From positions 62,001-126,000 of the forward strand of contig VIRH01000105.1 of NCBI GenBank assembly GCA_008107755.1: a DNA stretch of 64,000 nucleotides. Direction: 5' to 3'. The number at the start of each line of letters is the position of its first letter. The stretch's first letter is position 1. Position numbers and translations under genes: made by a program. Under the pieces are notes generated by a model. That model made no database searches, was not told where the DNA came from, and saw only the letters and a list, made by a program, of their open reading frames with translations. This DNA comes from Rhodobacterales bacterium (GTDB lineage: Bacteria > Pseudomonadota > Alphaproteobacteria > Rhizobiales > Stappiaceae). Below, piece by piece: positions 1-64,000 of this stretch.

Positions 1-412
1 CATGATGTTTCATTGCCGGTCGGTCATTCAGGTCCTGACGGGTGCGGACAGTGGCTGGCCGACGGCCGACCGGGACGACGGCTCCCTGCCATTGTCCTCA
101 TCCATCTCCGCCACGTGGTGGATGGTGCTGACAGGTGGGGCCGGTATCGCTTACTCGCATTATTTCGTGCCGGAGCTGTTCTACTGGCTTCTGCCTGTCG
201 CCCTGCCGCTGGTGCTGGCTCCGATCCTTGTCTGGAGCACGTCTTCGCCGGCGTTGGGACGGTTGTCCGCAAAACTCGGTCTCTTCGCCGTTCCGGCCGA
301 CCGCAGCCCGATTGCGATCGAAGCCGACATGCACACGATCCTGTCGTCGACGACTGCCGAAGAGGCGGACCTTTCCTTGCAGGAACAGATGAGCGGCGGC
401 GCCACCGCGTAA
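1..412 (+). CDS. mdoH: Glucans biosynthesis glucosyltransferase H, C-terminal end (partial)
   Basis: Only the last about 136 residues are present; the frame is open to the window edge, so the 5' end is missing. The protein is an inner-membrane glycosyltransferase that polymerises and exports the beta-glucan backbone of osmoregulated periplasmic glucans. The visible part has the family-typical stretch ending in RDDGS, followed by two hydrophobic membrane segments (around ATWWMVLTGGAGIAYSHYF and FYWLLPVALPLVLAPILVW) and a short hydrophilic cytoplasmic tail. The catalytic GT2 domain lies upstream of the window. A strong hairpin with a T run directly follows the stop codon. The family call rests on recognised C-terminal sequence only. 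Confidence 0.8.
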   Translation, partial: MMFHCRSVIQVLTGADSGWPTADRDDGSLPLSSSISATWWMVLTGGAGIAYSHYFVPELFYWLLPVALPLVLAPILVWSTSSPALGRLSAKLGLFAVPADRSPIAIEADMHTILSSTTAEEADLSLQEQMSGGATA

Positions 413-442
413 TCGATAATTTAATCAGGTAAAAATTGAGAG

Positions 443-470
443 CGGCCGGATCAGTGCATCCGGCCGTTTT
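443..470 (+). terminator. Rho-independent terminator of mdoH
   Basis: A perfect 9-bp stem (CGGCCGGAT / ATCCGGCCG) with a 6-nt loop is followed by TTTT, 30 nt after the mdoH stop. The stem also encodes the last codons and stop of the convergent RHH gene, so the two transcription units overlap here. Confidence 0.85.
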
Positions 471-801
471 CCGCTTCCAGGATGCCGTCCGCATCCAGAC
501 CGGAGATCGGCAACCGTTTGTCGGCGGGCACGTCTCCCGAAAGCTGCAAGGCGAGATAGCGACCGCAGCAGACCCTCAGGAAACTGGTGAAGTTGCCAAG
601 ATCATGGCCGGCGTCGACGCTCTCGTGATGCAGCTTGGTAATCAGCTGAACAACGTTCATCCGGTCCCGCTCGCCGATTTCCTCAAGCACCTTCCAGAAG
701 AAATTCTCCAGCCGTACCGACGTCACCATTCCGTCGATACGCATCGACCTTGTCGCACTTTCCCATACGCTGGCATCGGCATCGATAAAAAGCTTACACA
801 T
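451..801 (-). CDS. Ribbon-helix-helix (RHH_4) domain protein
   Basis: About 116 residues. It carries the alphaproteobacterial RHH_4 pattern: a short N-terminal MCKLFIDAD strand, then RSMRIDGMVTSVRLENFFWKVLEEI, where the R-x-D-G-x-x-T-S-V-R-L beta strand and following helix would form the DNA-binding dimer. The C-terminal part, rich in conserved LGNFTSFLRVCCGRYL, is shared by close relatives. Start chosen at the ATG preceding CKLF because a GGAG lies 6 nt upstream; upstream in-frame starts add an unconserved extension. Convergent with mdoH. A DNA-binding role is inferred from the fold; the target is unknown. Confidence 0.75.
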   Translation of the reverse strand: MCKLFIDADASVWESATRSMRIDGMVTSVRLENFFWKVLEEIGERDRMNVVQLITKLHHESVDAGHDLGNFTSFLRVCCGRYLALQLSGDVPADKRLPISGLDADGILEAENGRMH

Positions 802-1022
802 CAGCATCTCCAGCAAGAGCACTGGCTCAGTATAGGATGAATGTTCGTCGAAGGGCACGCGTTGATGCGGCCCCCAAACTCATCAAAAAATCCGCCTGGG
901 CTCCGGGTTGGAGCTCAGGCGGCCACCGAAGACTTCCGGAGACTTGTCGAGTGGGAATGCTCCGGGAGCGCGCGGCAAGTAGATTGCGGCCCCCTGCCCG
1001 GAAGATCCGCAATCTCGGCGTC

Positions 1023-1613
1023 TCAGGCGGCGGCCCGAGCTTGCGCGCCGGTCAGCACCGCGTTGAACTGTGAAAGCCATGCCGGATGCGCCGGCCATGC
1101 GGGAGCTGTAACCAGATTGCCATCGGTCACCGCGCCGTCGATGGCGATATCGGCATAGGTGGCGCCGGCAAGCTCGACCTCGGGCCGGCAGGCCGGGTAA
1201 GCCGAAACGGTGCGTCCTTCGATGCATTTGGCGGCGGTCAGGATCTGGGCGCCATGGCAGATGGCGGCAACGGGCTTGTCCTCGCTCATGAAGTGATTGA
1301 CCGCCTCAAGCACGCCGGCTTCCATCCTGAGATATTCCGGCGCCCGCCCACCGGGGATCACCAGAGCATCATAGGACGCGACATCAATCTCGGCGAAGGT
1401 CGCATTCAGGGTGAAATTGTGGCCCCGCTTCTCCGAGTAGGTCTGATCGCCCTCAAAGTCGTGGATGCAGGTCGCTACACTGTCGCCGGCTTTCTTGCCC
1501 GGACAGACCGCATCGACCTCGTAACCCATTGCCAGGAGCGTCTGGAAAGGGACGATGGTTTCATAGTCTTCGGTGAAATCGCCGGTGATCATCAGGATCT
1601 TCTTCGCACTCAT
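1023..1613 (-). CDS. DJ-1/PfpI family protein
   Basis: 196 residues, full length for a single-domain DJ-1/PfpI protein. The N-terminal [14 protein letters not shown] strand-loop carries the conserved acidic residue, and the nucleophile elbow AICHGAQIL places the reactive Cys at 119 and His at 120. [13 protein letters not shown] is also typical. Family members include glutathione-independent glyoxalases/deglycases, proteases and stress chaperones; this sequence alone does not say which. A GAGG ribosome-binding site precedes the ATG. It is downstream of the aldolase/dioxygenase operon on the same strand, but a terminator hairpin (1764-1791) lies between, so it is probably transcribed separately. 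Confidence 0.85.
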
Positions 1614-1763
1614 GCTTCAAACCTCCCTCAGCAGAATTCGCGAGAGGAAAAGCGTAACAGGCGTCGAGGTAGAGCAGGTATTACGCGGATACTACAAGTA
1701 GAATTGGCACTCGGCGACCGCAATATTATCCGCGGCGGCGCGCTTTCCGGCAATAAAAGCAGA

Positions 1764-1791
1764 AAAGGCGGATGCGCCAGCATCCGCCTTT
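1764..1791 (-). terminator. Terminator after the class II aldolase gene
   Basis: A perfect 12-bp stem (AAAGGCGGATGC / GCATCCGCCTTT) with a 4-nt loop, followed on the minus strand by TTTTCTGCTTTTATT. It lies 15 nt past the aldolase stop and separates that operon from the DJ-1 gene. Confidence 0.85.
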
Positions 1792-1806
1792 CCCTTCTTG
1801 TTCGTC

Positions 1807-2574
1807 CTAATCGCGGAAATCGGGCTGTGTCCGATCGAGTTCCCGTTTCCAGTAATCGAAATGCGAATATCCCATCCCTACGTAAGGTTCCCACTCCGCT
1901 GCCGTCTTGGCGGCCAGATTGTCGGACATGATGGCGAGCGGTTGTCCGGCGCCATAGGCCTTCAGCAGGGTTTCCGCCGCACGCTCGAAAAAGTAGAGGT
2001 GCTCGAACGCTTCGGGAATGGTTTCCGCGGCAACCGAAACACCGTGATTGCCCATGATCAGGATCGGCTTGTCGCCGAGCGTTTCGGCAATCCGGAGACC
2101 TTCCTCAGTCGCATCCGCCATGCCGCCAAAGTCGAGATCCATCGCCACCTTGCCGAAGAAGCGCGCGGTGTTGAGATCGATGGGTTTCATCGACGGGTCC
2201 TGAAGCGTCGCCAGGGTCGTCGCGTTGGGCGGATGGCAATGGAAAAGGACCTTTGCCTTCGGATTGGAGCGATGCACCGTGCCGTGGATGCACCAGGCAG
2301 AAGGGTCCGGCGCATCGGGCCCATCCATGACGCCATCGTCATGAGCATCCAGAAACAGCAGATCACTCGCCCGGATTTCGGCGAAATGCCGCCACTTCGG
2401 GTTCATGAGAAATTTCGAACCGTCTTCCGAAACCGCCGCACTGAAATGATTGCCAACGGATTCGTGCCAGCCGAAGACGACCGCCAGGCGAAAGGCCGCG
2501 GCAAGATCTTCCCGCAGCGCCTGCTCGTTCTGGCGCTGCGCCGGTATTGATGCCAAATCTGTCACGTTGCTCAT
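1807..2574 (-). CDS. Class II aldolase/adducin family protein
   Basis: 255 residues. Class II aldolases use a divalent metal bound by three histidines to cleave or form C-C bonds, or act as decarboxylases/epimerases. Visible metal-site elements are FHCHPPNA (H-x-H) and the downstream NHGVSV histidine; GNHFSAAV matches the family N-terminal substrate-phosphate loop region (usually GN.S.R). The start codon overlaps the stop of the upstream dioxygenase gene by 4 nt (ATGA), so the two are translationally coupled and probably act in one pathway: oxygenase hydroxylation followed by retro-aldol cleavage is a reasonable inference. The substrate cannot be named from the sequence. Confidence 0.85.
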   Translation of the reverse strand: MSNVTDLASIPAQRQNEQALREDLAAAFRLAVVFGWHESVGNHFSAAVSEDGSKFLMNPKWRHFAEIRASDLLFLDAHDDGVMDGPDAPDPSAWCIHGTVHRSNPKAKVLFHCHPPNATTLATLQDPSMKPIDLNTARFFGKVAMDLDFGGMADATEEGLRIAETLGDKPILIMGNHGVSVAAETIPEAFEHLYFFERAAETLLKAYGAGQPLAIMSDNLAAKTAAEWEPYVGMGYSHFDYWKRELDRTQPDFRD

Positions 2575-3701
2575 TTGAAACGGCCTTCGCCGGACAGCAC
2601 ACGGAAGGTGGAGCGCAACTCGCCGCGGTCGGTGTAGCAGCCATGCAGGTGCCTCTGGCCGCTGGTGGCCGAATAGGCCTCACGACCGTGGACGATGCGG
2701 TGATTGTCGAACACGATACATTCGCCGCCGTTCAAATGGAACCGCATCAGGTATTTCGCATCGCGCATCATCTTCCCGAAGCGGCAGAATGCTGGATAGT
2801 ACCGGTCCAGATAGTCCTGCGGCATGTCGAAGATATCCGCGTGATGCTGGCTGATCGTCACACCCGAGATGTTGCCGTACTCGTCAAGCTCGATAACGCG
2901 CTGGCGCGAGCGCATGTCGAAGGACTCATGCTCGCAATAGTAGGGCACGTCAGTCGCGACAAGCAGGTCGAAGTCCTCCGGATAGGCTTTGCGGAAATCT
3001 TCCGCGACCGCAATCGCGTCGACGAAGATGCTGTTGCCGCCGTCCACGGTGTTCGCGCGGCAATGCAGAAACTGCACGCCAGGCGCAAGGTCTTCATCGG
3101 GCAGATCTGTGTGAAGCGGCAGCGCCTTGGAGGTGTACGCCAGGTTGGTCGGCTTGATGTGGGTCTTCACCTCAAAATCGAGACCGAAATAGCTCGGCCG
3201 CACATGGCCGATCAGGCTGGCCGTATCAAGCAGCGCGGCATCCGTGTCTGGAAGGCCCGTCAAAAGAGCAACGCCGTCGGTCAGCATGGCCCGCGTCCAT
3301 TCCAGGACATTTGCCTTGTCGGCAACGAGATCGTCATAGGCAAAGCGCGCGATCTTGGCGTAATGGTCGCCGTACCAGGGAACGCGTGGCAGGTTGGCAA
3401 TGTCCGGCCGCTTCTCGCCCTTGGCATAGGCGGACAGAAACTTGAGCGGCAACCGCGTGATGTGGTTTGAATCGGCCCACGAAATCTCCAGATCGCCTGC
3501 GGAAATCGCTGCCGAGCGAGCCTTTGGGGCGGTGTCCATGCCGAAGACGTCGAACACCCGCTCCCGGGTCTCCGGATCAAAGGACGTCGGGCAGTTGTCG
3601 CGCAGCCAGTAGTAATTGAAATAGGCGGTCTCGCCGTTTGCCAGCGGCACATCCAACCCATTGTCACGCAGAAGAACGCCCGTCTCGCCGGTTCCTAGCA
3701 T
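2571..3701 (-). CDS. Gamma-butyrobetaine hydroxylase-like Fe(II)/2-oxoglutarate dioxygenase (TauD/TfdA family)
   Basis: About 376 residues in two domains. The N-terminal DUF971-like domain has the signature YYWLRDNCP, but the usual C-x-C-x-x-C zinc pattern is reduced to a single Cys. The C-terminal TauD/TfdA domain has the iron motif LHTDLP (H-x-D) and the distal His with the 2-oxoglutarate Arg in FDNHRIVHGRE. Start chosen at the ATG before LGTGETG because AAAGGA lies about 6 nt upstream; an upstream TTG would add nine residues. Relatives act on gamma-butyrobetaine or trimethyllysine. First gene of a dioxygenase-aldolase operon, divergent from the LysR gene, with repeated TTAACTTAA motifs just upstream of its ribosome-binding site. 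Confidence 0.87.
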   Translation of the reverse strand: MLGTGETGVLLRDNGLDVPLANGETAYFNYYWLRDNCPTSFDPETRERVFDVFGMDTAPKARSAAISAGDLEISWADSNHITRLPLKFLSAYAKGEKRPDIANLPRVPWYGDHYAKIARFAYDDLVADKANVLEWTRAMLTDGVALLTGLPDTDAALLDTASLIGHVRPSYFGLDFEVKTHIKPTNLAYTSKALPLHTDLPDEDLAPGVQFLHCRANTVDGGNSIFVDAIAVAEDFRKAYPEDFDLLVATDVPYYCEHESFDMRSRQRVIELDEYGNISGVTISQHHADIFDMPQDYLDRYYPAFCRFGKMMRDAKYLMRFHLNGGECIVFDNHRIVHGREAYSATSGQRHLHGCYTDRGELRSTFRVLSGEGRFK

Positions 3702-3710
3702 GTTTTTGTC

Positions 3711-3726
3711 CTTTAACTTAACTTTC
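3711..3726. promoter_or_regulatory. TTAACTTAA motif upstream of the dioxygenase gene
   Basis: CTTTAACTTAACTTTC sits immediately upstream of the dioxygenase ribosome-binding site. The core TTAACTT(AA) recurs in the inverted repeat at 3831-3861 in front of the divergent LysR gene. A shared LysR-type binding motif is inferred from the repetition and location. Confidence 0.4.
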
Positions 3727-3830
3727 AACTCGCTTTCGCGTCATGACCGGAAATGTCATCAACTATCCGGCATCCATGCGCTTTTCGAGAAACTGCTCTT
3801 GAACCGCTGATTTGAAAAGGCGATAAAAAC

Positions 3831-3861
3831 ACAAGTTAACTTAAGCCTGGACTTAACTTGT
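3831..3861. promoter_or_regulatory. Inverted repeat, candidate LysR operator
   Basis: Arms ACAAGTTAA (3831-3839) and TTAACTTGT (3853-3861) form a perfect 9-bp inverted repeat with a 13-nt spacer, overlapping the GTG start of the LysR gene. AAGTTAACTT within the left arm is itself palindromic. Location between divergent regulator and target operon is where an autoregulating LysR protein would bind; this is inference. Confidence 0.5.
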
Positions 3862-4771
3862 GAATGTATCCCGCCGCCTGCCTCCGTTGCGCCTTCTGTC
3901 GGTTTTCGAGACGGTTCAGCGCGCCGGCAGCCCGAAATCCGCGGCCGGAGAGCTGAATGTCTCGCTCTCTGCCGTCAGCCAGTCCCTCCGCCAACTGGAA
4001 GAACATATCGGCACCGCCCTGTTCGACAGAAGCACCCGCCCTGCGCGCCTGACGGCCGCCGGCGAGATCCTGCTGAAGGCTGTTCTGGAGAACCGCGCCC
4101 GCCTGACCGAGGCGCTCGATGACATCCGCGCCCTTGGCGAAATGGGCGGCGCCTCCGTGCGGGTGGCCTGCACCATCGGCTTTGCCACACACTGGCTGAT
4201 GCCGCGCCTGGAGGCCTTCTATGTCGATCATCCGGACGTCGCCGTAAACGTCGAAACGACCCCCCAGGAGGTTCCCCGCCTGGGGCCGGGCACGGATATC
4301 GCGATGCGTTATGGCGACGGGCACTGGGACGACGGCACGGTGGAACTGCTTTTTCACGAGGAAGTCGAGCCGGTCTGCGCGCCGGCGATCGCGGAGCGCA
4401 TTGCAAGGGACGGCGGAAGCCTGGCCTCCGCATTCCTGATCCACGTCGATTTTTCCGACCCGCGCTGGATCACCTGGACGGACTATCTGTCCGCGACATC
4501 CCAGCAGGCGGCAGGGTCCGCCAAGGGTCTGAGGTTCTCGAATTATGTGCAGGCTGCGCAGGCCGCCCTTTCCGGCCACGGTGTCATGCTTGGCTGGCGC
4601 GCGATCACCGGCGAAAACGTCAAAAAAGGCCTGCTGGTCCCGGCAGGCCTGCCCCCCTTGCAGCCCGGAAACGCCTACTACGCGGTCCGGTCCCACCGGA
4701 GCCGCAACGGGGAAACGGCAAGCCTTGTCGTGGACTGGTTGAAGGATGCGGCACGGCGCGAGCGCTCCTGA
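3860..4771 (+). CDS. LysR-family transcriptional regulator (GcvA-like)
   Basis: 303 residues. N-terminal winged helix-turn-helix (residues about 5-65) with the hallmark SPKSAAGELNVSLSAVSQSL and LEEHIGTALFDR; the rest is a LysR substrate-binding domain (RVACTIGFATHWLMPRL, ending in RSHRSRNGETASLVVDWL, a typical GcvA-subgroup C-terminus). GTG start: no in-frame ATG is available near the N-terminus, and the conserved RLPPLRLLSVFE begins a few codons later. No clear Shine-Dalgarno is visible. Divergent from the dioxygenase-aldolase operon 158 bp away, hence its likely regulator; the inducer is unknown. Confidence 0.88.
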   Translation: MNVSRRLPPLRLLSVFETVQRAGSPKSAAGELNVSLSAVSQSLRQLEEHIGTALFDRSTRPARLTAAGEILLKAVLENRARLTEALDDIRALGEMGGASVRVACTIGFATHWLMPRLEAFYVDHPDVAVNVETTPQEVPRLGPGTDIAMRYGDGHWDDGTVELLFHEEVEPVCAPAIAERIARDGGSLASAFLIHVDFSDPRWITWTDYLSATSQQAAGSAKGLRFSNYVQAAQAALSGHGVMLGWRAITGENVKKGLLVPAGLPPLQPGNAYYAVRSHRSRNGETASLVVDWLKDAARRERS

Positions 4772-4893
4772 CCTGCTCGCGCACGGTACCACCAGGAAAC
4801 CTCGGCTCACATCCTGCAATGAGGCCGAAGCACCAATGGAAGCACCCAAACCCGCGCTCGACGCGGGACGCCTTCAAGGCGAGGCGATTTCCC

Positions 4894-6030
4894 CTACCGC
4901 TCATCGCCGAAGTAGCGCACGCGCAATTCCTCGATCAATTCGTCTTCATGCGCCGTCAGCAGTTCCAGCGTCATCGGCCGGGTCCAGGGGCTGTCGTGCG
5001 CCAGGCCGAAGCCGTATTTGTCCGGCTCGAAGATGGGGCCGACGACGTCGACATTTTCGCGCGGATTGACATGGGAATAGTATTCCAGAACCGGCGCGTC
5101 TCCGACGACCGCATCTATTGTGCCGTCGTGAAGTGCGCTGACCGCGCTGTCGATATCGTCGAATTCCTCGAAAGACCAGCCTGATGCTTCGGCGTGCTCC
5201 TGGGCAACACTCCCGGCAAAGACACCGATCATCTTGCCGGGAAGATCGTTGGCATTGCTGATCTGATTGGTCAGCGAAAGGGTTGTCATGACGCTTGTCA
5301 CCGACGAGGTGACATAGGCCATGACGGCAATGCCGCACACGAGCCAGAGCGCCTGCCAGATGCGCCCCGGCCAGCCGAACAGGTTCTTGCGCGACGGCGA
5401 CCTGCCCGAGGTGACGACGGACATCACCGAATAGAAACTCTCCGAAACACCTTCCGGCCAGCCCCTGGGGAAGTTCTTGTCGAACCGGCGGTCGAAAAAG
5501 GTCATCAGCGCCGTCGCGACGACGATGACGAGCGCCAGCCAGCCGTAGGCCCGGAGATAGCCGGAGTCGCTGAGGCCCGTCAGAATTTCCGAAAAGCTTG
5601 CACCGCGTGTCTCGGGCACCAGTATCCGAAGGCCCGCATCAAACCATGGCTGGGTAAAGTCGATCCGGTCCGCCCGCTTGCGCGTGATCGTCAGATTGGT
5701 GACGGCAACGCCGATCTCCTGATTGGCCGTGGCATCGACCAGTTCGCGGATGTTGGTGAAAGGCCGATACTCGTACGGGATGGCGTTCTTTTCCGCCAGC
5801 GCTTCCCATAGGTCAATCGCCATACCCCTATAGGTGCCCTCCTCTTCGCCCTTCATGACGAAGGGCGGGCTGACATAAAGCCCGACGGTGACCGGCTCGG
5901 TCGAAACGCCCTCCTCCGGATCCGTCGCACCGCCGGCTTCCTGACCATTGGCAGGCGAGAGTGCGAACACAGGAAGCAAGATCAGCAGAAGTGAAAGTGA
6001 CTTGGCAATCATTCTCGGCATAACAGGCAT
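4894..6030 (-). CDS. GluR0-like periplasmic ligand-binding ion channel
   Basis: 378 residues. Signal peptide (about 1-30), then a periplasmic-binding domain split in two: lobe S1 (about 46-145, with VTVGLYVSPPFV and RADRIDFTQPWFDAG) and S2 (about 255-370). Between them are a transmembrane helix (162-179), a re-entrant pore-loop-like segment (198-212), and a second helix (221-245) ending in AYVTSSVTSVMTTL, resembling the conserved M3 motif of ionotropic glutamate receptors. This S1-TM-P-TM-S2 order is that of bacterial GluR0. The potassium filter GYG is replaced by GRS in VVTSGRSPS, so potassium selectivity is doubtful. No transporter genes flank it. Confidence 0.8.
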   Translation of the reverse strand: MPVMPRMIAKSLSLLLILLPVFALSPANGQEAGGATDPEEGVSTEPVTVGLYVSPPFVMKGEEEGTYRGMAIDLWEALAEKNAIPYEYRPFTNIRELVDATANQEIGVAVTNLTITRKRADRIDFTQPWFDAGLRILVPETRGASFSEILTGLSDSGYLRAYGWLALVIVVATALMTFFDRRFDKNFPRGWPEGVSESFYSVMSVVTSGRSPSRKNLFGWPGRIWQALWLVCGIAVMAYVTSSVTSVMTTLSLTNQISNANDLPGKMIGVFAGSVAQEHAEASGWSFEEFDDIDSAVSALHDGTIDAVVGDAPVLEYYSHVNPRENVDVVGPIFEPDKYGFGLAHDSPWTRPMTLELLTAHEDELIEELRVRYFGDER

Positions 6031-6280
6031 CCGAAGCTTTCAGGGGAAATCTGAAGAATCATGCAGCAGATGCCTTAAAGTAAAAGCCGTCAGCAGCCCT
6101 GTGGCAACCTGGGTGGCATCCTTGGCCCGAAAGCGATCGCTACCAGTTGACCGCGGTCCTGCTGGCAATTGTCGTTGAAGCGCCTATGGCGATCCTGTCG
6201 CCCACCGCTACATCCCCCGTCTCGACGCCCCCGACGCCCGGTGGGCTTGTCGTCCGACGCTCCTGGCCTGATGGTGCGGC

Positions 6281-6415
6281 GTCATCCCCGCCCTGATCGG
6301 GGATCCAATCGTTTCCAGAGCGCTCTGTTTTGTTCGTGGCGGCGGCAGTGTACGACCACTCACCCATTGTCTCGTATAGTGAGGCCAATGGTTCCCCGAT
6401 CAGGTCGGGGATGAC
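6281..6415. repeat. 135-bp inverted-repeat element (MITE/REP-like)
   Basis: The left end GTCATCCCCGCCCTGATCGG and the right end, read as reverse complement GTCATCCCCGACCTGATCGG, match over 26 bp with two mismatches. Each end is also internally palindromic (CCTGATCGGGG type). There is no coding content between. This looks like a non-autonomous palindromic repeat of the kind scattered in alphaproteobacterial intergenic DNA; it accounts for most of the gene-free stretch 6031-6485. Copy number in the genome is not visible here. Confidence 0.7.
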
Positions 6416-6485
6416 TGCTGCAGGGCGGCGAGCGCTCAACCTTCGGCGTCAGACATGTCCTGCACTGGCGCCGCCAACAAACGCC

Positions 6486-6926
6486 CTACCGCGTGATCAC
6501 GACCCGGGTCTGGTTGCGGCCATAGCGTTGCACCAGCTTGAACAGATGCGCTGCATTGGCCGGGTGAAGGCGAATGCAGCCATGGGAGGCGGGCCGCCCA
6601 AGGCTCTTGACCGCATTGGTGCCGTGGATCGCGTAACCTCCCAGAAAGAACACCGAGTATGGCATGGGCGCCCAGTTGTACTTGCGAGAGTGCCAGTCAC
6701 GCTCCAGCCGCGTTGGCCGCCAACTGCCCGTCGGGGTCCGGAAACCCTTGCGGGCTGTGGAGACCGGCCACTTGCTGCGCAAGCGCCCGTCCACATAGAG
6801 GTAGAGCCGCTGTTCAGAGAGGTCGATCTTGGCCGTCACCCGCTGCGCCGCATCCGCAGTGCCCGCTGTTGCCGCTACAAGGAGCAAAAACGAAAAAGAA
6901 AGGCATAGCCTTTTGAGAAGGAGCAT
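6486..6926 (-). CDS. L,D-transpeptidase (YkuD domain)
   Basis: About 146 residues. Signal peptide (LLLVAATAGTADAA), then a YkuD/L,D-transpeptidase domain: KIDLSEQRLYLYVDG, TPTGSWRPTRL, YAIHGTNAVKSLGRPASHGCIRLH, with the catalytic Cys and flanking His in SHGCIRL. Such enzymes form 3-3 peptidoglycan crosslinks or attach proteins to peptidoglycan in the periplasm. Start chosen at the ATG with AGGTG 6 nt upstream rather than the GTG three codons earlier. Small, without LysM or other accessory domains. A single-gene unit. Confidence 0.9.
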   Translation of the reverse strand: MLLLKRLCLSFSFLLLVAATAGTADAAQRVTAKIDLSEQRLYLYVDGRLRSKWPVSTARKGFRTPTGSWRPTRLERDWHSRKYNWAPMPYSVFFLGGYAIHGTNAVKSLGRPASHGCIRLHPANAAHLFKLVQRYGRNQTRVVITR

Positions 6927-7103
6927 CGAAATCACCTGAATGAATACTTCAAAATGTTTTTCTATAACGCGATCAGATTAGCGCTGATATCGAGAGATAT
7001 TCAACAAAAAAAACCAAAGAAACCCTACGGAAACTCGGACGAGGACCACCTCTTCAAAAACCCTCTTGACCATGCCGGGGGCGCGATGTCATAACACCGC
7101 TCC

Positions 7104-7122
7104 GAACCGTACCGTACGGTTC
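7104..7122. promoter_or_regulatory. 19-bp palindrome, candidate TetR operator
   Basis: GAACCGTACCGTACGGTTC is a perfect 9-1-9 inverted repeat 38 bp upstream of the TetR-family start codon. Size, symmetry and position fit an autoregulatory TetR operator. Binding is inferred. Confidence 0.6.
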
Positions 7123-7160
7123 TCAAGATCCTGAAACGACGCGCCAACGAGCCAACTGAA

Positions 7161-7811
7161 ATGTCCGCCGCAGCCTATGACATCGCCACATCCCGTCCGG
7201 ATGCGGCCCCGGAATTCTCACCACGCCAGCAGGCCGTGCTGCAACACGCCCTGACGCTGCTGGTGGAAGGCGGCGAAAAAGCGCTGACCACGGCCGGTCT
7301 GGCCCGCACCGCGAGCTGCTCCAAGGAAAGCCTTTACAAGTGGTTCGGCGACCGCGATGGGCTTCTGGCCGCCGTCGTTGCCTATCAGGCGAGCCAGGTC
7401 CACTTCCCCTCAGAAGCTGGCGCGACGGCGGATGCAGAGACCTTTCGCGCCCATGTCACCGCCTTTGTGGAAGAGCTGCTCGGCGTCCTGTTTTCGGAAA
7501 CGTCGCTTGCCCTCAATCGCCTGTCCATCGGCCAGTCGAACACGAATTCGAACCGGCTCGGCCAGCTGCTGCTGGAACGGGGCAAGAACATGATTTCGGC
7601 CCGTGCGCGCACCATGCTGGAAAGCGGGCGCCGCCATGGGCTGCTGAAATACGATCACGCCGAGGACGCCTATCAGGTGCTCTACGGCCTTGCGATCCGC
7701 GACGTCCATATCCGCCTGCTTCTTGGTGCTTCTGCCAGCCCGGCGGAACGGGACCTCAAGGCGCAGGCCGAGGCGGCGGTGGATCGCTTCTACCGGCTGT
7801 TCGGAGCGTAA
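7161..7811 (+). CDS. TetR/AcrR-family transcriptional regulator
   Basis: 216 residues. The N-terminal helix-turn-helix (about 20-75) has LTTAGLARTASCSKESLYKWFGDRDGLLAAVVAYQ, a standard TetR DNA-binding motif; the helical C-terminal part would bind ligand and dimerise. A perfect 19-bp palindrome lies upstream. It precedes ilvC by 87 bp on the same strand, so cotranscription or local control of ilvC is possible, but ilvC has its own strong ribosome-binding site and no second copy of the palindrome is seen in front of it. Ligand unknown. Confidence 0.88.
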   Translation: MSAAAYDIATSRPDAAPEFSPRQQAVLQHALTLLVEGGEKALTTAGLARTASCSKESLYKWFGDRDGLLAAVVAYQASQVHFPSEAGATADAETFRAHVTAFVEELLGVLFSETSLALNRLSIGQSNTNSNRLGQLLLERGKNMISARARTMLESGRRHGLLKYDHAEDAYQVLYGLAIRDVHIRLLLGASASPAERDLKAQAEAAVDRFYRLFGA

Positions 7812-7826
7812 TGCCCCAACGGCTGA

Positions 7827-8918
<1,092 letters not shown>

Positions 8919-8951
8919 TGCTGATCGACACAGATCGATGAAGCTAAACAG

Positions 8952-8979
8952 AGGCCGGGCAGACATGCCCGGCCTTTTT
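8952..8979 (+). terminator. Terminator of ilvC
   Basis: 10-bp perfect stem AGGCCGGGCA / TGCCCGGCCT with a 4-nt loop, followed by TTTT, 33 nt after the ilvC stop. It also sits just past the convergent Sel1 gene's end. Confidence 0.92.
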
Positions 8980-8997
8980 CGTTCGTCAGGGCGCGAT

Positions 8998-11900
8998 CTA
9001 ACGGTCGAGGCGCTTCAGGGCATCCCGCGCCAGAATGATACCGTGCTCGGAAGCAGCTTTATAGAGTTCGACGGCACGTTCGAGATCGGGGCGGGTCACA
9101 TTACCCTCTTCAAGAAGCGTAGCGAGATAGTAGAGGCCGTCGGGGCTGTTTTCAGCTGCCGCCTCCTCTATCAGCGACAGCCCCGCAGCGCTGTCCTGCC
9201 GAAGTCCCCAGCCGTTGATCATCATCCACCCCAGGTTGGCCCGGCCCTCCGTGCCGCCACGCATGATCGCCTGAGTGAAAAGGTCGACAGCCTTTTCGTG
9301 ATCCTGCACGACACCCTTTCCGTCCCTATAGAGGATGCCGAGAGCAGATGCGGCATTTGCGTCCCCCTGGCCAATAGCCTGCTCATAAAGACTGATGGCT
9401 TTCCGAAGATCCTGAGGCACCGAAAGCCCGTTCTCGTACATCCAGCCGAGATTGTTCTGTGCCGCTGCGCTACCGAGTTCCGCGGCAATCGAATAATGTT
9501 CGGCCGCCTTGTCATAATCGACATCGCCGCCGATTCCGAAATAGTAATAGTTTCCAATCTCCGTGTTCGCTTGCGTTGGGCTTTCGGCAAGCGCATCCAG
9601 GTAGAAAGCCAAGGCTCGTTCCGGATCGGCATCAACGCCTTGTCCCCGACCGTATGCCCATCCAAGTGCCAGCCTCGCCTCATTGTTGCCAGCTTCCGCA
9701 TAAGCATGAAGTAGATTAACTGCGGTGCTGACCTTGTCTGCGGAAAATGTCTTCGCATGGCCAACGTACATTTTCGCAAGATTGAATTCCGATTGGCTGT
9801 TTCCCAGCTGCACAGCCTTCAGATACCATTCCTCCGCTGCCACGAGGTCCCGATCGACCCCCACTCCCTTTTCAAGATGCCAGGCCAGATTGTCGGCAGC
9901 GCCTGGATGCTCCGTTTCCGCAGCCTGGAGCAAATAACGATACGCCTCCTTGTCGGAAGCGCCCTCGATGAAACGCTGCTCGTGCATCAGTGCAACCGAA
10001 AACAAAGCTTCGACATTTCCAAAACGGGCCGATTTCTTGAACCACCTGAGCGCAAGTTTCTGATCTACCGGTGCCCCCCCTTCACCGGAATGCAGGAAGA
10101 AGGCGAGCTTATAGGCCGCCTCGCTGTTCCCGGCGACCGCCAGATCTTCGAGCATTGCGCGTCCCACGGCCGGGTCGATGTCAGGATCCGCGTCCATCGC
10201 CAGCGCGTGGCCAAGATAAACGCGTGCCTGTTCCATGCTCTCGGCGGCAAGGCGCAGCCAAACCAGGCTGAGATCGAGGTCTGGGGCAACGAGGTTTCGC
10301 CCCATGAGAGAACCTTGAGAATAGGCCTCAGCCAGCGCAAGCTGAGCACTGTTGAAGCCCAAGTCAGCTGCCTGCCTTGTAAGGTTCAAAAACTCTTCGG
10401 AGGTCTCCGGCGTGTCGGGGCCATACTCCAGAAGAAAAAGTGCCAGCGCGTAATTGGCAGCCGCGCACTTTTCGCCTTGGGCGGCACGCCGCAGGTAGGT
10501 TTCTGCCTGAGCGAGGTCCTGCGGGACGACGATGCCGTTGGCATAACCAAGCCCCAGAAAGAGGTCTTTTTCCTGCTGAGATCCGGCCCCGGTGACAAGC
10601 GCTGATACTGGGCCGAGAATGGAAAACGGATTCTCGGCGGCCGTCTGCCTCAAATCGCCAATTCCGGCCGCGAAATCCGGCGTTTCTCCCAGGCCCAGAA
10701 TCTGCAAACGCGCCCATTTTACAGAGGCATCGAGATTTCCGGCGTCTGCAGCGATCCGATAAAGCCTCGAGGCCGTTTCCAGCTTGTCTGGCGCCATTTC
10801 GCCCGAAAGAGCCTCGGCCGCTTCGAAAGCGTATTTGGAATTGCCGAGTTCACCGGCACGGATCTTCCACTTAAGGGCCTTTTCCGCATCCGCTGTGACA
10901 TCTTTTCCACTGGAATAGAGATCAACTAGCCTTTCTGCATCGTCCAGAAAGTTGTCGCCGGCGGAAATCTCGTAGTGGCGGATCGCCTCGGAGAGTTGTT
11001 CGGGACCGCCCTGCCCATACTCTTCCATATAGCCCAGATACGACGCGGCACGCGTACTGCCGTTTTCGGTAGCCCGCTTGAAGAAATCGCGCGCGCGCTC
11101 CGTGTCCTCTTCCACGATTTTTCCGTAATAGTATAGCTGACCCAGAAATCCTGTCGCTGCCGCAAGTCCGGCTGAATCGGCCTCGTAGAGATAGGAGAGC
11201 GCCCTGCCCGCATCGAATTTACGCCAGTCTTCCTGGGCATGGAGATAGCCGAGATCGTATGCGGCTTCCGCACCGCCCTCTTGGTAGGCCTTCAAATAAA
11301 GCTCGAACGCTGCGTCATAATCGCGCTCGACGCCCTCGCCGTTGACGTAGAGATCCCCCAGCTTGCGCATGGCCCAGACGTTGCCGAGCTCCACCGCCGC
11401 CTCATAATACTCAAGCGCCTGTGTCAGATCTCGGGCCACTCCGGTTCCGCTGGCGTAAAGCTGGGCAAGCCTGCCTAAGGCTTCGCCGTATCCGTCACCA
11501 GCTGCTTTTTCCAGAAGGCGTCGTCCACGATTCACGTCGTTAGGAAATCCGTCAAAGCCGACAACAAGGGCATAGCCAAATTCGGTCAGTGCAGAGTTGT
11601 TGCCCGCGGCGACCGCTTCCTCGTAAAGCGCAATCGCCTTGTCGATATCAGGCTCAACCCCGAGTCCGCGCCGATGGAGCCAGGCAAGGTAAGCCAGGGC
11701 TGCCGGGATACGCTCCTTGTCGATGGCCTGACGATACTGGGAAGCGGCACGTTCGTAGCTCTGTTCGACACCCTCGCCCTTTTCATAGGCAAAGCCGAGC
11801 GAGACATGCCCGTGGACGTAACCTCCGTCGATCGCCTCGCGGAACAGGGCTACCGCACGCTCGGGATCGGGCTCCACGCCCCGTCCCCAGAAGTACATCG

Positions 11901-12687
11901 TGCCGAGATGGTGCTTTCCCCGTTCGTCACCCTCATCCGCGGCCCTGCGGTAGTAGTCAGCCGCCAGGGACAGGTCCTCGCGCCCCAGCTTGCCATATTC
12001 ATGAATGAGGCCGAGATAGACCAGCCCCCGCGTAACGCCGTCGGCCGCCGCCTCCTCGTAGAGCGCGGCCGCCCTGGAGATATCGACTTCCGTCCCGATG
12101 CCTTTCTCGAAGAGCCATCCGAGGGCCGACCTTGCTTCCGGAAGGCCCTGACGGCTTGCCCAGTCGACCCAGAAATACGCCTGAGAAGGGGTTTTACGGA
12201 CGCCTTCGCCGTCCATGTACATGTAACCGAGCCTGAGACCGCTCCAGGCATCGCCGAAATCCGCGCCCTCCTGGTAAAAACGAACGGCCTTTTCGAGGTC
12301 CTGTTCGACCCCGAGGCCATATTCGTAGTGATAGCCCAGCTCTGCCTTAGCCCAGGGAAAACCGAGTTCTTCAGATCGCTTGAAGTAGGAAAAGGCCTTC
12401 TCGTAGTCAGGCTCCCAGAGATCGGCGTTCTTGTAGGCAAGCCCCAGGTCGTAGAGATCCTTCGGATCCTGCGCGGCTTCGCGTGCAAGCAGCCGCTCCA
12501 GTTCCTCCGCATCGGGAAGCAATCTCTCGAAATGTCTCGACGCCTTGCGTGCCGGGGCATCGCCGCCGCGTGCACCTTCAGCATGCCCGGCGTCCTCAAA
12601 CCCCGTATCAACAAATCCATTTGCGGCAACAGGGTCAACAGACGCAGCGATTGCGATGCAAAGACACAGACTGACAGCAAATCTCAT
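8998..12687 (-). CDS. Giant exported Sel1-repeat protein
   Basis: 1229 residues. Signal peptide (AVSLCLCIAIAASVDPVAA), then an almost uninterrupted array of roughly thirty Sel1-like repeats of about 36 residues (pattern A-x-x-x-L-G-x-x-Y-x-x-G-x-G-V-x-x-D-x-x-x-A-x-x-x-Y), e.g. AELGYHYEYGLGVEQDLEKAVRFYQ and AQNNLGWMYENGLSVPQDLRKAISLYEQ. Sel1 solenoids mediate protein-protein contacts; exported members act as signalling or envelope adaptors. No enzymatic domain is visible. Single gene, convergent with ilvC, preceded by a long AT-rich non-coding region. Function unknown beyond scaffold-type binding. Confidence 0.9.
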   Translation of the reverse strand: MRFAVSLCLCIAIAASVDPVAANGFVDTGFEDAGHAEGARGGDAPARKASRHFERLLPDAEELERLLAREAAQDPKDLYDLGLAYKNADLWEPDYEKAFSYFKRSEELGFPWAKAELGYHYEYGLGVEQDLEKAVRFYQEGADFGDAWSGLRLGYMYMDGEGVRKTPSQAYFWVDWASRQGLPEARSALGWLFEKGIGTEVDISRAAALYEEAAADGVTRGLVYLGLIHEYGKLGREDLSLAADYYRRAADEGDERGKHHLGTMYFWGRGVEPDPERAVALFREAIDGGYVHGHVSLGFAYEKGEGVEQSYERAASQYRQAIDKERIPAALAYLAWLHRRGLGVEPDIDKAIALYEEAVAAGNNSALTEFGYALVVGFDGFPNDVNRGRRLLEKAAGDGYGEALGRLAQLYASGTGVARDLTQALEYYEAAVELGNVWAMRKLGDLYVNGEGVERDYDAAFELYLKAYQEGGAEAAYDLGYLHAQEDWRKFDAGRALSYLYEADSAGLAAATGFLGQLYYYGKIVEEDTERARDFFKRATENGSTRAASYLGYMEEYGQGGPEQLSEAIRHYEISAGDNFLDDAERLVDLYSSGKDVTADAEKALKWKIRAGELGNSKYAFEAAEALSGEMAPDKLETASRLYRIAADAGNLDASVKWARLQILGLGETPDFAAGIGDLRQTAAENPFSILGPVSALVTGAGSQQEKDLFLGLGYANGIVVPQDLAQAETYLRRAAQGEKCAAANYALALFLLEYGPDTPETSEEFLNLTRQAADLGFNSAQLALAEAYSQGSLMGRNLVAPDLDLSLVWLRLAAESMEQARVYLGHALAMDADPDIDPAVGRAMLEDLAVAGNSEAAYKLAFFLHSGEGGAPVDQKLALRWFKKSARFGNVEALFSVALMHEQRFIEGASDKEAYRYLLQAAETEHPGAADNLAWHLEKGVGVDRDLVAAEEWYLKAVQLGNSQSEFNLAKMYVGHAKTFSADKVSTAVNLLHAYAEAGNNEARLALGWAYGRGQGVDADPERALAFYLDALAESPTQANTEIGNYYYFGIGGDVDYDKAAEHYSIAAELGSAAAQNNLGWMYENGLSVPQDLRKAISLYEQAIGQGDANAASALGILYRDGKGVVQDHEKAVDLFTQAIMRGGTEGRANLGWMMINGWGLRQDSAAGLSLIEEAAAENSPDGLYYLATLLEEGNVTRPDLERAVELYKAASEHGIILARDALKRLDR

Positions 12688-13434
12688 TATTCACCCGCAC
12701 GTTGCCGAACCGGTTGCAGGCATCGAAAAACGTTAAAACCAATGTTTCAAAAAAATTGCCCGAAAGCCTTCAACGCAGAATTATAATTGTTATTTATTAC
12801 AATCATTTTTTGTGCATAGCAATTGAAAAGCCTATGGAATTCTGCCGACCATCAGATCCGCAATCTAGCAAAAGCCGAACCGCTGAATCGCCTTTGAGAG
12901 CTTTAACTCCCATTGGAGTTCCTCATGCGGCCCCCTCGGAAATCCCTCCCGTCTTTCGAAAACAATGAAGGACCAGTTCCGCGAAAAGAAAACCCACACG
13001 GCTTTTCGCTGAGACATCCGCCAGCAAGTCCTCACGGAGAATGGAAGCCGGCCACGGCATCGCAACAGTTGTCTGACGTATTCAGTTTCTGGAGAGTTTT
13101 CACTTTACCCGACGGGCCTGCAATGGGTGAGGTCGTCCGCGAAGTCCGGATCGAGTGCCGGACCCGATTGAGGCTACGTGGTGGTTCAACCGGCATAGCC
13201 GAAAGAAATCGGTAATTGTCGCTGCGCCGGTCCCTGTTCTTGCCACACTGAACGGTGATCAGTCCTCGAATGTCGCTCTGGAGCAACCGGCGCCCGCCGT
13301 GATCTTGAAGATCTTGTGCATCTCCACGATCGGCGCCGGATCGGCATCGACCTTCAAGGCATGTTCTACTCGCGAGGAGACAAGAAGCGCTGTCTGCAAG
13401 GAGGTCCGTTCGCGCCTGGGTTTGAACCGCCTCG
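12688..13434. other. Gene-free stretch between the Sel1 gene and peptidase S11 gene
   Basis: About 750 bp with no convincing gene. The part next to the Sel1 start (about 12770-12810) is AT-rich and holds the inverted pair ATTGT/ACAAT, a plausible promoter zone for the Sel1 gene. The rest is GC-rich; short open frames on both strands lack ribosome-binding sites and recognisable products. A decayed gene cannot be excluded. Confidence 0.5.
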
Positions 13435-14319
13435 TCAGAAATTTGCGTCGATCAGCCGTGTGACTTCCCGGTCGCGGGCGGCCTCGCTTTTGCCGCCCAT
13501 CACGACGACGATGAAGCGCGTGCCGCCCCGCTGTCCGGTCGCGACGAGGTTGTAGCCGGACATGCGGATATAGCCGGTCTTCAGACCGTCAACGCCCGAC
13601 ACCTTTCCGACCAGCTTGTTGGTCGCCCGGAAGGTCCTGCCGCCGTAGGAAAAGCTTCTGGCGCGGTAGTAGCCGGCATATTGCGGAAAGCGGCGTTTGA
13701 GGGCGAGGCCGAGGGTTGCCATGTCGCGCGCGGTGGTGACCTGCTGAGGGTCGGGAAGGCCCGTGGCGTTCACGAACCGGGTGCGCGTCAGGCCCAGCGC
13801 CCGGGCTTCGCTCGTCATCCGGTTGGCGAAGGCGGCTTCGCTGCCCGAGATGTTCTCCGCGACAGTGACCGCGACATCGTTGGCGGACTTCACCGCAAGC
13901 GCCCGGGCCGCCTGCTCCACCGTGATCGTCGAACCCACCTTGAGGCCGAGTTTTGCCGGCGGCTGGCTGGCCGCCTTCTGCGAAACGGTGAGCGGCGACG
14001 AGAGCGAGTATCGACCCGAGGCAACTTCCTCGAACAGGATATAGAGCGTCATCATCTTGGTCAGAGACGCCGGGTAGCGCGGGGCATCCGCGTCGACGGC
14101 ATCAAGCTGCGCGCCGGTCGAGGCGTTGAGGACAAGTGCCGAATAGCCACGCTCCACCGCCGTCGCAGGCGCATAGCTTACCGGCGGAACGACAGCAGCG
14201 TCCACCTGCGCGGGCGGCGCTGAAGAGACGCCGGAAGAAGGCGGCGCGGTCTGACAGGCCGCGAGCACCGCGACCAGGAGAAGGGCCGAAACCTGTTTCA
14301 GAGCGATTTGCCAGCGCAT
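13435..14319 (-). CDS. D-alanyl-D-alanine carboxypeptidase family protein (peptidase S11), lipoprotein-type
   Basis: 294 residues. The N-terminus has a lipobox, VAVLAACQ, with Cys22, predicting a lipid anchor. The penicillin-binding fold carries all three active-site motifs: SLTK (Ser85, Lys88), SAN (Ser145, Asn147) and KTG in VDGLKTGYIRMSG. These enzymes trim the terminal D-Ala of peptidoglycan pentapeptides in the periplasm. The usual PBP5-like C-terminal domain and amphipathic anchor are absent, consistent with lipid anchoring instead. It lies 34 bp downstream of the ABC permease gene on the same strand, so is likely the last gene of that operon. Confidence 0.88.
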   Translation of the reverse strand: MRWQIALKQVSALLLVAVLAACQTAPPSSGVSSAPPAQVDAAVVPPVSYAPATAVERGYSALVLNASTGAQLDAVDADAPRYPASLTKMMTLYILFEEVASGRYSLSSPLTVSQKAASQPPAKLGLKVGSTITVEQAARALAVKSANDVAVTVAENISGSEAAFANRMTSEARALGLTRTRFVNATGLPDPQQVTTARDMATLGLALKRRFPQYAGYYRARSFSYGGRTFRATNKLVGKVSGVDGLKTGYIRMSGYNLVATGQRGGTRFIVVVMGGKSEAARDREVTRLIDANF

Positions 14320-14353
14320 TTACAATCCCGCAGAACCTCGGCCCGCCGTCCCG

Positions 14354-15115
14354 TCAGGGTTTCAGCCGGTAGCCGGTCTTGAAAATCCAGTGCACGACGG
14401 CAAGGGAACCGCCGAGAAAGACCATCGTTGCCAGAAGCGACAGCCAGAGGCTGACATCCGCCTGTCCGTAGAAACTCCAGCGGAAGCCGGAGATCAGATA
14501 GAGGACCGGATTGAGCAGCGTCACCTTCTGCCAGAACTCCGGCAGCATGGAGATGGAATAGAAGCTGCCGCCCAGAAAAGCCAGAGGCGTGACGATGAGA
14601 AGCGGCACGAATTGCAGACGTTCGAAATTGTCGGCCCAGATGCCGATGATGAAGCCGAGCAGCGCGAAGGTGACCGATGTCAGCACGAAGAAGGCGACCA
14701 TCCACACTGGATGCTGGATCTCCAGCGGCACGAAGAAACTTGCAGTAATGAGAATGACCGCCCCGACGATGATTGATTTTGTCGCCGCCGCCCCGACATA
14801 GGCGACCGTGATCTCGAAAAACGAGACCGGCGCCGACAGGATCTCGAAGATGGTGCCGGTGAACTGCGGAAAATAGATACCGAAGGCGGCATTCGAAAGG
14901 CTCTGGGTCATCAGGGACATCATGATCAGACCCGGTACGATGAAAGCCCCGTAGCTGACCCCGTCGACCTCCGTGATCCGCGAGCCGATGGCCGCGCCGA
15001 AGACGACGAAATAGAGCACCGTCGAAATGACCGGCGAAACCACGCTCTGCATGAGCGTGCGCCGCGTTCGCGCCATTTCGGAAACATAAATTGCCTTGAT
15101 CGCTTCGAAATTCAT
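14354..15115 (-). CDS. ABC-2 type transporter permease
   Basis: 253 residues with six hydrophobic segments and an amphipathic N-terminus ([40 protein letters not shown]), as in ABC2_membrane exporters. The sequence [14 protein letters not shown] matches the coupling-loop region of this family. It pairs with the ATPase encoded two genes upstream to form an exporter; the substrate is unknown (polysaccharide, lipid or drug are all possible). Its start overlaps the stop of the GNAT gene by 4 nt. Confidence 0.9.
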
Positions 15116-15606
15116 GTCTTTTCCTGTTCGGCGCCGTCTTCGCGGCGCAATGTCATTTCCATGCGCGGGAGCATTCTACCCGGGATCGACCCCGACGGTG
15201 CGCTGCCGACCGTGGCAAAGCCGAGACGGGCATAAAAAGGCTCGGCGAAGGGATCGGCATCAAGCCCGATATGATGCAGCTTGTAGCGTCTGGCCTGCTG
15301 CAGCAGCGCCTCGAACAACCGCCGTCCGATCCGCCTGCCCTGCCAGTCGGGATCGATGAAGCATGTTTCCAGTTCGCCGGCTGTCCCGTCCCGCGACAAC
15401 CGGATACAGCCGGTGATCTGGCCATCGCCGGCCTCCGCAAGCCAGAAATCGTCGTCAGTCACCCAGCTTTCGCGCACGCGCAGCTCCTCCGCGCATTGTG
15501 CCAGGAAGTCCGCGTCGTAGCCGTTGGACTGCTTGGAACGCATGCAGAGGTCCGTCAGCGCTTCGATGTCGTCCGGCCGAACCTTTCGAATCGCGATTTC
15601 CGTCAT
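15112..15606 (-). CDS. GNAT-family N-acetyltransferase
   Basis: 164 residues. Acetyl-CoA-binding GNAT fold: [19 protein letters not shown] at the N-terminus, [29 protein letters not shown] containing the Q/R-x-x-G-x-G/A-like pyrophosphate loop, and [21 protein letters not shown] at the C-terminal beta strand-helix. Acceptor unknown. The gene sits between the ATPase and permease genes of an ABC exporter (9 nt after one, 4-nt overlap with the other), which suggests that it modifies the transported molecule or a component of the exporter; that is inference. Confidence 0.88.
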
Positions 15607-15615
15607 GGCGTCATC

Positions 15616-16539
15616 TTAGTCCCGCTTGACCAGATCGACGAAAATATCCTCAAGCGACGACTGGTCCGTCTGAAGGTCCTGGAAATGCACGCCCGCCGCC
15701 GAAAGGTCGGACAGAAGCGTCGTGATGCCGGTCCGGTCCGCCTGGCTGTCGTAAGTATATGTGAGTTCCGTTCCGTCTTCCGAAAGCGTCAGATCGTGGC
15801 GGGCCAGCTCCGGCGGCACTTCGCTCAAGGGGGCCGTGAGACTGAGTTTCAACAGCTTGCGGCCGAGCTTGCGCATGAGCTCGTCCTTGTCCTCCACAAG
15901 GATGATCTCGCCCTTGTTGATGACACCCACACGATCGGCCATTTCCTCGGCTTCCTCGATGTAATGGGTCGTCAGGATGATGGTCACTCCCTGGGCCTTG
16001 AGGTCGCTGACGAGGCGCCACATGTCACGTCGAAGTTCCACATCGACGCCCGCTGTCGGTTCGTCCAGAAAGAGGATCTTCGGCTCATGCGCCAGCGCCT
16101 TGGCCACCAGAAGCCGTCGCTTCATGCCGCCCGAAAGAGATTTGATCGGCCCGTCACGCTTGTCCCAGAGGCTCAGATCCTTCAGGATCTTTTCCACCAG
16201 CTTCCGGTCGGGCCGCAGGCCGAAAAGGCCCCGGCTGAGCGCAACCGTGTCGCCAACGATTTCAAAAGGCGCGGTCGGCATTTCCTGCGGCACAAGCCCG
16301 ATCAGCTTGCGCGCCGCCCTGTAGTCTTTCTCCGCATCATATCCACCAACCGTGACGCTGCCGCCAGTCGACTGGACCAGTCCGCAGATCGTGCTGATGA
16401 GGGTCGTCTTGCCGGCACCATTGGGGCCGAGCAGCGCAAAGACCTCCCCTTGCTCGATCTCCAGGGACACGGATTTCAGCGCCTGGAAGCCACCGTCATA
16501 GGTCTTTTCCAGGTCACGGACAGACAATATCGAAGCCAT
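15616..16539 (-). CDS. ABC transporter ATP-binding protein
   Basis: About 307 residues. Walker [14 protein letters not shown]-loop VPQEMP, signature [19 protein letters not shown], Walker [13 protein letters not shown] and H-loop TTHY are all intact. The extra C-terminal 90 residues resemble the DUF4162-like tail of ABC-2 exporter ATPases. Start chosen at the ATG of [17 protein letters not shown] because relatives begin there; an ATG nine codons upstream is also possible. First gene of the operon ATPase - GNAT - permease - peptidase S11. Confidence 0.93.
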
Positions 16540-16819
16540 AAATTTCCAATCGATTGAATGGCTCATGTTTTGACCGGTCGATCAAAATGGCGGGCACAGT
16601 CGCATGTGGGCGGAACCGCTTCAAGATGCAAGGCTGAAGTGACAGGCCACGCACCTCCAGCGTGTCCGTTCACCGCTGAGCGGCCAGTTTCACCCCTTTG
16701 CCAGAGAACGCGGTAGGATTGTTTCGCTTTTCGAAACAGTGCGTCTCTCCGCCGCCCCTGTGAAAATTTGCCCGAGGGTCTATCTAGTAGTCAGATCAAA
16801 CAATTCGAAGGGTCACACA

Positions 16820-17722
16820 ATGTCTATCAGACCTGTCAAACATGTTGGCCAGACCCAACCCACACTGGAAGGTGCAGGCGTCCGCCTTGAGCGGGTTTTC
16901 GGGTTCCAGGACCCGGAAATGCTCGACCCGTTTCTGCTGATGGATGATTTCCGCAACGAACGGCCCGAGGACTATCTGAAAGGTTTTCCCTGGCATCCCC
17001 ACCGCGGTATCGAGACCATAACCTATGTGCTTGCCGGCACTGTCGAACATGGCGACAGCCTTGGCAACACGGGCAACCTCGGAGCCGGCGACGTTCAGTG
17101 GATGACCGCCGGGCGCGGGATCATGCACCAGGAAATGCCGAAGGGTGATGCAAACGGGCGCATGCATGGATTTCAGCTTTGGGCCAATCTGCCCTCTTCG
17201 CTGAAAATGACCACGCCGCGTTATCAGGATGTCACCGCCGGGGAAATCCCCGTCGTGGTCGATGACGATGGTGCCTCCGCCCGCATCATCTGCGGCGAGT
17301 TCTGGGGAAAGCGCGGTCCGGTCGACGGCATCGCAGCCGATCCGCAGTATCTCGACATCCACGTCCCGGCCGGTCAGAAGAAGCGCTTCAAGGTCGATAC
17401 CTACAAGCAGACCTTCGCCTATATCTTCGAGGGCTCCGGTATTTTCGATGACGCCTCCGATCCGTTCGGGGTCCTGACCGAGAAGGAGTTCGGCGGCGAG
17501 GAGATCAAGATCCGTGACGAGACCGGGAACCGCTCGCTGGTCATTTTCGGCACCGGAGACGAGATCGTCGTCCATGCGGGCGAGCACGGCATTCGCTTTC
17601 TCCTCGTGTCGGGCGCGCCGATCAAGGAACCCGTCGCCTGGCACGGCCCGATCGTGATGAACACGCGAGACGAGTTGATCAAGGCCGTGAATGAACTCCA
17701 GAACGGTACCTTCATTCGATAA
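16820..17722 (+). CDS. Pirin family protein
   Basis: 300 residues, bicupin. The N-terminal cupin has the iron-binding motifs PWHPHRGIETITYVLAGTVEHGDSLGN and GRGIMHQEMP, matching pirins that bind Fe and, in some bacteria, act as quercetin 2,3-dioxygenases or modulate central metabolism. The C-terminal pirin domain ends in GPIVMNTRDELIKAVNELQNGTF, typical of the family. Start chosen at the ATG with GAAGGGT 6-8 nt upstream. Monocistronic, followed by a long GC-rich hairpin. Confidence 0.92.
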   Translation: MSIRPVKHVGQTQPTLEGAGVRLERVFGFQDPEMLDPFLLMDDFRNERPEDYLKGFPWHPHRGIETITYVLAGTVEHGDSLGNTGNLGAGDVQWMTAGRGIMHQEMPKGDANGRMHGFQLWANLPSSLKMTTPRYQDVTAGEIPVVVDDDGASARIICGEFWGKRGPVDGIAADPQYLDIHVPAGQKKRFKVDTYKQTFAYIFEGSGIFDDASDPFGVLTEKEFGGEEIKIRDETGNRSLVIFGTGDEIVVHAGEHGIRFLLVSGAPIKEPVAWHGPIVMNTRDELIKAVNELQNGTFIR

Positions 17723-17740
17723 GGCCACCGTGACCAACAT

Positions 17741-17782
17741 GCGGCGGGTGCCCGGCGAACCATCGCCGACAGCACCCGCCGC
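17741..17782. other. Long two-tier hairpin after the pirin gene
   Basis: Outer stem GCGGCGGGTGC (17741-17751) / GCACCCGCCGC (17772-17782), 11 bp perfect; inner stem CGGCGA (17753-17758) / TCGCCG (17763-17768) with an ACCA loop. No T run follows on either strand, so it is not a canonical intrinsic terminator; it may stabilise the pirin mRNA 3' end or be a palindromic repeat unit. Confidence 0.6.
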
Positions 17783-17896
17783 CCCACCGGACGCGGCGGC
17801 GTGCTACCGGCTTCTTACATTTGACCGTTGGACCTGCCTTGTAACCGTCACAGACATTGGCTACGCCTTTTCCTCTTTTCAGGACAACGGATTGCA

Positions 17897-19048
17897 ATGT
17901 CACTCAAGCTTCGCCCCGCCACTCTCGAAGATTCCCCGATCCTCACAGACATTCTGAAACGCTCGAAAGCCTCCCGTGCCTGTTCTGATAATGGCTCCGC
18001 CGGACGCGGCGATGACTACCAGATCTCGGACCAGACGATCAGCGCGATCCACATGACCGTGGCCGAACAGAATGGCAAACCGGTCGGCTTTTCCGGACTG
18101 TCTTCCCAGAAGGGTGGAGCGATGCTGATGGACTTTCTGTTCGTCGCACCGGAAGCGCAGCGCCAAGGCATCGGGGAACTTCTGCTGATCCGGGCCGAGG
18201 ACCACACAAGATGGACCAACCATCGCCGCCTGCGCCTGGAAGCGGAGACCGGAGCCACCGGATTTTATGAAAAGCGTGGCTTTTCAAGACTCGCGAGCCG
18301 GCCGAGCCAGTCGGCTGGAGGAGACAAAATCCCTTTACTGGAAAAAGATCTGACGCCACCCGTCAAGACGATCAGGGAGCTGAACCTGACTATCTCCACG
18401 GCGCCCTGGGCGTTCGAACTGGAGAACGACGCCGCCATCCTTCACCATTTCGAGGAAGCCAAGAAACGCATCGGCATGCTGTGGAACGGCAGGACCTTGA
18501 AACTGACCGGCTTCCGATTTGAAGACGGCATCTTCGAGGGCGTCTGCACCGAGTGTTCCTATGCCGCCTTTCTCACCTGGCGTGACTGGGGCGCACCGGA
18601 CACAAGCGCTTTCAACCTGTTCGGCTCGGCGATCCTCAGATCCAGCGATGGCGCGCTTCTTTACGGGGTCATGTCCGACAAGACGGCGACGGCCGGGCAG
18701 ATTTATGCGCCCGGGGGCAATCTGGATCCGACCGATCTGAAGGCGGACGGCACGGTGGACGTGGTCGGAGCGATCTACCGCGAGCTGGAAGAAGAGACCG
18801 GCTTGACGCCCGCCGACCTTCACCCGGGAGAACTGCTGGCAGCCTTCGACGGGCCACGCATTTCGATCGCCAAGGTGCTCGACAGCCCGCTGGAAGCCGA
18901 AGATCTCAGACGGCGCATCATGGATTTCTCTCTCGCCTCGGAGGAACAGGAACTTGCCGATGTCCGGATCATTCGCACCAGCGCAGACCTCGGCGACTGC
19001 GCCATTGTCCCCTATGCACGCGCGATCGCGTCTACCCTCTTGTCCTGA
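17897..19048 (+). CDS. GNAT-NUDIX fusion protein
   Basis: 383 residues. The N-terminal GNAT acetyltransferase domain (about 1-150) shows MSLKLRPATLEDSPILTDI, MDFLFVAPEAQRQGIGELLL and ATGFYEKRGFSR. The C-terminal NUDIX hydrolase domain (about 215-375) has the catalytic half-box RELEEETGL, while the preceding G-x5-E half is not clean. NUDIX enzymes hydrolyse nucleoside diphosphates linked to another moiety. Start chosen at the ATG of MSLKL because the upstream extension does not look like protein. There is no stop or frameshift between the domains. Substrates unknown. Confidence 0.8.
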   Translation: MSLKLRPATLEDSPILTDILKRSKASRACSDNGSAGRGDDYQISDQTISAIHMTVAEQNGKPVGFSGLSSQKGGAMLMDFLFVAPEAQRQGIGELLLIRAEDHTRWTNHRRLRLEAETGATGFYEKRGFSRLASRPSQSAGGDKIPLLEKDLTPPVKTIRELNLTISTAPWAFELENDAAILHHFEEAKKRIGMLWNGRTLKLTGFRFEDGIFEGVCTECSYAAFLTWRDWGAPDTSAFNLFGSAILRSSDGALLYGVMSDKTATAGQIYAPGGNLDPTDLKADGTVDVVGAIYRELEEETGLTPADLHPGELLAAFDGPRISIAKVLDSPLEAEDLRRRIMDFSLASEEQELADVRIIRTSADLGDCAIVPYARAIASTLLS

Positions 19049-19109
19049 GCCCGGTCTTCCCCGGTTCCCACAGGGCAAGTTTTTGTTCACCAAGAATCCG
19101 GACTAATCA

Positions 19110-19127
19110 CTGGCGAGACTTCGCCAG
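19110..19127. other. Short hairpin upstream of the PhzF gene
   Basis: CTGGCGA / TCGCCAG with a GACT loop, between the GNAT-NUDIX stop and the PhzF ribosome-binding site. No T run. It may be a weak terminator or a leader structure. Confidence 0.3.
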
Positions 19128-19191
19128 AAATGCAAAAGTCCGCGTCACCTTGCAAACCAGTTTCAGGTCATTCGCCAGGGAGAAAGTCAAA

Positions 19192-20103
19192 ATGAGCCGC
19201 CGCTACGCGATCTTGGATGTGTTCACCAACACCAGTCTTGCCGGTAACCCGTTGGCAGTGGTTCAGGACTGCGAAGGTCTCAGTGACACGCAGATGCAGA
19301 AGATTGCTGGCGAATTCAATCTCTCCGAAACTGTCTTCGTCTTTCCCCCGGAAAATCCTGGCCAGTCGGCGAGCATGCGGATCTTCACACCCAGGATCGA
19401 ACTCCCCTTCGCCGGTCACCCGACCGTCGGGACGGCCATTCTCCTTGCCACCGAACGCTTCGGCGAGATCAGCGGCGAGCAGGATGCGGTTGTCGTTCTG
19501 AAGCAGAAGATCGGCACCGTGCGATGCGCCGTGATCCTGCGGGAAAACGCGGCGGCTTTTGCGGAATTCGACGTGCCGAAGCTGCCCGAACCCGCCGGCC
19601 CCACCCATAACGTGGATCTGATCGCAGCGGCGCTGAACCTCGAACCGTCGGATATCGGCTTCGAAAACCACACTCCGTCCCGCTTCCGCGTCGGCCCCCC
19701 GTTCCATTTCGTGCCGGTGCGCGACCTTGACGCCCTCGCCCGCGCCAAACCCGTCGCCTCCATGTGGCAGGCCGGTTTCGGCAAGGACGGACACAACGAC
19801 GCCTATGTCTATTGCCGCGAGACGCGCTCGCACGAAAGCGCCTTTCACGCACGCCTTTTCGCTCCGGACATGGGCATCCCGGAAGATCCGGCAACCGGAT
19901 CCGCCGCAGCAGCCTTTGCCGGTGTCGTCGACTATTACGACGACCTTCCGAACGGAACGCATCACATCCGCATCGAACAGGGTTTCGAGATGGGACGTCC
20001 GTCGATCATCGATCTGGAAATCGATATGGAAAACGGCCAGATGCACGCAGTGCGCATCGGCGGCCAGGCAACAATCGTTGCCCGCGGCGAACTCTATATC
20101 TGA
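19192..20103 (+). CDS. PhzF-family isomerase/epimerase
   Basis: 303 residues. PhzF fold proteins have two diaminopimelate-epimerase-like halves. Visible motifs: [16 protein letters not shown], the catalytic Glu in [21 protein letters not shown], and [16 protein letters not shown]. Known members isomerise trans-2,3-dihydro-3-hydroxyanthranilate in phenazine synthesis, but most bacterial homologues outside phenazine clusters have unknown substrates, and no other phenazine genes are present here. Start chosen at the ATG with GGGAG 7 nt upstream. Confidence 0.92.
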
Positions 20104-20630
20104 CACGACTGAAGCAGTCGCACGATCTCTTCCTTCCGGCTGACCGTTGGTCACCGCTCTTAGCGTGATCAAAGGTCAGTCGGTTGGCGGTTATGTGCTG
20201 CGTGGGCCATGCTCCATTATCAAAGCAGTGCTGCAGACCGATCTTCCGCCCATAGGGCATTTCAGATGTCATTTTGAACCTTTCAGCCAGGCCTAAAGCC
20301 TGAGTATCTGCGATTTTTATCTCTCCTGACGCTTTACGCAGATGAACGCATTTTCGCTGGAGTGCCGGAGGCGCACGCCTCCCCATTCCCCGATCGGAAT
20401 CGCCCACATTTTCACATCTATTTCCGAGACTTAGCTTCGCATGGTTGGCCAGCCACGTCACAGCCATTGCCAAAAATGTCGATTGCCAAAAAGCTTTCCT
20501 TGAATAACTTTAACAAGATTACTTTGCGAAATTCTCATTAAATTAAATAGTAGTAAGATAGAGTGGAATGTAAGAACAAAATATTCCTAATTATTGTAAT
20601 TTATGACAATAAAGGAACGGAGGGAAAGAA
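20104..20630. other. Intergenic region upstream of the signalling operon
   Basis: 527 bp without a supported gene. The last 130 bp (about 20490-20620) are markedly AT-rich and precede the GGAGGGAAAG ribosome-binding site of the next gene, so the operon promoter probably lies there; -35/-10-like hexamers are too degenerate to assign. A GGAGGCG CA CGCCTCC hairpin is present near 20369-20384 without a T run. Confidence 0.5.
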
Positions 20631-21134
20631 ATGAAGTTCATGCTTAGCCTGATCTTTGCGACTCTGCTCGGCTGGGCAGCGCATGCTGCTGCGGACCTGG
20701 ACAAACCCTCCGGCAAGATCGTGCTCGTCGTGACCGGCAACATCAACACGACGAACAATGCCGGCGCAGCCGAATTCGACATGGACATGCTTGAGGCGCT
20801 TCCCCAGGTCGAGAGAACCATCGAGACCCCCTGGACCAGTGAGGCGACGACATTTTCCGGCCCGCGGCTGAAAACCATTCTGGACGCCGTCGGCGCGAAA
20901 GGCTCCGGACTGATCGTGACGGCGCTTAACGATTACAGCGCCGAACTTCCTTACGAGGATGCCGAAACCCTGGAAACGATGCTCGCGACCCGGATGAACG
21001 GGGACCTCATGTCTGTCAGGGAAAAGGGCCCTCTCTTCCTGATCTACCCGTTCGACACCAACCCGGAACTCTTCAACGAAAAGTACTTCGCGCGCTCTGT
21101 CTGGCAGATCCGGGAGGTTGAGGTGCTCGAGTGA
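20631..21134 (+). CDS. Secreted molybdopterin-oxidoreductase-fold-like protein (COG3915 type), cofactor-less
   Basis: 167 residues. Signal peptide (MKFMLSLIFATLLGWAAHA), then a single domain resembling the sulfite-oxidase (SUOX) molybdopterin-binding fold: FDMDMLEALPQVERTIETPW, TFSGPRLKTILDAVGA, VTALNDYSAELPYED, GPLFLIYPFDTNPELFNE, SVWQIREVEV. There is no cysteine anywhere in the protein, so the molybdenum-ligating Cys of true SUOX enzymes is absent; a ligand-sensing or binding role in the periplasm is more likely than catalysis. Its stop codon overlaps the GTG start of the hybrid kinase by 4 nt. Good GGAGG-type ribosome-binding site. Confidence 0.75.
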   Translation: MKFMLSLIFATLLGWAAHAAADLDKPSGKIVLVVTGNINTTNNAGAAEFDMDMLEALPQVERTIETPWTSEATTFSGPRLKTILDAVGAKGSGLIVTALNDYSAELPYEDAETLETMLATRMNGDLMSVREKGPLFLIYPFDTNPELFNEKYFARSVWQIREVEVLE

Positions 21135-23398
21135 GTTGTCACTTCGAAAACAGCCGGGCCGCTGTCGAGCAGGCCGCCAGAGCGACCAGGTCGGTCATTA
21201 TCGTCCTGATCTTCCTGGTGTGTGCGATGGTCGTGATCCTGACCTTTCTGGTGAAGCGGGAGGGCGAGCTGCACGATGCGATCCGCGAAGACGCAATCTG
21301 GGCCGTGTACCAGCTCGACCGGGAAACCCGTGCCCTTTACGAACTGGTGCATGAGGTCAGGCTCCACCCGGACGAGCGGGATCCGTCGACTGGGGAACTG
21401 GCAGTTCCTCCAAACCAGGTCGTAGTGAAATACGACATCCTCTACTCCCGGCTCTCTGTTCTCGCCAACTCGAAATACAACAGTTACTTCGAACAGAGCG
21501 CGGCAATCAAAGCGAAGATGGCTGCCATCAGAGATAGCATTCTGAGCATAGAGCCGATCTTCAATCAGATCGACGCCCAGCAGTCCTACCAAGGCATAGA
21601 ACTCGGCAGGATTGACGAGGTCCTGGGCAATTTGCGTGGCGCGACCAACACGTTTCTGGTGCGCACGAACGCTTCGGTTTCAGCCGGTCGAGCAGACGCG
21701 CGAGACAGTGTCTTCAGAGCCCAGATGCTCGCGCTTCTGTTCATGGGCGCGATAGCGGTGGCCGCCGTCTTGCTGGCGTTCAATCTTCTGAGACAGTTGC
21801 GCCTTGTCCGGCGGACGCGCGAGGAGCTGTCCAAGGTCGCGATCGAACTGGAAAACGCATTCGAAGCTGCAGAGTCCGGAAACAAGGCGAAATCCGCCTT
21901 CATGGCAACAATCGGCCATGAAATCCGCACGCCCTTGAACGCCATTCTCGGCATGTCGGATCTTCTGGCCACAAGCAATCTTCGCCCGGAAGACGCAGAG
22001 CACGTCAGCACCATATCCACGTCCGGCCGTGCGCTTCTGGAAATGCTCAACGAGATCCTCGACTTCGCAAAGATCGAAAACGGATCTCTGCACGTCGAGA
22101 TGATTGCCTTTTCGCTTGAAAAACTGATCACGGAGACAGTCTCTGTCATAGAGGGAGAAGCCCGGCGCCGGAACAATAGCCTGCTTGTGGAGATGGATCC
22201 GGCCTTGCAGGGCCAATGGTTCAAGAGTGACCCGACGATCCTGAAACGGATCCTGCTCAACCTGTTGTCCAACGCCGTCAAGTTCACCGAGAACGGTCGC
22301 GTGCGCGTTTCCGCCCGCTCCGGTACCCTTTCAGAAGGCACTTCAGGCCTCTTCTTCGAGGTCTCAGATACCGGCCTCGGCATTCCCGAGGCCGCGCAGG
22401 CGAAGCTTTTCACCGCGTTCCACCAGGTTGATTCCTCCATCAGCAGACGGTTCGGGGGCACCGGGCTCGGTCTTGCGATCAGCAAGCAGATGGTAGAGAC
22501 GCTCGGCGGTCGTATCGGGGTTTCCAGCGCGCCCGGCAAAGGCAGCTCCTTCCGGTTCGAAATCCCCGCCGAGACCACGCCAGCCCTGCAAGACACCGAG
22601 CAGTCACTTCCCGCAATCACAGCAGATCTGCCCCGCCTGCAGGTTCTTGTCGTCGAAGACAACACGGTCAATCAAAGGGTTGCGGTCAAATTCCTGGAGC
22701 GATTGGGCCAGCAGCCGACCGTCGCCCGGAGCGGAGCGAAAGCGCTCTCCGTGCTGCGGACCCGGTCCTTCGACCTTGTCCTCATGGATGTCCAGATGCC
22801 GGTCATGGATGGCATCTCCGCGACACGCGAAATACGCAAGCTGGGCGGCGCATTCGCCACGTTGCCGATCATCGCCATGACAGCCGACGCCTCCGATAGG
22901 CACCGGCAAGAGTGTTTCGACGCGGGCATGAACGGTTTTGAAGCAAAGCCCCTCACCTTCCAGCGTCTCGGCGCGGTTCTGCGCGATCACGGGCCCGGGC
23001 AGGAGAACCAGCTCACGCAGGTGCAAGCGGAACCGAAACATGTGACCGGCGCGGACTCGGCATCTGCTTCGGCAGATATCGTCGATTTCAACGAGGCGCG
23101 ACAGAGCGAGCTTATCCAGGAATTCGGCGCGCCGGTCTACGAGGACCTTGCGGTCGCATTCTTCGAAAATGCGGAGGAACTGGTGCTGACAGCTGTGTCC
23201 GCTTCTCGCAATGGCGACCGCGCGACGTATGACCGAGCCCTGCACACCTTGAGGGGCGCGGCAGAAAATCTCGGCTTTCTGGGGATTGCCTCGACCGCCC
23301 ATGACTTACGCGCGGCCTCCGGCACCGACTCTCCGGAAGCACGACTGAGAATCGCGATCGATCAGGCAAAGTCCCGTTTCCGCAGGATGGCAATATGA
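21131..23398 (+). CDS. Hybrid sensor histidine kinase with receiver and HPt domains
   Basis: 755 residues. TM1 (about 21-41), a mostly helical periplasmic region (about 45-195), TM2 (about 198-220), a coiled linker, HisKA with phospho-acceptor His263 (IGHEIRTPLN), HATPase_c (NLLSNAVKFTENG, DTGLGIPEA, GGTGLGLAISKQMV), receiver with Asp553 (LMDVQMPVMDG), and a C-terminal HPt domain with His705 (LHTLRGAAENLGFLG). The full phosphorelay is therefore in one polypeptide; the last step would go to the next gene's receiver. GTG start coupled to the preceding gene (GTGA) and the stop coupled to the following gene (ATGA). The periplasmic part probably senses together with the upstream secreted protein; that is inference. 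Confidence 0.93.
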   Translation: MSCHFENSRAAVEQAARATRSVIIVLIFLVCAMVVILTFLVKREGELHDAIREDAIWAVYQLDRETRALYELVHEVRLHPDERDPSTGELAVPPNQVVVKYDILYSRLSVLANSKYNSYFEQSAAIKAKMAAIRDSILSIEPIFNQIDAQQSYQGIELGRIDEVLGNLRGATNTFLVRTNASVSAGRADARDSVFRAQMLALLFMGAIAVAAVLLAFNLLRQLRLVRRTREELSKVAIELENAFEAAESGNKAKSAFMATIGHEIRTPLNAILGMSDLLATSNLRPEDAEHVSTISTSGRALLEMLNEILDFAKIENGSLHVEMIAFSLEKLITETVSVIEGEARRRNNSLLVEMDPALQGQWFKSDPTILKRILLNLLSNAVKFTENGRVRVSARSGTLSEGTSGLFFEVSDTGLGIPEAAQAKLFTAFHQVDSSISRRFGGTGLGLAISKQMVETLGGRIGVSSAPGKGSSFRFEIPAETTPALQDTEQSLPAITADLPRLQVLVVEDNTVNQRVAVKFLERLGQQPTVARSGAKALSVLRTRSFDLVLMDVQMPVMDGISATREIRKLGGAFATLPIIAMTADASDRHRQECFDAGMNGFEAKPLTFQRLGAVLRDHGPGQENQLTQVQAEPKHVTGADSASASADIVDFNEARQSELIQEFGAPVYEDLAVAFFENAEELVLTAVSASRNGDRATYDRALHTLRGAAENLGFLGIASTAHDLRAASGTDSPEARLRIAIDQAKSRFRRMAI

Positions 23399-24486
23399 CC
23401 GAAAACACCACCGATAATCATTTCCGCATCCTGCTGGTCGAGGATGACCCGACCAATCGCATGATCATGGAAAAGCTCATCGCGAAAATCCCGAATTGCC
23501 AGGCGATCAGCTTCGCGGATCCCGTTGCCCTGATCGCTGAAATCGAGACCTGCCGGTTCGACGTCGCCATTATCGATTACCAGCTTCCGAACCTGAACGG
23601 GGTTGATCTGATCCGGCTCATTCGCAAGTACCCTGCTCATGCGGACAAGCCCATCGTCATGGTCACGGCGGATCGCGATACGGACAGGCGTCTGGAGGCC
23701 ATTACAGCTGGTGCCGTTGATTTTCTGAACAAGCCGGTGGAAGTGGTTGAATTCAAGGCGCGGGTCATGAACCTGACCCGCCTGGCGGATGCTCAGCGCA
23801 GGCTGTCGGCCCAGGCCGACATGCTCAAGCACGAGGTCGAGCAGGCAACTGCCGAGGTCCGGGCTCGCGGCGAAGAAATCGTGCACCGCCTCATCCTCGC
23901 CTCCGAATACAAGGATTTCGGCACGGCGATGCACACGATGCGCATGGCCCATTTCTGCGACCTGATTGCAGGTGAGCTTGGCGTCGGAGAAGAGCTGCGC
24001 ACGGATATCAAGCTCGCGGCACCGATGCACGACATCGGCAAGGTCGGCATACCCGACCGGATTGTCCTGAAGCGTGGTCCCCTGACTGATGAGGAACGCA
24101 AGGAAATTAACCGGCATACTGACATCGGTGCGAGCATCCTGCACGGATCCAACTGCCGCCTGCTGCAGGTCGCTGCAGAAATTGCCGCGACCCACCACGA
24201 AAGGTGGGACGGCACCGGCTATCCAAAGGGCCTGCGCGGCGAACAAATCCCGCTCGTCGGCCGGATCGCCGCCGTCGCCGACGTCTTCGACGCCCTTACG
24301 ACGGATCGTCCGTACAAGTCGGCCTGGACAAACGATCAGGCTTTCGACTTTCTCGCTGACAAGGCAGGAAGCGAGTTCGACCCGACCTGCGTTGCGGCCT
24401 TTCTAAAAAGGCGCGGAGAAGTGGAAGAAATCCAGGGTCGTTTTTCCGATCAGAAACTGACCGAAACGATCAAGAGCTTTGCCTGA
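23395..24486 (+). CDS. Response regulator with HD-GYP c-di-GMP phosphodiesterase domain
   Basis: 363 residues. N-terminal receiver (about 10-130) with phospho-acceptor Asp61 (AIIDYQLPNLNG) and the Lys of LNKPVEVVE; a coiled linker; then an HD-GYP domain with HTMRMAHFCDLIA, MHDIGKVGIPDRIVLK (HD), and HHERWDGTGYPKGLRGEQIPL (HHE, GTGYP). HD-GYP enzymes hydrolyse cyclic di-GMP to pGpG/GMP, lowering the sessility signal. RpfG-like architecture. The ATG overlaps the kinase stop by 4 nt, strongly implying that the kinase HPt phosphorylates this receiver. No DNA-binding domain. Confidence 0.93.
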   Translation: MTENTTDNHFRILLVEDDPTNRMIMEKLIAKIPNCQAISFADPVALIAEIETCRFDVAIIDYQLPNLNGVDLIRLIRKYPAHADKPIVMVTADRDTDRRLEAITAGAVDFLNKPVEVVEFKARVMNLTRLADAQRRLSAQADMLKHEVEQATAEVRARGEEIVHRLILASEYKDFGTAMHTMRMAHFCDLIAGELGVGEELRTDIKLAAPMHDIGKVGIPDRIVLKRGPLTDEERKEINRHTDIGASILHGSNCRLLQVAAEIAATHHERWDGTGYPKGLRGEQIPLVGRIAAVADVFDALTTDRPYKSAWTNDQAFDFLADKAGSEFDPTCVAAFLKRRGEVEEIQGRFSDQKLTETIKSFA

Positions 24487-24520
24487 GGCAGTTCAGGCAA
24501 GACAAAATTTCGATCAGTGC

Positions 24521-24549
24521 TTGCACGTGTCAAGGTGATGCCGTATGAA
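24521..24549 (+). promoter_or_regulatory. Candidate sigma-70-type promoter of the leuA leader
   Basis: TTGCAC (24521-24526), a 17-nt spacer, then TATGAA (24544-24549). A transcript from here would carry the leucine-rich leader peptide and attenuator. The hexamers are reasonable but not consensus. Confidence 0.35.
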
Positions 24550-24648
24550 CAATTCTCGTTAACCGTCGGGTGACGCTTTTGCTGCACCCTGATCGGACGC
24601 TCTGAAAAGACGACCTGTTTAGAGACGACTGAAGGCCAATTGAAACCC

Positions 24649-24750
24649 ATGATCGCGCCACGCGACATTTCCGGTTCAGATATCGACGCGCAGCCCTTGC
24701 GCGGCGGCCTTCTCCTACTTGGCGATCTCCTCCTTCTTAGATGCCCCTGA
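24649..24750 (+). CDS. leuL: Leucine-rich leader peptide of leuA (attenuator)
   Basis: A 33-codon open frame starting ATG ATC GCG and ending in LRGGLLLLGDLLLLRCP before TGA: nine leucine codons among the last 17 residues, in two blocks of four (CTT CTC CTA CTT and CTC CTC CTT CTT). It lies 142 nt upstream of leuA. Such codon runs are diagnostic of ribosome-mediated attenuation: scarcity of charged leucyl-tRNA stalls the ribosome in the run. The segment at the stop codon can pair with the 5' half of the downstream terminator (see next feature). The ribosome-binding site is weak (GAAGG, 12 nt upstream), so the exact start is less certain than the Leu run. Confidence 0.75.
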   Translation: MIAPRDISGSDIDAQPLRGGLLLLGDLLLLRCP

Positions 24751-24857
24751 GCGTCGGCTGATCCGCGTCAAGATTTGCGGAACGGGCACTTAGGGGAGAT
24801 AGTTTCAAAAAACGCATCACGACATCAGGATCGCGACAGGCCCCATTGCCATTTTTT
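24742..24857 (+). promoter_or_regulatory. leuA attenuator: alternative antiterminator/terminator pairing
   Basis: TGCCCCT at 24742-24748 (overlapping the leader stop) can pair with GGGCA (24784-24788) or AGGGG (24792-24796). The same GGGCA...AGGGG segment can instead pair with CCCC (24841-24844) and TGCC (24847-24850), directly followed by TTTTTT (24852-24857), forming a terminator. An inner helix CCGC/GCGG (about 24763-24780) would support the antiterminator. The mutually exclusive pairing matches the classical scheme: a ribosome stalled at Leu codons leaves 24742-24748 free and prevents termination. Paired by eye, not folded computationally. Confidence 0.55.
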
Positions 24858-24892
24858 GCACGGCCGCCGATCCAAGCCAGGGACGAAACGAC

Positions 24893-26449
24893 ATGACTGC
24901 CACCTCCGAGAAGGATCAGGTCCGCATCTTCGACACCACCTTGCGCGACGGCGAACAATCGCCCGGCGCGTCCATGACGCTGGAAGAAAAGCTGCAGATC
25001 GCCGAAATCCTCGACGACATGGGTGTCGACATCATTGAAGCCGGCTTTCCGATCGCCTCGAACGGCGACTTTGAAGCTGTCAGCGAAATCGCCAAGCGGT
25101 CCGAAAAATCCGTCATCGCCGGCCTCGCCCGTGCAATTCATGCCGATATCGACCGCTGCGGCGAAGCGGTGAAACATGCCAGACAGGGCCGCATTCACAC
25201 CTTTGTCTCCACCTCCCCGATCCATCTGAAATTTCAGATGAACAAGACCGAAGAGCAGGTGCTGGACATCATCACCGACACGGTGACCCGCTCGCGCAAC
25301 CTGATCGACGATGTCGAATGGTCGGCGATGGATGCCACCCGCACGCCGATCGACTATCTGTGCCGCTGCGTGGATGCCGCCATCAAATGCGGCGCGACCA
25401 CGATCAACCTGCCGGACACGGTCGGGTATGCGACGCCGGACGAATACAAGACCATGTTCGAGCAGATCCGTGAGCGGGTACCGAACTCCGATCAGGCGGT
25501 CTTTTCCGTGCACTGCCACGACGATCTGGGACTGGCGGTTGCCAACTCGCTGGCCGGTGTTGCCGGCGGTGCGCGTCAGATCGAATGCACCATCAACGGC
25601 CTCGGTGAACGCGCCGGCAACGCCGCCCTGGAAGAGATCGTCATGGCGATCCGCACCCGCGGTGACGTGCTGTCCTACGCGACGCAAATCGATCCGACGT
25701 TCCTGGTCCGAGCCTCCAAGATGGTCGCTGGCGCATCCGGCTTCGCCGTTCAGTACAACAAGGCGATCGTCGGCAAGAACGCGTTTGCGCACGAAAGCGG
25801 AATTCACCAGGACGGCATGCTGAAGAATGCCGAAACCTACGAGATCATGCGTCCGGAAGACGTCGGCGTGAAAGCCACGTCGCTGGTCATGGGCAAGCAT
25901 TCCGGCCGTCATGCGTTCCGCGACAAGCTGCGCGAACTGGGGTACGAGCTGGGCGACAACGCCCTGCAGGACGCCTTCCGCCGCTTCAAGGATCTGGCCG
26001 ACCGCAAGAAGCACGTCTACGACGAGGACATCGAAGCCCTGGTCGAGGACGAAATCAACGTTCTGGGCGAAGGTGCGAAGGTCATTGCCCTGACCGTGAT
26101 CGCCGGCACCGGCGGCCCGCAAAAGGCCATCCTGACCATGGATGTCGCCGGTCAGCACGTCACGAAGGAAGCAACCGGCGACGGCCCGGTGGACGCAACG
26201 TTCAATGCGATCAAGTCGATCATGCCGCATGAAGCCAAGCTGTCGCTCTATCAGGTGCATGCGGTGACCGAAGGCACCGACGCGCAGGCAGAGGTTTCGG
26301 TGCGGCTGGAAGCCGAAGGGCGCATCGCAACCGGCAAAGGCGCCGACACGGACACGCTCGTCGCCTCCGCACGCGCCTATGTCTCGGCCATGAACAAGCT
26401 GGCTTTGCGTCAGCAGACCGGCAACCCGGGTGCCCTCGCCGCGGTTTAG
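24893..26449 (+). CDS. leuA: 2-isopropylmalate synthase
   Basis: 518 residues, full length. First committed step of leucine synthesis: acetyl-CoA plus 2-oxoisovalerate to 2-isopropylmalate. N-terminal TIM barrel with VRIFDTTLRDGEQSPGASM, DIIEAGFPIAS, NLPDTVGYATPDEY and the metal motif HCHDDLGLAVANS; linker with HESGIHQDGMLKN; C-terminal LeuA allosteric domain (about 390-505) for leucine feedback inhibition. AGGGACG precedes the ATG. Preceded by a Leu-codon leader and attenuator, so transcription is likely leucine-controlled in addition to feedback inhibition. A strong terminator follows, so it is monocistronic. Confidence 0.98.
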   Translation: MTATSEKDQVRIFDTTLRDGEQSPGASMTLEEKLQIAEILDDMGVDIIEAGFPIASNGDFEAVSEIAKRSEKSVIAGLARAIHADIDRCGEAVKHARQGRIHTFVSTSPIHLKFQMNKTEEQVLDIITDTVTRSRNLIDDVEWSAMDATRTPIDYLCRCVDAAIKCGATTINLPDTVGYATPDEYKTMFEQIRERVPNSDQAVFSVHCHDDLGLAVANSLAGVAGGARQIECTINGLGERAGNAALEEIVMAIRTRGDVLSYATQIDPTFLVRASKMVAGASGFAVQYNKAIVGKNAFAHESGIHQDGMLKNAETYEIMRPEDVGVKATSLVMGKHSGRHAFRDKLRELGYELGDNALQDAFRRFKDLADRKKHVYDEDIEALVEDEINVLGEGAKVIALTVIAGTGGPQKAILTMDVAGQHVTKEATGDGPVDATFNAIKSIMPHEAKLSLYQVHAVTEGTDAQAEVSVRLEAEGRIATGKGADTDTLVASARAYVSAMNKLALRQQTGNPGALAAV

Positions 26450-26477
26450 GCGAAGCGTCACATAGCCGACGAACGAC

Positions 26478-26501
26478 GGGGCCGCGCAAGCGGCCCCTTT
26501 T
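26478..26501 (+). terminator. Terminator of leuA
   Basis: Perfect 8-bp stem GGGGCCGC / GCGGCCCC with a GCAA tetraloop and TTTT, 28 nt after the leuA stop. Confidence 0.93.
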
Positions 26502-26608
26502 GCGTTCAGCGCTCGCTCAGGTCCAGACACAAAAAAGGACCGCGCGGGCGGTCCTCAACATGTTCTGTCGCGCTGATCGCCGATCCGCAGACCGGCCCTG
26601 CAAAGGGT

Positions 26609-27148
26609 CTAGGCCGTCATCAGGTAGGATTGCATGGACGGGCTCAGAAGCTGAAACACGTCCGCCTGCATGCCGTCGATCACCTTGCTCTCACGGTGAT
26701 AGAAGCCTGCCTGCTTGACCACATTCCGGACATCGCGGTTGTCGGTGCGCACAACGGCGACGAGATGCGAGAAGTAGGTATTCTTGAAGAACCAGTCGCT
26801 GAGAGCCCGGCACAGCCGCCGCGCGAGGCTGGTGTCACGCTCCAGCACCTCTTTCTGCAGGCAATAATTCAGGCTGATCTCGGAGGTTTCACTGACCTGA
26901 GTAAACCCCGCCCAGCCCAGAAACTTGCCGTCATCGGACACGGCCTTCCACTTTGCGAAACCAAGATCGGACTGGGTCTGCAGCACGGAGCGCACGAATT
27001 CTTCCGCATCCGTCACCGTGCAGTTGGTCGCATAGTCGGAGCATCGGTTGCCGTAAAGATCCGTATGAAGATCCTTGACGAGCTTGATATCAGCCGGAGT
27101 AAAGGGAACGAGTTTAACGGAGCCGCATTCGAGGAATATCGTCTGCAC
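26609..27148 (-). CDS. GNAT-like N-acetyltransferase (RimJ/RimL type)
   Basis: About 179 residues. The sequence VKLVPFTPADIKLVKDLHTDLYG is a RimJ/RimL-like start; FAKWKAVSDDGKFLGWAGFTQVSETSEISLNYCLQKEV and NRDVRNVVKQAGFYHRE match the central and C-terminal strands of acetyltransferase domain 3. The pyrophosphate loop (around ERDTSLARRLCRAL) is atypical and lacks a clear G-x-G, so activity is not assured. Start placed at a GTG because GGGAGG lies 6 nt upstream; the ATG six codons earlier has no Shine-Dalgarno, and longer starts run into non-protein-like sequence. Monocistronic between leuA and miaA. Confidence 0.75.
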   Translation of the reverse strand: MQTIFLECGSVKLVPFTPADIKLVKDLHTDLYGNRCSDYATNCTVTDAEEFVRSVLQTQSDLGFAKWKAVSDDGKFLGWAGFTQVSETSEISLNYCLQKEVLERDTSLARRLCRALSDWFFKNTYFSHLVAVVRTDNRDVRNVVKQAGFYHRESKVIDGMQADVFQLLSPSMQSYLMTA

Positions 27149-27364
27149 CTTTGTCCTCCCAAACATCTCGATGGTATCCAACGGGCGGGACGGTCGCAGA
27201 AATTCTGCAACACGGCGGCGAGGATACATTAAACCTGTAATTGTGCCAACCCTTGGACCTGCACAATTATACGAACAAAAGTGGCGAAAATAAATCCGTA
27301 TTCCCAACAGGTTATGACGATTCAGTTCGCTGCACTGCACACCCTAGAAGTTGCTGACAAATTG

Positions 27365-28315
27365 TCACATGTTTATGACGATTTGCTTGGAATCCAATTC
27401 GGAAGCCGGATCAAGCCGTTGCCAGAGGGGCATCTGGTTACGGAACCATGTCTCTTGCCGCTTTGCGTATTGACGCGTCGCAACAGTCAGTTTCGCTGCC
27501 GCCTCGGCGCGATCCCATTCGCCGGAAAGAAGGCGGCCGATTTCGGCGACACCGATCGCGCGCATGGCCGGAAGACTTGCCGGAAGGCCCTTGCGCAGCA
27601 GCGCCTCCACCTCGGCAATACCCTCATCGCGAACCATCAGTTGTGCCCGCTCTGCGATCCTGGCGTGCAGCCACGGCCGTGGCGGCGCCAGCACCAGACC
27701 GGAGAAAGAACCGGACGGCAGCAAAGGCGCCGACTGCTGCTCCTTCTGCCACCGCGACAAGGGCTTGCCACTTGCAAGGATGACCTCCAGCGCCCGCGCC
27801 AGCCGCTGCGGGTCGGACAGGTCCTGCGCTGCCGCCTCGTCTCCTTCGACCCGCAGAGCCTGCTTCAGCCCCTCGACGCCTTCCCGCTCGGCCAGGTCCC
27901 GCGCCCTCTCCCGGATTGTCTCAGGGATGTCCGGCAACTCGGCAAAGCCTTCTGTCAGTGCCTTGAAATAAAGGCCGGTGCCGCCGACAAGGATCGGGAC
28001 CCTGCGCTCGGCTCGGATCACGCTGATCTGCTCGGCCGCCAGCCGAAGCCAGCCGCCGGTGGAAAAGGCGGCCGCAGCCGGCAGAACGCCATAAAGGCGA
28101 TGGGGCGCTTGCGCCTCTTCGTCAGGCGACGGTCTTGCACTGACAATGCGCAGGTCCTCGTATAGCTGCATGGAATCGGCATTGACGATGACGCCGTCCA
28201 GCCTTTTGGCCAGTGCCAGCGCCAAAGCGGACTTGCCGCTTGCCGTTGGGCCAGCTATCAGAATGGCGCGTTTGCCGGCAGCTCTTTCCACCCCGTTTTC
28301 CAAGGAACCGTCCAT
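27365..28315 (-). CDS. miaA: tRNA dimethylallyltransferase
   Basis: About 316 residues. Adds a dimethylallyl group to A37 of tRNAs reading UNN codons. P-loop AGPTASGKSALALALA, then VNADSMQLYEDLRIVSARP (catalytic Asp), PHRLYGV, VGGTGLYFKALTEG, DPQRLARALEVILASGKPLS, and the C-terminal tRNA-contact TRQYAKRQETWFRNQ. The ATG chosen overlaps the ATG of the divergent serB gene inside a shared CATG; GAGAGAC lies just upstream. A GTG eight codons downstream is an alternative start. Confidence 0.95.
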   Translation of the reverse strand: MDGSLENGVERAAGKRAILIAGPTASGKSALALALAKRLDGVIVNADSMQLYEDLRIVSARPSPDEEAQAPHRLYGVLPAAAAFSTGGWLRLAAEQISVIRAERRVPILVGGTGLYFKALTEGFAELPDIPETIRERARDLAEREGVEGLKQALRVEGDEAAAQDLSDPQRLARALEVILASGKPLSRWQKEQQSAPLLPSGSFSGLVLAPPRPWLHARIAERAQLMVRDEGIAEVEALLRKGLPASLPAMRAIGVAEIGRLLSGEWDRAEAAAKLTVATRQYAKRQETWFRNQMPLWQRLDPASELDSKQIVINM

Positions 28316-29201
28316 GTCTCTCGTTGCCACGCTAGTCTCCACCCCCACCGCTCCGGCGGTGACCGCGGATCTCGTCCGCACGGCCGTGGAGTGCCTTGGA
28401 GCGGACGGATCGTCAATCCTCAATCCTGGCGTTGCCGCCGATATTTCCTTCGCCGGCGTCGAAGCAGCGACAGCTGGAACCCGCCTGCGCGACGTGATCG
28501 GCGATGCGCCGGTTGACGTCTTTGTGCAGGCTCACGCGCGCCGCCGCAAGCGCCTGCTCATCGCGGACATGGATTCCACCATGATCCGGCAGGAATGCAT
28601 CGACGAACTGGCGGCAGAACTTGGCCTCAAGGATCAGATTTCGGCGATCACCGAACGCGCCATGCGCGGCGAGACCGAGTTCGAACCGGCCCTTCGAGAA
28701 CGTGTTGGTCTGCTCGCCGGTCTTCCCGTCTCCGCCATCGGCTCCGTGCTCAGCAACCGGATCCAGCTCATGCCGGGCGGACGAACCCTTGTCCAGACCA
28801 TGAAGGCAAACGGCGCCTATTGCGCCCTCGTCTCCGGCGGCTTCACCCATTTCACCAGCGCCGTCTCCGCCATGATCGGCTTTGACGAAAACCAGGCCAA
28901 CACCTTGCTGGAAGCAGATGGCAAGCTGACCGGCAAGGTCGGGGAACCGATCCTCGGCAGAGACGCCAAACGCGCGCGGCTGGAAGAGCTGGTTTCGGAA
29001 CAGGGACTGGATTTCGAGGATACGCTCGCGGTCGGAGATGGTGCCAACGACCTTGCCATGATCGAACGGGCCGGCGCCGGCGTTGCCTACCGGGCGAAAC
29101 CTGCTGTCGCCGCCGCTGCCGATTTCCGCATCGACCACGGCGACCTCACGGCCCTGCTTTACCTGCAGGGCTACGCCGAAAGCGACTTCGTGCTGAGCTG
29201 A
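28314..29201 (+). CDS. serB: Phosphoserine phosphatase
   Basis: 295 residues. Last step of serine biosynthesis: hydrolysis of O-phosphoserine. HAD-superfamily motifs: LIADMDSTMI (catalytic D-x-D-S-T), CALVSGGFTHF (motif II Ser), and VGDGANDLAMIERAGAGVAY (motif III/IV Asp pair). A short N-terminal regulatory/ACT-like segment precedes the HAD core, as is common in alphaproteobacterial SerB. AAGGA lies 8 nt upstream of the ATG. Divergent from miaA with overlapping start codons, so each gene's promoter must lie within the other's coding region. Confidence 0.96.
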   Translation: MSLVATLVSTPTAPAVTADLVRTAVECLGADGSSILNPGVAADISFAGVEAATAGTRLRDVIGDAPVDVFVQAHARRRKRLLIADMDSTMIRQECIDELAAELGLKDQISAITERAMRGETEFEPALRERVGLLAGLPVSAIGSVLSNRIQLMPGGRTLVQTMKANGAYCALVSGGFTHFTSAVSAMIGFDENQANTLLEADGKLTGKVGEPILGRDAKRARLEELVSEQGLDFEDTLAVGDGANDLAMIERAGAGVAYRAKPAVAAAADFRIDHGDLTALLYLQGYAESDFVLS

Positions 29202-29293
29202 CGCGTCTCACGCTCCCGACCAGCCGCAGGTGCGACCCTTATCAGCCAGCCCTGATGGGTAGTCCGCTCAAGGCACCCGTTATCAAACAAAGA

Positions 29294-29317
29294 AAGGGCG
29301 CCGTCTCCGGCGCCCTT
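29294..29317 (-). terminator. Terminator between serB and degP
   Basis: Perfect 9-bp stem AAGGGCGCC / GGCGCCCTT, 6-nt loop; on the minus strand it is followed by TCTTTGTTT, suiting degP, whose stop is 29 nt before it. It may work in both directions for the convergent serB. Confidence 0.8.
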
Positions 29318-29345
29318 CAAAACATCGTAGTCCTGGCGGATCAGC

Positions 29346-30836
29346 TTATTGCTCCTCGATCCGGACGGGAACGAACCTGACGTCGCCGGTCGGATTGGCG
29401 AGAAGCAGCAGCGCCGAGCGGCGGCCCTCGCTCTTGAGCTTGTCGATCTGCGCCTTCACTTCGTCCGGTGTGGCCACCTGTTCCTGGGCGATTTCCTTGA
29501 TGACATCGCCCGCCGTGACGCGCTTTTCTTCGGCTGAAGAGCCCGGCTTGACTTCGGTCACGACGACACCGCTGACACTTTCCTCGATAGAAAACTGCTT
29601 GCGCAGCGCATCATCGAGTTCGGCCAGAACCATTCCGAGGATCTCGCTTTTCTCGACCGGCTTGGTTTCCGGTTCGTCCTCGACGGTCTCGCTGGCATCG
29701 GCAACCTCGTTCTCGTTCAGACGTTCGAGCGTCACGCTGATGGTAACCTCTTCGCCCTTGCGCAGAACCACGACCTCGACTTCCTTGCCGATAGCGGTTT
29801 CGGCGACCATGCGCGGCAGTTCGCGCATCGTCTCGACTTCATTGCCGTCGAACTTGATGATGACGTCGCCCGGCTCGATCTCGGCCTTTGACGCAGGTCC
29901 GTCGTCCGTGACACCGGCGACCAGCGCGCCCATGGCCTCATTCATCGCAAGGCTCTCGGCGATCTCGTCGGTCACTTCCTGAATGCGGACACCCAGCCAA
30001 CCCCGGCGCGTCTCGCCGTATTCGCGAAGCTGGTCGATCACGCGCATCGCCGTCTTGGCCGGAATGGCGAAGCCGATGCCGATCGATCCGCCGGACGGCG
30101 AGATGATGGCGGTGTTGATCCCGATGACATTGCCGTTCATGTCGAACAACGGACCACCGGAGTTACCCCGGTTGATGGACGCATCGGTCTGGATGAAGTT
30201 GTCATAGGGACCGGAATTGATGTCGCGGTTGCGGGCCGACACGATGCCGACGGTGACGGTTCCGCCGAGACCGAACGGGTTGCCGATCGCCATGACCCAG
30301 TCACCGACGCGGATACCGTCGGAATCGCCGAAGCTGACCGCCTTGAGCGGCGTTTCCGGGGTCACCTTCAAGACGGCAAGGTCGGTTTTCTCATCGGAAC
30401 CGATGACTTCCGCCTTCAGCTTGGTACCATCATTGAAGTTCGCGGTGACTTCATCCGCGCCATCGATGACGTGGTTGTTGGTGATGATGATGCCTTCCTC
30501 GCCGTCGATGACGAAACCGGAGCCAAGCGACTGCACCCGGCGCGGCTGCTGGTCGTCATCCCGGTTCTGACGGTTGAAGAATTCTTCGAAAAACTCCTGG
30601 AAGGGCGAGCCGTCCGGCACTTCCGGCATGGGAACGGACCTGCGGCCCTGAACCGTCTGAGCCGTGGAAATGTTGACGACCGCATCTGCCAGGCCTTCCG
30701 CCAGATCCGCGACGGAGACGGGTCCTTGCGCTCTTGCGGAGTGGACCGGCTGAAAGGCAAGCATTCCGCCGAGCGCGATACCCGCCGCCGCAAAGGCGAT
30801 CCGGGACAGTCTGCGGCGAACAAATTCTGGAGCCAT
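29346..30836 (-). CDS. degP: Do-like periplasmic serine protease/chaperone
   Basis: 496 residues. Signal sequence (about 1-37), a trypsin-like protease domain with catalytic His122 (TNNHVIDGA), Asp152 (KTDLAVLKV) and Ser226 (NRGNSGGPLF), then two PDZ domains (about 270-370 and 400-490; GWLGVRIQEV, GDVIIKFDG, GVVVTEVKPGS, GDVIKEI). DegP/HtrA proteins degrade or refold misfolded envelope proteins. The loop PFQEFFEEFFNRQ is the family's LA-loop region. Downstream of hflKC-DUF2065 on the same strand, but a perfect hairpin at 30953-30982 lies between, suggesting its own promoter (heat or envelope stress likely). Confidence 0.96.
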   Translation of the reverse strand: MAPEFVRRRLSRIAFAAAGIALGGMLAFQPVHSARAQGPVSVADLAEGLADAVVNISTAQTVQGRRSVPMPEVPDGSPFQEFFEEFFNRQNRDDDQQPRRVQSLGSGFVIDGEEGIIITNNHVIDGADEVTANFNDGTKLKAEVIGSDEKTDLAVLKVTPETPLKAVSFGDSDGIRVGDWVMAIGNPFGLGGTVTVGIVSARNRDINSGPYDNFIQTDASINRGNSGGPLFDMNGNVIGINTAIISPSGGSIGIGFAIPAKTAMRVIDQLREYGETRRGWLGVRIQEVTDEIAESLAMNEAMGALVAGVTDDGPASKAEIEPGDVIIKFDGNEVETMRELPRMVAETAIGKEVEVVVLRKGEEVTISVTLERLNENEVADASETVEDEPETKPVEKSEILGMVLAELDDALRKQFSIEESVSGVVVTEVKPGSSAEEKRVTAGDVIKEIAQEQVATPDEVKAQIDKLKSEGRRSALLLLANPTGDVRFVPVRIEEQ

Positions 30837-30952
30837 GGGGCTTTCTCCTCATCCCAGTCGTTCGACTGTTTCGGGAAGACTAAACAGTCGATGGGTTTTA
30901 GGCTGTGGCCGGCTGACCGCCACGGCCTGACGCATCTAATCAGAATATAGAA

Positions 30953-30982
30953 CGGGCGGGAGATTTTTGCGTCTCCCGCCCG
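30953..30982 (-). terminator. Hairpin at the end of the hflKC-DUF2065 operon
   Basis: Perfect 11-bp stem CGGGCGGGAGA / TCTCCCGCCCG with an 8-nt loop, 11 nt past the DUF2065 stop. The trailing minus-strand sequence TTCTATATTC is only moderately T-rich, so termination may be partial. Confidence 0.7.
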
Positions 30983-30993
30983 AAAACTTTTCG

Positions 30994-31179
30994 TTATCCT
31001 CGGATAATCCACACGAGGAACAGGCCACCTGCAGCCGCCACGAGTCCTGCGACACGCAGGGTCTGATCCGATGTCTCCAGCGCGCTGCGAATGACGCCTT
31101 TCATGCCACCTGGCACAAGTGCGTAGAGCACGCCTTCGAGAACAAGCATCAGCCCGAGCGCCGTAACCAGGTCACTCAT
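30994..31179 (-). CDS. DUF2065 family small membrane protein
   Basis: 61 residues with two transmembrane helices (LVTALGLMLVLEGVLYALVPGG and LRVAGLVAAAGGLFLVWIIRG). Matches the DUF2065 (YjeT-like) family, which is commonly linked to hflK-hflC in proteobacteria. Its ATG overlaps the hflC stop by 4 nt, so it is translationally coupled to the FtsH-regulator genes; a role in the HflKC membrane complex is inferred only from that linkage. Confidence 0.88.
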   Translation of the reverse strand: MSDLVTALGLMLVLEGVLYALVPGGMKGVIRSALETSDQTLRVAGLVAAAGGLFLVWIIRG

Positions 31180-32111
31180 TGCGCGCTGAGCGCGGGCTGC
31201 TGCTGCTGCGAGGTTCCGGCCTCACCATTTTCGTTGGCAGGCTCGCTCTCAACACCCCGAGGGTCCTTGAAGAAGCGGAAGAAACTGGAGTCCGGTGAAA
31301 GCACCAGGCTCGTGTCGCCGCTTCTGAGACCTGCCTCATAGGCCTGCATCGACCGGTAGAACGCGAAGAACTCCGGATCGGCGCCAAACGCCTCGGCGAA
31401 GATCTTGTTCCGCTCCGCATCACCGTCACCTCGGGTGATTTCAGCATCGCGCTTTGCCTCGGCGACGAGAACGGTCGCGTCGCGGTCGGCGCGCGAACGG
31501 ATGCGTCGGGCGACTTCCTCACCCTGTGCACGGAGTTCCGTCGCTTCACGCTGACGCTCGGTCTTCATGCGCTCGTAAATCGCCTGGGAGTTGGCATCGG
31601 GAAGGTCCGCACGGCGGATCTTCACGTCGATCACCTCGATCCCCAGCTCAGCCGCATTGGTGCTGACATCCCTGCGGATCGCATCCATGACACCGGAACG
31701 GTCGTCACGCACGAGCGCAACGAAGCTGGTCCGGCCAAGCTGCGAGCGAAGCGTCGACTGCAGCAACGTGGAAAGGCGCCGGTTGGCCGTCACGACGTTC
31801 TGCACACGCTGATAGAACAGCACCGGGTTCGAGATGCGGTAGCGTGCGAAGGCATCCACGACAAGCCGCTTCTTGTCCGAGGAAATCGGCTCCAGCGGCG
31901 GCATGTTGAGGTTGAGGATGCGCTTGTCCATGTAGACGACGTTCTGGACGAACGGGATCTTGAAGTAATAACCGGGTTCGGTCTTCGGCTGCTCCACGAT
32001 CTTGCCGAACTGCAGGACGAGCGCCTGCTGTGTCGGGTTGACGATGAAGATCGACATATAGGCAATCAGCGCCACGACGATGAGAACAATTGCGAGAATA
32101 CCGCTGCGCAT
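31176..32111 (-). CDS. hflC: FtsH protease regulator HflC (SPFH/band 7)
   Basis: 311 residues. N-terminal membrane anchor (about 5-24), then an SPFH/band-7 domain on the periplasmic side (VNPTQQALVLQFGKIVEQ, GYYFKIPFVQNVVYMDKRIL, VVDAFARYRI) and a long helical region (YERMKTERQREATELRAQGEEVARRIRSRADRD). HflC and HflK form a large membrane cage around FtsH and modulate its proteolysis. The C-terminal tail is Gln-rich. Starts 2 nt after the hflK stop. Confidence 0.96.
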   Translation of the reverse strand: MRSGILAIVLIVVALIAYMSIFIVNPTQQALVLQFGKIVEQPKTEPGYYFKIPFVQNVVYMDKRILNLNMPPLEPISSDKKRLVVDAFARYRISNPVLFYQRVQNVVTANRRLSTLLQSTLRSQLGRTSFVALVRDDRSGVMDAIRRDVSTNAAELGIEVIDVKIRRADLPDANSQAIYERMKTERQREATELRAQGEEVARRIRSRADRDATVLVAEAKRDAEITRGDGDAERNKIFAEAFGADPEFFAFYRSMQAYEAGLRSGDTSLVLSPDSSFFRFFKDPRGVESEPANENGEAGTSQQQQPALSAQ

Positions 32112-32113
32112 GA

Positions 32114-33292
32114 TCAGTTCCCTCCCGTCCGTGCGGAAGACGCGTTGCCGCGTCCGTTCAGATCGTTGAGCGGCAGGAACGGCAACACGCCGCTGCCGGA
32201 TGAATCGCTGTCGATAATGATCTTGTTGTTGGCTCCCAGAACCTTTTCGAGGGTTTCGAGATACATGCGTTCACGCGTCACGTCCGGTGCATTCTTGTAC
32301 TGGTCGTAAATCTTGGTGAAGCGCTGAGATTGACCGGTCGCCTCGGCAATCGTCTGCTCCCTGTAGCCATTTGCCGCTTCAAGGACACGGGCCGATTCAC
32401 CGCGGGCTTCCGGAACGATACGGTTCGCATAGGCCTCAGCCTCGTTGCGAATACGCTCCTGGTCGGCACGAGCAGCCTGAACGTCGCGGAATGCATCGAT
32501 GACCTGTGCGGGCGGATCGACGCGCTGCATCTGCACCTCGGCGACTTCGATGCCGGCCTGATAGGCGTCCAGCGTCTTCTGCATGAGGCTGTCCACATCG
32601 TTCTGGATGGAAACACGGTTCTCGGTCAGGATCGAATCGATGTTCGACGCGCCGACGACTTCGCGCATGGCGCTTTCGGCCACCGCTTTCACCGTGCTTG
32701 ACGGGTCCTGGATGTTGAACAGGAAGTCGTTGATGCCCTCGCGTGTGTTCTTGATACGCCACAGAACCTTGAAGCCGACATCGACGATATTCTCGTCACC
32801 CGTCAGCATGAGGCTTTCTTCCGGCACATCGCGCGCGCGCACAGCACCGGCAGCACTGACGGTCTCGTCGACGCCAACGGTGGTTTCACGCTGCAGCTCG
32901 ACCTGCGGGCGATAGACTTCGCCGATCGGATAAGGCCAGTTGTAGTTGAGGCCCGGAGGGGTCTGGTCGGCAACTTCGCCGAGCACGAGTTCGACGCCGA
33001 CCTCGCCTTCGTCGACCACGTAGAAGCCTGTCGCCAGCCATCCGATGACAACAACGCCGATAACGATCAGCACACCGATCAAACCGAGGCCTCCGCCACC
33101 GCCGGGCAGCACGTTCTTCATGCGGTCCTGAGTGCGTTTGAGGAGCTCTTCCAGATCCGGTGGCGTTCCGCCGCCTCCGCGGTTGGGGCCTCCGCCCCAT
33201 GGGCCGTTGTTATTTCCGCCGCCCCACGGGCCGCCGTTGTTTCCGCCACCCTTCCAGGGGCCGCCGCCGCCTGACTGATTGCTCCAAGGCAT
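32114..33292 (-). CDS. hflK: FtsH protease regulator HflK (SPFH/band 7)
   Basis: 392 residues. A Gly/Trp/Asn-rich cytoplasmic N-terminus (PWSNQSGGGGPWKGGG and repeats), typical of HflK; one transmembrane helix (LGLIGVLIVIGVVVIGWLATGFYVV); SPFH domain (EGEVGVELVLGEV, PGLNYNWPYPIGEVYRPQV); and a coiled region (RADQERIRNEAEAYANRIVPEARGESARVLEAANGYREQ). Start chosen at the ATG of MPWSNQSG, with GGAAG 6 nt upstream; upstream sequence is not conserved protein. First gene of the hflK-hflC-DUF2065 operon. Confidence 0.96.
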   Translation of the reverse strand: MPWSNQSGGGGPWKGGGNNGGPWGGGNNNGPWGGGPNRGGGGTPPDLEELLKRTQDRMKNVLPGGGGGLGLIGVLIVIGVVVIGWLATGFYVVDEGEVGVELVLGEVADQTPPGLNYNWPYPIGEVYRPQVELQRETTVGVDETVSAAGAVRARDVPEESLMLTGDENIVDVGFKVLWRIKNTREGINDFLFNIQDPSSTVKAVAESAMREVVGASNIDSILTENRVSIQNDVDSLMQKTLDAYQAGIEVAEVQMQRVDPPAQVIDAFRDVQAARADQERIRNEAEAYANRIVPEARGESARVLEAANGYREQTIAEATGQSQRFTKIYDQYKNAPDVTRERMYLETLEKVLGANNKIIIDSDSSGSGVLPFLPLNDLNGRGNASSARTGGN

Positions 33293-33505
33293 CAAGACTT
33301 CCTTCTGTGACGTCCGACAGGCGTTGCCGGACATGGGTTCTCGGACCCGTTCTGACTCACCGTTCGTTATAGGGAGGTTACCCGCGCCTTTCAACGAAAA
33401 GCCCCGCCCCACCCCTTGAAAGACCGGCTTCTTTTCCGTGCCGGACGTGGTGCGCCGGCAGCGCGGTGTCAAGGAGCGCAAGCCGAAATCTGTCTGAAGT
33501 AGGGC

Positions 33506-34012
33506 TCAGTCGCTGTTCGAGGCGGGGAGGATCATGTCGATATGGGGAATGCCATCCTCGATATAGACCGGCGAAACAGTCCGGAATCCAAGGGAAACGT
33601 AGAATTCCTCAAGGTACTGCTGCGCCGACAGAAGGATGCGGCACCCGGGCACAAGATCACGCGCTTTCACGATCCCCGAGACCATGAGAAAGCGCCCCAT
33701 ACCCGACCCCCGCGCCGACTTGGCGATGACCACACGGCCGATGCGCGCCTCGCCGACTCCGGCATCCGTGAACAGACGAATGGCACCGACAACCTCCCCT
33801 GCGTCATTTTGCCTGATCAGAAAATGCAACGCATGCGGGTCCTTGCCGTCGATGTCGGCGTAGAGAGAGGTCTGCTCCAGAATGAAAATCTGCTGGCGAA
33901 GCCTCAGAAGATCGTGCACGTCGCGCGCGCTCAACTCTTCGAACGTCGACCATGCCGCCTCGTAGCCAGAAGGAAGCTGGACGGTTGGACCAATTGCATC
34001 CGGCGTTTTCAC
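33506..34012 (-). CDS. ElaA-like GNAT acetyltransferase
   Basis: 168 residues. The pattern WSTFEELSARDVHDLLRLRQQIFILEQTSLYADIDGKDPHALH is characteristic of the ElaA subgroup of GNAT proteins; the acetyl-CoA loop is RIGRVVIAKSARGSGMGRFLM, and LEEFYVSLGFRTVSPVYIEDGIPHIDM closes the domain. Substrate unknown. Its start overlaps the folA stop by 4 nt, so it is translationally coupled to dihydrofolate reductase; no functional reason for this is evident. Confidence 0.9.
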   Translation of the reverse strand: MKTPDAIGPTVQLPSGYEAAWSTFEELSARDVHDLLRLRQQIFILEQTSLYADIDGKDPHALHFLIRQNDAGEVVGAIRLFTDAGVGEARIGRVVIAKSARGSGMGRFLMVSGIVKARDLVPGCRILLSAQQYLEEFYVSLGFRTVSPVYIEDGIPHIDMILPASNSD

Positions 34013-34557
34013 GGCGCTTCAGCCCGGAGATAGGTGACGAAGGCGAAAGGCGCAGTATCGCGCTCGCTCTGTTCGCCTTGCGTTCGGGCGGTCTCTTTCC
34101 AGACATCCGGGTCGATTTCCGGAAACCTCGTGTCCCCATCCGGTTCAGCATCCACCTCGGTGATCTCCAGGCGGTCGGCAAATGGCATCGCCTGCGCATA
34201 GATCTGACCGCCGCCCATGACGATGATTTCGTCAGCGCCGGTTTTTGCCGCTATGTCCTTCGCCGTCTTGAGACCTGCTTCCAGTGAGGTCACCGCCTGC
34301 GCGCCTTGCGGGGCATAGTCGGGATTGCGCGAAATGATGACATGCGGCCGACCCGGGAGCGGCCTGCCCCCGAAGGAGAGAAAGGTCTTGCGGCCCATGA
34401 CGACGGGTTTGCCGAGGGTCAGCTTCTTGAAATGCTTGAGATCGGTCGGGAGTTTCCAGGGCATGTCGTTCTCGGCCCCGATAACCCCGTTGCGCGCGAC
34501 CGCTGCGATCATGACGACTTCCGGCAAGACGACCTCCGAATCCGGTTTCTGGTCCAT
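34009..34557 (-). CDS. folA: Dihydrofolate reductase
   Basis: 182 residues. Reduces dihydrofolate to tetrahydrofolate with NADPH. Conserved segments: VVMIAAVARNGVIGAENDMPWKLPTDLKHFKKLT (acidic Asp of the active site and Met20-type loop), VVMGRKTFLSFGGRPLPGR, VIISRNPDY, and IIVMGGGQIYAQAMPFADRLEITEV. Start chosen at the ATG of MDQKPDSE because AGGAGG lies 6 nt upstream; a further upstream ATG lacks one. Divergent from the TfoX-like gene. Its metabolic partner thyA is also in this window but about 6.5 kb away. Confidence 0.96.
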   Translation of the reverse strand: MDQKPDSEVVLPEVVMIAAVARNGVIGAENDMPWKLPTDLKHFKKLTLGKPVVMGRKTFLSFGGRPLPGRPHVIISRNPDYAPQGAQAVTSLEAGLKTAKDIAAKTGADEIIVMGGGQIYAQAMPFADRLEITEVDAEPDGDTRFPEIDPDVWKETARTQGEQSERDTAPFAFVTYLRAEAP

Positions 34558-34687
34558 GGAACGCCTCCTACCATAGATTTTCATTTGCAGGATTGGCCCA
34601 CAGCGAAAATATTCATCTCACGCGTCGGCTGAGCGGATCTCGCTTTGGTCTTGTCGGTGGGATGCCACCTGAAAGGAGTTCTCGAAC

Positions 34688-35077
34688 ATGCCGGACTTGA
34701 TGGAAACTGTCCTGATAGAGCGGACCCGCGAAATGATCCCGGACGAGAACGTGCAGCAGAGGAGGATGTTCGGAACCAACTGCTTCCTCGTCAACGGCAA
34801 CATGCTGATCTGCGCGTCCCGGCGCGGCCTGCTGGCGCGGATCGGGAAGGATCTGGAGGAAGAAGCCCTGAAACGGCCGCATGCATCGCGCTGCGTAATG
34901 GGAGGGCGGACGATGACCGGCTTCGTCCGTGTCGACCCCGAGGGGTTCGAGACCGATGAGGACCTGAAGACCTGGGTGGATCTGGCAAGATCCTATGTCT
35001 CAAGCCTTCCGGCCAAAAAGCCCGGCGAGAAAAAGCCCCGAGGCAAGAAACCGAAACGTCAGAGAGAGATACCATGA
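34688..35077 (+). CDS. TfoX/Sxy N-terminal domain protein
   Basis: 129 residues. It matches the TfoX N-terminal domain (RRMFGTNCFLVNGNMLICASRRGLLARIGKD, MGGRTMTGFVRVDPEG) and ends in a Lys-rich tail (KKPGEKKPRGKKPKRQRE). The full TfoX C-terminal domain is missing, so it is a single-domain member; these are widespread, and a role in competence should not be assumed. Strong AAAGGAG ribosome-binding site. Confidence 0.85.
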   Translation: MPDLMETVLIERTREMIPDENVQQRRMFGTNCFLVNGNMLICASRRGLLARIGKDLEEEALKRPHASRCVMGGRTMTGFVRVDPEGFETDEDLKTWVDLARSYVSSLPAKKPGEKKPRGKKPKRQREIP

Positions 35078-35165
35078 GCGCACCCGCCTGTCGCGGGACG
35101 CCGTCTCCTGGCCTGCTGGACTTGCCGCCGTCGCCTCCAATGAAGCCAAACTGCACGAAACAGCT

Positions 35166-35187
35166 TGATCCAAAGCGCTTTGGATCA
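35166..35187. promoter_or_regulatory. 22-bp perfect palindrome, candidate LacI-family operator
   Basis: TGATCCAAAGC followed directly by its reverse complement GCTTTGGATCA, ending 40 bp upstream of the beta-glucosidase start. The central AAAGCGCTTT with a CG dyad is the classic LacI/GalR-type operator core. No LacI gene is in the window. A dispersed palindromic repeat is an alternative reading. Confidence 0.55.
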
Positions 35188-35227
35188 TATGACACCGGGA
35201 CCGATTTCGAATGTGAGACGAGACCCG

Positions 35228-36577
35228 ATGTCATCCATCAAAGATCTGGCGGCGCGCTTTCCGGACGATTTTCTGTTCGGTGTAGCCACCGCCGCCTATC
35301 AGATAGAAGGCGCCACTGGCGAGGACGGCCGCAAGCCGAGCATATGGGATGCCTTCTCAAAGATGCCGGGCCGCGTCTATCGCCAGCACACCGGTGACAT
35401 CGCCTGCGATCACTATCATCGCTGGGAAAGCGACCTTGACCTGATCAAGTCGCTTGGCGTCGACGCCTACCGCTTCTCGATCGCATGGCCCCGCATCCTG
35501 CCCGATGGCCGGGGCAAGGTGAACGAGAAGGGCCTCGATTTCTACGATCGACTGATCGACGGCATGGTGGCGCGCGGTCTCAAGGTGTATCCGACGCTCT
35601 ATCACTGGGACCTGCCCCTGATGCTGGCAGGTGACGGCGGCTGGACCGCCCGCAGCACGGCGGAAGCCTTTGCCGAATACACGGATGTGGTCGTCCGGCG
35701 CCTCGGCGACAGAATGGATGCGCTCGCAACCATCAACGAACCTTGGTGTGTCTGCCACCTCAGTCATCTCTACGGCATTCATGCCCCGGGCGAAAAGAGC
35801 ATGGAAGCCTTCGCTGCCGCGCTTCACACGCTGAACCTTGCCCACGGCCTGAGCGTTCAGGCAGCACGTGCTGCCCGATCAGACCTGCCGATGGGCATCG
35901 TGATCAACGCGCATTCGGTCTATCCGGCCGGCGACAGCGAAGAAGACAAGGCTGCCGCCGAGCGGGCGTTCATCTTCAACAACGATGTCTATTTCTCCCC
36001 CATCTTCAACGGCAGCTACCATCCGGACATTCTGGAGGCGATCGGCGACAGGATGAACATCCAGGACGGCGACATGGAGACCATCAGCCAGCCGCTCGAC
36101 TGGTGGGGACTGAACTACTACACCCCGTTGCGGGTGGCGGATGCGCCGGATGAGGCCGACTATCCCCGCACCCGAACCATCACGCCGGCGCCGGGTCCGG
36201 AGTTGACCGACATTGGCTGGGAAGTCTATCCGGCGGGCCTTTCCGATCTTCTGAAGCAGCTCCACGAGCGCTACACGCTGCCGGACTGCTACATCACCGA
36301 AAACGGAGCCTGCTACAACGATGAGCCGGAAGGCGGGGCCGTGGACGACCAGCGGCGGATTGCTTACCTGGACACGCACTTTGGCGCGCTCAACGACGCG
36401 ATCGATGCCGGCGTTCCGGTCAAGGGCTATTTCCTCTGGAGCCTGATGGACAATTACGAGTGGGCAGAAGGCTACCGGATGCGCTTCGGTATCGTCCATG
36501 TGGACTACGACACCCAGGTCCGCACGTTGAAGAACAGCGCCCTCTGGTATCGGGACCTGATTGAGGCGCACAGGTAG
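35228..36577 (+). CDS. GH1 family beta-glucosidase
   Basis: 449 residues, full length. Retaining glycosidase with an (alpha/beta)8 barrel: FLFGVATAAYQIEGA, acid/base Glu171 in TINEPWC, nucleophile Glu358 in YITENGA, and the C-terminal GYFLWSLMDNYEWAEGYRMRFGIVHVDY. No signal peptide, so it is a cytoplasmic hydrolase of imported disaccharides such as cellobiose. Start chosen at the ATG preceding SSIKDLAARFP with a purine-rich GAGACGAG upstream. A 22-bp palindrome of LacI-operator type precedes it. No sugar-uptake genes are adjacent. A hairpin (36575-36595) separates it from the convergent serine hydrolase. Confidence 0.95.
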   Translation: MSSIKDLAARFPDDFLFGVATAAYQIEGATGEDGRKPSIWDAFSKMPGRVYRQHTGDIACDHYHRWESDLDLIKSLGVDAYRFSIAWPRILPDGRGKVNEKGLDFYDRLIDGMVARGLKVYPTLYHWDLPLMLAGDGGWTARSTAEAFAEYTDVVVRRLGDRMDALATINEPWCVCHLSHLYGIHAPGEKSMEAFAAALHTLNLAHGLSVQAARAARSDLPMGIVINAHSVYPAGDSEEDKAAAERAFIFNNDVYFSPIFNGSYHPDILEAIGDRMNIQDGDMETISQPLDWWGLNYYTPLRVADAPDEADYPRTRTITPAPGPELTDIGWEVYPAGLSDLLKQLHERYTLPDCYITENGACYNDEPEGGAVDDQRRIAYLDTHFGALNDAIDAGVPVKGYFLWSLMDNYEWAEGYRMRFGIVHVDYDTQVRTLKNSALWYRDLIEAHR

Positions 36578-36592
36578 GCGCAACATGTGCGC

Positions 36593-37666
36593 CTAGGCCT
36601 CGCGTAAATTCGCCAGAATGATCTCGCTCCACACCCGCGTCGGCGGAACCCAGGCATTCCAGTTGTCGTAGTTGCCTGAAAAGATGACGGCGACAATGTC
36701 CGCTTTCGGGCAGAGCCAGAGACGCTGACCGCCATTGCCGAAGCCGGCGAACCACTGGGTCGGTCCGCCGAAAGCGGGAACCGGCGCCTGTCCGCAGAAC
36801 CAGAAATAGCCGTAGTCCGGCCCCTCGCTGGTTGAAACGACCGGACGAAGCGATGCCCGCAGCCAAGCCTCCGGCACGATCTGACGTCCGTTCCAAAGCC
36901 CGTCATTCAGGACGAGACGGCCGATTTTCAAGAGATCCGGCGCCGTGAGACGAAGCCCGGAGGCCGGCGAATGGGTGCCGTCCTCCCCCGCCATCCACTC
37001 GAAGGTCTCGATGCCGAGCGGCTCGAACAGGGTTTCGCGGGCAAAATCCGGCAGGTTCATCCCGGTCCCCCGATGCAGGATCTCCCCGATCAGCGCAGTC
37101 GCCCCGCCGCTGTAGATCCAGCGCGTGCCAGGCTCGCAGACAAGTGGCCTGTTGAGGATGAAGCGATAGCGATCAGAAGCCATTTCCATTGCGACTTCGC
37201 TGTTTTCGGGCCCGGTATAGGGCCCGGTCTCGTCCCACTCCATGCCGAGCGTCATTGTCAGGGCGTGTTCGACCGTCCGCTTCATTCGCTCCGGGTCCGC
37301 GGACAGATCCTTATATTCGTCAAAAATCTCAAGGAGAGGCGTATCAAGACGCGGCACCTGACCGCGTTCAAGGGCAATGCCGTAGAGCAGACTGACAACG
37401 CTCTTGGAGACGGAGCGAAGATCGTGAAGGGTGGTCGCCGTAAAGTCGACGACACCCAGCGACTTGGCCCAGCTTTCATCTGGCCCGCTGCCGTAACTCT
37501 CCAGAACCGTCTCGCCCGCCCGTTCAGCCATGACCACATGAAGATGCGGAAGAAGGCCGGAGTCCACACCGGCCAGAAGCTTGCGCCCCACCATGGGGTC
37601 GAAGCCCCGGCGTTCCGCGGCCATGGCATGAGGAGATAGGGAGATCTGAGGAGGCTCGAAAGACAT
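36593..37666 (-). CDS. Serine hydrolase (class C beta-lactamase-like family)
   Basis: About 357 residues. Beta-lactamase/esterase fold: the catalytic SVSKS (S-x-x-K) in DLRSVSKSVVSLLYG, a YSGG element (Y-x-G/N position) in RWIYSGGATALIGEIL, and a C-terminal HxG-equivalent region around QWFAGFGNGGQRLW. No clear signal peptide with the chosen start, suggesting a cytoplasmic esterase/hydrolase. Start at the ATG of MSFEPPQISL; no good Shine-Dalgarno is visible, and longer in-frame starts would add 76 residues of unconserved sequence overlapping the divergent oxidase promoter. Substrate unknown. Confidence 0.85.
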   Translation of the reverse strand: MSFEPPQISLSPHAMAAERRGFDPMVGRKLLAGVDSGLLPHLHVVMAERAGETVLESYGSGPDESWAKSLGVVDFTATTLHDLRSVSKSVVSLLYGIALERGQVPRLDTPLLEIFDEYKDLSADPERMKRTVEHALTMTLGMEWDETGPYTGPENSEVAMEMASDRYRFILNRPLVCEPGTRWIYSGGATALIGEILHRGTGMNLPDFARETLFEPLGIETFEWMAGEDGTHSPASGLRLTAPDLLKIGRLVLNDGLWNGRQIVPEAWLRASLRPVVSTSEGPDYGYFWFCGQAPVPAFGGPTQWFAGFGNGGQRLWLCPKADIVAVIFSGNYDNWNAWVPPTRVWSEIILANLREA

Positions 37667-37859
37667 GCGTTCTGGTCCGCGTGGTGGAAGCCTCCGTAGT
37701 TTGCACGAGGCTTTCCAAAATGCGAAGCTTTCGGAGCTGCGTTTTTGCCTGTCGCAGGCAAAATGACTTGACCTTCCAGTGGCTGGACACCGCACCCTCT
37801 GGCAAAATTCGCCCAGCCCTTTCCGGGACATGGACCCGAATGCCGTCAGGATGCGACAC

Positions 37860-39290
37860 ATGCCCCGATTGCCACGCAAACACCTCGCCCCCACCTCCGC
37901 TCAATGGTCACGACGCGGCTTCCTGAAAGCCGGGATGCTAGGTGCCTCTGCGGCGCTTTTGCCACGGCTATCGCTGGCCGCCAGCGGAGACGGACAGTTT
38001 GAGCTTACCGCTGCCATGGGAAAGGCGCGCCTTTACGGAGCAGACGGCGGCCTCTCCGACCTCTGGCTCTATAATGACAGCCTGCCGGGACCGGAAATCC
38101 GCGTCAGACGCGGCGAGCGGGTGCAAGTCCGTTTCACCAACAACCTGGAGGAAGCAACCTCGGTTCACTGGCACGGCATCCGGATCGACAATGCCATGGA
38201 TGGTGTTGCCGGACTGACCCAACCCGCGGTGCAGCCGGGCGAAAGCTTCGACTACGACTTCGTCGTGCCGGATGCCGGAACCTTCTGGTATCACGCCCAC
38301 ACGATGAGCTGGAACCAGGTGCCGCGCGGGCTGGCAGGGTCGCTGATTGTCGAGGACGACGACCGGCATTTTCCGCCCGAGCGCGATCTCACGCTGTTTC
38401 TGTCCGACTGGCGACTGGACGAAGACGGCCGGCTGGAGCTTACAAGCTTCGGCGCCATGCATGATTTCGCCCATGCCGGACGGCTCGGCAACTGGCTGAC
38501 AATCAACGGTAAATCGATGCCGGAGATCCCGCTGCAAAAGGAGCGCTGGCACCGTCTGCGGCTGATCAACGCTTCCCCTGCCCGCATCCTGGACATCTCA
38601 CCGGAGCGTTTCGACGCGCGTGTGATAGCCCTCGACGGACAGTCCTTCGAGACGCCTCGGGACGTTTCGGGCATCATCCAGCTTGCGCCGGCCCAGCGAA
38701 TGGACCTGATCGTGCGTCCGCAGAAGACCGGGGCACTACCCTTCGAGATGATGACCGGCAAGCCCTTCACATTCGCGACCTTCCAGGTGGCGGAAGCGGT
38801 AGAGGAAGACATTCCTCTGAGCCTTCCGCCGCCCAATCCCCTTCCCGAGCCGGATCTCGATGACGCCATGGTGCTGCCTCTCGTGATGGCGGGCGGCGCC
38901 ATGGGCGGCATGACCTCCATGATGCACGACGGCACGCAGATGAGCCCGCGCAGCCTGATGGAAGCCGGCATGGTCTGGGGCTTCAACGGCATTGCCGGCA
39001 TGGAAGGCAACCCGATGTTCTCCGCCGAAAAGGGCAAAACAATCGTTCTGGAAAGCCGAAACGACACGGCCTTCCCGCACGCGATCCATCTTCATGGTCA
39101 TCATTTCAAGGTTCTGGCGCGCAACGGCAAAGCGCTGGACCGGCAGGACTGGCGCGACACCTATACGAGCGAACCTGAGGAAACGGTCCGGATCGCCTTC
39201 GTGGCCGACAACCCGGGCAAGTGGCTTATTCACTGCCACATGCTGGGCCACGCAGCATCCGGAATGATGACGTGGTTCGAAGTGGGGTGA
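37860..39290 (+). CDS. Tat-exported multicopper oxidase (CueO/laccase-like)
   Basis: 476 residues. Twin-arginine signal SRRGFLKAGMLGASAALLPRLSLA, then three cupredoxin domains with all copper motifs: HWHGIRID, FWYHAHTMSW, HAIHLHGHHFKVL, and the T1/trinuclear motif HCHMLGHAASGM. A Met-rich segment (VMAGGAMGGMTSMMHDGTQM) precedes the last domain, like the cuprous-ion-binding insert of CueO, so periplasmic Cu(I) oxidation/copper tolerance is the best guess. Start chosen at the ATG of MPRLPRKH with CAGGA 8 nt upstream. Divergent from the serine hydrolase; no other copper genes nearby. Confidence 0.92.
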   Translation: MPRLPRKHLAPTSAQWSRRGFLKAGMLGASAALLPRLSLAASGDGQFELTAAMGKARLYGADGGLSDLWLYNDSLPGPEIRVRRGERVQVRFTNNLEEATSVHWHGIRIDNAMDGVAGLTQPAVQPGESFDYDFVVPDAGTFWYHAHTMSWNQVPRGLAGSLIVEDDDRHFPPERDLTLFLSDWRLDEDGRLELTSFGAMHDFAHAGRLGNWLTINGKSMPEIPLQKERWHRLRLINASPARILDISPERFDARVIALDGQSFETPRDVSGIIQLAPAQRMDLIVRPQKTGALPFEMMTGKPFTFATFQVAEAVEEDIPLSLPPPNPLPEPDLDDAMVLPLVMAGGAMGGMTSMMHDGTQMSPRSLMEAGMVWGFNGIAGMEGNPMFSAEKGKTIVLESRNDTAFPHAIHLHGHHFKVLARNGKALDRQDWRDTYTSEPEETVRIAFVADNPGKWLIHCHMLGHAASGMMTWFEVG

Positions 39291-39556
39291 AGGCGATTGC
39301 TCAGAGGCCCAGCTTGATTCATCAGCTGAAAGTTGCGACATTTGGAAGGACGCGTGACCGTGAAGTGCGAGCGCATGTTTTAGCGTACAGACGTGTCGCT
39401 ACGTTGATGTTTGGCAAACTCACCACAACTATTTCCGCTTAAGCGCAGCAACCCATCTGACACGAGACGCTAAACTTTACTATTTTTGATTGCATTTTAA
39501 CTCAAAAGAGTTACGTTGGGTAACGTTCGTTTCGCTTTAAGTGAGGAATTTAGAAC

Positions 39557-40549
39557 GTGAACAAATTACTCTCGATTTTTTTGCTTAGCTACGGACTACC
39601 CGGTCTGACACTGGCAAGTGACTTCAGCTCTTGCGGACACAGTGACACTACTGAGCCAACAGCAAGATCAGGAGAAACGAATAGAACAAATTATAGTCAT
39701 TTTAAGTGGATTGCAGATGCAGACATTTGGTCGCAAGACGAAAACGCTGTAGAGACCTATCACTCTATCCTGAATTTGTCGGAAATACCTCTTTCAGCTA
39801 GCTGGGAAAAAGCTCGCCAAACTATCCCTTATGCAAAATCATTGACGAGCGGCTACTGCACGCCCGGGTCCAAAGACTATGGACCTAAGGAATACCTGTT
39901 TCTTGACTTTTCGGCACCGATTAGCACATTTGGCGACGGAAAAAAGTCGGCGGTAGCTTTTGTTTTTCTGGACAAAAACACACCAGAAGGACCCACACTC
40001 AAGCGAATACAATTTGTTTCCCCAGAAGACAATACCTCAGACCCAACAACACATCCAAGTTCCAACCTCGACCAGAATTCAAGCACCGTTGCGCCGTTAC
40101 CACTTGGCGCAGAAATCTGGAGCTACTTTGAAAGTGACGGCGACAGCAGGACCGAAGCAAGAGGTTTATTACTTGCGAGATATGACCCCCAGGATGGAAG
40201 TTTGAGTATTGACGTTAAATCTGGGAAGAATGGGGAGTACATTGCATTCCCACCCCTCCTCCTAGGATTAGATGCGAAAACTTTCCAAGAGCATTTGCGT
40301 GAAGCTGGTGTCGATTCGGACGTTTCATCCCTGCGAAATTGGCGAGAATTAGACGAAATATCATACGTAACGCACAAAGCAGATTACGACAGAGAGTACG
40401 TGTTCTTTTCATCCCCAAATCAAGTCTCTCTCCAATTCACGATTAGAAGGCCTGACGAAATTTCGCAAATGCCATTCTTGCTCTTTGCGCCACATGGTGA
40501 TCTCTTGCTTTCCAAATATATCAACACTACGATTTTCTTTCCCGGCTAG
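39557..40549 (+). CDS. Secreted hypothetical protein in AT-rich patch
   Basis: 330 residues; not recognised. The N-terminus (MNKLLSIFLLSYGLPGLTLA) is a signal peptide, and the remainder is soluble with no transmembrane segment, repeat or motif I can name. Base composition is visibly lower in GC than all neighbours, and the codon usage differs (many AT-ending codons), pointing to recent acquisition. GTGAGGAATTTAGAACGTG precedes the start, with GAGG as a possible ribosome-binding site. A second orphan gene follows 7 nt later, probably in the same transcript. Confidence 0.7.
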   Translation: MNKLLSIFLLSYGLPGLTLASDFSSCGHSDTTEPTARSGETNRTNYSHFKWIADADIWSQDENAVETYHSILNLSEIPLSASWEKARQTIPYAKSLTSGYCTPGSKDYGPKEYLFLDFSAPISTFGDGKKSAVAFVFLDKNTPEGPTLKRIQFVSPEDNTSDPTTHPSSNLDQNSSTVAPLPLGAEIWSYFESDGDSRTEARGLLLARYDPQDGSLSIDVKSGKNGEYIAFPPLLLGLDAKTFQEHLREAGVDSDVSSLRNWRELDEISYVTHKADYDREYVFFSSPNQVSLQFTIRRPDEISQMPFLLFAPHGDLLLSKYINTTIFFPG

Positions 40550-40556
40550 AATTTCC

Positions 40557-40937
40557 ATGGAAACAGAAGCGCTTAACAGCTCCGAGCATTCACTTCAGTT
40601 TGTTGAGAACATTATTTCTAGGTTTTTGATCCTGCCTTTTGGCGAAGAACAAACTATGACCCTGTTTGCCTTTGTGGCTTTTGTTTTTGGGAGCGCCCTA
40701 GGCGTTTCAATATTATTAAAATTCAGAATTAAGATGAGAGTTTTTTTATTGACAATTAGCCTTATATTATTTTTTACTTCAGGAAAACTTTACAACCACT
40801 CACTCACCTGGCCAAATGAGCCAAGTAACATCAATTTTATTTACTCTTTTTTTGTCCTACTCTTCATTTCGCTAGGATTTTTAATGAGCGCGCCGACTCT
40901 CTTGGCTCCAAAACCTGAGAACAATAATCCGCCTTGA
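40557..40937 (+). CDS. Small hypothetical membrane protein in AT-rich patch
   Basis: About 126 residues; not recognised. Three hydrophobic segments (TLFAFVAFVFGSALGVSILL, VFLLTISLILFFTSG, FIYSFFVLLFISLGFLM) predict an inner-membrane protein, with a short polar N-terminus and Asn/Pro-rich C-terminus. The start is uncertain: the ATG of METEALNSS follows the previous gene by 7 nt but lacks a Shine-Dalgarno; the ATG at 40656 has GAAGAA upstream. AT-rich like its neighbour and likely cotranscribed with it. Confidence 0.55.
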   Translation: METEALNSSEHSLQFVENIISRFLILPFGEEQTMTLFAFVAFVFGSALGVSILLKFRIKMRVFLLTISLILFFTSGKLYNHSLTWPNEPSNINFIYSFFVLLFISLGFLMSAPTLLAPKPENNNPP

Positions 40938-41085
40938 AAAGGCAGAAGGACAACTCAAGAATTTTTACCCCCTTATTTATCGCTAACCTCCAAACTCCAT
41001 AACCTCAACATCCCACCGCGAAATGCTCGGAGGTCAACGGCTGCTCCTGTTTGCAATTCCCAGCTGACAGTCGCCGACCGATTAC

Positions 41086-41904
41086 CTAGACCGCGATCGG
41101 CGCCTTGATGTGCGGATGCGGATCGTAGTTCACCAACTCGAAATCCTCGAATTTGAAGTCAAAAAGGTCCGTGACCTCCGGATTGATCTTCATCTGAGGC
41201 AGCGCCCGCGGTGTGCGGGTCAATTGCTCGCGCGCCTGGTCGAAATGGTTCGAATAAAGATGCGCGTCGCCGAGGGTGTGAACAAAGTCGCCAGGCTTCA
41301 GGCCGGTCACCTGAGCGATCATCATGGTCAGCAGCGCATAGGAGGCGATGTTGAAGGGCACGCCGAGAAAGACATCGGCCGAACGCTGATAGAGCTGGCA
41401 GGACAGCTTGCCTTCGGCGACATAGAACTGGAACAGGGAATGGCACGGCGGCAGGGCCATTTCGTCCACAAGGGCCGGGTTCCAGGCGGAAACGATCAGC
41501 CTGCGGCTTTCCGGATTGGTGCGGATCATGCGGAGAAGCTTGGCGATCTGGTCGATGGACTGGCCGTCCGGGGCCGGCCATGACCGCCACTGGTAGCCGT
41601 AGACGGGACCGAGATCGCCATTCTCGTCGGCCCAGTCATCCCAGATCTTCACGCCGTTTTCCTTCAGATAGGCGATGTTGGTGTCGCCTGCGAGGAACCA
41701 GAGCAATTCGTGGATGATCGACTTCAGATGAAGCTTCTTCGTCGTGACGACCGGAAAGCCTTCCGACAGATCGAACCGCATCTGATGACCGAAGATCGAG
41801 CGCGTCCCCGTGCCGGTGCGATCGCCCCGATCGACGCCTTCGTCGAGGATTTTTGCAAGAAGATCGAGATACTGCTGCACGTCGGAGAACCCTTGTCGAG
41901 ACAT
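41086..41904 (-). CDS. thyA: Thymidylate synthase
   Basis: 272 residues. Methylates dUMP using methylenetetrahydrofolate, producing dihydrofolate that FolA recycles. Nucleophile Cys154 in [70 protein letters not shown] and the C-terminal IKAPIAV are all conserved. Single gene on the minus strand, divergent from ssrA. In many related genomes thyA is next to folA; here an unrelated 6.5-kb block lies between. Confidence 0.98.
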
Positions 41905-42074
41905 GGCCGGAGAATGCGCCTAACTTCGCAGATTTTCGCGAAAACACACCCCCTTTGCCGGCATTTCCCCATCATCCTCAAGCACAGGATGAGCTTCGGC
42001 GGCAAATGAACCAGGCAACTCAAGCCCCTTTCATTTCAGGTGAAAAGCCCTTATATCAAGCGTGCTGGGCAACC

Positions 42075-42392
42075 AGCTATGGCAATAAATGGTCAGTGCA
42101 ATAAGCCTATCGGACCCGGGGGCGGTACCCGGCGCCTCCACCCAAGCCCACGAAATTTCCACCCGGAAAACTTGGGTTTCGGCGGGGGCGAAACAGGATC
42201 GACGAGGGTGTAAAGACTGTGCTTTTGCTCGGCATTGTACCACCGTTATCGGGCTTACTTAATAGTTGCAAATGACAACTATGCTATGGACAACGCTGTC
42301 GCTGCGTAACGCAGTGCCAGTCGTCCTTTAAAGCCCTGTTGGGTTAGCTCCTACAGGCGGGGTTCGGAGGCACCTGGCAACAGAAGCCTCCA
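42075..42392 (+). ncRNA. ssrA: tmRNA, circularly permuted two-piece form
   Basis: Acceptor piece first: T arm CCGGG (42116-42120) / CCCGG (42128-42132) with a 7-nt loop, then the 3' acceptor strand CGCCTCC (42133-42139) and discriminator A. The coding piece begins GGGGGCG (42184-42190), which pairs with it (one G-U), followed by AAACAGGATCGACGAGGG, the conserved D-loop region. The tag reading frame at 42268-42309 encodes ANDNYAMDNAVAA and TAA; with the charged Ala the tag is (A)ANDNYAMDNAVAA. A pseudoknot-like GGAGGC/GCCTCC hairpin closes the 3' region. GGCATTG (near 42224) can pair with CAATAAGCC of the acceptor piece. The gene does not encode CCA (A then CCC). Outer boundaries are approximate; a TATATC -10-like box lies at 42052-42057. 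Confidence 0.93.
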
Positions 42393-42599
42393 CTTACCCT
42401 TTACCTTGATGCCCACTTTCCTGTTTCCTTTGACGTCCTATGTTAGGCAGGAAAGCTCCTCGTGATGTCACCAGATGGAACATCATCCCGTCCTGCGCAT
42501 TAATCTGGTATCACTTGGAAAAGAGCCTTTTCTTTTTCGCCTCATAGCTTCAATGTGCAGCTGATAAACAAGATTCCCAGCGAGATTCGACGAAAAGCG

Positions 42600-43178
42600 A
42601 TGTCCGAAGACCTTCTGCGATACGACATTCTGATCCAGGACGCGCTGCGCGGCGCGGTCAAGAAAATACTGGCCGAAGTCGGTCGGACGGGTCTGCCCGG
42701 CGATCATCATTTCTACATCGCCTTCGATACCAACGCGCCTGGCGTTCGCATCTCGCAGCGCCTCAAGGAGCGCTACCCGCAGGAAATGACCATCGTCCTG
42801 CAGCACCAGTTCTGGGATCTGGCCATCGGCGAACATGCGTTCGAAGTCGGCCTGTCCTTTGGCGGCGTGCCGGAAAAGCTCCTGGTTCCTTACTCCGCCA
42901 TCAAGGGTTTCTTCGACCCGTCGGTCCAGTTTGCACTCGAGTTCGATCCCGGCAAGACCGCAGAAGAACTCCCGGAAGAGCTGCTTGAAGCTGTTGAGGA
43001 ACTGGCCAAGGCAGAGCAGGAGCACGCCGACAACGAAGCGGACGGCGACGATTCCTCGAAGCCCGCAGAGGTCGCGTCCTCCGGCAAACGCTCCAAGGCA
43101 AAAACCGCTGCCAAGGCTACCGATGGCGATGGCGGCGGCGAAGTCGTCTCCCTGGATGCCTTCCGCAAGAAGACCTGA
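42600..43178 (+). CDS. sspB: ClpXP adaptor SspB, alphaproteobacterial type
   Basis: 192 residues. Delivers ssrA-tagged proteins to ClpXP. The N-terminal tag-binding domain (about 1-125) has LRYDILIQDALRGAVKKILAEV, HHFYIAFDTNAPGVRIS, QEMTIVLQHQFWDLAIGEHAFEVGLSFGGVPEKLLVPYSAIKGFFDPSVQFALEF. An acidic/Lys-rich linker leads to a C-terminal VVSLDAFRKKT, which fits the ClpX-docking XB motif. Start at the ATG of MSEDLLRYD. It lies about 200 bp downstream of ssrA, its functional partner, and 17 bp upstream of the DUF4169 gene. Confidence 0.95.
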   Translation: MSEDLLRYDILIQDALRGAVKKILAEVGRTGLPGDHHFYIAFDTNAPGVRISQRLKERYPQEMTIVLQHQFWDLAIGEHAFEVGLSFGGVPEKLLVPYSAIKGFFDPSVQFALEFDPGKTAEELPEELLEAVEELAKAEQEHADNEADGDDSSKPAEVASSGKRSKAKTAAKATDGDGGGEVVSLDAFRKKT

Positions 43179-43195
43179 CTTTCGGAGTTGAGCTC

Positions 43196-43411
43196 ATGAG
43201 CGCGGAGATCATCAATCTGCGCCAGGCGCGCAAGCAGAAGACCCGCCGCGACAAGGAAAAAACCGCGGAAGACAACCGCCGCAAGTTTGGCCGATCAAAG
43301 GCCGAGCGGGAGGCCGCGCGACGGGACCGAAAGGACCTGGAGCGACAGGTCGAAGATCACCGCCTGGACGGCGGCGATGGTAGCGGCAGCGACGAACCCA
43401 CATCCTCCTGA
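43196..43411 (+). CDS. DUF4169 family protein
   Basis: 71 residues, strongly charged and helical: EIINLRQARKQKTRRDKEKTAEDNRRKFGRSKAEREAARRD, the conserved core of DUF4169, with an unstructured acidic/Gly tail. Function unknown; the family is restricted to alphaproteobacteria. GGAGTTGAGCTC precedes the ATG. It stands between sspB and the RHH gene in an apparent operon. Confidence 0.9.
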   Translation: MSAEIINLRQARKQKTRRDKEKTAEDNRRKFGRSKAEREAARRDRKDLERQVEDHRLDGGDGSGSDEPTSS

Positions 43412-43412
43412 T

Positions 43413-43637
43413 ATGGCCCTTGTAAAGCGCTCCATGTCCCTTCACGGCCACAGGACAAGCATCGCGCTTGAGCCAGAGTTCTGGGAGGTCGTGGATCAAT
43501 GCACCGACAGCGAGGGCCGCTCGCTTGCTGGACTGATTGCAGATATCGACGACAACCGCGACCCGGAAGACCCGCTGTCATCTGCGGTTCGGGTATGGGT
43601 CCTGAAGCGCGTTCAAACCCCACCTTCTGAAAACTGA
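43413..43637 (+). CDS. Ribbon-helix-helix (RHH_4) domain protein
   Basis: 74 residues. ALVKRSMSLHGHRTSIALEPEFWEVVDQC is the RHH_4 beta strand plus first helix; the second helix is SLAGLIADIDD. Likely a small dimeric DNA-binding regulator. Start at the ATG 1 nt after the DUF4169 stop; no independent Shine-Dalgarno, consistent with coupled translation. Second RHH_4 member in this window (the other at 451-801). Targets unknown. Confidence 0.85.
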   Translation: MALVKRSMSLHGHRTSIALEPEFWEVVDQCTDSEGRSLAGLIADIDDNRDPEDPLSSAVRVWVLKRVQTPPSEN

Positions 43638-43711
43638 TCTTCCGGGAAGCCGTATCGCGTCCGCGCCTGTAGCCGGCGTGCACTCCTACCCTGAATGTCT
43701 GCCGCAGGCAG

Positions 43712-46700
43712 TTACGGCGCGCCGGGCAAGACCAGTGGCCCGCCTTGATCCTGCATCAGCAGGTCCTCGATGGAGACAGGCGGATCGAGCGGCGGCAAGT
43801 TATCGCCGGGCTTCGCCACGGGGATCGACTGCGTCGTCTCAACGCCGGTTGGCTCATCCAGCAGTGATTTGATCCGCTCGGCAAAGGCCGGACCGGACAA
43901 GGACTGTCCGGCATTGCTCTGCCGGTCAGACCCCGGTTCGCTGTCGGCGGGCTCGTTCGGCAGAGCACTGCCGCCGATGCTGTTCGTAGGATCTTCCGTC
44001 CGGTTTTCCTGCTCCAGCCGCAGTCGTTCTTCCTCCTCGGCGCGCGCGGCGGCCTCGGCGGCGCGGCGATCGCGGCGCGCTGCTGATTCCTTCTGGAAGG
44101 TCATCTCGCGCACGAGACGATCACGCTCCAGGATTTCCGACTGCAGCTTCTCGACCCGCTCCACCTCCCGCTCGAAGGCGCGCAGTGTCAGATAGGCCGT
44201 GAACGGCGCGATATCGACCCGGCGCCGCGGGGCATCCAGCGGCCCCGTGAACAGAATTCCGACCTGCGGTTCTGCGCCGGTCACCGCATCTTCGCCCGGA
44301 TCGACCTTCAGCGAAAAATCCGCGTCGAGAGCGAGTTTCGTCAGATCCATTTCGGCAGAGCCGAAGATCTCGGCATTCCGGCTGTCCACGACGACGTTCC
44401 GGGCGCTGAGCCGTCCGCCAACCATCGTCAGCGTGCCTTCCACTTTTTCGAAGGGAAGGTTTCCGGCGGCCATGTGATTGACGAAGACGTCGCGGATCTT
44501 TGCACCTTCCAGATCCAGCCCCGCATCCACGGCGCGGGTCACGAGCTGAAACGCCTGCGGGTTCAAACCGCGGAAGTCGCCGTTTTCCATCCGGAAGGTG
44601 CCACCACCGTTGAGGCCGGACACAATGGCCGAAATGGACCGGCCGACACCCTCGAATTCCAGGAAAAGGTCCAGAGAACCGGCGGCAACCGCGCGACTGT
44701 CGGGCCGCCAGACCAGTTGGCGCAGATCCGCCTTGTCCAGTTTCACCCGGCCGGAAAGCGCGGCTTCCGCATCCGTTCGGCGCAGCGAGAGGCTGCCTTC
44801 AAGGCCACCTCCGGCAAAATTGCCGGAAAGCCCGTCGAGCCGCAGCATCGTTGGCGAAATTCTGAGGTCGGCACGCGGACTGGCGATCTCCGCCCCCTCA
44901 TCAAGCGTCAGCCGGTCGGCGGTCAGCCGGATAGCCAGATCGATGTCCCCGAGCAGCGGCGTCCCGAAGGAACTGGTCGGCCAGAGGCTTGAGCCATCGC
45001 CGGCCGAAAACCACTGATCCGGCCCGAGCACCAGCTCCGTCAAACCGCGAAGGTCCAGTGCGGAAACGGTCAAGTCGCCCGAAAAGCGACGGTTCTGTTC
45101 GCCCGGCGCAGGCTTGAGATTTCCTTCCAGATTGCCCTCGAAGGCGGTCGATCCAACCTTGCCGTCGATATCCGTGAAGCGCAGATTGCTGCCCTCGGCA
45201 TCGAGCTTGACGGCAAGGCGCGCGGGAATGGTGCCGGTCATCACCGGCAGAACCCGTCCCGCCATCAGAGCCATCGGACCAAGGTCGTCCGTCTTGCCAA
45301 TCACTTCGAGCCTGACGTGCGGTTCCGCATCCTTCTTGAGAACGATCTCACCACTGCCATTCAGATCCGATGTTCCGATATTGGAAGAGATTTCCACGGC
45401 AAGTCCATCCGAGGGAACGCCGGAGGCCTCGACCGACAACCGCCCGCTGCCCGCCTCGATCGGAATGACATCGAAACCGAGTTGCTGCAGAAGCTTGCCT
45501 CCATCGGGGCCTTCCAGCCCCAGGGCAACATCGACATTTGCGTCCCGCCATTCATCGACGCGGCCTTTCAGCTCCGCTTCGAGCAACGCGTCCGCCCCGC
45601 CGGCGCTTCCGTCGAGGCGCAGGGTCATGTCGGTCCCCTCACCCCGGGCGGCCGCCTTGAGTTCTGCGTCGAATTTGGCTGGGACCAGACTTCCAGCCGC
45701 CCTTTCGAGCCTTTCCTGGAACGTCGTCGCGGGAAAGAGACCACCTGTCAGGGCAACGAGACCGGACAGATCACGCGCATCAAGCGTTCCCTTGACCTCC
45801 CCTTCCGGGGTGGAGAAGAGATTGACCACTTCGCCGGAGACATCAAGCCGCGCACCCGCCAGATCATCGGCAAACAGCCTGTCGATTCGGACGCCGCCAT
45901 CGGAGTATTCGGCCTCCAGGGAAAGCCCCTTGCCATCAATGCCGCGCGCCGAGACTTCCTTGGCCCGCAGTCGAACCGAAACATTGAGGTCATCACGAGT
46001 CGCGCCGTCCGCGCCCTGCGATGTAGCAGGCCTGATCAAGGTCGACAGGCTCTCGATCTGATCGAGATCGAGCCGGTCCGCATCGAGACTGATGGAAAAT
46101 TCGGGGTTGCCGTTTCGCGGCTTGCGATAGGAGAGCCCGCCACGCGCCTCCGAACCGGCAATCGTCAGACGCAGGTTGTCGATGGCAGCCCCCTCGGGGA
46201 CCACGTTCAAGCGACCCTCAAGGGCGACAGGCTCTATTGTGGTGACACCACCGGTATCCTTGCGTCGCCACCAGCCCATGAGAGCACCGGGCTGATCGGA
46301 GCTGATCGACACGGCGCCGCGATAGGTCATCGCCGGGACAAGACCCAGATCGCCCTGTGTCGTGACGGTCGTCCGGCCCGGCAACCGGCCGGACAGTCTC
46401 GCGACCCGCCATCCCCCGAGCATGGTTTCGAGATCCAGGCGAAGGTTCTGGATGACACCTCCCCCGGCAACCACGGCCGGCGCATCTAGCGAGACGGCCC
46501 CGTCGATGGAAGGAAGCGGCACGGCGCGAAGGGCACTGACGAGCCGGCTGCTTGCGGCATCGACCTCGACCGGCTGCTGCGGGCCGCCGCCCAGCAGACG
46601 ATCCAGATCGATTTGCTTGGCCCTTGCACGTACGTCAAAATGCTTGTCGCCGGCATAAACGAGATCCGCATTGCCGGTCAGGCTCAGGCGCCGGTCTTCC

Positions 46701-47581
46701 GGACCAAAACGGAATTCGAACTGCGGTACGGCAACCTCGGCCACATCGGCCGTGAAGCTGCCCTGCGCCGTCCATGTATTGGGATCCTCGTCTTCCAGGG
46801 CGACCGACGCGATATTGAAGTCGCCCTCGAAGAAAGGCGCTTTCTCCGTCTGTGTGAGATTGCCGTCGAAGGAAAAGTTGACCGGCCGGGACGTCGGCGT
46901 CACTTCGCCCTTGATCCTGAGCCCCTCGCCCTCCTGGGCGCGCCCGGTCGCCAGGCTGACGTTATAGTGCGAGTGGTCAAGCGTCAGGCTGCCGGCGGCC
47001 TTGTAGGGGCCGGCAAGAGAGCGCGCACTGACGGTCAGGTTGGCATCATCGACCCGATGCGTCTCGCCGGACCGCGCGTCGATGATCGACAGGACCCCGT
47101 CGCGAATGGACACGTTTTCAAAGGCAAGATCGTCGGGCGGCAGCGAGGCAAGTGCGCCGTCGGACGTCCGTGCCGTCAGCCAGTCGAGGCGGCCGCTTTC
47201 ATCCAGAGAAAGACTGAGATGCGGCCGGTCGAGCTCCATGTCGAGAACGCGGATCTCGCCCTTCAGCAGCGACGGCAGTTCGATCCGCATGTTGAAGCGG
47301 GAGACGACAAGCAGCGGATCTTCCGCCTCGCCCACCCTGACGTCGGAAAAGCTGATCGACGGAGCCGGCAAAAGCCGCAGGTCCGCCTCGCCGAGCACCG
47401 TCACACGGTGGCCCAGCGCTCGTTCCGCATAGCTCTCAAACGTCGATCTGTAGACCGTCCAGTCGATAAAGAAAGGTCCGACCAGTGCAGTCACCAGCAC
47501 CAGAATGACGGTGATTCCCAAAGTAATGTAGACGGAGTTCAGGCCAGGTCTCCTTGGTCTCCACAGTCGGCGGAAAAGCAC
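43712..47581 (-). CDS. AsmA-family envelope protein
   Basis: 1289 residues. N-terminal transmembrane helix (YITLGITVILVLVTALVGPFFIDW), then an AsmA N-terminal region (YAERALGHRVTVLGEADLRLLPAPSISFSDVRVG), a very long beta-rich periplasmic portion, and an AsmA-like C-terminal domain (about 960-1120; FEGVGRSISAIVSGLNGGGTFRMENGDFRGLN). It ends with a charged coiled coil (EREVERVEKLQSEILERDRLVREM) and a disordered tail. AsmA/TamB/YhdP proteins are proposed to bridge inner and outer membranes for lipid transport. Monocistronic; no obvious cofactor genes nearby. Confidence 0.92.
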   Translation of the reverse strand: MLFRRLWRPRRPGLNSVYITLGITVILVLVTALVGPFFIDWTVYRSTFESYAERALGHRVTVLGEADLRLLPAPSISFSDVRVGEAEDPLLVVSRFNMRIELPSLLKGEIRVLDMELDRPHLSLSLDESGRLDWLTARTSDGALASLPPDDLAFENVSIRDGVLSIIDARSGETHRVDDANLTVSARSLAGPYKAAGSLTLDHSHYNVSLATGRAQEGEGLRIKGEVTPTSRPVNFSFDGNLTQTEKAPFFEGDFNIASVALEDEDPNTWTAQGSFTADVAEVAVPQFEFRFGPEDRRLSLTGNADLVYAGDKHFDVRARAKQIDLDRLLGGGPQQPVEVDAASSRLVSALRAVPLPSIDGAVSLDAPAVVAGGGVIQNLRLDLETMLGGWRVARLSGRLPGRTTVTTQGDLGLVPAMTYRGAVSISSDQPGALMGWWRRKDTGGVTTIEPVALEGRLNVVPEGAAIDNLRLTIAGSEARGGLSYRKPRNGNPEFSISLDADRLDLDQIESLSTLIRPATSQGADGATRDDLNVSVRLRAKEVSARGIDGKGLSLEAEYSDGGVRIDRLFADDLAGARLDVSGEVVNLFSTPEGEVKGTLDARDLSGLVALTGGLFPATTFQERLERAAGSLVPAKFDAELKAAARGEGTDMTLRLDGSAGGADALLEAELKGRVDEWRDANVDVALGLEGPDGGKLLQQLGFDVIPIEAGSGRLSVEASGVPSDGLAVEISSNIGTSDLNGSGEIVLKKDAEPHVRLEVIGKTDDLGPMALMAGRVLPVMTGTIPARLAVKLDAEGSNLRFTDIDGKVGSTAFEGNLEGNLKPAPGEQNRRFSGDLTVSALDLRGLTELVLGPDQWFSAGDGSSLWPTSSFGTPLLGDIDLAIRLTADRLTLDEGAEIASPRADLRISPTMLRLDGLSGNFAGGGLEGSLSLRRTDAEAALSGRVKLDKADLRQLVWRPDSRAVAAGSLDLFLEFEGVGRSISAIVSGLNGGGTFRMENGDFRGLNPQAFQLVTRAVDAGLDLEGAKIRDVFVNHMAAGNLPFEKVEGTLTMVGGRLSARNVVVDSRNAEIFGSAEMDLTKLALDADFSLKVDPGEDAVTGAEPQVGILFTGPLDAPRRRVDIAPFTAYLTLRAFEREVERVEKLQSEILERDRLVREMTFQKESAARRDRRAAEAAARAEEEERLRLEQENRTEDPTNSIGGSALPNEPADSEPGSDRQSNAGQSLSGPAFAERIKSLLDEPTGVETTQSIPVAKPGDNLPPLDPPVSIEDLLMQDQGGPLVLPGAP

Positions 47582-47691
47582 GCGGACAGATGTAACCTAT
47601 CTCCACTGCACTGCAAACACGGTTCGGGCGTTGACCGCCGGTTGCCAGCCCGCGGGAAGCAACCGGCACACTTCATTGATTCCATACAATA

Positions 47692-49116
47692 TCACGACTG
47701 CGGCAGGATCTTGCCGGGATTCATCAAATTGTCCGGATCGAGGGCCTGTTTGATGGTTTGCATCACGTCGAGAGCCTCACCGTGCTCCTTGCGCAGGTAT
47801 TTCATCTTGCCCTGCCCGACGCCGTGTTCGCCCGTGCAGGTCCCGCCCATATCGATCGCACGAAGGGACAGGCGTTCGACGAAGCTCTCCGTGCGGCGCA
47901 CGTCTTCCTCGCTCTCCAGGTCGACCAGGATCTGCACATGGAAGTTGCCGTCACCGACATGACCGACGATCGGCGCAAGGAACCCGTTGTTGCGGATGTC
48001 CTCTTCCGTATCGGCCACACAGTCGGCCAGACGCGAGATCGGCACGCAGACGTCCGTCACCATGATGTCGGCATCCGGTTTCAGGCCCTTGCCGGCCCAG
48101 TAGGCATCGTGTCGCGCGGACCAGAGCTTGTTGCGCTCCTCCGCCGCCGTCGCCCAGCTGAAGGGCCCGCCGCCGAATTCCTCGGCGATGTCGGAGAACA
48201 TCTCGGACTGTTCTTTCACACCGTTTTCCGAACCGTGGAATTCCAGAAACAGCGTCGGCGTTTCCGCAAGGCCAAGCTTGGAATAGGCGTTGCAGGCCTT
48301 CACCTGGAGACTGTCCAGAAGCTCGATACGCGCCACGGGAAGGCCCATCTGAATGGTCGCAATCACGGCATTGCAGGCGGAGCGGACATCGGGGAACGGA
48401 CAGACACCGCCGGAAATCGCTTCCGGCTGGCCGTGAAGGCGCACGGTCAGTTCGGTGATGATCCCGAGCGTACCTTCCGACCCGATATAGAGCCGGGTCA
48501 GGTCATAGCCGGCGGAGGATTTCTTCGCCCGCCCGCCGGTCTTGATGATGCGGCCGTCCGGCGTCACGACCGTGAGCCCCAGCACCGCGTCCTTCATGGT
48601 GCCGTAGCGCACTGCATTGGTACCGGATGCACGGGTCGCCGCCATGCCGCCAAGGCTGGCATCCGCCCCCGGATCGATCGGGAAGAACAGGCCGGTGTCC
48701 CGCAGATAACTGTTGAGCTGCTTGCGCGTGACGCCCGGCTGCACACGGCAATCGAGATCCTGAGAGTTGACCTCCAGAACCTCGTTCATGTGCGACATGT
48801 CGATCGAGATGCCACCGAAGGGAGCGTTGACGTGGCCCTCAAGGGACGAGCCTGTGCCGAAGGGGATGATCGGCACCTTGTAGCGAGCACAGAGACGGAC
48901 GATTTCCGCCACTTCCTCGGTGCTTTCCGCAAAGACGACCGCGTCCGGCGGCTGGTTCTTCAGCCAGGTCGTGGTGTGGGCATGCTGTTCGCGCAGGGCC
49001 TGCGATGTCGAACAGCGATCCTGAAACTGCTCCTTCAGCGCCTTGACGACAGCGGCCACGCCATTGTTCTCGTTGTCTGACTGCGGCGCATGCGTCGCGT
49101 TTGCCATTTCGGGCAT
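47692..49116 (-). CDS. FAD-linked oxidase, D-lactate dehydrogenase/glycolate-oxidase-D-like
   Basis: 474 residues. N-terminal PCMH FAD-binding domain (about 55-235): VPIIPFGTGSSLEGHVNAPFGGISIDMSHMN, FPIDPGADASLGGMAATRASGTNAVRYGTMKD and YIGSEGTLGIITELTVRLH. C-terminal FAD-oxidase_C domain with VGHVGDGNFHVQIL and TCTGEHGVGQGK, which carry catalytic/metal His residues. It matches cytochrome-linked D-lactate dehydrogenase (LDHD/Dld) best; D-2-hydroxyglutarate or glycolate as substrate is possible. GGAGGAAAGCAAG precedes the ATG. Monocistronic. Confidence 0.9.
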   Translation of the reverse strand: MPEMANATHAPQSDNENNGVAAVVKALKEQFQDRCSTSQALREQHAHTTTWLKNQPPDAVVFAESTEEVAEIVRLCARYKVPIIPFGTGSSLEGHVNAPFGGISIDMSHMNEVLEVNSQDLDCRVQPGVTRKQLNSYLRDTGLFFPIDPGADASLGGMAATRASGTNAVRYGTMKDAVLGLTVVTPDGRIIKTGGRAKKSSAGYDLTRLYIGSEGTLGIITELTVRLHGQPEAISGGVCPFPDVRSACNAVIATIQMGLPVARIELLDSLQVKACNAYSKLGLAETPTLFLEFHGSENGVKEQSEMFSDIAEEFGGGPFSWATAAEERNKLWSARHDAYWAGKGLKPDADIMVTDVCVPISRLADCVADTEEDIRNNGFLAPIVGHVGDGNFHVQILVDLESEEDVRRTESFVERLSLRAIDMGGTCTGEHGVGQGKMKYLRKEHGEALDVMQTIKQALDPDNLMNPGKILPQS

Positions 49117-49236
49117 CTTGCTTTCCTCCAGTCGCGGCCCTTTAGCCGCCCGGTCCAGTTTTGTCTATGTTAGTGCAGAGCCACGGCGGCAAAGTCAATT
49201 GCGCCATGAAGACCTATCGCGACAAGAGGCAACAGG

Positions 49237-49725
49237 ATGACACCGACATTCGAGGCAGGACCGGTCGAAAGCCGGATCATGACGGTCAAGGACGACTGGA
49301 TCGACTATAACGGCCACCTGAACATGGCCTATTACAACGTGCTGTTCGACACTGCCGTCGACGATGTCTTCGAAGCGCTGGGGCTGGGCCCGGACTACGT
49401 CAAGACGCGCAAGGCCTCGTATTTCACGGCAGAAGTGCATGTCTGCTACGTGCGTGAACTCGCCGCCGGAATGCCCGTCGTCGCGACGCTGCAGCTTGTC
49501 GATCATGATGCCAAGCGCGCGCATTTCTATCAGGAACTGCGCCACGCAGAGGAAGGCTGGCTCTCGGCGACGTCCGAGCAGATGAGCCTTCACGTCGACA
49601 TGGACGCGCGCAAGGTCGTGCCGTGGCCCGACGACATTCTTGCCAATATCAAGGCACTGGCGGACGCCCACGAGGGTCTGGCGCAACCGGAGCGCGCCGG
49701 ACGCAGCATCGGGATACGCAGATAA
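49237..49725 (+). CDS. Hotdog-fold acyl-CoA thioesterase
   Basis: 162 residues. 4HBT-type hotdog domain: VKDDWIDYNGHLNMAYYNVLFDTAVDDVFEALG with the catalytic D-Y-N-G-H-L-N element, and RKASYFTAEVHVCYVRELAAGMPVVATLQLVDHDAKRAHFYQEL. Such proteins hydrolyse acyl-CoA thioesters; similar ones are fused to or encoded near L-carnitine dehydrogenases as betainyl-CoA thioesterases, but no carnitine dehydrogenase is adjacent here. Divergent from the lactate-dehydrogenase-like gene and convergent with the first ClC gene. Confidence 0.88.
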   Translation: MTPTFEAGPVESRIMTVKDDWIDYNGHLNMAYYNVLFDTAVDDVFEALGLGPDYVKTRKASYFTAEVHVCYVRELAAGMPVVATLQLVDHDAKRAHFYQELRHAEEGWLSATSEQMSLHVDMDARKVVPWPDDILANIKALADAHEGLAQPERAGRSIGIRR

Positions 49726-49754
49726 GGTCGCGACCAGTTCCGCTTTCGGCCGCC

Positions 49755-51569
49755 TCAACCGTAGTGGTTGCTGACGACGACTTCCGCGATTTCCTTGCTG
49801 TCAACGACGCCCACGACATCATCCGGGCGCGGAATACGTCCGTCGCCGGAGACGATGATCGCATAGCTGCGCCGGCGGCTGTTCATCCGCGTGATGACCG
49901 AGTTCATGATGTTCGTCGACGGCGCGATGACATAATCCGACGACAGCACGCCGCGTAGCGTCTGCCCCGCAAGGCGGTCCGCCTGATAGGGAATGGTGCC
50001 GAAGCGCACGTAGCCGGCGATCCTGGCTCCGTCCGCGGCAATGATATGGGTCGTTCCGTCCTCGCCAACCGCTGCAAGAGCTTCCTGGATCGGAGTGTCG
50101 ACCGGCAGGATCTTGAAGTTCTTTGCCATCACTTCCTTGATCGGCTGCACCAGATACATGTTGGTGTGCCGGTCCATCGGGATCGGACGACCACGGTGCC
50201 GCAGCTTGACCGTGTAGATGTTGTCCTTGATCAGCCAGCGCCGCACGCCGACGGCGATCGCGACTGCCAGAACCAGCGGCACGATCACGTTGTAGTCGCG
50301 GGTCATCTCGAAGATCATGACGATGGCCGTCATGGAGGCCCCGGTCGCCCCGCCGACAAGTGCGCCCATTCCGACCAGAGCGAACTCGACCATCGTGAAG
50401 TCGCTGTTGGGGAAGAGCTGCGAGCAGATCACGCCGACCATGCCGCCAAGCGTCGCGCCAATGAACAGGGATGGCGAGAAGACGCCGCCTGACGCGCCGG
50501 AGCCAAGACTGATGGACGTAGCGACGATCTTCGCCAGAAACAGGATGCCCAGCAGCATGATCGCATAGGGATTGGCGTTCAGGATGTCCTGGATCGTCGC
50601 ATAGCCGACGCCTGCGGTGTGGTAATGGCCGGTGGTCAGCAGGAACAGATAGCTCATGATGCCGATCATCAGCATGCCGATGATGTTCTGCGTGTAATCA
50701 TTGCCCGGCAGCTTGGGAAACACATCCTCGCACCAGGCCAGCGTCCGGATGAACATCCAGGAAGCGACACCCGCGAGAACCCCGAGCACCGCGTAGGCGC
50801 CAAGCTGGACAGGATCGATGGCTTCGATCGCCTTTTCCGCCGAGAGCGGCACGATGAAGGCCGGGTCGAGCCCGAAGGCGATCCGGCCGGCATAGGTCGC
50901 CGTGGCCGTTGCGACGACCACCGGCAGGAAGGTCCGGTTGCTGACTTCCGGCAGCAGCATCTCGACAGCAAAGAGAACGCCGCCGAGCGGCGTATTGAAG
51001 GTCGCGGCGATACCCGCTCCGGCGCCGGCGGACAGAAGCGTGATCTTCTGCCAGCGCACCAGATTGAGCGCCCGTGCGATCGTCGAGCCGAAGGATGCGC
51101 CGATCTGGATGATCGGCCCTTCGCGGCCGACGGAGGCACCGCTGCCGATCGAGATCGCCGAGGCGAAGGACTTGACCAGCGCGACGATGCCGCGCACGTC
51201 GCCCTTCTTGTGATAAATCGCGAACATGACCTCCGGTACGCCGTGCCCCTTGGCTTCCGGTGCGAAGGTCCTGACCAGCCAGACGACGATCAGCCCGCCA
51301 ACGACTGGAACAAGGATGACCAGCGGACCGAGCGGACTGGCCGGCTCGAACTGGTTTGCGTCGTAAACGGTAGAGAATGTCCCGTAATAGAAGAGATTGT
51401 GGACGATCGATATCAGGTATCGGAAGAACACGGCGCCTATGGCCGCGACAATTCCAATGACGAAGGCGATCAGGCAGAGGACCGGAACGGAAAAATCACG
51501 CTCCTGGACGTCCGGAGCGATTGCGTCGTCTTCTGGGGAGGATGGGCTCGATTGTTCAGATACGGACAT
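49755..51569 (-). CDS. ClC-family chloride channel/transporter with CBS domains (paralogue 1)
   Basis: 604 residues. ClC membrane domain (about 28-440) followed by a cytosolic CBS pair (about 500-600; EVMAKNFKILPVDTPIQEAL, LSSDYVIAPSTNIMNSVI). Gating Glu150 is present in GREGP and GSGASGGVFSPSLF matches the G-x-F-x-P motif. The usual GSGIP is GHGVP (His109 in place of the pore Ser), and the position of the internal proton glutamate is Met (AVEM204). Start chosen at the ATG of MSVSEQ; a GTG 34 codons upstream also has a purine-rich leader. Divergent from a second ClC gene. Confidence 0.92.
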   Translation of the reverse strand: MSVSEQSSPSSPEDDAIAPDVQERDFSVPVLCLIAFVIGIVAAIGAVFFRYLISIVHNLFYYGTFSTVYDANQFEPASPLGPLVILVPVVGGLIVVWLVRTFAPEAKGHGVPEVMFAIYHKKGDVRGIVALVKSFASAISIGSGASVGREGPIIQIGASFGSTIARALNLVRWQKITLLSAGAGAGIAATFNTPLGGVLFAVEMLLPEVSNRTFLPVVVATATATYAGRIAFGLDPAFIVPLSAEKAIEAIDPVQLGAYAVLGVLAGVASWMFIRTLAWCEDVFPKLPGNDYTQNIIGMLMIGIMSYLFLLTTGHYHTAGVGYATIQDILNANPYAIMLLGILFLAKIVATSISLGSGASGGVFSPSLFIGATLGGMVGVICSQLFPNSDFTMVEFALVGMGALVGGATGASMTAIVMIFEMTRDYNVIVPLVLAVAIAVGVRRWLIKDNIYTVKLRHRGRPIPMDRHTNMYLVQPIKEVMAKNFKILPVDTPIQEALAAVGEDGTTHIIAADGARIAGYVRFGTIPYQADRLAGQTLRGVLSSDYVIAPSTNIMNSVITRMNSRRRSYAIIVSGDGRIPRPDDVVGVVDSKEIAEVVVSNHYG

Positions 51570-51813
51570 GATGGGCCAACGTTTGACAGGTTGGGTATTC
51601 TTCTGGATGCGAGCGCCCAAGCACTCCAGCCCGCGCGACCGGCAGGAGAGAAGAAGGAAGTGTTCGAGCACTGAGTGCCCCTCTCCTGAACCTGTGCTGA
51701 TCGAAAATCAAGGGAAAAGCCGCGTTTTATGATATTTGGCACTGACGTTTCGCCGCAAGAACAATAGATTCGATCCATATCGGGACGTTTTGTCCCACAA
51801 ACCAAGCAGCGTC

Positions 51814-53478
51814 ATGTCGGACCAATCTCCATCAAAGCCGCCTTTCCGCGAAGCCGTGGATGCCCTGAAGGTCGCAATCCCGGCCAGCATCCGGCTGAAC
51901 ATCCGCGAAGCGCTGCATCAGAAAAGCCATATCGTCTGGCTGCTGGCGCTTTTTATCGGCAGTCTGGTGGCCTGGGCGGCGATCCTGTTCCGCGAAGGGA
52001 TCGGCCTCGTTCAGCTTTTCTGGCTCGGGACCGCCACGGAGCGCGTGGTGAGTGCCGCCGCACAGCTTCCCTGGTACGTGATCCTGTTGGCGCCGACGCT
52101 TGGCGGCCTTCTTGTCGGATTGCTTCTCCATCGCATCCAGCCGATGCAGCGCACCTCCAGCGTTGCCGACGTGATCGAGGCGCGGGTAAAGGGCGGGCGT
52201 GGCCTCCCCTTCTGGCCCGGCATCTCCTCTGCCCTCATCACGATCCTGTCGCTCGGTTTCGGCGCCAGCGCGGGACGTGAAGGCCCGGTCGTCCATTTGG
52301 GGGCGACGATCGGCACCTCCCTTGGACGTCTCTTCAAACTGCCGGATTCCGCTCACCGAATTCTGCTGGCCTGCGGTGTTGCAAGCGCCGTGTCCGCCTC
52401 GTTCAACGCCCCTATTGCCGGCGTTCTGTTCGCCCATGAGGTCGTGCTCGGCCATTATGCTCTTTCGGCGATTTCCCCGATTGCTATTTCCGCGGTCACC
52501 GGAGCGGTGTTCTCGCGCCTCTGGTTCGGCGATGTGGCCGCCTTCATCATTCCCGGTCACCAGATCTCCTCCTACTGGGAGTTCCCGGCCTTCGCGCTTC
52601 TGGGTCTGACCTGCGCCGTCGTCGCCATCATCTTCCAGTTCGCGCTGATCGGAACGGAGTGGGTGGCGAGGAACCTGTCCCTGCCCGTCTGGCTTCGCCC
52701 CATGAGCGGCGGCTTCCTGGTCGGCGCCATTGCTCTGGTCTTTCCCGATGTCCTTGGGGTGGGCTACGAGACGACGGACGCGGCCCTGCGCGATCAGCTC
52801 CCCCTGACCATGCTTCTTGCATTGCTGGTCGCCAAGACCGCCGCGACCGCAATCACGCTGGCCTCCCGTTTTGGCGGAGGCATCTTCTCGCCCGCGCTTT
52901 ATCTGGGTGCGATGACCGGCGGGGCCTTCGGCCTGATTGCCGCTTCAGTCTTTCCGGAAATGGCCTCAAGCGAAGGGCTGTATGCGATCCTCGGCATGGG
53001 CGGCGTTGCCGCGGCCGTGCTGGGCGCACCTTTCTCGACCACCATGATCGTGTTCGAACTCACCGGCGGCTATGCGCTCTCCATTGCGCTGCTCCTCACC
53101 GTCTCGATCGCGACCGGCCTGATGCAGGCGGTTCACCAGAAATCCTATTTCCACTGGCAGCTTGAGACCCGGGGCTATTTCGTCAGCGAAGGCACGCACC
53201 GCGTGCTCGGCAACACGGCGCTCGTGCGCGACTTCATGGATCAGCCGCCTGAAAACCCCGAGGACCGTGTCTTCAAGCCGGGCGAAGACGGCCCCTATCT
53301 CCACGACATGGACAGCCTCGAAAGCGCTTTGAAGAGTTTCGATTCGACCGGCATGGAAACGCTGCCCGTCGTCAGGAAGGGAAATGCGGGCGAAATCGTC
53401 GGCATCGCCCGCCATGTCAGTGCCCTGCGTCACTTCAACTCCGCCCTGATCAAGGCGACCAAGGAAGAGCACAGCTGA
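51814..53478 (+). CDS. ClC-family chloride channel/transporter with CBS domain (paralogue 2)
   Basis: 554 residues. ClC domain (about 35-450) with gating Glu156 in GREGP and RFGGGIFSPALYLGAMTG; C-terminal cytosolic CBS-like region (about 465-550; MDSLESALKSFDSTGMETLPVVRK). The GSGIP loop is not recognisable (RTSSVADV in its place) and the internal proton glutamate position is Val (AHEV210). Start at the ATG of MSDQSPSKPP; no good Shine-Dalgarno. Divergent from paralogue 1 with a 244-bp shared promoter region containing a GGGAC/GTCCC hairpin (51782-51796). Confidence 0.92.
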   Translation: MSDQSPSKPPFREAVDALKVAIPASIRLNIREALHQKSHIVWLLALFIGSLVAWAAILFREGIGLVQLFWLGTATERVVSAAAQLPWYVILLAPTLGGLLVGLLLHRIQPMQRTSSVADVIEARVKGGRGLPFWPGISSALITILSLGFGASAGREGPVVHLGATIGTSLGRLFKLPDSAHRILLACGVASAVSASFNAPIAGVLFAHEVVLGHYALSAISPIAISAVTGAVFSRLWFGDVAAFIIPGHQISSYWEFPAFALLGLTCAVVAIIFQFALIGTEWVARNLSLPVWLRPMSGGFLVGAIALVFPDVLGVGYETTDAALRDQLPLTMLLALLVAKTAATAITLASRFGGGIFSPALYLGAMTGGAFGLIAASVFPEMASSEGLYAILGMGGVAAAVLGAPFSTTMIVFELTGGYALSIALLLTVSIATGLMQAVHQKSYFHWQLETRGYFVSEGTHRVLGNTALVRDFMDQPPENPEDRVFKPGEDGPYLHDMDSLESALKSFDSTGMETLPVVRKGNAGEIVGIARHVSALRHFNSALIKATKEEHS

Positions 53479-53493
53479 GGCGCAGGGGCACGT

Positions 53494-55308
53494 TCAGACT
53501 TCCCGTGTCGCCTTTTCCAGCCAGATGCGCTGTTGCGCCCCGACCAGCGGGCCGATCTCGGCCCTGACACGCTCGTGATAGCGATTGAGCCAGGCCCGTT
53601 CGGAATGCGTCAGCAGACCGGTCTCGATGAGCCTGAGGTCGAAGGGAACAAGGGTGATCGTCTCGAATCCCAGCATCGGCCGTTCGCCGCCGGCAATGTC
53701 ACGCGCTTCGGTGACGATCTCCAGATTTTCCAGGCGGATGCCGTATTCTCCGGCCGGGTAATACCCCGGCTCGTTCGACAGGATCATCCCCGGCTTCAGC
53801 GGCACGGTCCCGGTCTTGGCGATCCGCTGCGGCCCTTCGTGAACGCTGAGATACGCCCCGACGCCGTGACCGGTGCCATGGTCGAAATCAAGCCCTGCCT
53901 TCCACAGATCGATGCGCGCCAGCGTGTCGAGCTGAGCGCCGGTGGTGCCGGCGGGAAACCTTGCGGTCGAAATGGCGATATGGCCCTTCAGCACCAGCGT
54001 GTAGTGTTTCCGCATCTCCGCGCTCATCTCGCCGACCGCAAGCGTGCGCGTGATATCGGTGGTCCCGTCTTCGTACTGCGCACCGCTGTCGATCAGAAAC
54101 GGCTTGCCGACGGGTATGGGAAGATTGCTCTGTCGGCTGACCCGGTAATGGCAGATCGCGCCGTTTGGCCCGGCGCCCGAAATCGTGTCGAAGGAAATAT
54201 CCTTCAGGACGCCGGTGGCAACGCGAAATTCCTCCAGCTTCTCCGCTGCCCCGATTTCGTCCAGTTCCCCCTTCGGAGCTTCTTCATCGAACCAGCACAG
54301 GAAATTCACATAGGCGGCCGCATCTCGAATATGTGCGGCACGGGCGCCTTCAAGTTCCACCTCGTTCTTGATCGCCTTGGGCAGCAGAACGGGATCCTGC
54401 GCCTCCACAAGCGTGCCACCTGCCCCGGTAATTGCATCGGCAATACCGATGCCAGCCAACGCCGGGTCGATCTGCACTTTTGCTCCGGCGGCACCCAGCG
54501 CCTTCAATCCGCTGGTGAACTCGGCAGGCTCGGCAACAGCGGTCAGGCTTTCCAGTGCATCGCGCACGGAGTTGGAGAGCTTTCGCCCGTCGATGTAAAG
54601 CGAAGGCTTGCCCTCGCTCGGGACGGTCGCGAAGGACAGCGGGAGGGGCGTGTGCGAAACGTCAGAGCCGCGAATGTTCAATAGCCAGGCGATCGAATCG
54701 GGCTGCGTCAGAACGCAGGCATCGGCCTTGTTCTTCGTGAGCGCCTTCTGGATCTCGGCAATCTTGTCGTTTGCGCTCTTTCCCGCAACGGTTTCCGGAT
54801 AAAGAGACACCTGGCCGAGCGGCGGTTCCGGCCTGTCTTCCCATACGCTGTCGAGCGGGTTGTCCCCCAGCGTGACGAGTTCGGCCCCGGCTTCGCTGCA
54901 GATCTCTTTCAGGCGGCGCACTTCGCGAACCGTATGAAGCATGGCATCGATACCGAGCTTCTGTCCCGGCTTCAGGTGAGCAGCCAGCCAGTCGGTAACC
55001 GGTTCCGTGACCAGGTGCTGCGCCGGAAAGACCTCCATGTCGACCTGCTCGCAGACCTGGATGGTGTAACGGCCATCCACGAAGATCGCAGCCTCGTCAC
55101 CCAGGATGGCGGCGACACCGGCCGATCCTGTGAAGCCCGTCAACCACTGCAGGCGGCAGTCGTGCGGGGGAACATATTCGCCCTGATGCGCATCGGCGCG
55201 GGGAATCAGGAAACCGTCGAGGCCCCTGTGTTTGAGTTCGGCCCTGAGAAGCGCTGCATGCGGCGCCCCGCAGGAGGGATCGCTAAGATCGTCAAATGAC
55301 TGGAACAT
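53494..55308 (-). CDS. Aminopeptidase P family metallopeptidase (M24B)
   Basis: 604 residues: two creatinase N-terminal-like domains plus the catalytic pita-bread domain, the long three-domain form. It removes N-terminal residues preceding proline. Metal ligands are visible in LIDSGAQYEDGTTDITRT (two Asp), FDHGTGHGVGAYLSVHEGP (His), LSNEPGYYPAGEYGIRLEN (Glu) and the C-terminal LGFETITLVPFD (Glu). Start chosen at MFQSFDDLSDPS, the common family N-terminus; two upstream in-frame ATGs exist. Cytoplasmic. Convergent with ClC paralogue 2, 15 bp apart. Confidence 0.93.
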   Translation of the reverse strand: MFQSFDDLSDPSCGAPHAALLRAELKHRGLDGFLIPRADAHQGEYVPPHDCRLQWLTGFTGSAGVAAILGDEAAIFVDGRYTIQVCEQVDMEVFPAQHLVTEPVTDWLAAHLKPGQKLGIDAMLHTVREVRRLKEICSEAGAELVTLGDNPLDSVWEDRPEPPLGQVSLYPETVAGKSANDKIAEIQKALTKNKADACVLTQPDSIAWLLNIRGSDVSHTPLPLSFATVPSEGKPSLYIDGRKLSNSVRDALESLTAVAEPAEFTSGLKALGAAGAKVQIDPALAGIGIADAITGAGGTLVEAQDPVLLPKAIKNEVELEGARAAHIRDAAAYVNFLCWFDEEAPKGELDEIGAAEKLEEFRVATGVLKDISFDTISGAGPNGAICHYRVSRQSNLPIPVGKPFLIDSGAQYEDGTTDITRTLAVGEMSAEMRKHYTLVLKGHIAISTARFPAGTTGAQLDTLARIDLWKAGLDFDHGTGHGVGAYLSVHEGPQRIAKTGTVPLKPGMILSNEPGYYPAGEYGIRLENLEIVTEARDIAGGERPMLGFETITLVPFDLRLIETGLLTHSERAWLNRYHERVRAEIGPLVGAQQRIWLEKATREV

Positions 55309-55627
55309 GGGGCGGAACCGTAATTTGCCCATTGTCACCGATCAAGCCGGATATTGATTTCGCCTTGTTTTCATTGTCGGAAAAAGCCACCCGCTATACC
55401 GCACTGCAACACGGTATTTCGCATATGCGAAGAATGCAGGGCTGTCATGCATTTAGAAACCTACCGGAACGCGGCGAGAAGCGGCATATAGGGGTCAAGA
55501 AACAGATTAAAGACGTTTCGCTCAGGACCGCCCACAAGAGGCCTTCCAAAAGGGACGGAGCGCGCAGGTGCGAAAAGCACGCTGCTCCGGAAACGCTCTT
55601 GAACACAAGAATGAAGGAATGAAGACA

Positions 55628-55828
55628 ATGGCTATGAGCACCAGCACTTCCACTCGCGGCAATGGTTTTGTTCGCCGTGCATTTGATCGCATGGTCGAAG
55701 CCCGCACCATCCAGGCTCGCCGCTACGTGAACGGCTACCTCCTCTCCCTCGACGACGCAACACTGGCCGCACACGGCTATGACCGTCGCGAGTTGGAACG
55801 TGAAGGCAGCGCAACGAGCGCGTTTTAA
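55628..55828 (+). CDS. Small basic protein, DUF1127-like
   Basis: 66 residues. RRAFDRMVEARTIQARRYVNGYLLSLDDATLAAHGYDRRELEREG resembles the short DUF1127-type arginine-rich motif proteins that are common in alphaproteobacteria, where some members affect RNA and phosphate metabolism; the match is loose. AAGGA lies 9 nt upstream of the chosen ATG (ATGs at 55619 and 55634 are alternatives). A strong terminator follows, supporting a real, independently transcribed short gene. Confidence 0.75.
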   Translation: MAMSTSTSTRGNGFVRRAFDRMVEARTIQARRYVNGYLLSLDDATLAAHGYDRRELEREGSATSAF

Positions 55829-55869
55829 GTCCAGACGACCTTCTTCGCAGAAGCACTGTGCACAAAATG

Positions 55870-55907
55870 AAATGGCCTGCCGGTTCATGGCGGGCCATTT
55901 TCCTTTT
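55870..55907 (+). terminator. Terminator of the small DUF1127-like gene
   Basis: 12-bp stem AAATGGCCTGCC / GGCGGGCCATTT (one G-U pair), 7-nt loop, followed by TCCTTTT. Confidence 0.9.
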
Positions 55908-55980
55908 GAGTGGCACGCTTTGCTCCCGTTGCCCTACCGGCTCACGGGTCGCAAGGACGCGCCGGCGGCAGGGGCCCGCG

Positions 55981-56871
55981 TCAGCAGACGGCCTGACCCC
56001 GCACCAGTGTCAGCGTCAACCAGCCGTTTTTCTCCCTGCGGCGCGCAAGAACAAAGCCCTGGCAGCTATAGGCGAACAGGATGCGCGGCCCGTCCTCGAT
56101 CCGCAACCCGGAAAGGACCAGCGTCGCCGAGCGGGTCATGTTTGAAGAAATGGACTTCGCCATCTTCATGAGCGGCCGAGCCAGGATATTGGCGATCACC
56201 AGATCGAAGGGTCCGTAAAGCCGAAAGCGCCGGTCCTCCGTGCCATTTGCCGTAAAGCCGCGCACAAGATGCGCAGCGCCATTGAGTCGGGCATTTTCCA
56301 GGGCGGTCGTCGTGGCAATATGATCGATGTCGGTTGCGAGGACCGGCTGGCGAGCCTTGAGCGCCGCAGCGATCGCCAGAACACCCGTGCCCGTGCCCAG
56401 ATCCAGAATACTCTCGAAGCTGCGCATCGACAGAAGCCGGTCAATCTCTTCCAGGCAGCCTGCCGTCGTGCCGTGATGGCCCGTGCCGAACGCAAGCGCC
56501 GCCTCGATCTCGATGCCGATGGCGCCGGGCGCCACCTTGTCGCGATCATGACCGCCATGGACGATGAAACGACCGGCTCTCACCGGCTTCAGTCCCTCAA
56601 GGCTCTTTTCAACCCAGTTGATATCGGGAAGTTCTTCCGCTTCGAGCGGTGCTGCGAAGGCATCGGCTCCCACCCGGTCACGCACCTTGGCCGCCGCATC
56701 GTCCGGAGACATGTCGAACAGCAGGATTTCCGCCGCCCAGATCTTTCCGTCCGGCGAGGCCTCGTAGATGGTCACCGGATTGCCCTCATCCTCGAAGTAC
56801 CGCTCGAGAATCTCGGAGATCCTCTTGGCTTCCAGTTCTTCCGCAGTGATCCTGACCCGGACGGTATTCAT
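55981..56871 (-). CDS. prmA: Ribosomal protein L11 methyltransferase
   Basis: 296 residues. Trimethylates ribosomal protein L11. The N-terminal substrate-recognition domain (about 1-90) precedes a Rossmann SAM-methyltransferase: ALAFGTGHHGTTAGCLEEIDRL, motif I ILDLGTGTGVLAIAAALKA, VLATDIDHIATTTALENARLNGA, and DLVIANILARPLMKMA (N-I-L-A post-motif). Start chosen at the ATG of MNTVRVRITAEEL; upstream in-frame sequence is not conserved. It lies 115 nt downstream of uvrD on the same strand and may be cotranscribed (the uvrD stop is at 57001). Confidence 0.95.
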   Translation of the reverse strand: MNTVRVRITAEELEAKRISEILERYFEDEGNPVTIYEASPDGKIWAAEILLFDMSPDDAAAKVRDRVGADAFAAPLEAEELPDINWVEKSLEGLKPVRAGRFIVHGGHDRDKVAPGAIGIEIEAALAFGTGHHGTTAGCLEEIDRLLSMRSFESILDLGTGTGVLAIAAALKARQPVLATDIDHIATTTALENARLNGAAHLVRGFTANGTEDRRFRLYGPFDLVIANILARPLMKMAKSISSNMTRSATLVLSGLRIEDGPRILFAYSCQGFVLARRREKNGWLTLTLVRGQAVC

Positions 56872-57000
56872 GTCGTTCGTGCTTTCGCTCTTGTGCTTCA
56901 AGGCGAGCGGTATAACGGCAACACGGTGGACATGCCAGAGGCATGAGGGCCCAAGCCGCTTCATGAAGGCAAATGCTGCAGCGGTCGGCTGACCAGGATG

Positions 57001-59439
57001 TCAGTGCCGCTCGACGAAACTGTCGAGAACTTTCTTCACACCGGCTTTTTCGAAATCGATCGTCAGCTTGTTGCCTTCGATCGACTTGATCGAGCCATAG
57101 CCGAACTTGATGTGAAAAACGCGTTCACCGACGGAATACTGCGACGGGCTATCGCTGACCGACTTGGCGACAAGCTCGCCTTCGATGGTCAGGGGCCCCT
57201 GGCGCTTCTGCCGGGCAGATTGATAGCCCCGCCCGCCGCCATCGGAAAACCCGGACGACGACTGTTTCGCCCTTTGCGCCCTTTGCCAGCCGGGCGTCGA
57301 ATAGCTACCGCTGTCGAAAGGATCCTGTCTGTCGAAGCGCGAGGGTCCGTATCCGCCACCGCCGTATCCACCATAATTGGTCGAGGCCTCTGCGATCTCC
57401 ACGTGATCAACCGGGAGCTCGTCAAGAAAGCGGGAGGGGATCGTCGATTGCCACAGGCCGTGAATGCGCCGGTTGGACGCGAAATAGATCTTCGCGCGCT
57501 TTTTGGCCCGGGTGATGCCGACGTAGGCGAGACGCCGCTCTTCTTCCAGCCCCGCCCGTCCGGATTCGTCCAGAGCCCGCTGGTGGGGAAAGAGCCCCTC
57601 CTCCCAGCCGGGCAGGAACACCGTATCGAATTCCAGCCCCTTGGCGGAATGGAGCGTCATGATGGAGACCGCATCGCTGGCATCCGCACTGTCACGGTCC
57701 ATGACCAGCGATATGTGCTCAAGGAAACCGGCCAGGGATTCGAACTCCTCCATCGACCGGATCAGTTCCTTGAGGTTGTCGAGACGGCCCGGCGCCTCGG
57801 CCGACCGGTCCATCCGCCACATCTCCGTGTAGCCGCTCTCGTCGAGGATGATCTCGGCAAGTTCGGTGTGCTTCATGCGTGAGAGTTGCCCCCGCCAGCG
57901 CTCGAAATTGTCGAGCACCGTCTTCAGGGCGTTGCGCGGCTTGGGCTTCAGCTCTTCCGTGTCGATAAGCTGGCTTGCGGCCTGCATCAGCGGGATTCGT
58001 TCCGCGCGCGCCAGCCCATGCACCAGCTTCATGGTCGCATCGCCAAGGCCGCGTTTGGGCGTGTTGACGATCCGCTCGAAGGCCAGATCGTCGGCAGGCT
58101 GGGCAACGCACCGGAGATAAGCCATGGCATCGCGGATCTCCATGCGCTCGTAAAAGCGCGGGCCGCCGATGACACGGTAGTTGAGACCGAGGGTCACGAA
58201 CCGTTCTTCAAATTCGCGCATCTGGAAAGAAGCACGCACGAGAACAGCCATCTCGTTCAGCGAGTGCCCCTTGTTCTGGAGCGCCTCGATTTCGTCTCCG
58301 ATCGTTCGCGCTTCCTCCTCTGAATCCCAGACAGAGGCAACAGAAACCAGATCGTGGTCGGGCTCGTTGAAATCTGTGAAGAGTGTCTTTCCCAGCCGGC
58401 CTTCGTTGAAGGCAATCAGATGGGAAGCTGCCGCCAGAATATGGCTGGTGGAGCGATAATTTCTTTCCAGACGGATGACTTCGGCGCCCTTGAAGTCATT
58501 CTCGAACCGCAGGATGTTGTCGACTTCCGCACCACGCCAGCCATAGATCGACTGGTCGTCGTCGCCGACGCAGCAAACGTTCGGATTTCCCTGGGCGAGC
58601 AGGCGCAGCCAGAGATACTGGGAAATGTTGGTGTCCTGGTACTCGTCGACCAGCATGTAACGGAAGCGGCGCTGATATTCTGCGAGAACATCGGCATTGT
58701 TTCGGAAAATCGTGATGACATGGAGAAGCAGATCCCCGAAGTCAGCTGCATTCAGGATCGACAGACGTTCCTGATATTCCTCGTATAGCCGGCGCCCCTT
58801 GCCATTTGCGAACGCTCTCGCCTCGCCTTCGGGCACCTTGTCCGGCGTGAGGGCGCGGTTTTTCCAGCTATCAAGGAGGTTGGCGAAGTCTTTCGGCTTC
58901 CACCGCTTGTCGTCGATGCCTTCCGCCTGGATGATCTGCTTGATCAGACGGATCTGGTCGTCCGTGTCCAGAATCGAGAAGCTCGATTTGAGGCCGACCA
59001 GTTCCGCGTGCTTGCGCAGGATCTTGACGCAAATGGAGTGGAAGGTGCCGAGCCAGGCCATGCCTTCGACGTTGCCGCCGACGAAGCCCGCGATGCGTTC
59101 CTTCATCTCGCGCGCAGCCTTGTTGGTGAAGGTCACCGCAAGAATCTCCGACGGACGCGCAAGTCCAGTCGCCAGAATGTGCGCGATACGCGTGGTCAGA
59201 ACACGCGTCTTGCCGGTTCCCGCGCCCGCCAGCACCAGAACCGGTCCTTCCGTCGTCTCCACCGCAAGCCGCTGCTCCGGGTTCAGTCCACCCAGATAAT
59301 CAGGGGCCTGCCGGGCCGCCATGGCCCGTGCCGCGATGCCGCCTTGCGGCCGCGCCGGTGCGGGCGCCTGCTCGCTGCGGGCACCCAGGGGCTGAAAGGG
59401 ATCGTCGAAGGAATCGTCATACCCGTCCGGGTCTGCCAT
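57001..59439 (-). CDS. uvrD: UvrD/PcrA-type DNA helicase
   Basis: 812 residues. Superfamily 1A 3'-5' helicase for repair and replication-fork processing. Motifs: LNPEQRLAV, Walker A AGAGTGKTRVL, TFTNKAAREMKERI, Walker B VDEYQDTNISQYLW, DDDQSIYGWRGAE, RLERNYRST, IMTLHSAKGLEFDTVFLPGWEEGLFPH, EERRLAYVGITRAKK. The C-terminal tail has a Gly/Tyr-rich linker (YGGYGGGGYGPSRFDR) and a Tudor-like end (VFHIKFGYGSIKSIEGNKLTIDFEKAG), as in PcrA/UvrD proteins that contact RNA polymerase. Confidence 0.95.
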   Translation of the reverse strand: MADPDGYDDSFDDPFQPLGARSEQAPAPARPQGGIAARAMAARQAPDYLGGLNPEQRLAVETTEGPVLVLAGAGTGKTRVLTTRIAHILATGLARPSEILAVTFTNKAAREMKERIAGFVGGNVEGMAWLGTFHSICVKILRKHAELVGLKSSFSILDTDDQIRLIKQIIQAEGIDDKRWKPKDFANLLDSWKNRALTPDKVPEGEARAFANGKGRRLYEEYQERLSILNAADFGDLLLHVITIFRNNADVLAEYQRRFRYMLVDEYQDTNISQYLWLRLLAQGNPNVCCVGDDDQSIYGWRGAEVDNILRFENDFKGAEVIRLERNYRSTSHILAAASHLIAFNEGRLGKTLFTDFNEPDHDLVSVASVWDSEEEARTIGDEIEALQNKGHSLNEMAVLVRASFQMREFEERFVTLGLNYRVIGGPRFYERMEIRDAMAYLRCVAQPADDLAFERIVNTPKRGLGDATMKLVHGLARAERIPLMQAASQLIDTEELKPKPRNALKTVLDNFERWRGQLSRMKHTELAEIILDESGYTEMWRMDRSAEAPGRLDNLKELIRSMEEFESLAGFLEHISLVMDRDSADASDAVSIMTLHSAKGLEFDTVFLPGWEEGLFPHQRALDESGRAGLEEERRLAYVGITRAKKRAKIYFASNRRIHGLWQSTIPSRFLDELPVDHVEIAEASTNYGGYGGGGYGPSRFDRQDPFDSGSYSTPGWQRAQRAKQSSSGFSDGGGRGYQSARQKRQGPLTIEGELVAKSVSDSPSQYSVGERVFHIKFGYGSIKSIEGNKLTIDFEKAGVKKVLDSFVERH

Positions 59440-59955
59440 GGATTACCTGTCCGGTATTGCTGGAGCTTGAAAGTTCAATCTGCCGTCGGGCAAGCGACCT
59501 GAAAGCAGACATGTCTATCGAACCGTACCTGTTCGCGCGTCTATACAGCATTCTCTTGCGGAAAGCATGCCCGAATGAGAACAATATAGCAACAAAAGGG
59601 CACTTCCGAGACCGGATTTCAGGATTTGGTGGGGACAATTTGAACGCTTCGGCTCTGTCTTGCGCCAAAGACACGTCCCTCATGACCCGTTCCCGAAGGA
59701 TTGAGGACGTGTCAGATCCCCGCCAGCTTCCGTCGTGGCCCCCGGCTGCCTGGATGCACGAGCGCATCAAGCACGTGAAAGCCTTGAAGATCCAAGAGGA
59801 TGCTCGCGAGAAAGCCAGGTCTCAGGTCAACAGCCGGGCCTGAACGGAGTTGAGGGCCCCTCCACCGCGCCCTCATCACGTCTGCGCGGGAAGACCGGAA
59901 ACGCCGCCGGCTTCAGGCACGCGGCTTGCGCAGCCTTCCGACATTCTCAGCCTGA
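59440..59955. other. Stretch between uvrD and ligA
   Basis: 516 bp holding at most one doubtful small gene (59682-59843). The uvrD promoter should lie in the first part. No repeat or RNA gene was recognised. Confidence 0.4.
59682..59843 (+). CDS. Possible small hypothetical protein
   Basis: A 53-residue frame (MTRSRRIEDVSDPRQLPSWP start; charged helical C-terminus HERIKHVKALKIQEDAREKA). Not recognised. The composition looks protein-like, but there is no clear ribosome-binding site and the frame continues open upstream, so it may be chance. Confidence 0.3.
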   Translation: MTRSRRIEDVSDPRQLPSWPPAAWMHERIKHVKALKIQEDAREKARSQVNSRA

Positions 59956-62115
<2,160 letters not shown>

Positions 62116-62275
62116 TCACAGGGCTCTTTGAAGGCAGCGGTCGCATCTGGCGTCGACAGACCTGAATTGAATCAACCGGATATCGGAACCGATCGCGATG
62201 CTCAAGCGTTGTTATCCCGAGACGGAATTCAAAATACGCTCTTTTTCTGAAACGGAAAACAAGAGGAACAACACA

Positions 62276-62461
62276 ATGGCCTATCAGGATCGCGAGACGC
62301 GGATCGTCGAAAAACCTGCCGGTACGGGCGCAGGCTGGTTCATCGCCGGTGCCATCATCGCAGCAGCGATCATCGCGGGCGTTCTCTATGCCAACGGCTA
62401 CTTCACGAATGATGACGAAGTGAGCATCGAGCTGAACGTTCCCGGCATCACGTCCAACTGA
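62276..62461 (+). CDS. Small single-pass membrane protein, function unknown
   Basis: 61 residues: a polar N-terminus (MAYQDRETRIVEKPAG), one transmembrane helix (GWFIAGAIIAAAIIAGVLYANGYF), and an acidic, probably periplasmic tail (DDEVSIELNVPGITSN). AGAGGA lies 9 nt upstream of the ATG. Not recognised as a named family. Convergent with recN; the hairpin at 62527-62552 may end both transcripts. Confidence 0.7.
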   Translation: MAYQDRETRIVEKPAGTGAGWFIAGAIIAAAIIAGVLYANGYFTNDDEVSIELNVPGITSN

Positions 62462-62526
62462 TCTGCGGATACTCATAACCGGTCCGAGAAAAGGATCGGA
62501 GACAGGGCTTGGCGTCAAAGCCCATG

Positions 62527-62552
62527 AAACGGCGGGATTTATCCCGCCGTTT
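62527..62552 (-). terminator. Terminator of recN, spanning its stop codon
   Basis: Perfect 11-bp stem AAACGGCGGGA / TCCCGCCGTTT; the 4-nt loop TTTA (TAAA on the minus strand) contains the recN stop codon TAA. Minus-strand trailing T's are short (TTT within the stem). It is likely bidirectional with the convergent small gene. Confidence 0.7.
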
Positions 62553-64000
62553 CTGTGAGGAGCTTGCTCGCGGCGGCACGTGCCTCATCCGTGATGACGC
62601 TTCCGGCCAGCATCCGGGCAATTTCCTCGGTGCGGTGGCGTTCATCGATCAGCTGCACCCTGGTTGCGACCCGGTCCTTCGTCGTGGCTTCCTTGGCGAT
62701 CAGGAAATGCCCTGCCGCACGCGCAGCCACCTGCGGCGCATGCGTGACCGTCAGCACCTGCACATTTCCGGCAAGCCGGGCAAGGCGCACACCGATCGCC
62801 TCGGCAACAGCGCCCCCCACGCCCGTGTCGATTTCATCGAATACCAGCGTCGGCGCAGTGCCCTTGTCCGCGAGAGAAACCTTCAAAGCCAGAAGAAAAC
62901 GGGAGAGTTCGCCGCCTGAGGCAACCTTCATCATTGGACCCGGCCGCGTGCCGGGGTTGGTCTGGACATGAAACTCCAGCTGGTCGATCCCGCTGCGGCC
63001 GCGACTGTCCGGATCGCTCTCCATCTCGACAATGAACCGAGCCCGCTCCAGCTTCAGGTCCGGCAGCTCACGTTCCACCGCCGCTTCCAGGGCCTTCGCC
63101 GATTTGCGACGCTTGGCGGACAAGGTGGCGGCCTTTGCATCAAAGCGCTCGCGTGCTTTCGAGGCCGCTTCGACGAGGGCCGACAGCTTGTCCTCGCCTG
63201 CATCGAGATCGGCGAGATCGGTGGACATCCGCCCACAAAGGTCTGCAAGCTCATCGACGGGGACAGAGTATTTGCGGGATGCAGCCCTGAGTGCGAACAG
63301 CCGTTCCTCGACATTTTCCAGCTCTCGCGGGTCATATTCGGTCTGCTGCAACGCGCTCTCGAGGCCGCCCCGGGCTTCCTCCAGATGGTCCAACGCCTCG
63401 GCCAGAGAGCGTACCGGCTGGCCGAGGAGGTGTGGCACCTGATCGGCCTTTCGTTCCAGCCGGCGCAGAAGACTAGCGAGTTCTGGAATGGGCGACGCTG
63501 ACCCGTTGAGTGTCTCGAATGACTCGTTCAGATCCCCGGCGATCTTTTCCACCTGCATCATGTCCGTCCGACGGGCTGCGAGCGTCTCTTCCTCGCCGGC
63601 TTCGGCTTTGAGTTGGGACAGTTCCTCCACGGCCGAACGCAGGAAGTCGGCCTCGTTTCTTGCCGCCTCAATCCGCTTCTCGTGGTCTATGACTGCCATT
63701 TCCGCAGAGCGAAAAGCCGCATAGGCCGATGCGACCGCATCCGCTTCGCCAGTCAGGCCGCCGAAGACGTCGATAAGCGCTCGGTGGCTCTCCGGGTCGA
63801 CCAGCGCACGGTCGTCGTGCTGACCGTGGATCTCGACCAGCAGCGCCCCCGCCTGACGCAGCAGACCAGCGCTGACCGGCTGGTCGTTGATGAAGGCGCG
63901 GGTGCGTCCGTCGGCAGCCTGGATGCGCCTCAGGATGACGTCCCCGTCGTCGTCGATACCGTTTTCCTGGAGAAAAGCCCGGACAGGGTGTGCGCCAGCA
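62539..64000 (-). CDS. recN: DNA repair protein RecN, partial (N-terminus outside window)
   Basis: The frame is open to the window end; about 486 C-terminal residues are present, so the Walker A N-terminal part is missing. SMC-like repair ATPase acting at double-strand breaks. Visible: RTRAFINDQPVSAGLLRQ, LVEIHGQHDDRALVDPESHRALID (diagnostic of RecN), a long coiled coil (residues around EADFLRSAVEELSQLKAEAGEEE), ABC signature VASGGELSRFLLALK, Walker B TLVFDEIDTGVGG, and VLTVTHAPQVAARA. An internal ATG at 63699 is not the real start because conserved RecN sequence continues upstream. Confidence 0.93.
   Translation of the reverse strand, partial: AGAHPVRAFLQENGIDDDGDVILRRIQAADGRTRAFINDQPVSAGLLRQAGALLVEIHGQHDDRALVDPESHRALIDVFGGLTGEADAVASAYAAFRSAEMAVIDHEKRIEAARNEADFLRSAVEELSQLKAEAGEEETLAARRTDMMQVEKIAGDLNESFETLNGSASPIPELASLLRRLERKADQVPHLLGQPVRSLAEALDHLEEARGGLESALQQTEYDPRELENVEERLFALRAASRKYSVPVDELADLCGRMSTDLADLDAGEDKLSALVEAASKARERFDAKAATLSAKRRKSAKALEAAVERELPDLKLERARFIVEMESDPDSRGRSGIDQLEFHVQTNPGTRPGPMMKVASGGELSRFLLALKVSLADKGTAPTLVFDEIDTGVGGAVAEAIGVRLARLAGNVQVLTVTHAPQVAARAAGHFLIAKEATTKDRVATRVQLIDERHRTEEIARMLAGSVITDEARAAASKLLTETAG

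Follow-up and report, generated by a model that had tools for sequence, protein, structure and literature searches.

A short reading frame crowded with leucine codons stands ahead of leuA in a Roseibium-like genome, and the question raised by this locus is how translation of that frame might govern leuA: through an intrinsic terminator, as an earlier note on the same DNA had proposed, or by another route. The window (the whole stretch of DNA that was analysed, 64,000 nucleotides) comes from a genome whose nearest named relatives are Roseibium aggregatum, Pannonibacter and Stappia, and family matches identify the leuA product as a bacterial-type 2-isopropylmalate synthase with an allosteric domain. 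The leader frame is separated from the leuA start at 24893 by a gap of 142 bases (Table 1). The ilvC gene (about position 7900), for which the lack of any such leader had been remarked, has an upstream gap of 87 nt that indeed contains no leucine frame. Elsewhere in the window, a two-piece (permuted) alphaproteobacterial tmRNA gene (42025-42394, + strand) gave a strong Rfam match.

Table 1. Features of the leuA leader region, in window coordinates
Feature	Sequence	Position	Strand	Basis or remark
leuA leader peptide, 33 codons, stop TGA 24748-24750	MIAPRDISGSDIDAQPLRGGLLLLGDLLLLRCP	24649-24750	+	ATG frame; conserved in relatives
Leu run 1	CTT CTC CTA CTT	24709-24720	+	sequence, alignment
Leu run 2	CTC CTC CTT CTT	24727-24738	+	leader comparison; final CTT nearly invariant in relatives
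P1 5' strand, proposed anti-RBS (last codon of Leu run 1 and the Gly codon)	CUUGGC	24718-24723	+	pairs with 24876-24881; co-evolution
P1 3' strand, overlapping leuA Shine-Dalgarno CCAGGGA (24877-24883)	GCCAGG	24876-24881	+	pairing
H1 5' arm, includes leader stop codon	CCCCUGAG	24744-24751	+	covariation
H1 3' arm	CUUAGGGG	24789-24796	+	covariation
H2 5' side	GUC	24753-24755	+	partner GGC 24785-24787; alignment columns 34-36 with 68-70
H3 5' side, variable upper stem	UCCGC	24762-24766	+	partner GCGGA 24777-24781
HB 5' arm, genus-level hairpin just before leuA RBS	GGAUCG	24828-24833	+	alignment
HB 3' arm	CGAUCC	24868-24873	+	alignment
T6 run, terminator tail of the earlier reading	T6	24852-24857	+	private to window genome; in HB loop
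leuA, 2-isopropylmalate synthase, controlled gene		24893-26449	+	NF002087, TIGR00973, PF00682, PF08502 matches

The leader peptide and its distribution

The 33-codon ATG frame, in which leucine takes up nine of the 17 C-terminal positions and forms two runs of four, reads as the earlier note had it, and the comparison with relatives by which that note had proposed to judge the frame came out in its favour: frame and stop-codon hairpin are kept at 30/30 loci of the genus and at most order-level leuA loci. Within the genus the ATG and the C-terminal LLLLGDLLLLRCP are conserved, this ending or a close variant closing the frame at all 30 same-genus leuA loci read (minus-strand loci having first been turned to the same orientation). 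Most of the order has the ending LLLLxxP before the stop codon, and most of 80 further loci, drawn from named Hyphomicrobiales genomes, have a Leu-rich frame that ends in xxP and a stop about 84-150 bases before leuA; the distance from leader stop to leuA start is 84-151 nt, with few exceptions. Judged by this comparison, the leader peptide at 24649-24750 is real, and the conservation of frame and hairpin is far beyond chance.

Codon choice in the leaders is unusual. CUG accounts for 15% of their Leu codons (43% in the long ORFs of the window) and CUU for 51% (21% in the same ORFs), the low share of CUG being expected from pairing with a purine-rich ribosome-binding site (RBS). The final Leu codon (codon -4) is CUU in 73/74 leaders and stands a constant five bases ahead of the stop-codon hairpin. 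At this codon (24736-24738 in the window), almost every leader has CUU and then an A, despite the existence of six Leu codons, a preference that RBS pairing does not explain at every locus. Leaders of other families (L127, L128, L129, L130, L133, L138 and L142) end in LLRL or LRL, often CTTCGACTTA, with a conserved CGA arginine codon within the Leu run in place of LLLL.

A covariance model built from the Leu run and the stop hairpin has one match in the window genome (E = 9e-15; the next is at 0.7), and matches were obtained in 105/121 sampled genomes of the order and in 67/240 of the class; in a sample of the phylum, every match fell within the same class. Of the 107 matches in the order, 100 share the strand of leuA and precede it by 51-211 nt, and each of the 30 loci inspected at class level carries leuA. 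A degenerate leader and hairpin are still visible in several genomes that have leuA but no model match. Among such loci, L157 (G069), L158 (G111) and L161 (G146) have Leu-rich leaders in which the in-hairpin stop is lost or the hairpin weakened, possibly a decay series of the element. Four genomes without the usual leuA (G086, G104, G123 and G140) have the element in front of a different, distant 2-isopropylmalate synthase. That of G086 (L153) belongs by family search to the yeast-type family (TIGR00970, NF002991), and those of G104 (L154), G140 (L155) and G123 (L156) are called yeast-type by sequence similarity to G086, the family search covering G086 only. It looks as if the enzyme had been exchanged while the switch stayed in place.

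Pairing of the leucine codons with the leuA ribosome-binding site

Co-evolution was assessed from duplex energies for all pairings among 74 non-redundant loci, cognate and mixed, with row and column effects removed before cognate and non-cognate pairings were compared and a z-score obtained by permutation. The Leu region paired with the RBS gave -1.56 kcal/mol (z = -5.7) in the first run and -1.84 kcal/mol (z = -6.5) when 25 nt of the RBS were used, with reversed-sequence controls at z = -1.0 and -2.3; these permutation scores remove shared ancestry only in part. Upstream windows (-60 to -25) gave values near 0 against the RBS across the 74 loci, and the signal is limited to leader positions -27 to -6 before the stop and RBS positions -22 to 0. 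Outside the RBS, a first-run signal of the Leu region with the intervening segment (z = -3.8) did not recur with finer windows. A held-out replicate of 29 loci, found via the covariance model, lying mostly outside the order in other families of the class and mostly representing one or two genomes per family, gave -3.1 kcal/mol and z = -6.5 for the Leu region with the RBS (controls -1.8, -1.8 and +1.3). The pairing with CUUGGC is preserved in L102-L106, where the RBS side is GCUAAG. Co-evolution of the Leu codons with the leuA RBS points to control of translation initiation.

In the window the pairing P1 is short, with six pairs of which one is G-U, and the unconstrained minimum-energy fold favours another pairing over it by about 0.4 kcal/mol. 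An extension of P1 by GAUC-GAUC was considered and rejected: GACC opposite GAUC breaks it in several members of the genus, so that P1 is claimed for the six-pair core only.

Folding with a ribosome footprint masked out bears on the same question. When the Leu run was masked, opening the RBS cost on average 1.8 kcal/mol less (lower at 43/74 loci, higher at 4/74), a stop-codon footprint lowered the cost by 0.9 kcal/mol on average, and a footprint further upstream left it unchanged across the 74 loci. In the held-out set, the decrease came to 3.2-3.4 kcal/mol for the Leu run, 2.8 kcal/mol for the stop-codon footprint and 0.1 kcal/mol for the upstream one. The effect in the window is small, from 3.1 to about 2.2-2.4 kcal/mol with the Leu run masked, and the stop-codon footprint brings the value to 1.8 kcal/mol, below that for the Leu run; in these folding calculations, this is a weakness of the model at this locus. 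Since the RBS is opened by a ribosome on the stop codon too, the leucine-replete and leucine-starved states would differ mainly by dwell time. By comparison and folding, the RBS appears to be masked by the very leader segment on which a ribosome would stall, the arrangement expected of a translational attenuator.

The element is probably a device for leucine-sensing attenuation of leuA translation initiation by RBS masking, and the comparative evidence favours translation attenuation over premature termination. We infer a common transcript for leader and leuA and, likewise, ribosome stalling, the direction in which control acts and the part assigned to the stop-codon hairpin. By default, the leader Leu-codon segment (CUUGGC in the window) would pair with the leuA RBS (GCCAGG), and P1 would close a branched structure with the stop-codon hairpin and another hairpin inside it, keeping translation of leuA low. 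Under a shortage of leucyl-tRNA, a ribosome would stall on the Leu codons and cover the segment, freeing the RBS for production of LeuA; when leucine is plentiful, the ribosome would pass and release and the mask would re-form. The stop-codon hairpin is perhaps a brake on the ribosome as it reads the final CUU, which hardly ever varies: when this triplet occupies the A site, 11 to 12 bases separate the beginning of the P-site codon from the foot of the hairpin, which puts the latter approximately at the mRNA entry of the ribosome.

Control through Rho, in which the leader ribosome releases, Rho loads and transcription stops before leuA unless a stalled ribosome blocks Rho, is an unlikely account of the element. 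It needs no intrinsic terminator, a leader of 100-150 nt leaves room for Rho, and such control has been suggested for some actinobacterial leaders (PMC1262725); nevertheless, it does not predict co-evolution of the Leu codons with the leuA RBS. Untranslated leuA mRNA would invite Rho, so Rho control could act on top of RBS masking.

The stop-codon hairpin and the terminator question

The earlier note had also pointed out that the stop region (CCCCTGAG, 24744-24751) is complementary to a downstream segment (CTTAGGGG, 24789-24796), and this pairing proved to be widely kept. In nearly all relatives the partner of CCCCUGAG is CUYAGGGG about 30 bases downstream, with 8/8 pairs in 70/74. Over 68 sequences and the 18 pairs of the hairpin, 91.7% of cells are paired, 12/18 pairs have two-sided changes (3/3 in H2), and 0/500 shuffles match these values on any measure; with the partner shifted by one base, pairing falls to about 52%. 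Compensatory changes, suggested as a check, were found where the stop codon itself differs: L082 (UAG) and L071 (UAA) have matching changes in the opposite arm. The conserved structure enclosed by P1 is a simple hairpin interrupted by an internal loop. Taken together, comparison of the loci shows the leader, the stop-codon hairpin, the co-evolution of Leu codons and RBS, and the association with leuA.

It is improbable that this hairpin is itself the sensor, as a protein- or ligand-binding RNA or through nascent-peptide arrest at Pro-stop, with the Leu run secondary. The hairpin is the most conserved part of the element and its upper stems covary, almost all leaders have Pro as their last residue, and the constancy of the last CUU would also suit such a role. 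Against this, Leu run and hairpin are equally widespread, the N-terminal sequence of the peptide is unconstrained, in contrast to arrest peptides, the Leu-rich part varies in length, and the Pro-stop ending is accounted for by the CCCC that forms the hairpin arm.

Classical transcription attenuation, in which GGGCA..AGGGG would pair with CCCCATTGCC and the following T6 to form an intrinsic terminator, is highly improbable, although the window genome does have the complementary segments and T6, and attenuation of ilv operons is established in alphaproteobacteria (Caulobacter ilvBN, PMC4117421). The putative 3' half CCCCATTGCC (24841-24850) with its T6 occurs in the window genome and is missing from all other aligned members of the genus. 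A scan of 24300-25100 predicted 0 terminators on the plus strand and two on the minus strand, and a T tract follows any hairpin in only 10/106 related leaders, mostly weakly or at differing places. Co-evolution of the 3' arm of the stop hairpin with downstream segments is nil (z = -0.04). Neither the hairpin with U tract before the first gene nor the mutually exclusive antiterminator and terminator sharing one segment, both hallmarks of leuL/trpL-type attenuators, was found. Of the ribosome-mediated attenuation first proposed, the Leu-codon leader with leucyl-tRNA-dependent stalling is strongly supported by conservation; the classical terminator mechanism falls with a terminator private to one genome.

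Other pairings were tried and discarded. A 1:2/2:3/3:4 switch of the 3' arm (GGGCnCUC) with a downstream GAGCGCCC, suggested by a few Bradyrhizobium-like leaders, gave no cognate signal across loci, and a pairing of GAUCCGC (24760-24766) with a downstream CGGAUC is lost in L084, L090 and L102. The ends of HB (24828-24873) are, by inspection, conserved in most of the genus and its inner stem is very variable. The fold energy of the whole leader is ordinary (z = -0.5).

That the frame merely feeds ribosomes to leuA by reinitiation, independently of leucine, can practically be dismissed: leader-frame reinitiation has been proposed in bacteria (PMC4833913), but the 84-151 nt from stop to start are longer than that model favours, and the Leu runs and codon choice would be left unexplained.

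Relation to known attenuators

Against all 4227 Rfam families, neither the window region nor any of seven relatives gave a leader family above the covariance-model threshold, and no alphaproteobacterial leuA leader was found in the searchable literature, whose coverage did not include the main comparative study of proteobacterial attenuators. Tentatively, RBS masking by the leader may represent an undescribed alphaproteobacterial regulator in which one stretch serves as leucyl-tRNA-sensing codons, as the leuA anti-Shine-Dalgarno and as a five-base lead to a hairpin on its own stop that brakes the ribosome with CUU in the A site, kept through replacement of leuA by a distant isozyme. If so, most Hyphomicrobiales and many other alphaproteobacteria would have a direct, terminator-free translational link by which the supply of leucyl-tRNA acts on the enzyme of the first committed step in leucine synthesis. 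The covariance model is ready for use for a family missing from Rfam, and the leuA leader illustrates why screens based on U tracts would miss such attenuators.

The enterobacterial leuL-leuABCD attenuator (the Rfam leucine operon leader) likewise has a Leu-codon leader before leuA with a stalled ribosome as sensor, and richness of the leader in the amino acid of the pathway is common to leuL/trpL-type transcription attenuators and the element; the latter differs in having no Rfam match and no U-tract terminator, and in that the partner of its Leu codons is the RBS. Attenuators of ilvIH and ilvBN in alphaproteobacteria, reportedly treated by Vitreschak et al. in 2004, share the bacterial class, the branched-chain amino acid pathway and a leader peptide, but have been described as attenuators of transcription that combine Ile/Val codons with a Rho-independent terminator, whereas the present element is at leuA and has none. 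In erm-type translational attenuation, as in the proposed scheme, a ribosome stalled on the leader frees a masked downstream ribosome-binding site; there, however, the signal is an antibiotic rather than uncharged tRNA, and the stalled erm codons are not themselves the anti-Shine-Dalgarno.

The actinobacterial LEU element upstream of leuA, in which a Leu run pairs with the Shine-Dalgarno sequence and encloses a pseudoknot, was described with its mechanism left open (Seliverstov et al. 2005, PMC1262725). Pairing of a Leu-codon run with the leuA Shine-Dalgarno, as the basal stem of a leuA leader with no terminator, is found in the alphaproteobacterial element as well, though the conserved core is a pseudoknot in the former and a hairpin on the leader stop codon in the latter. 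With a similar architecture proposed in Actinobacteria, convergence and deep conservation become testable alternatives, and the LEU element is the nearest described arrangement to the alphaproteobacterial leuA leader.
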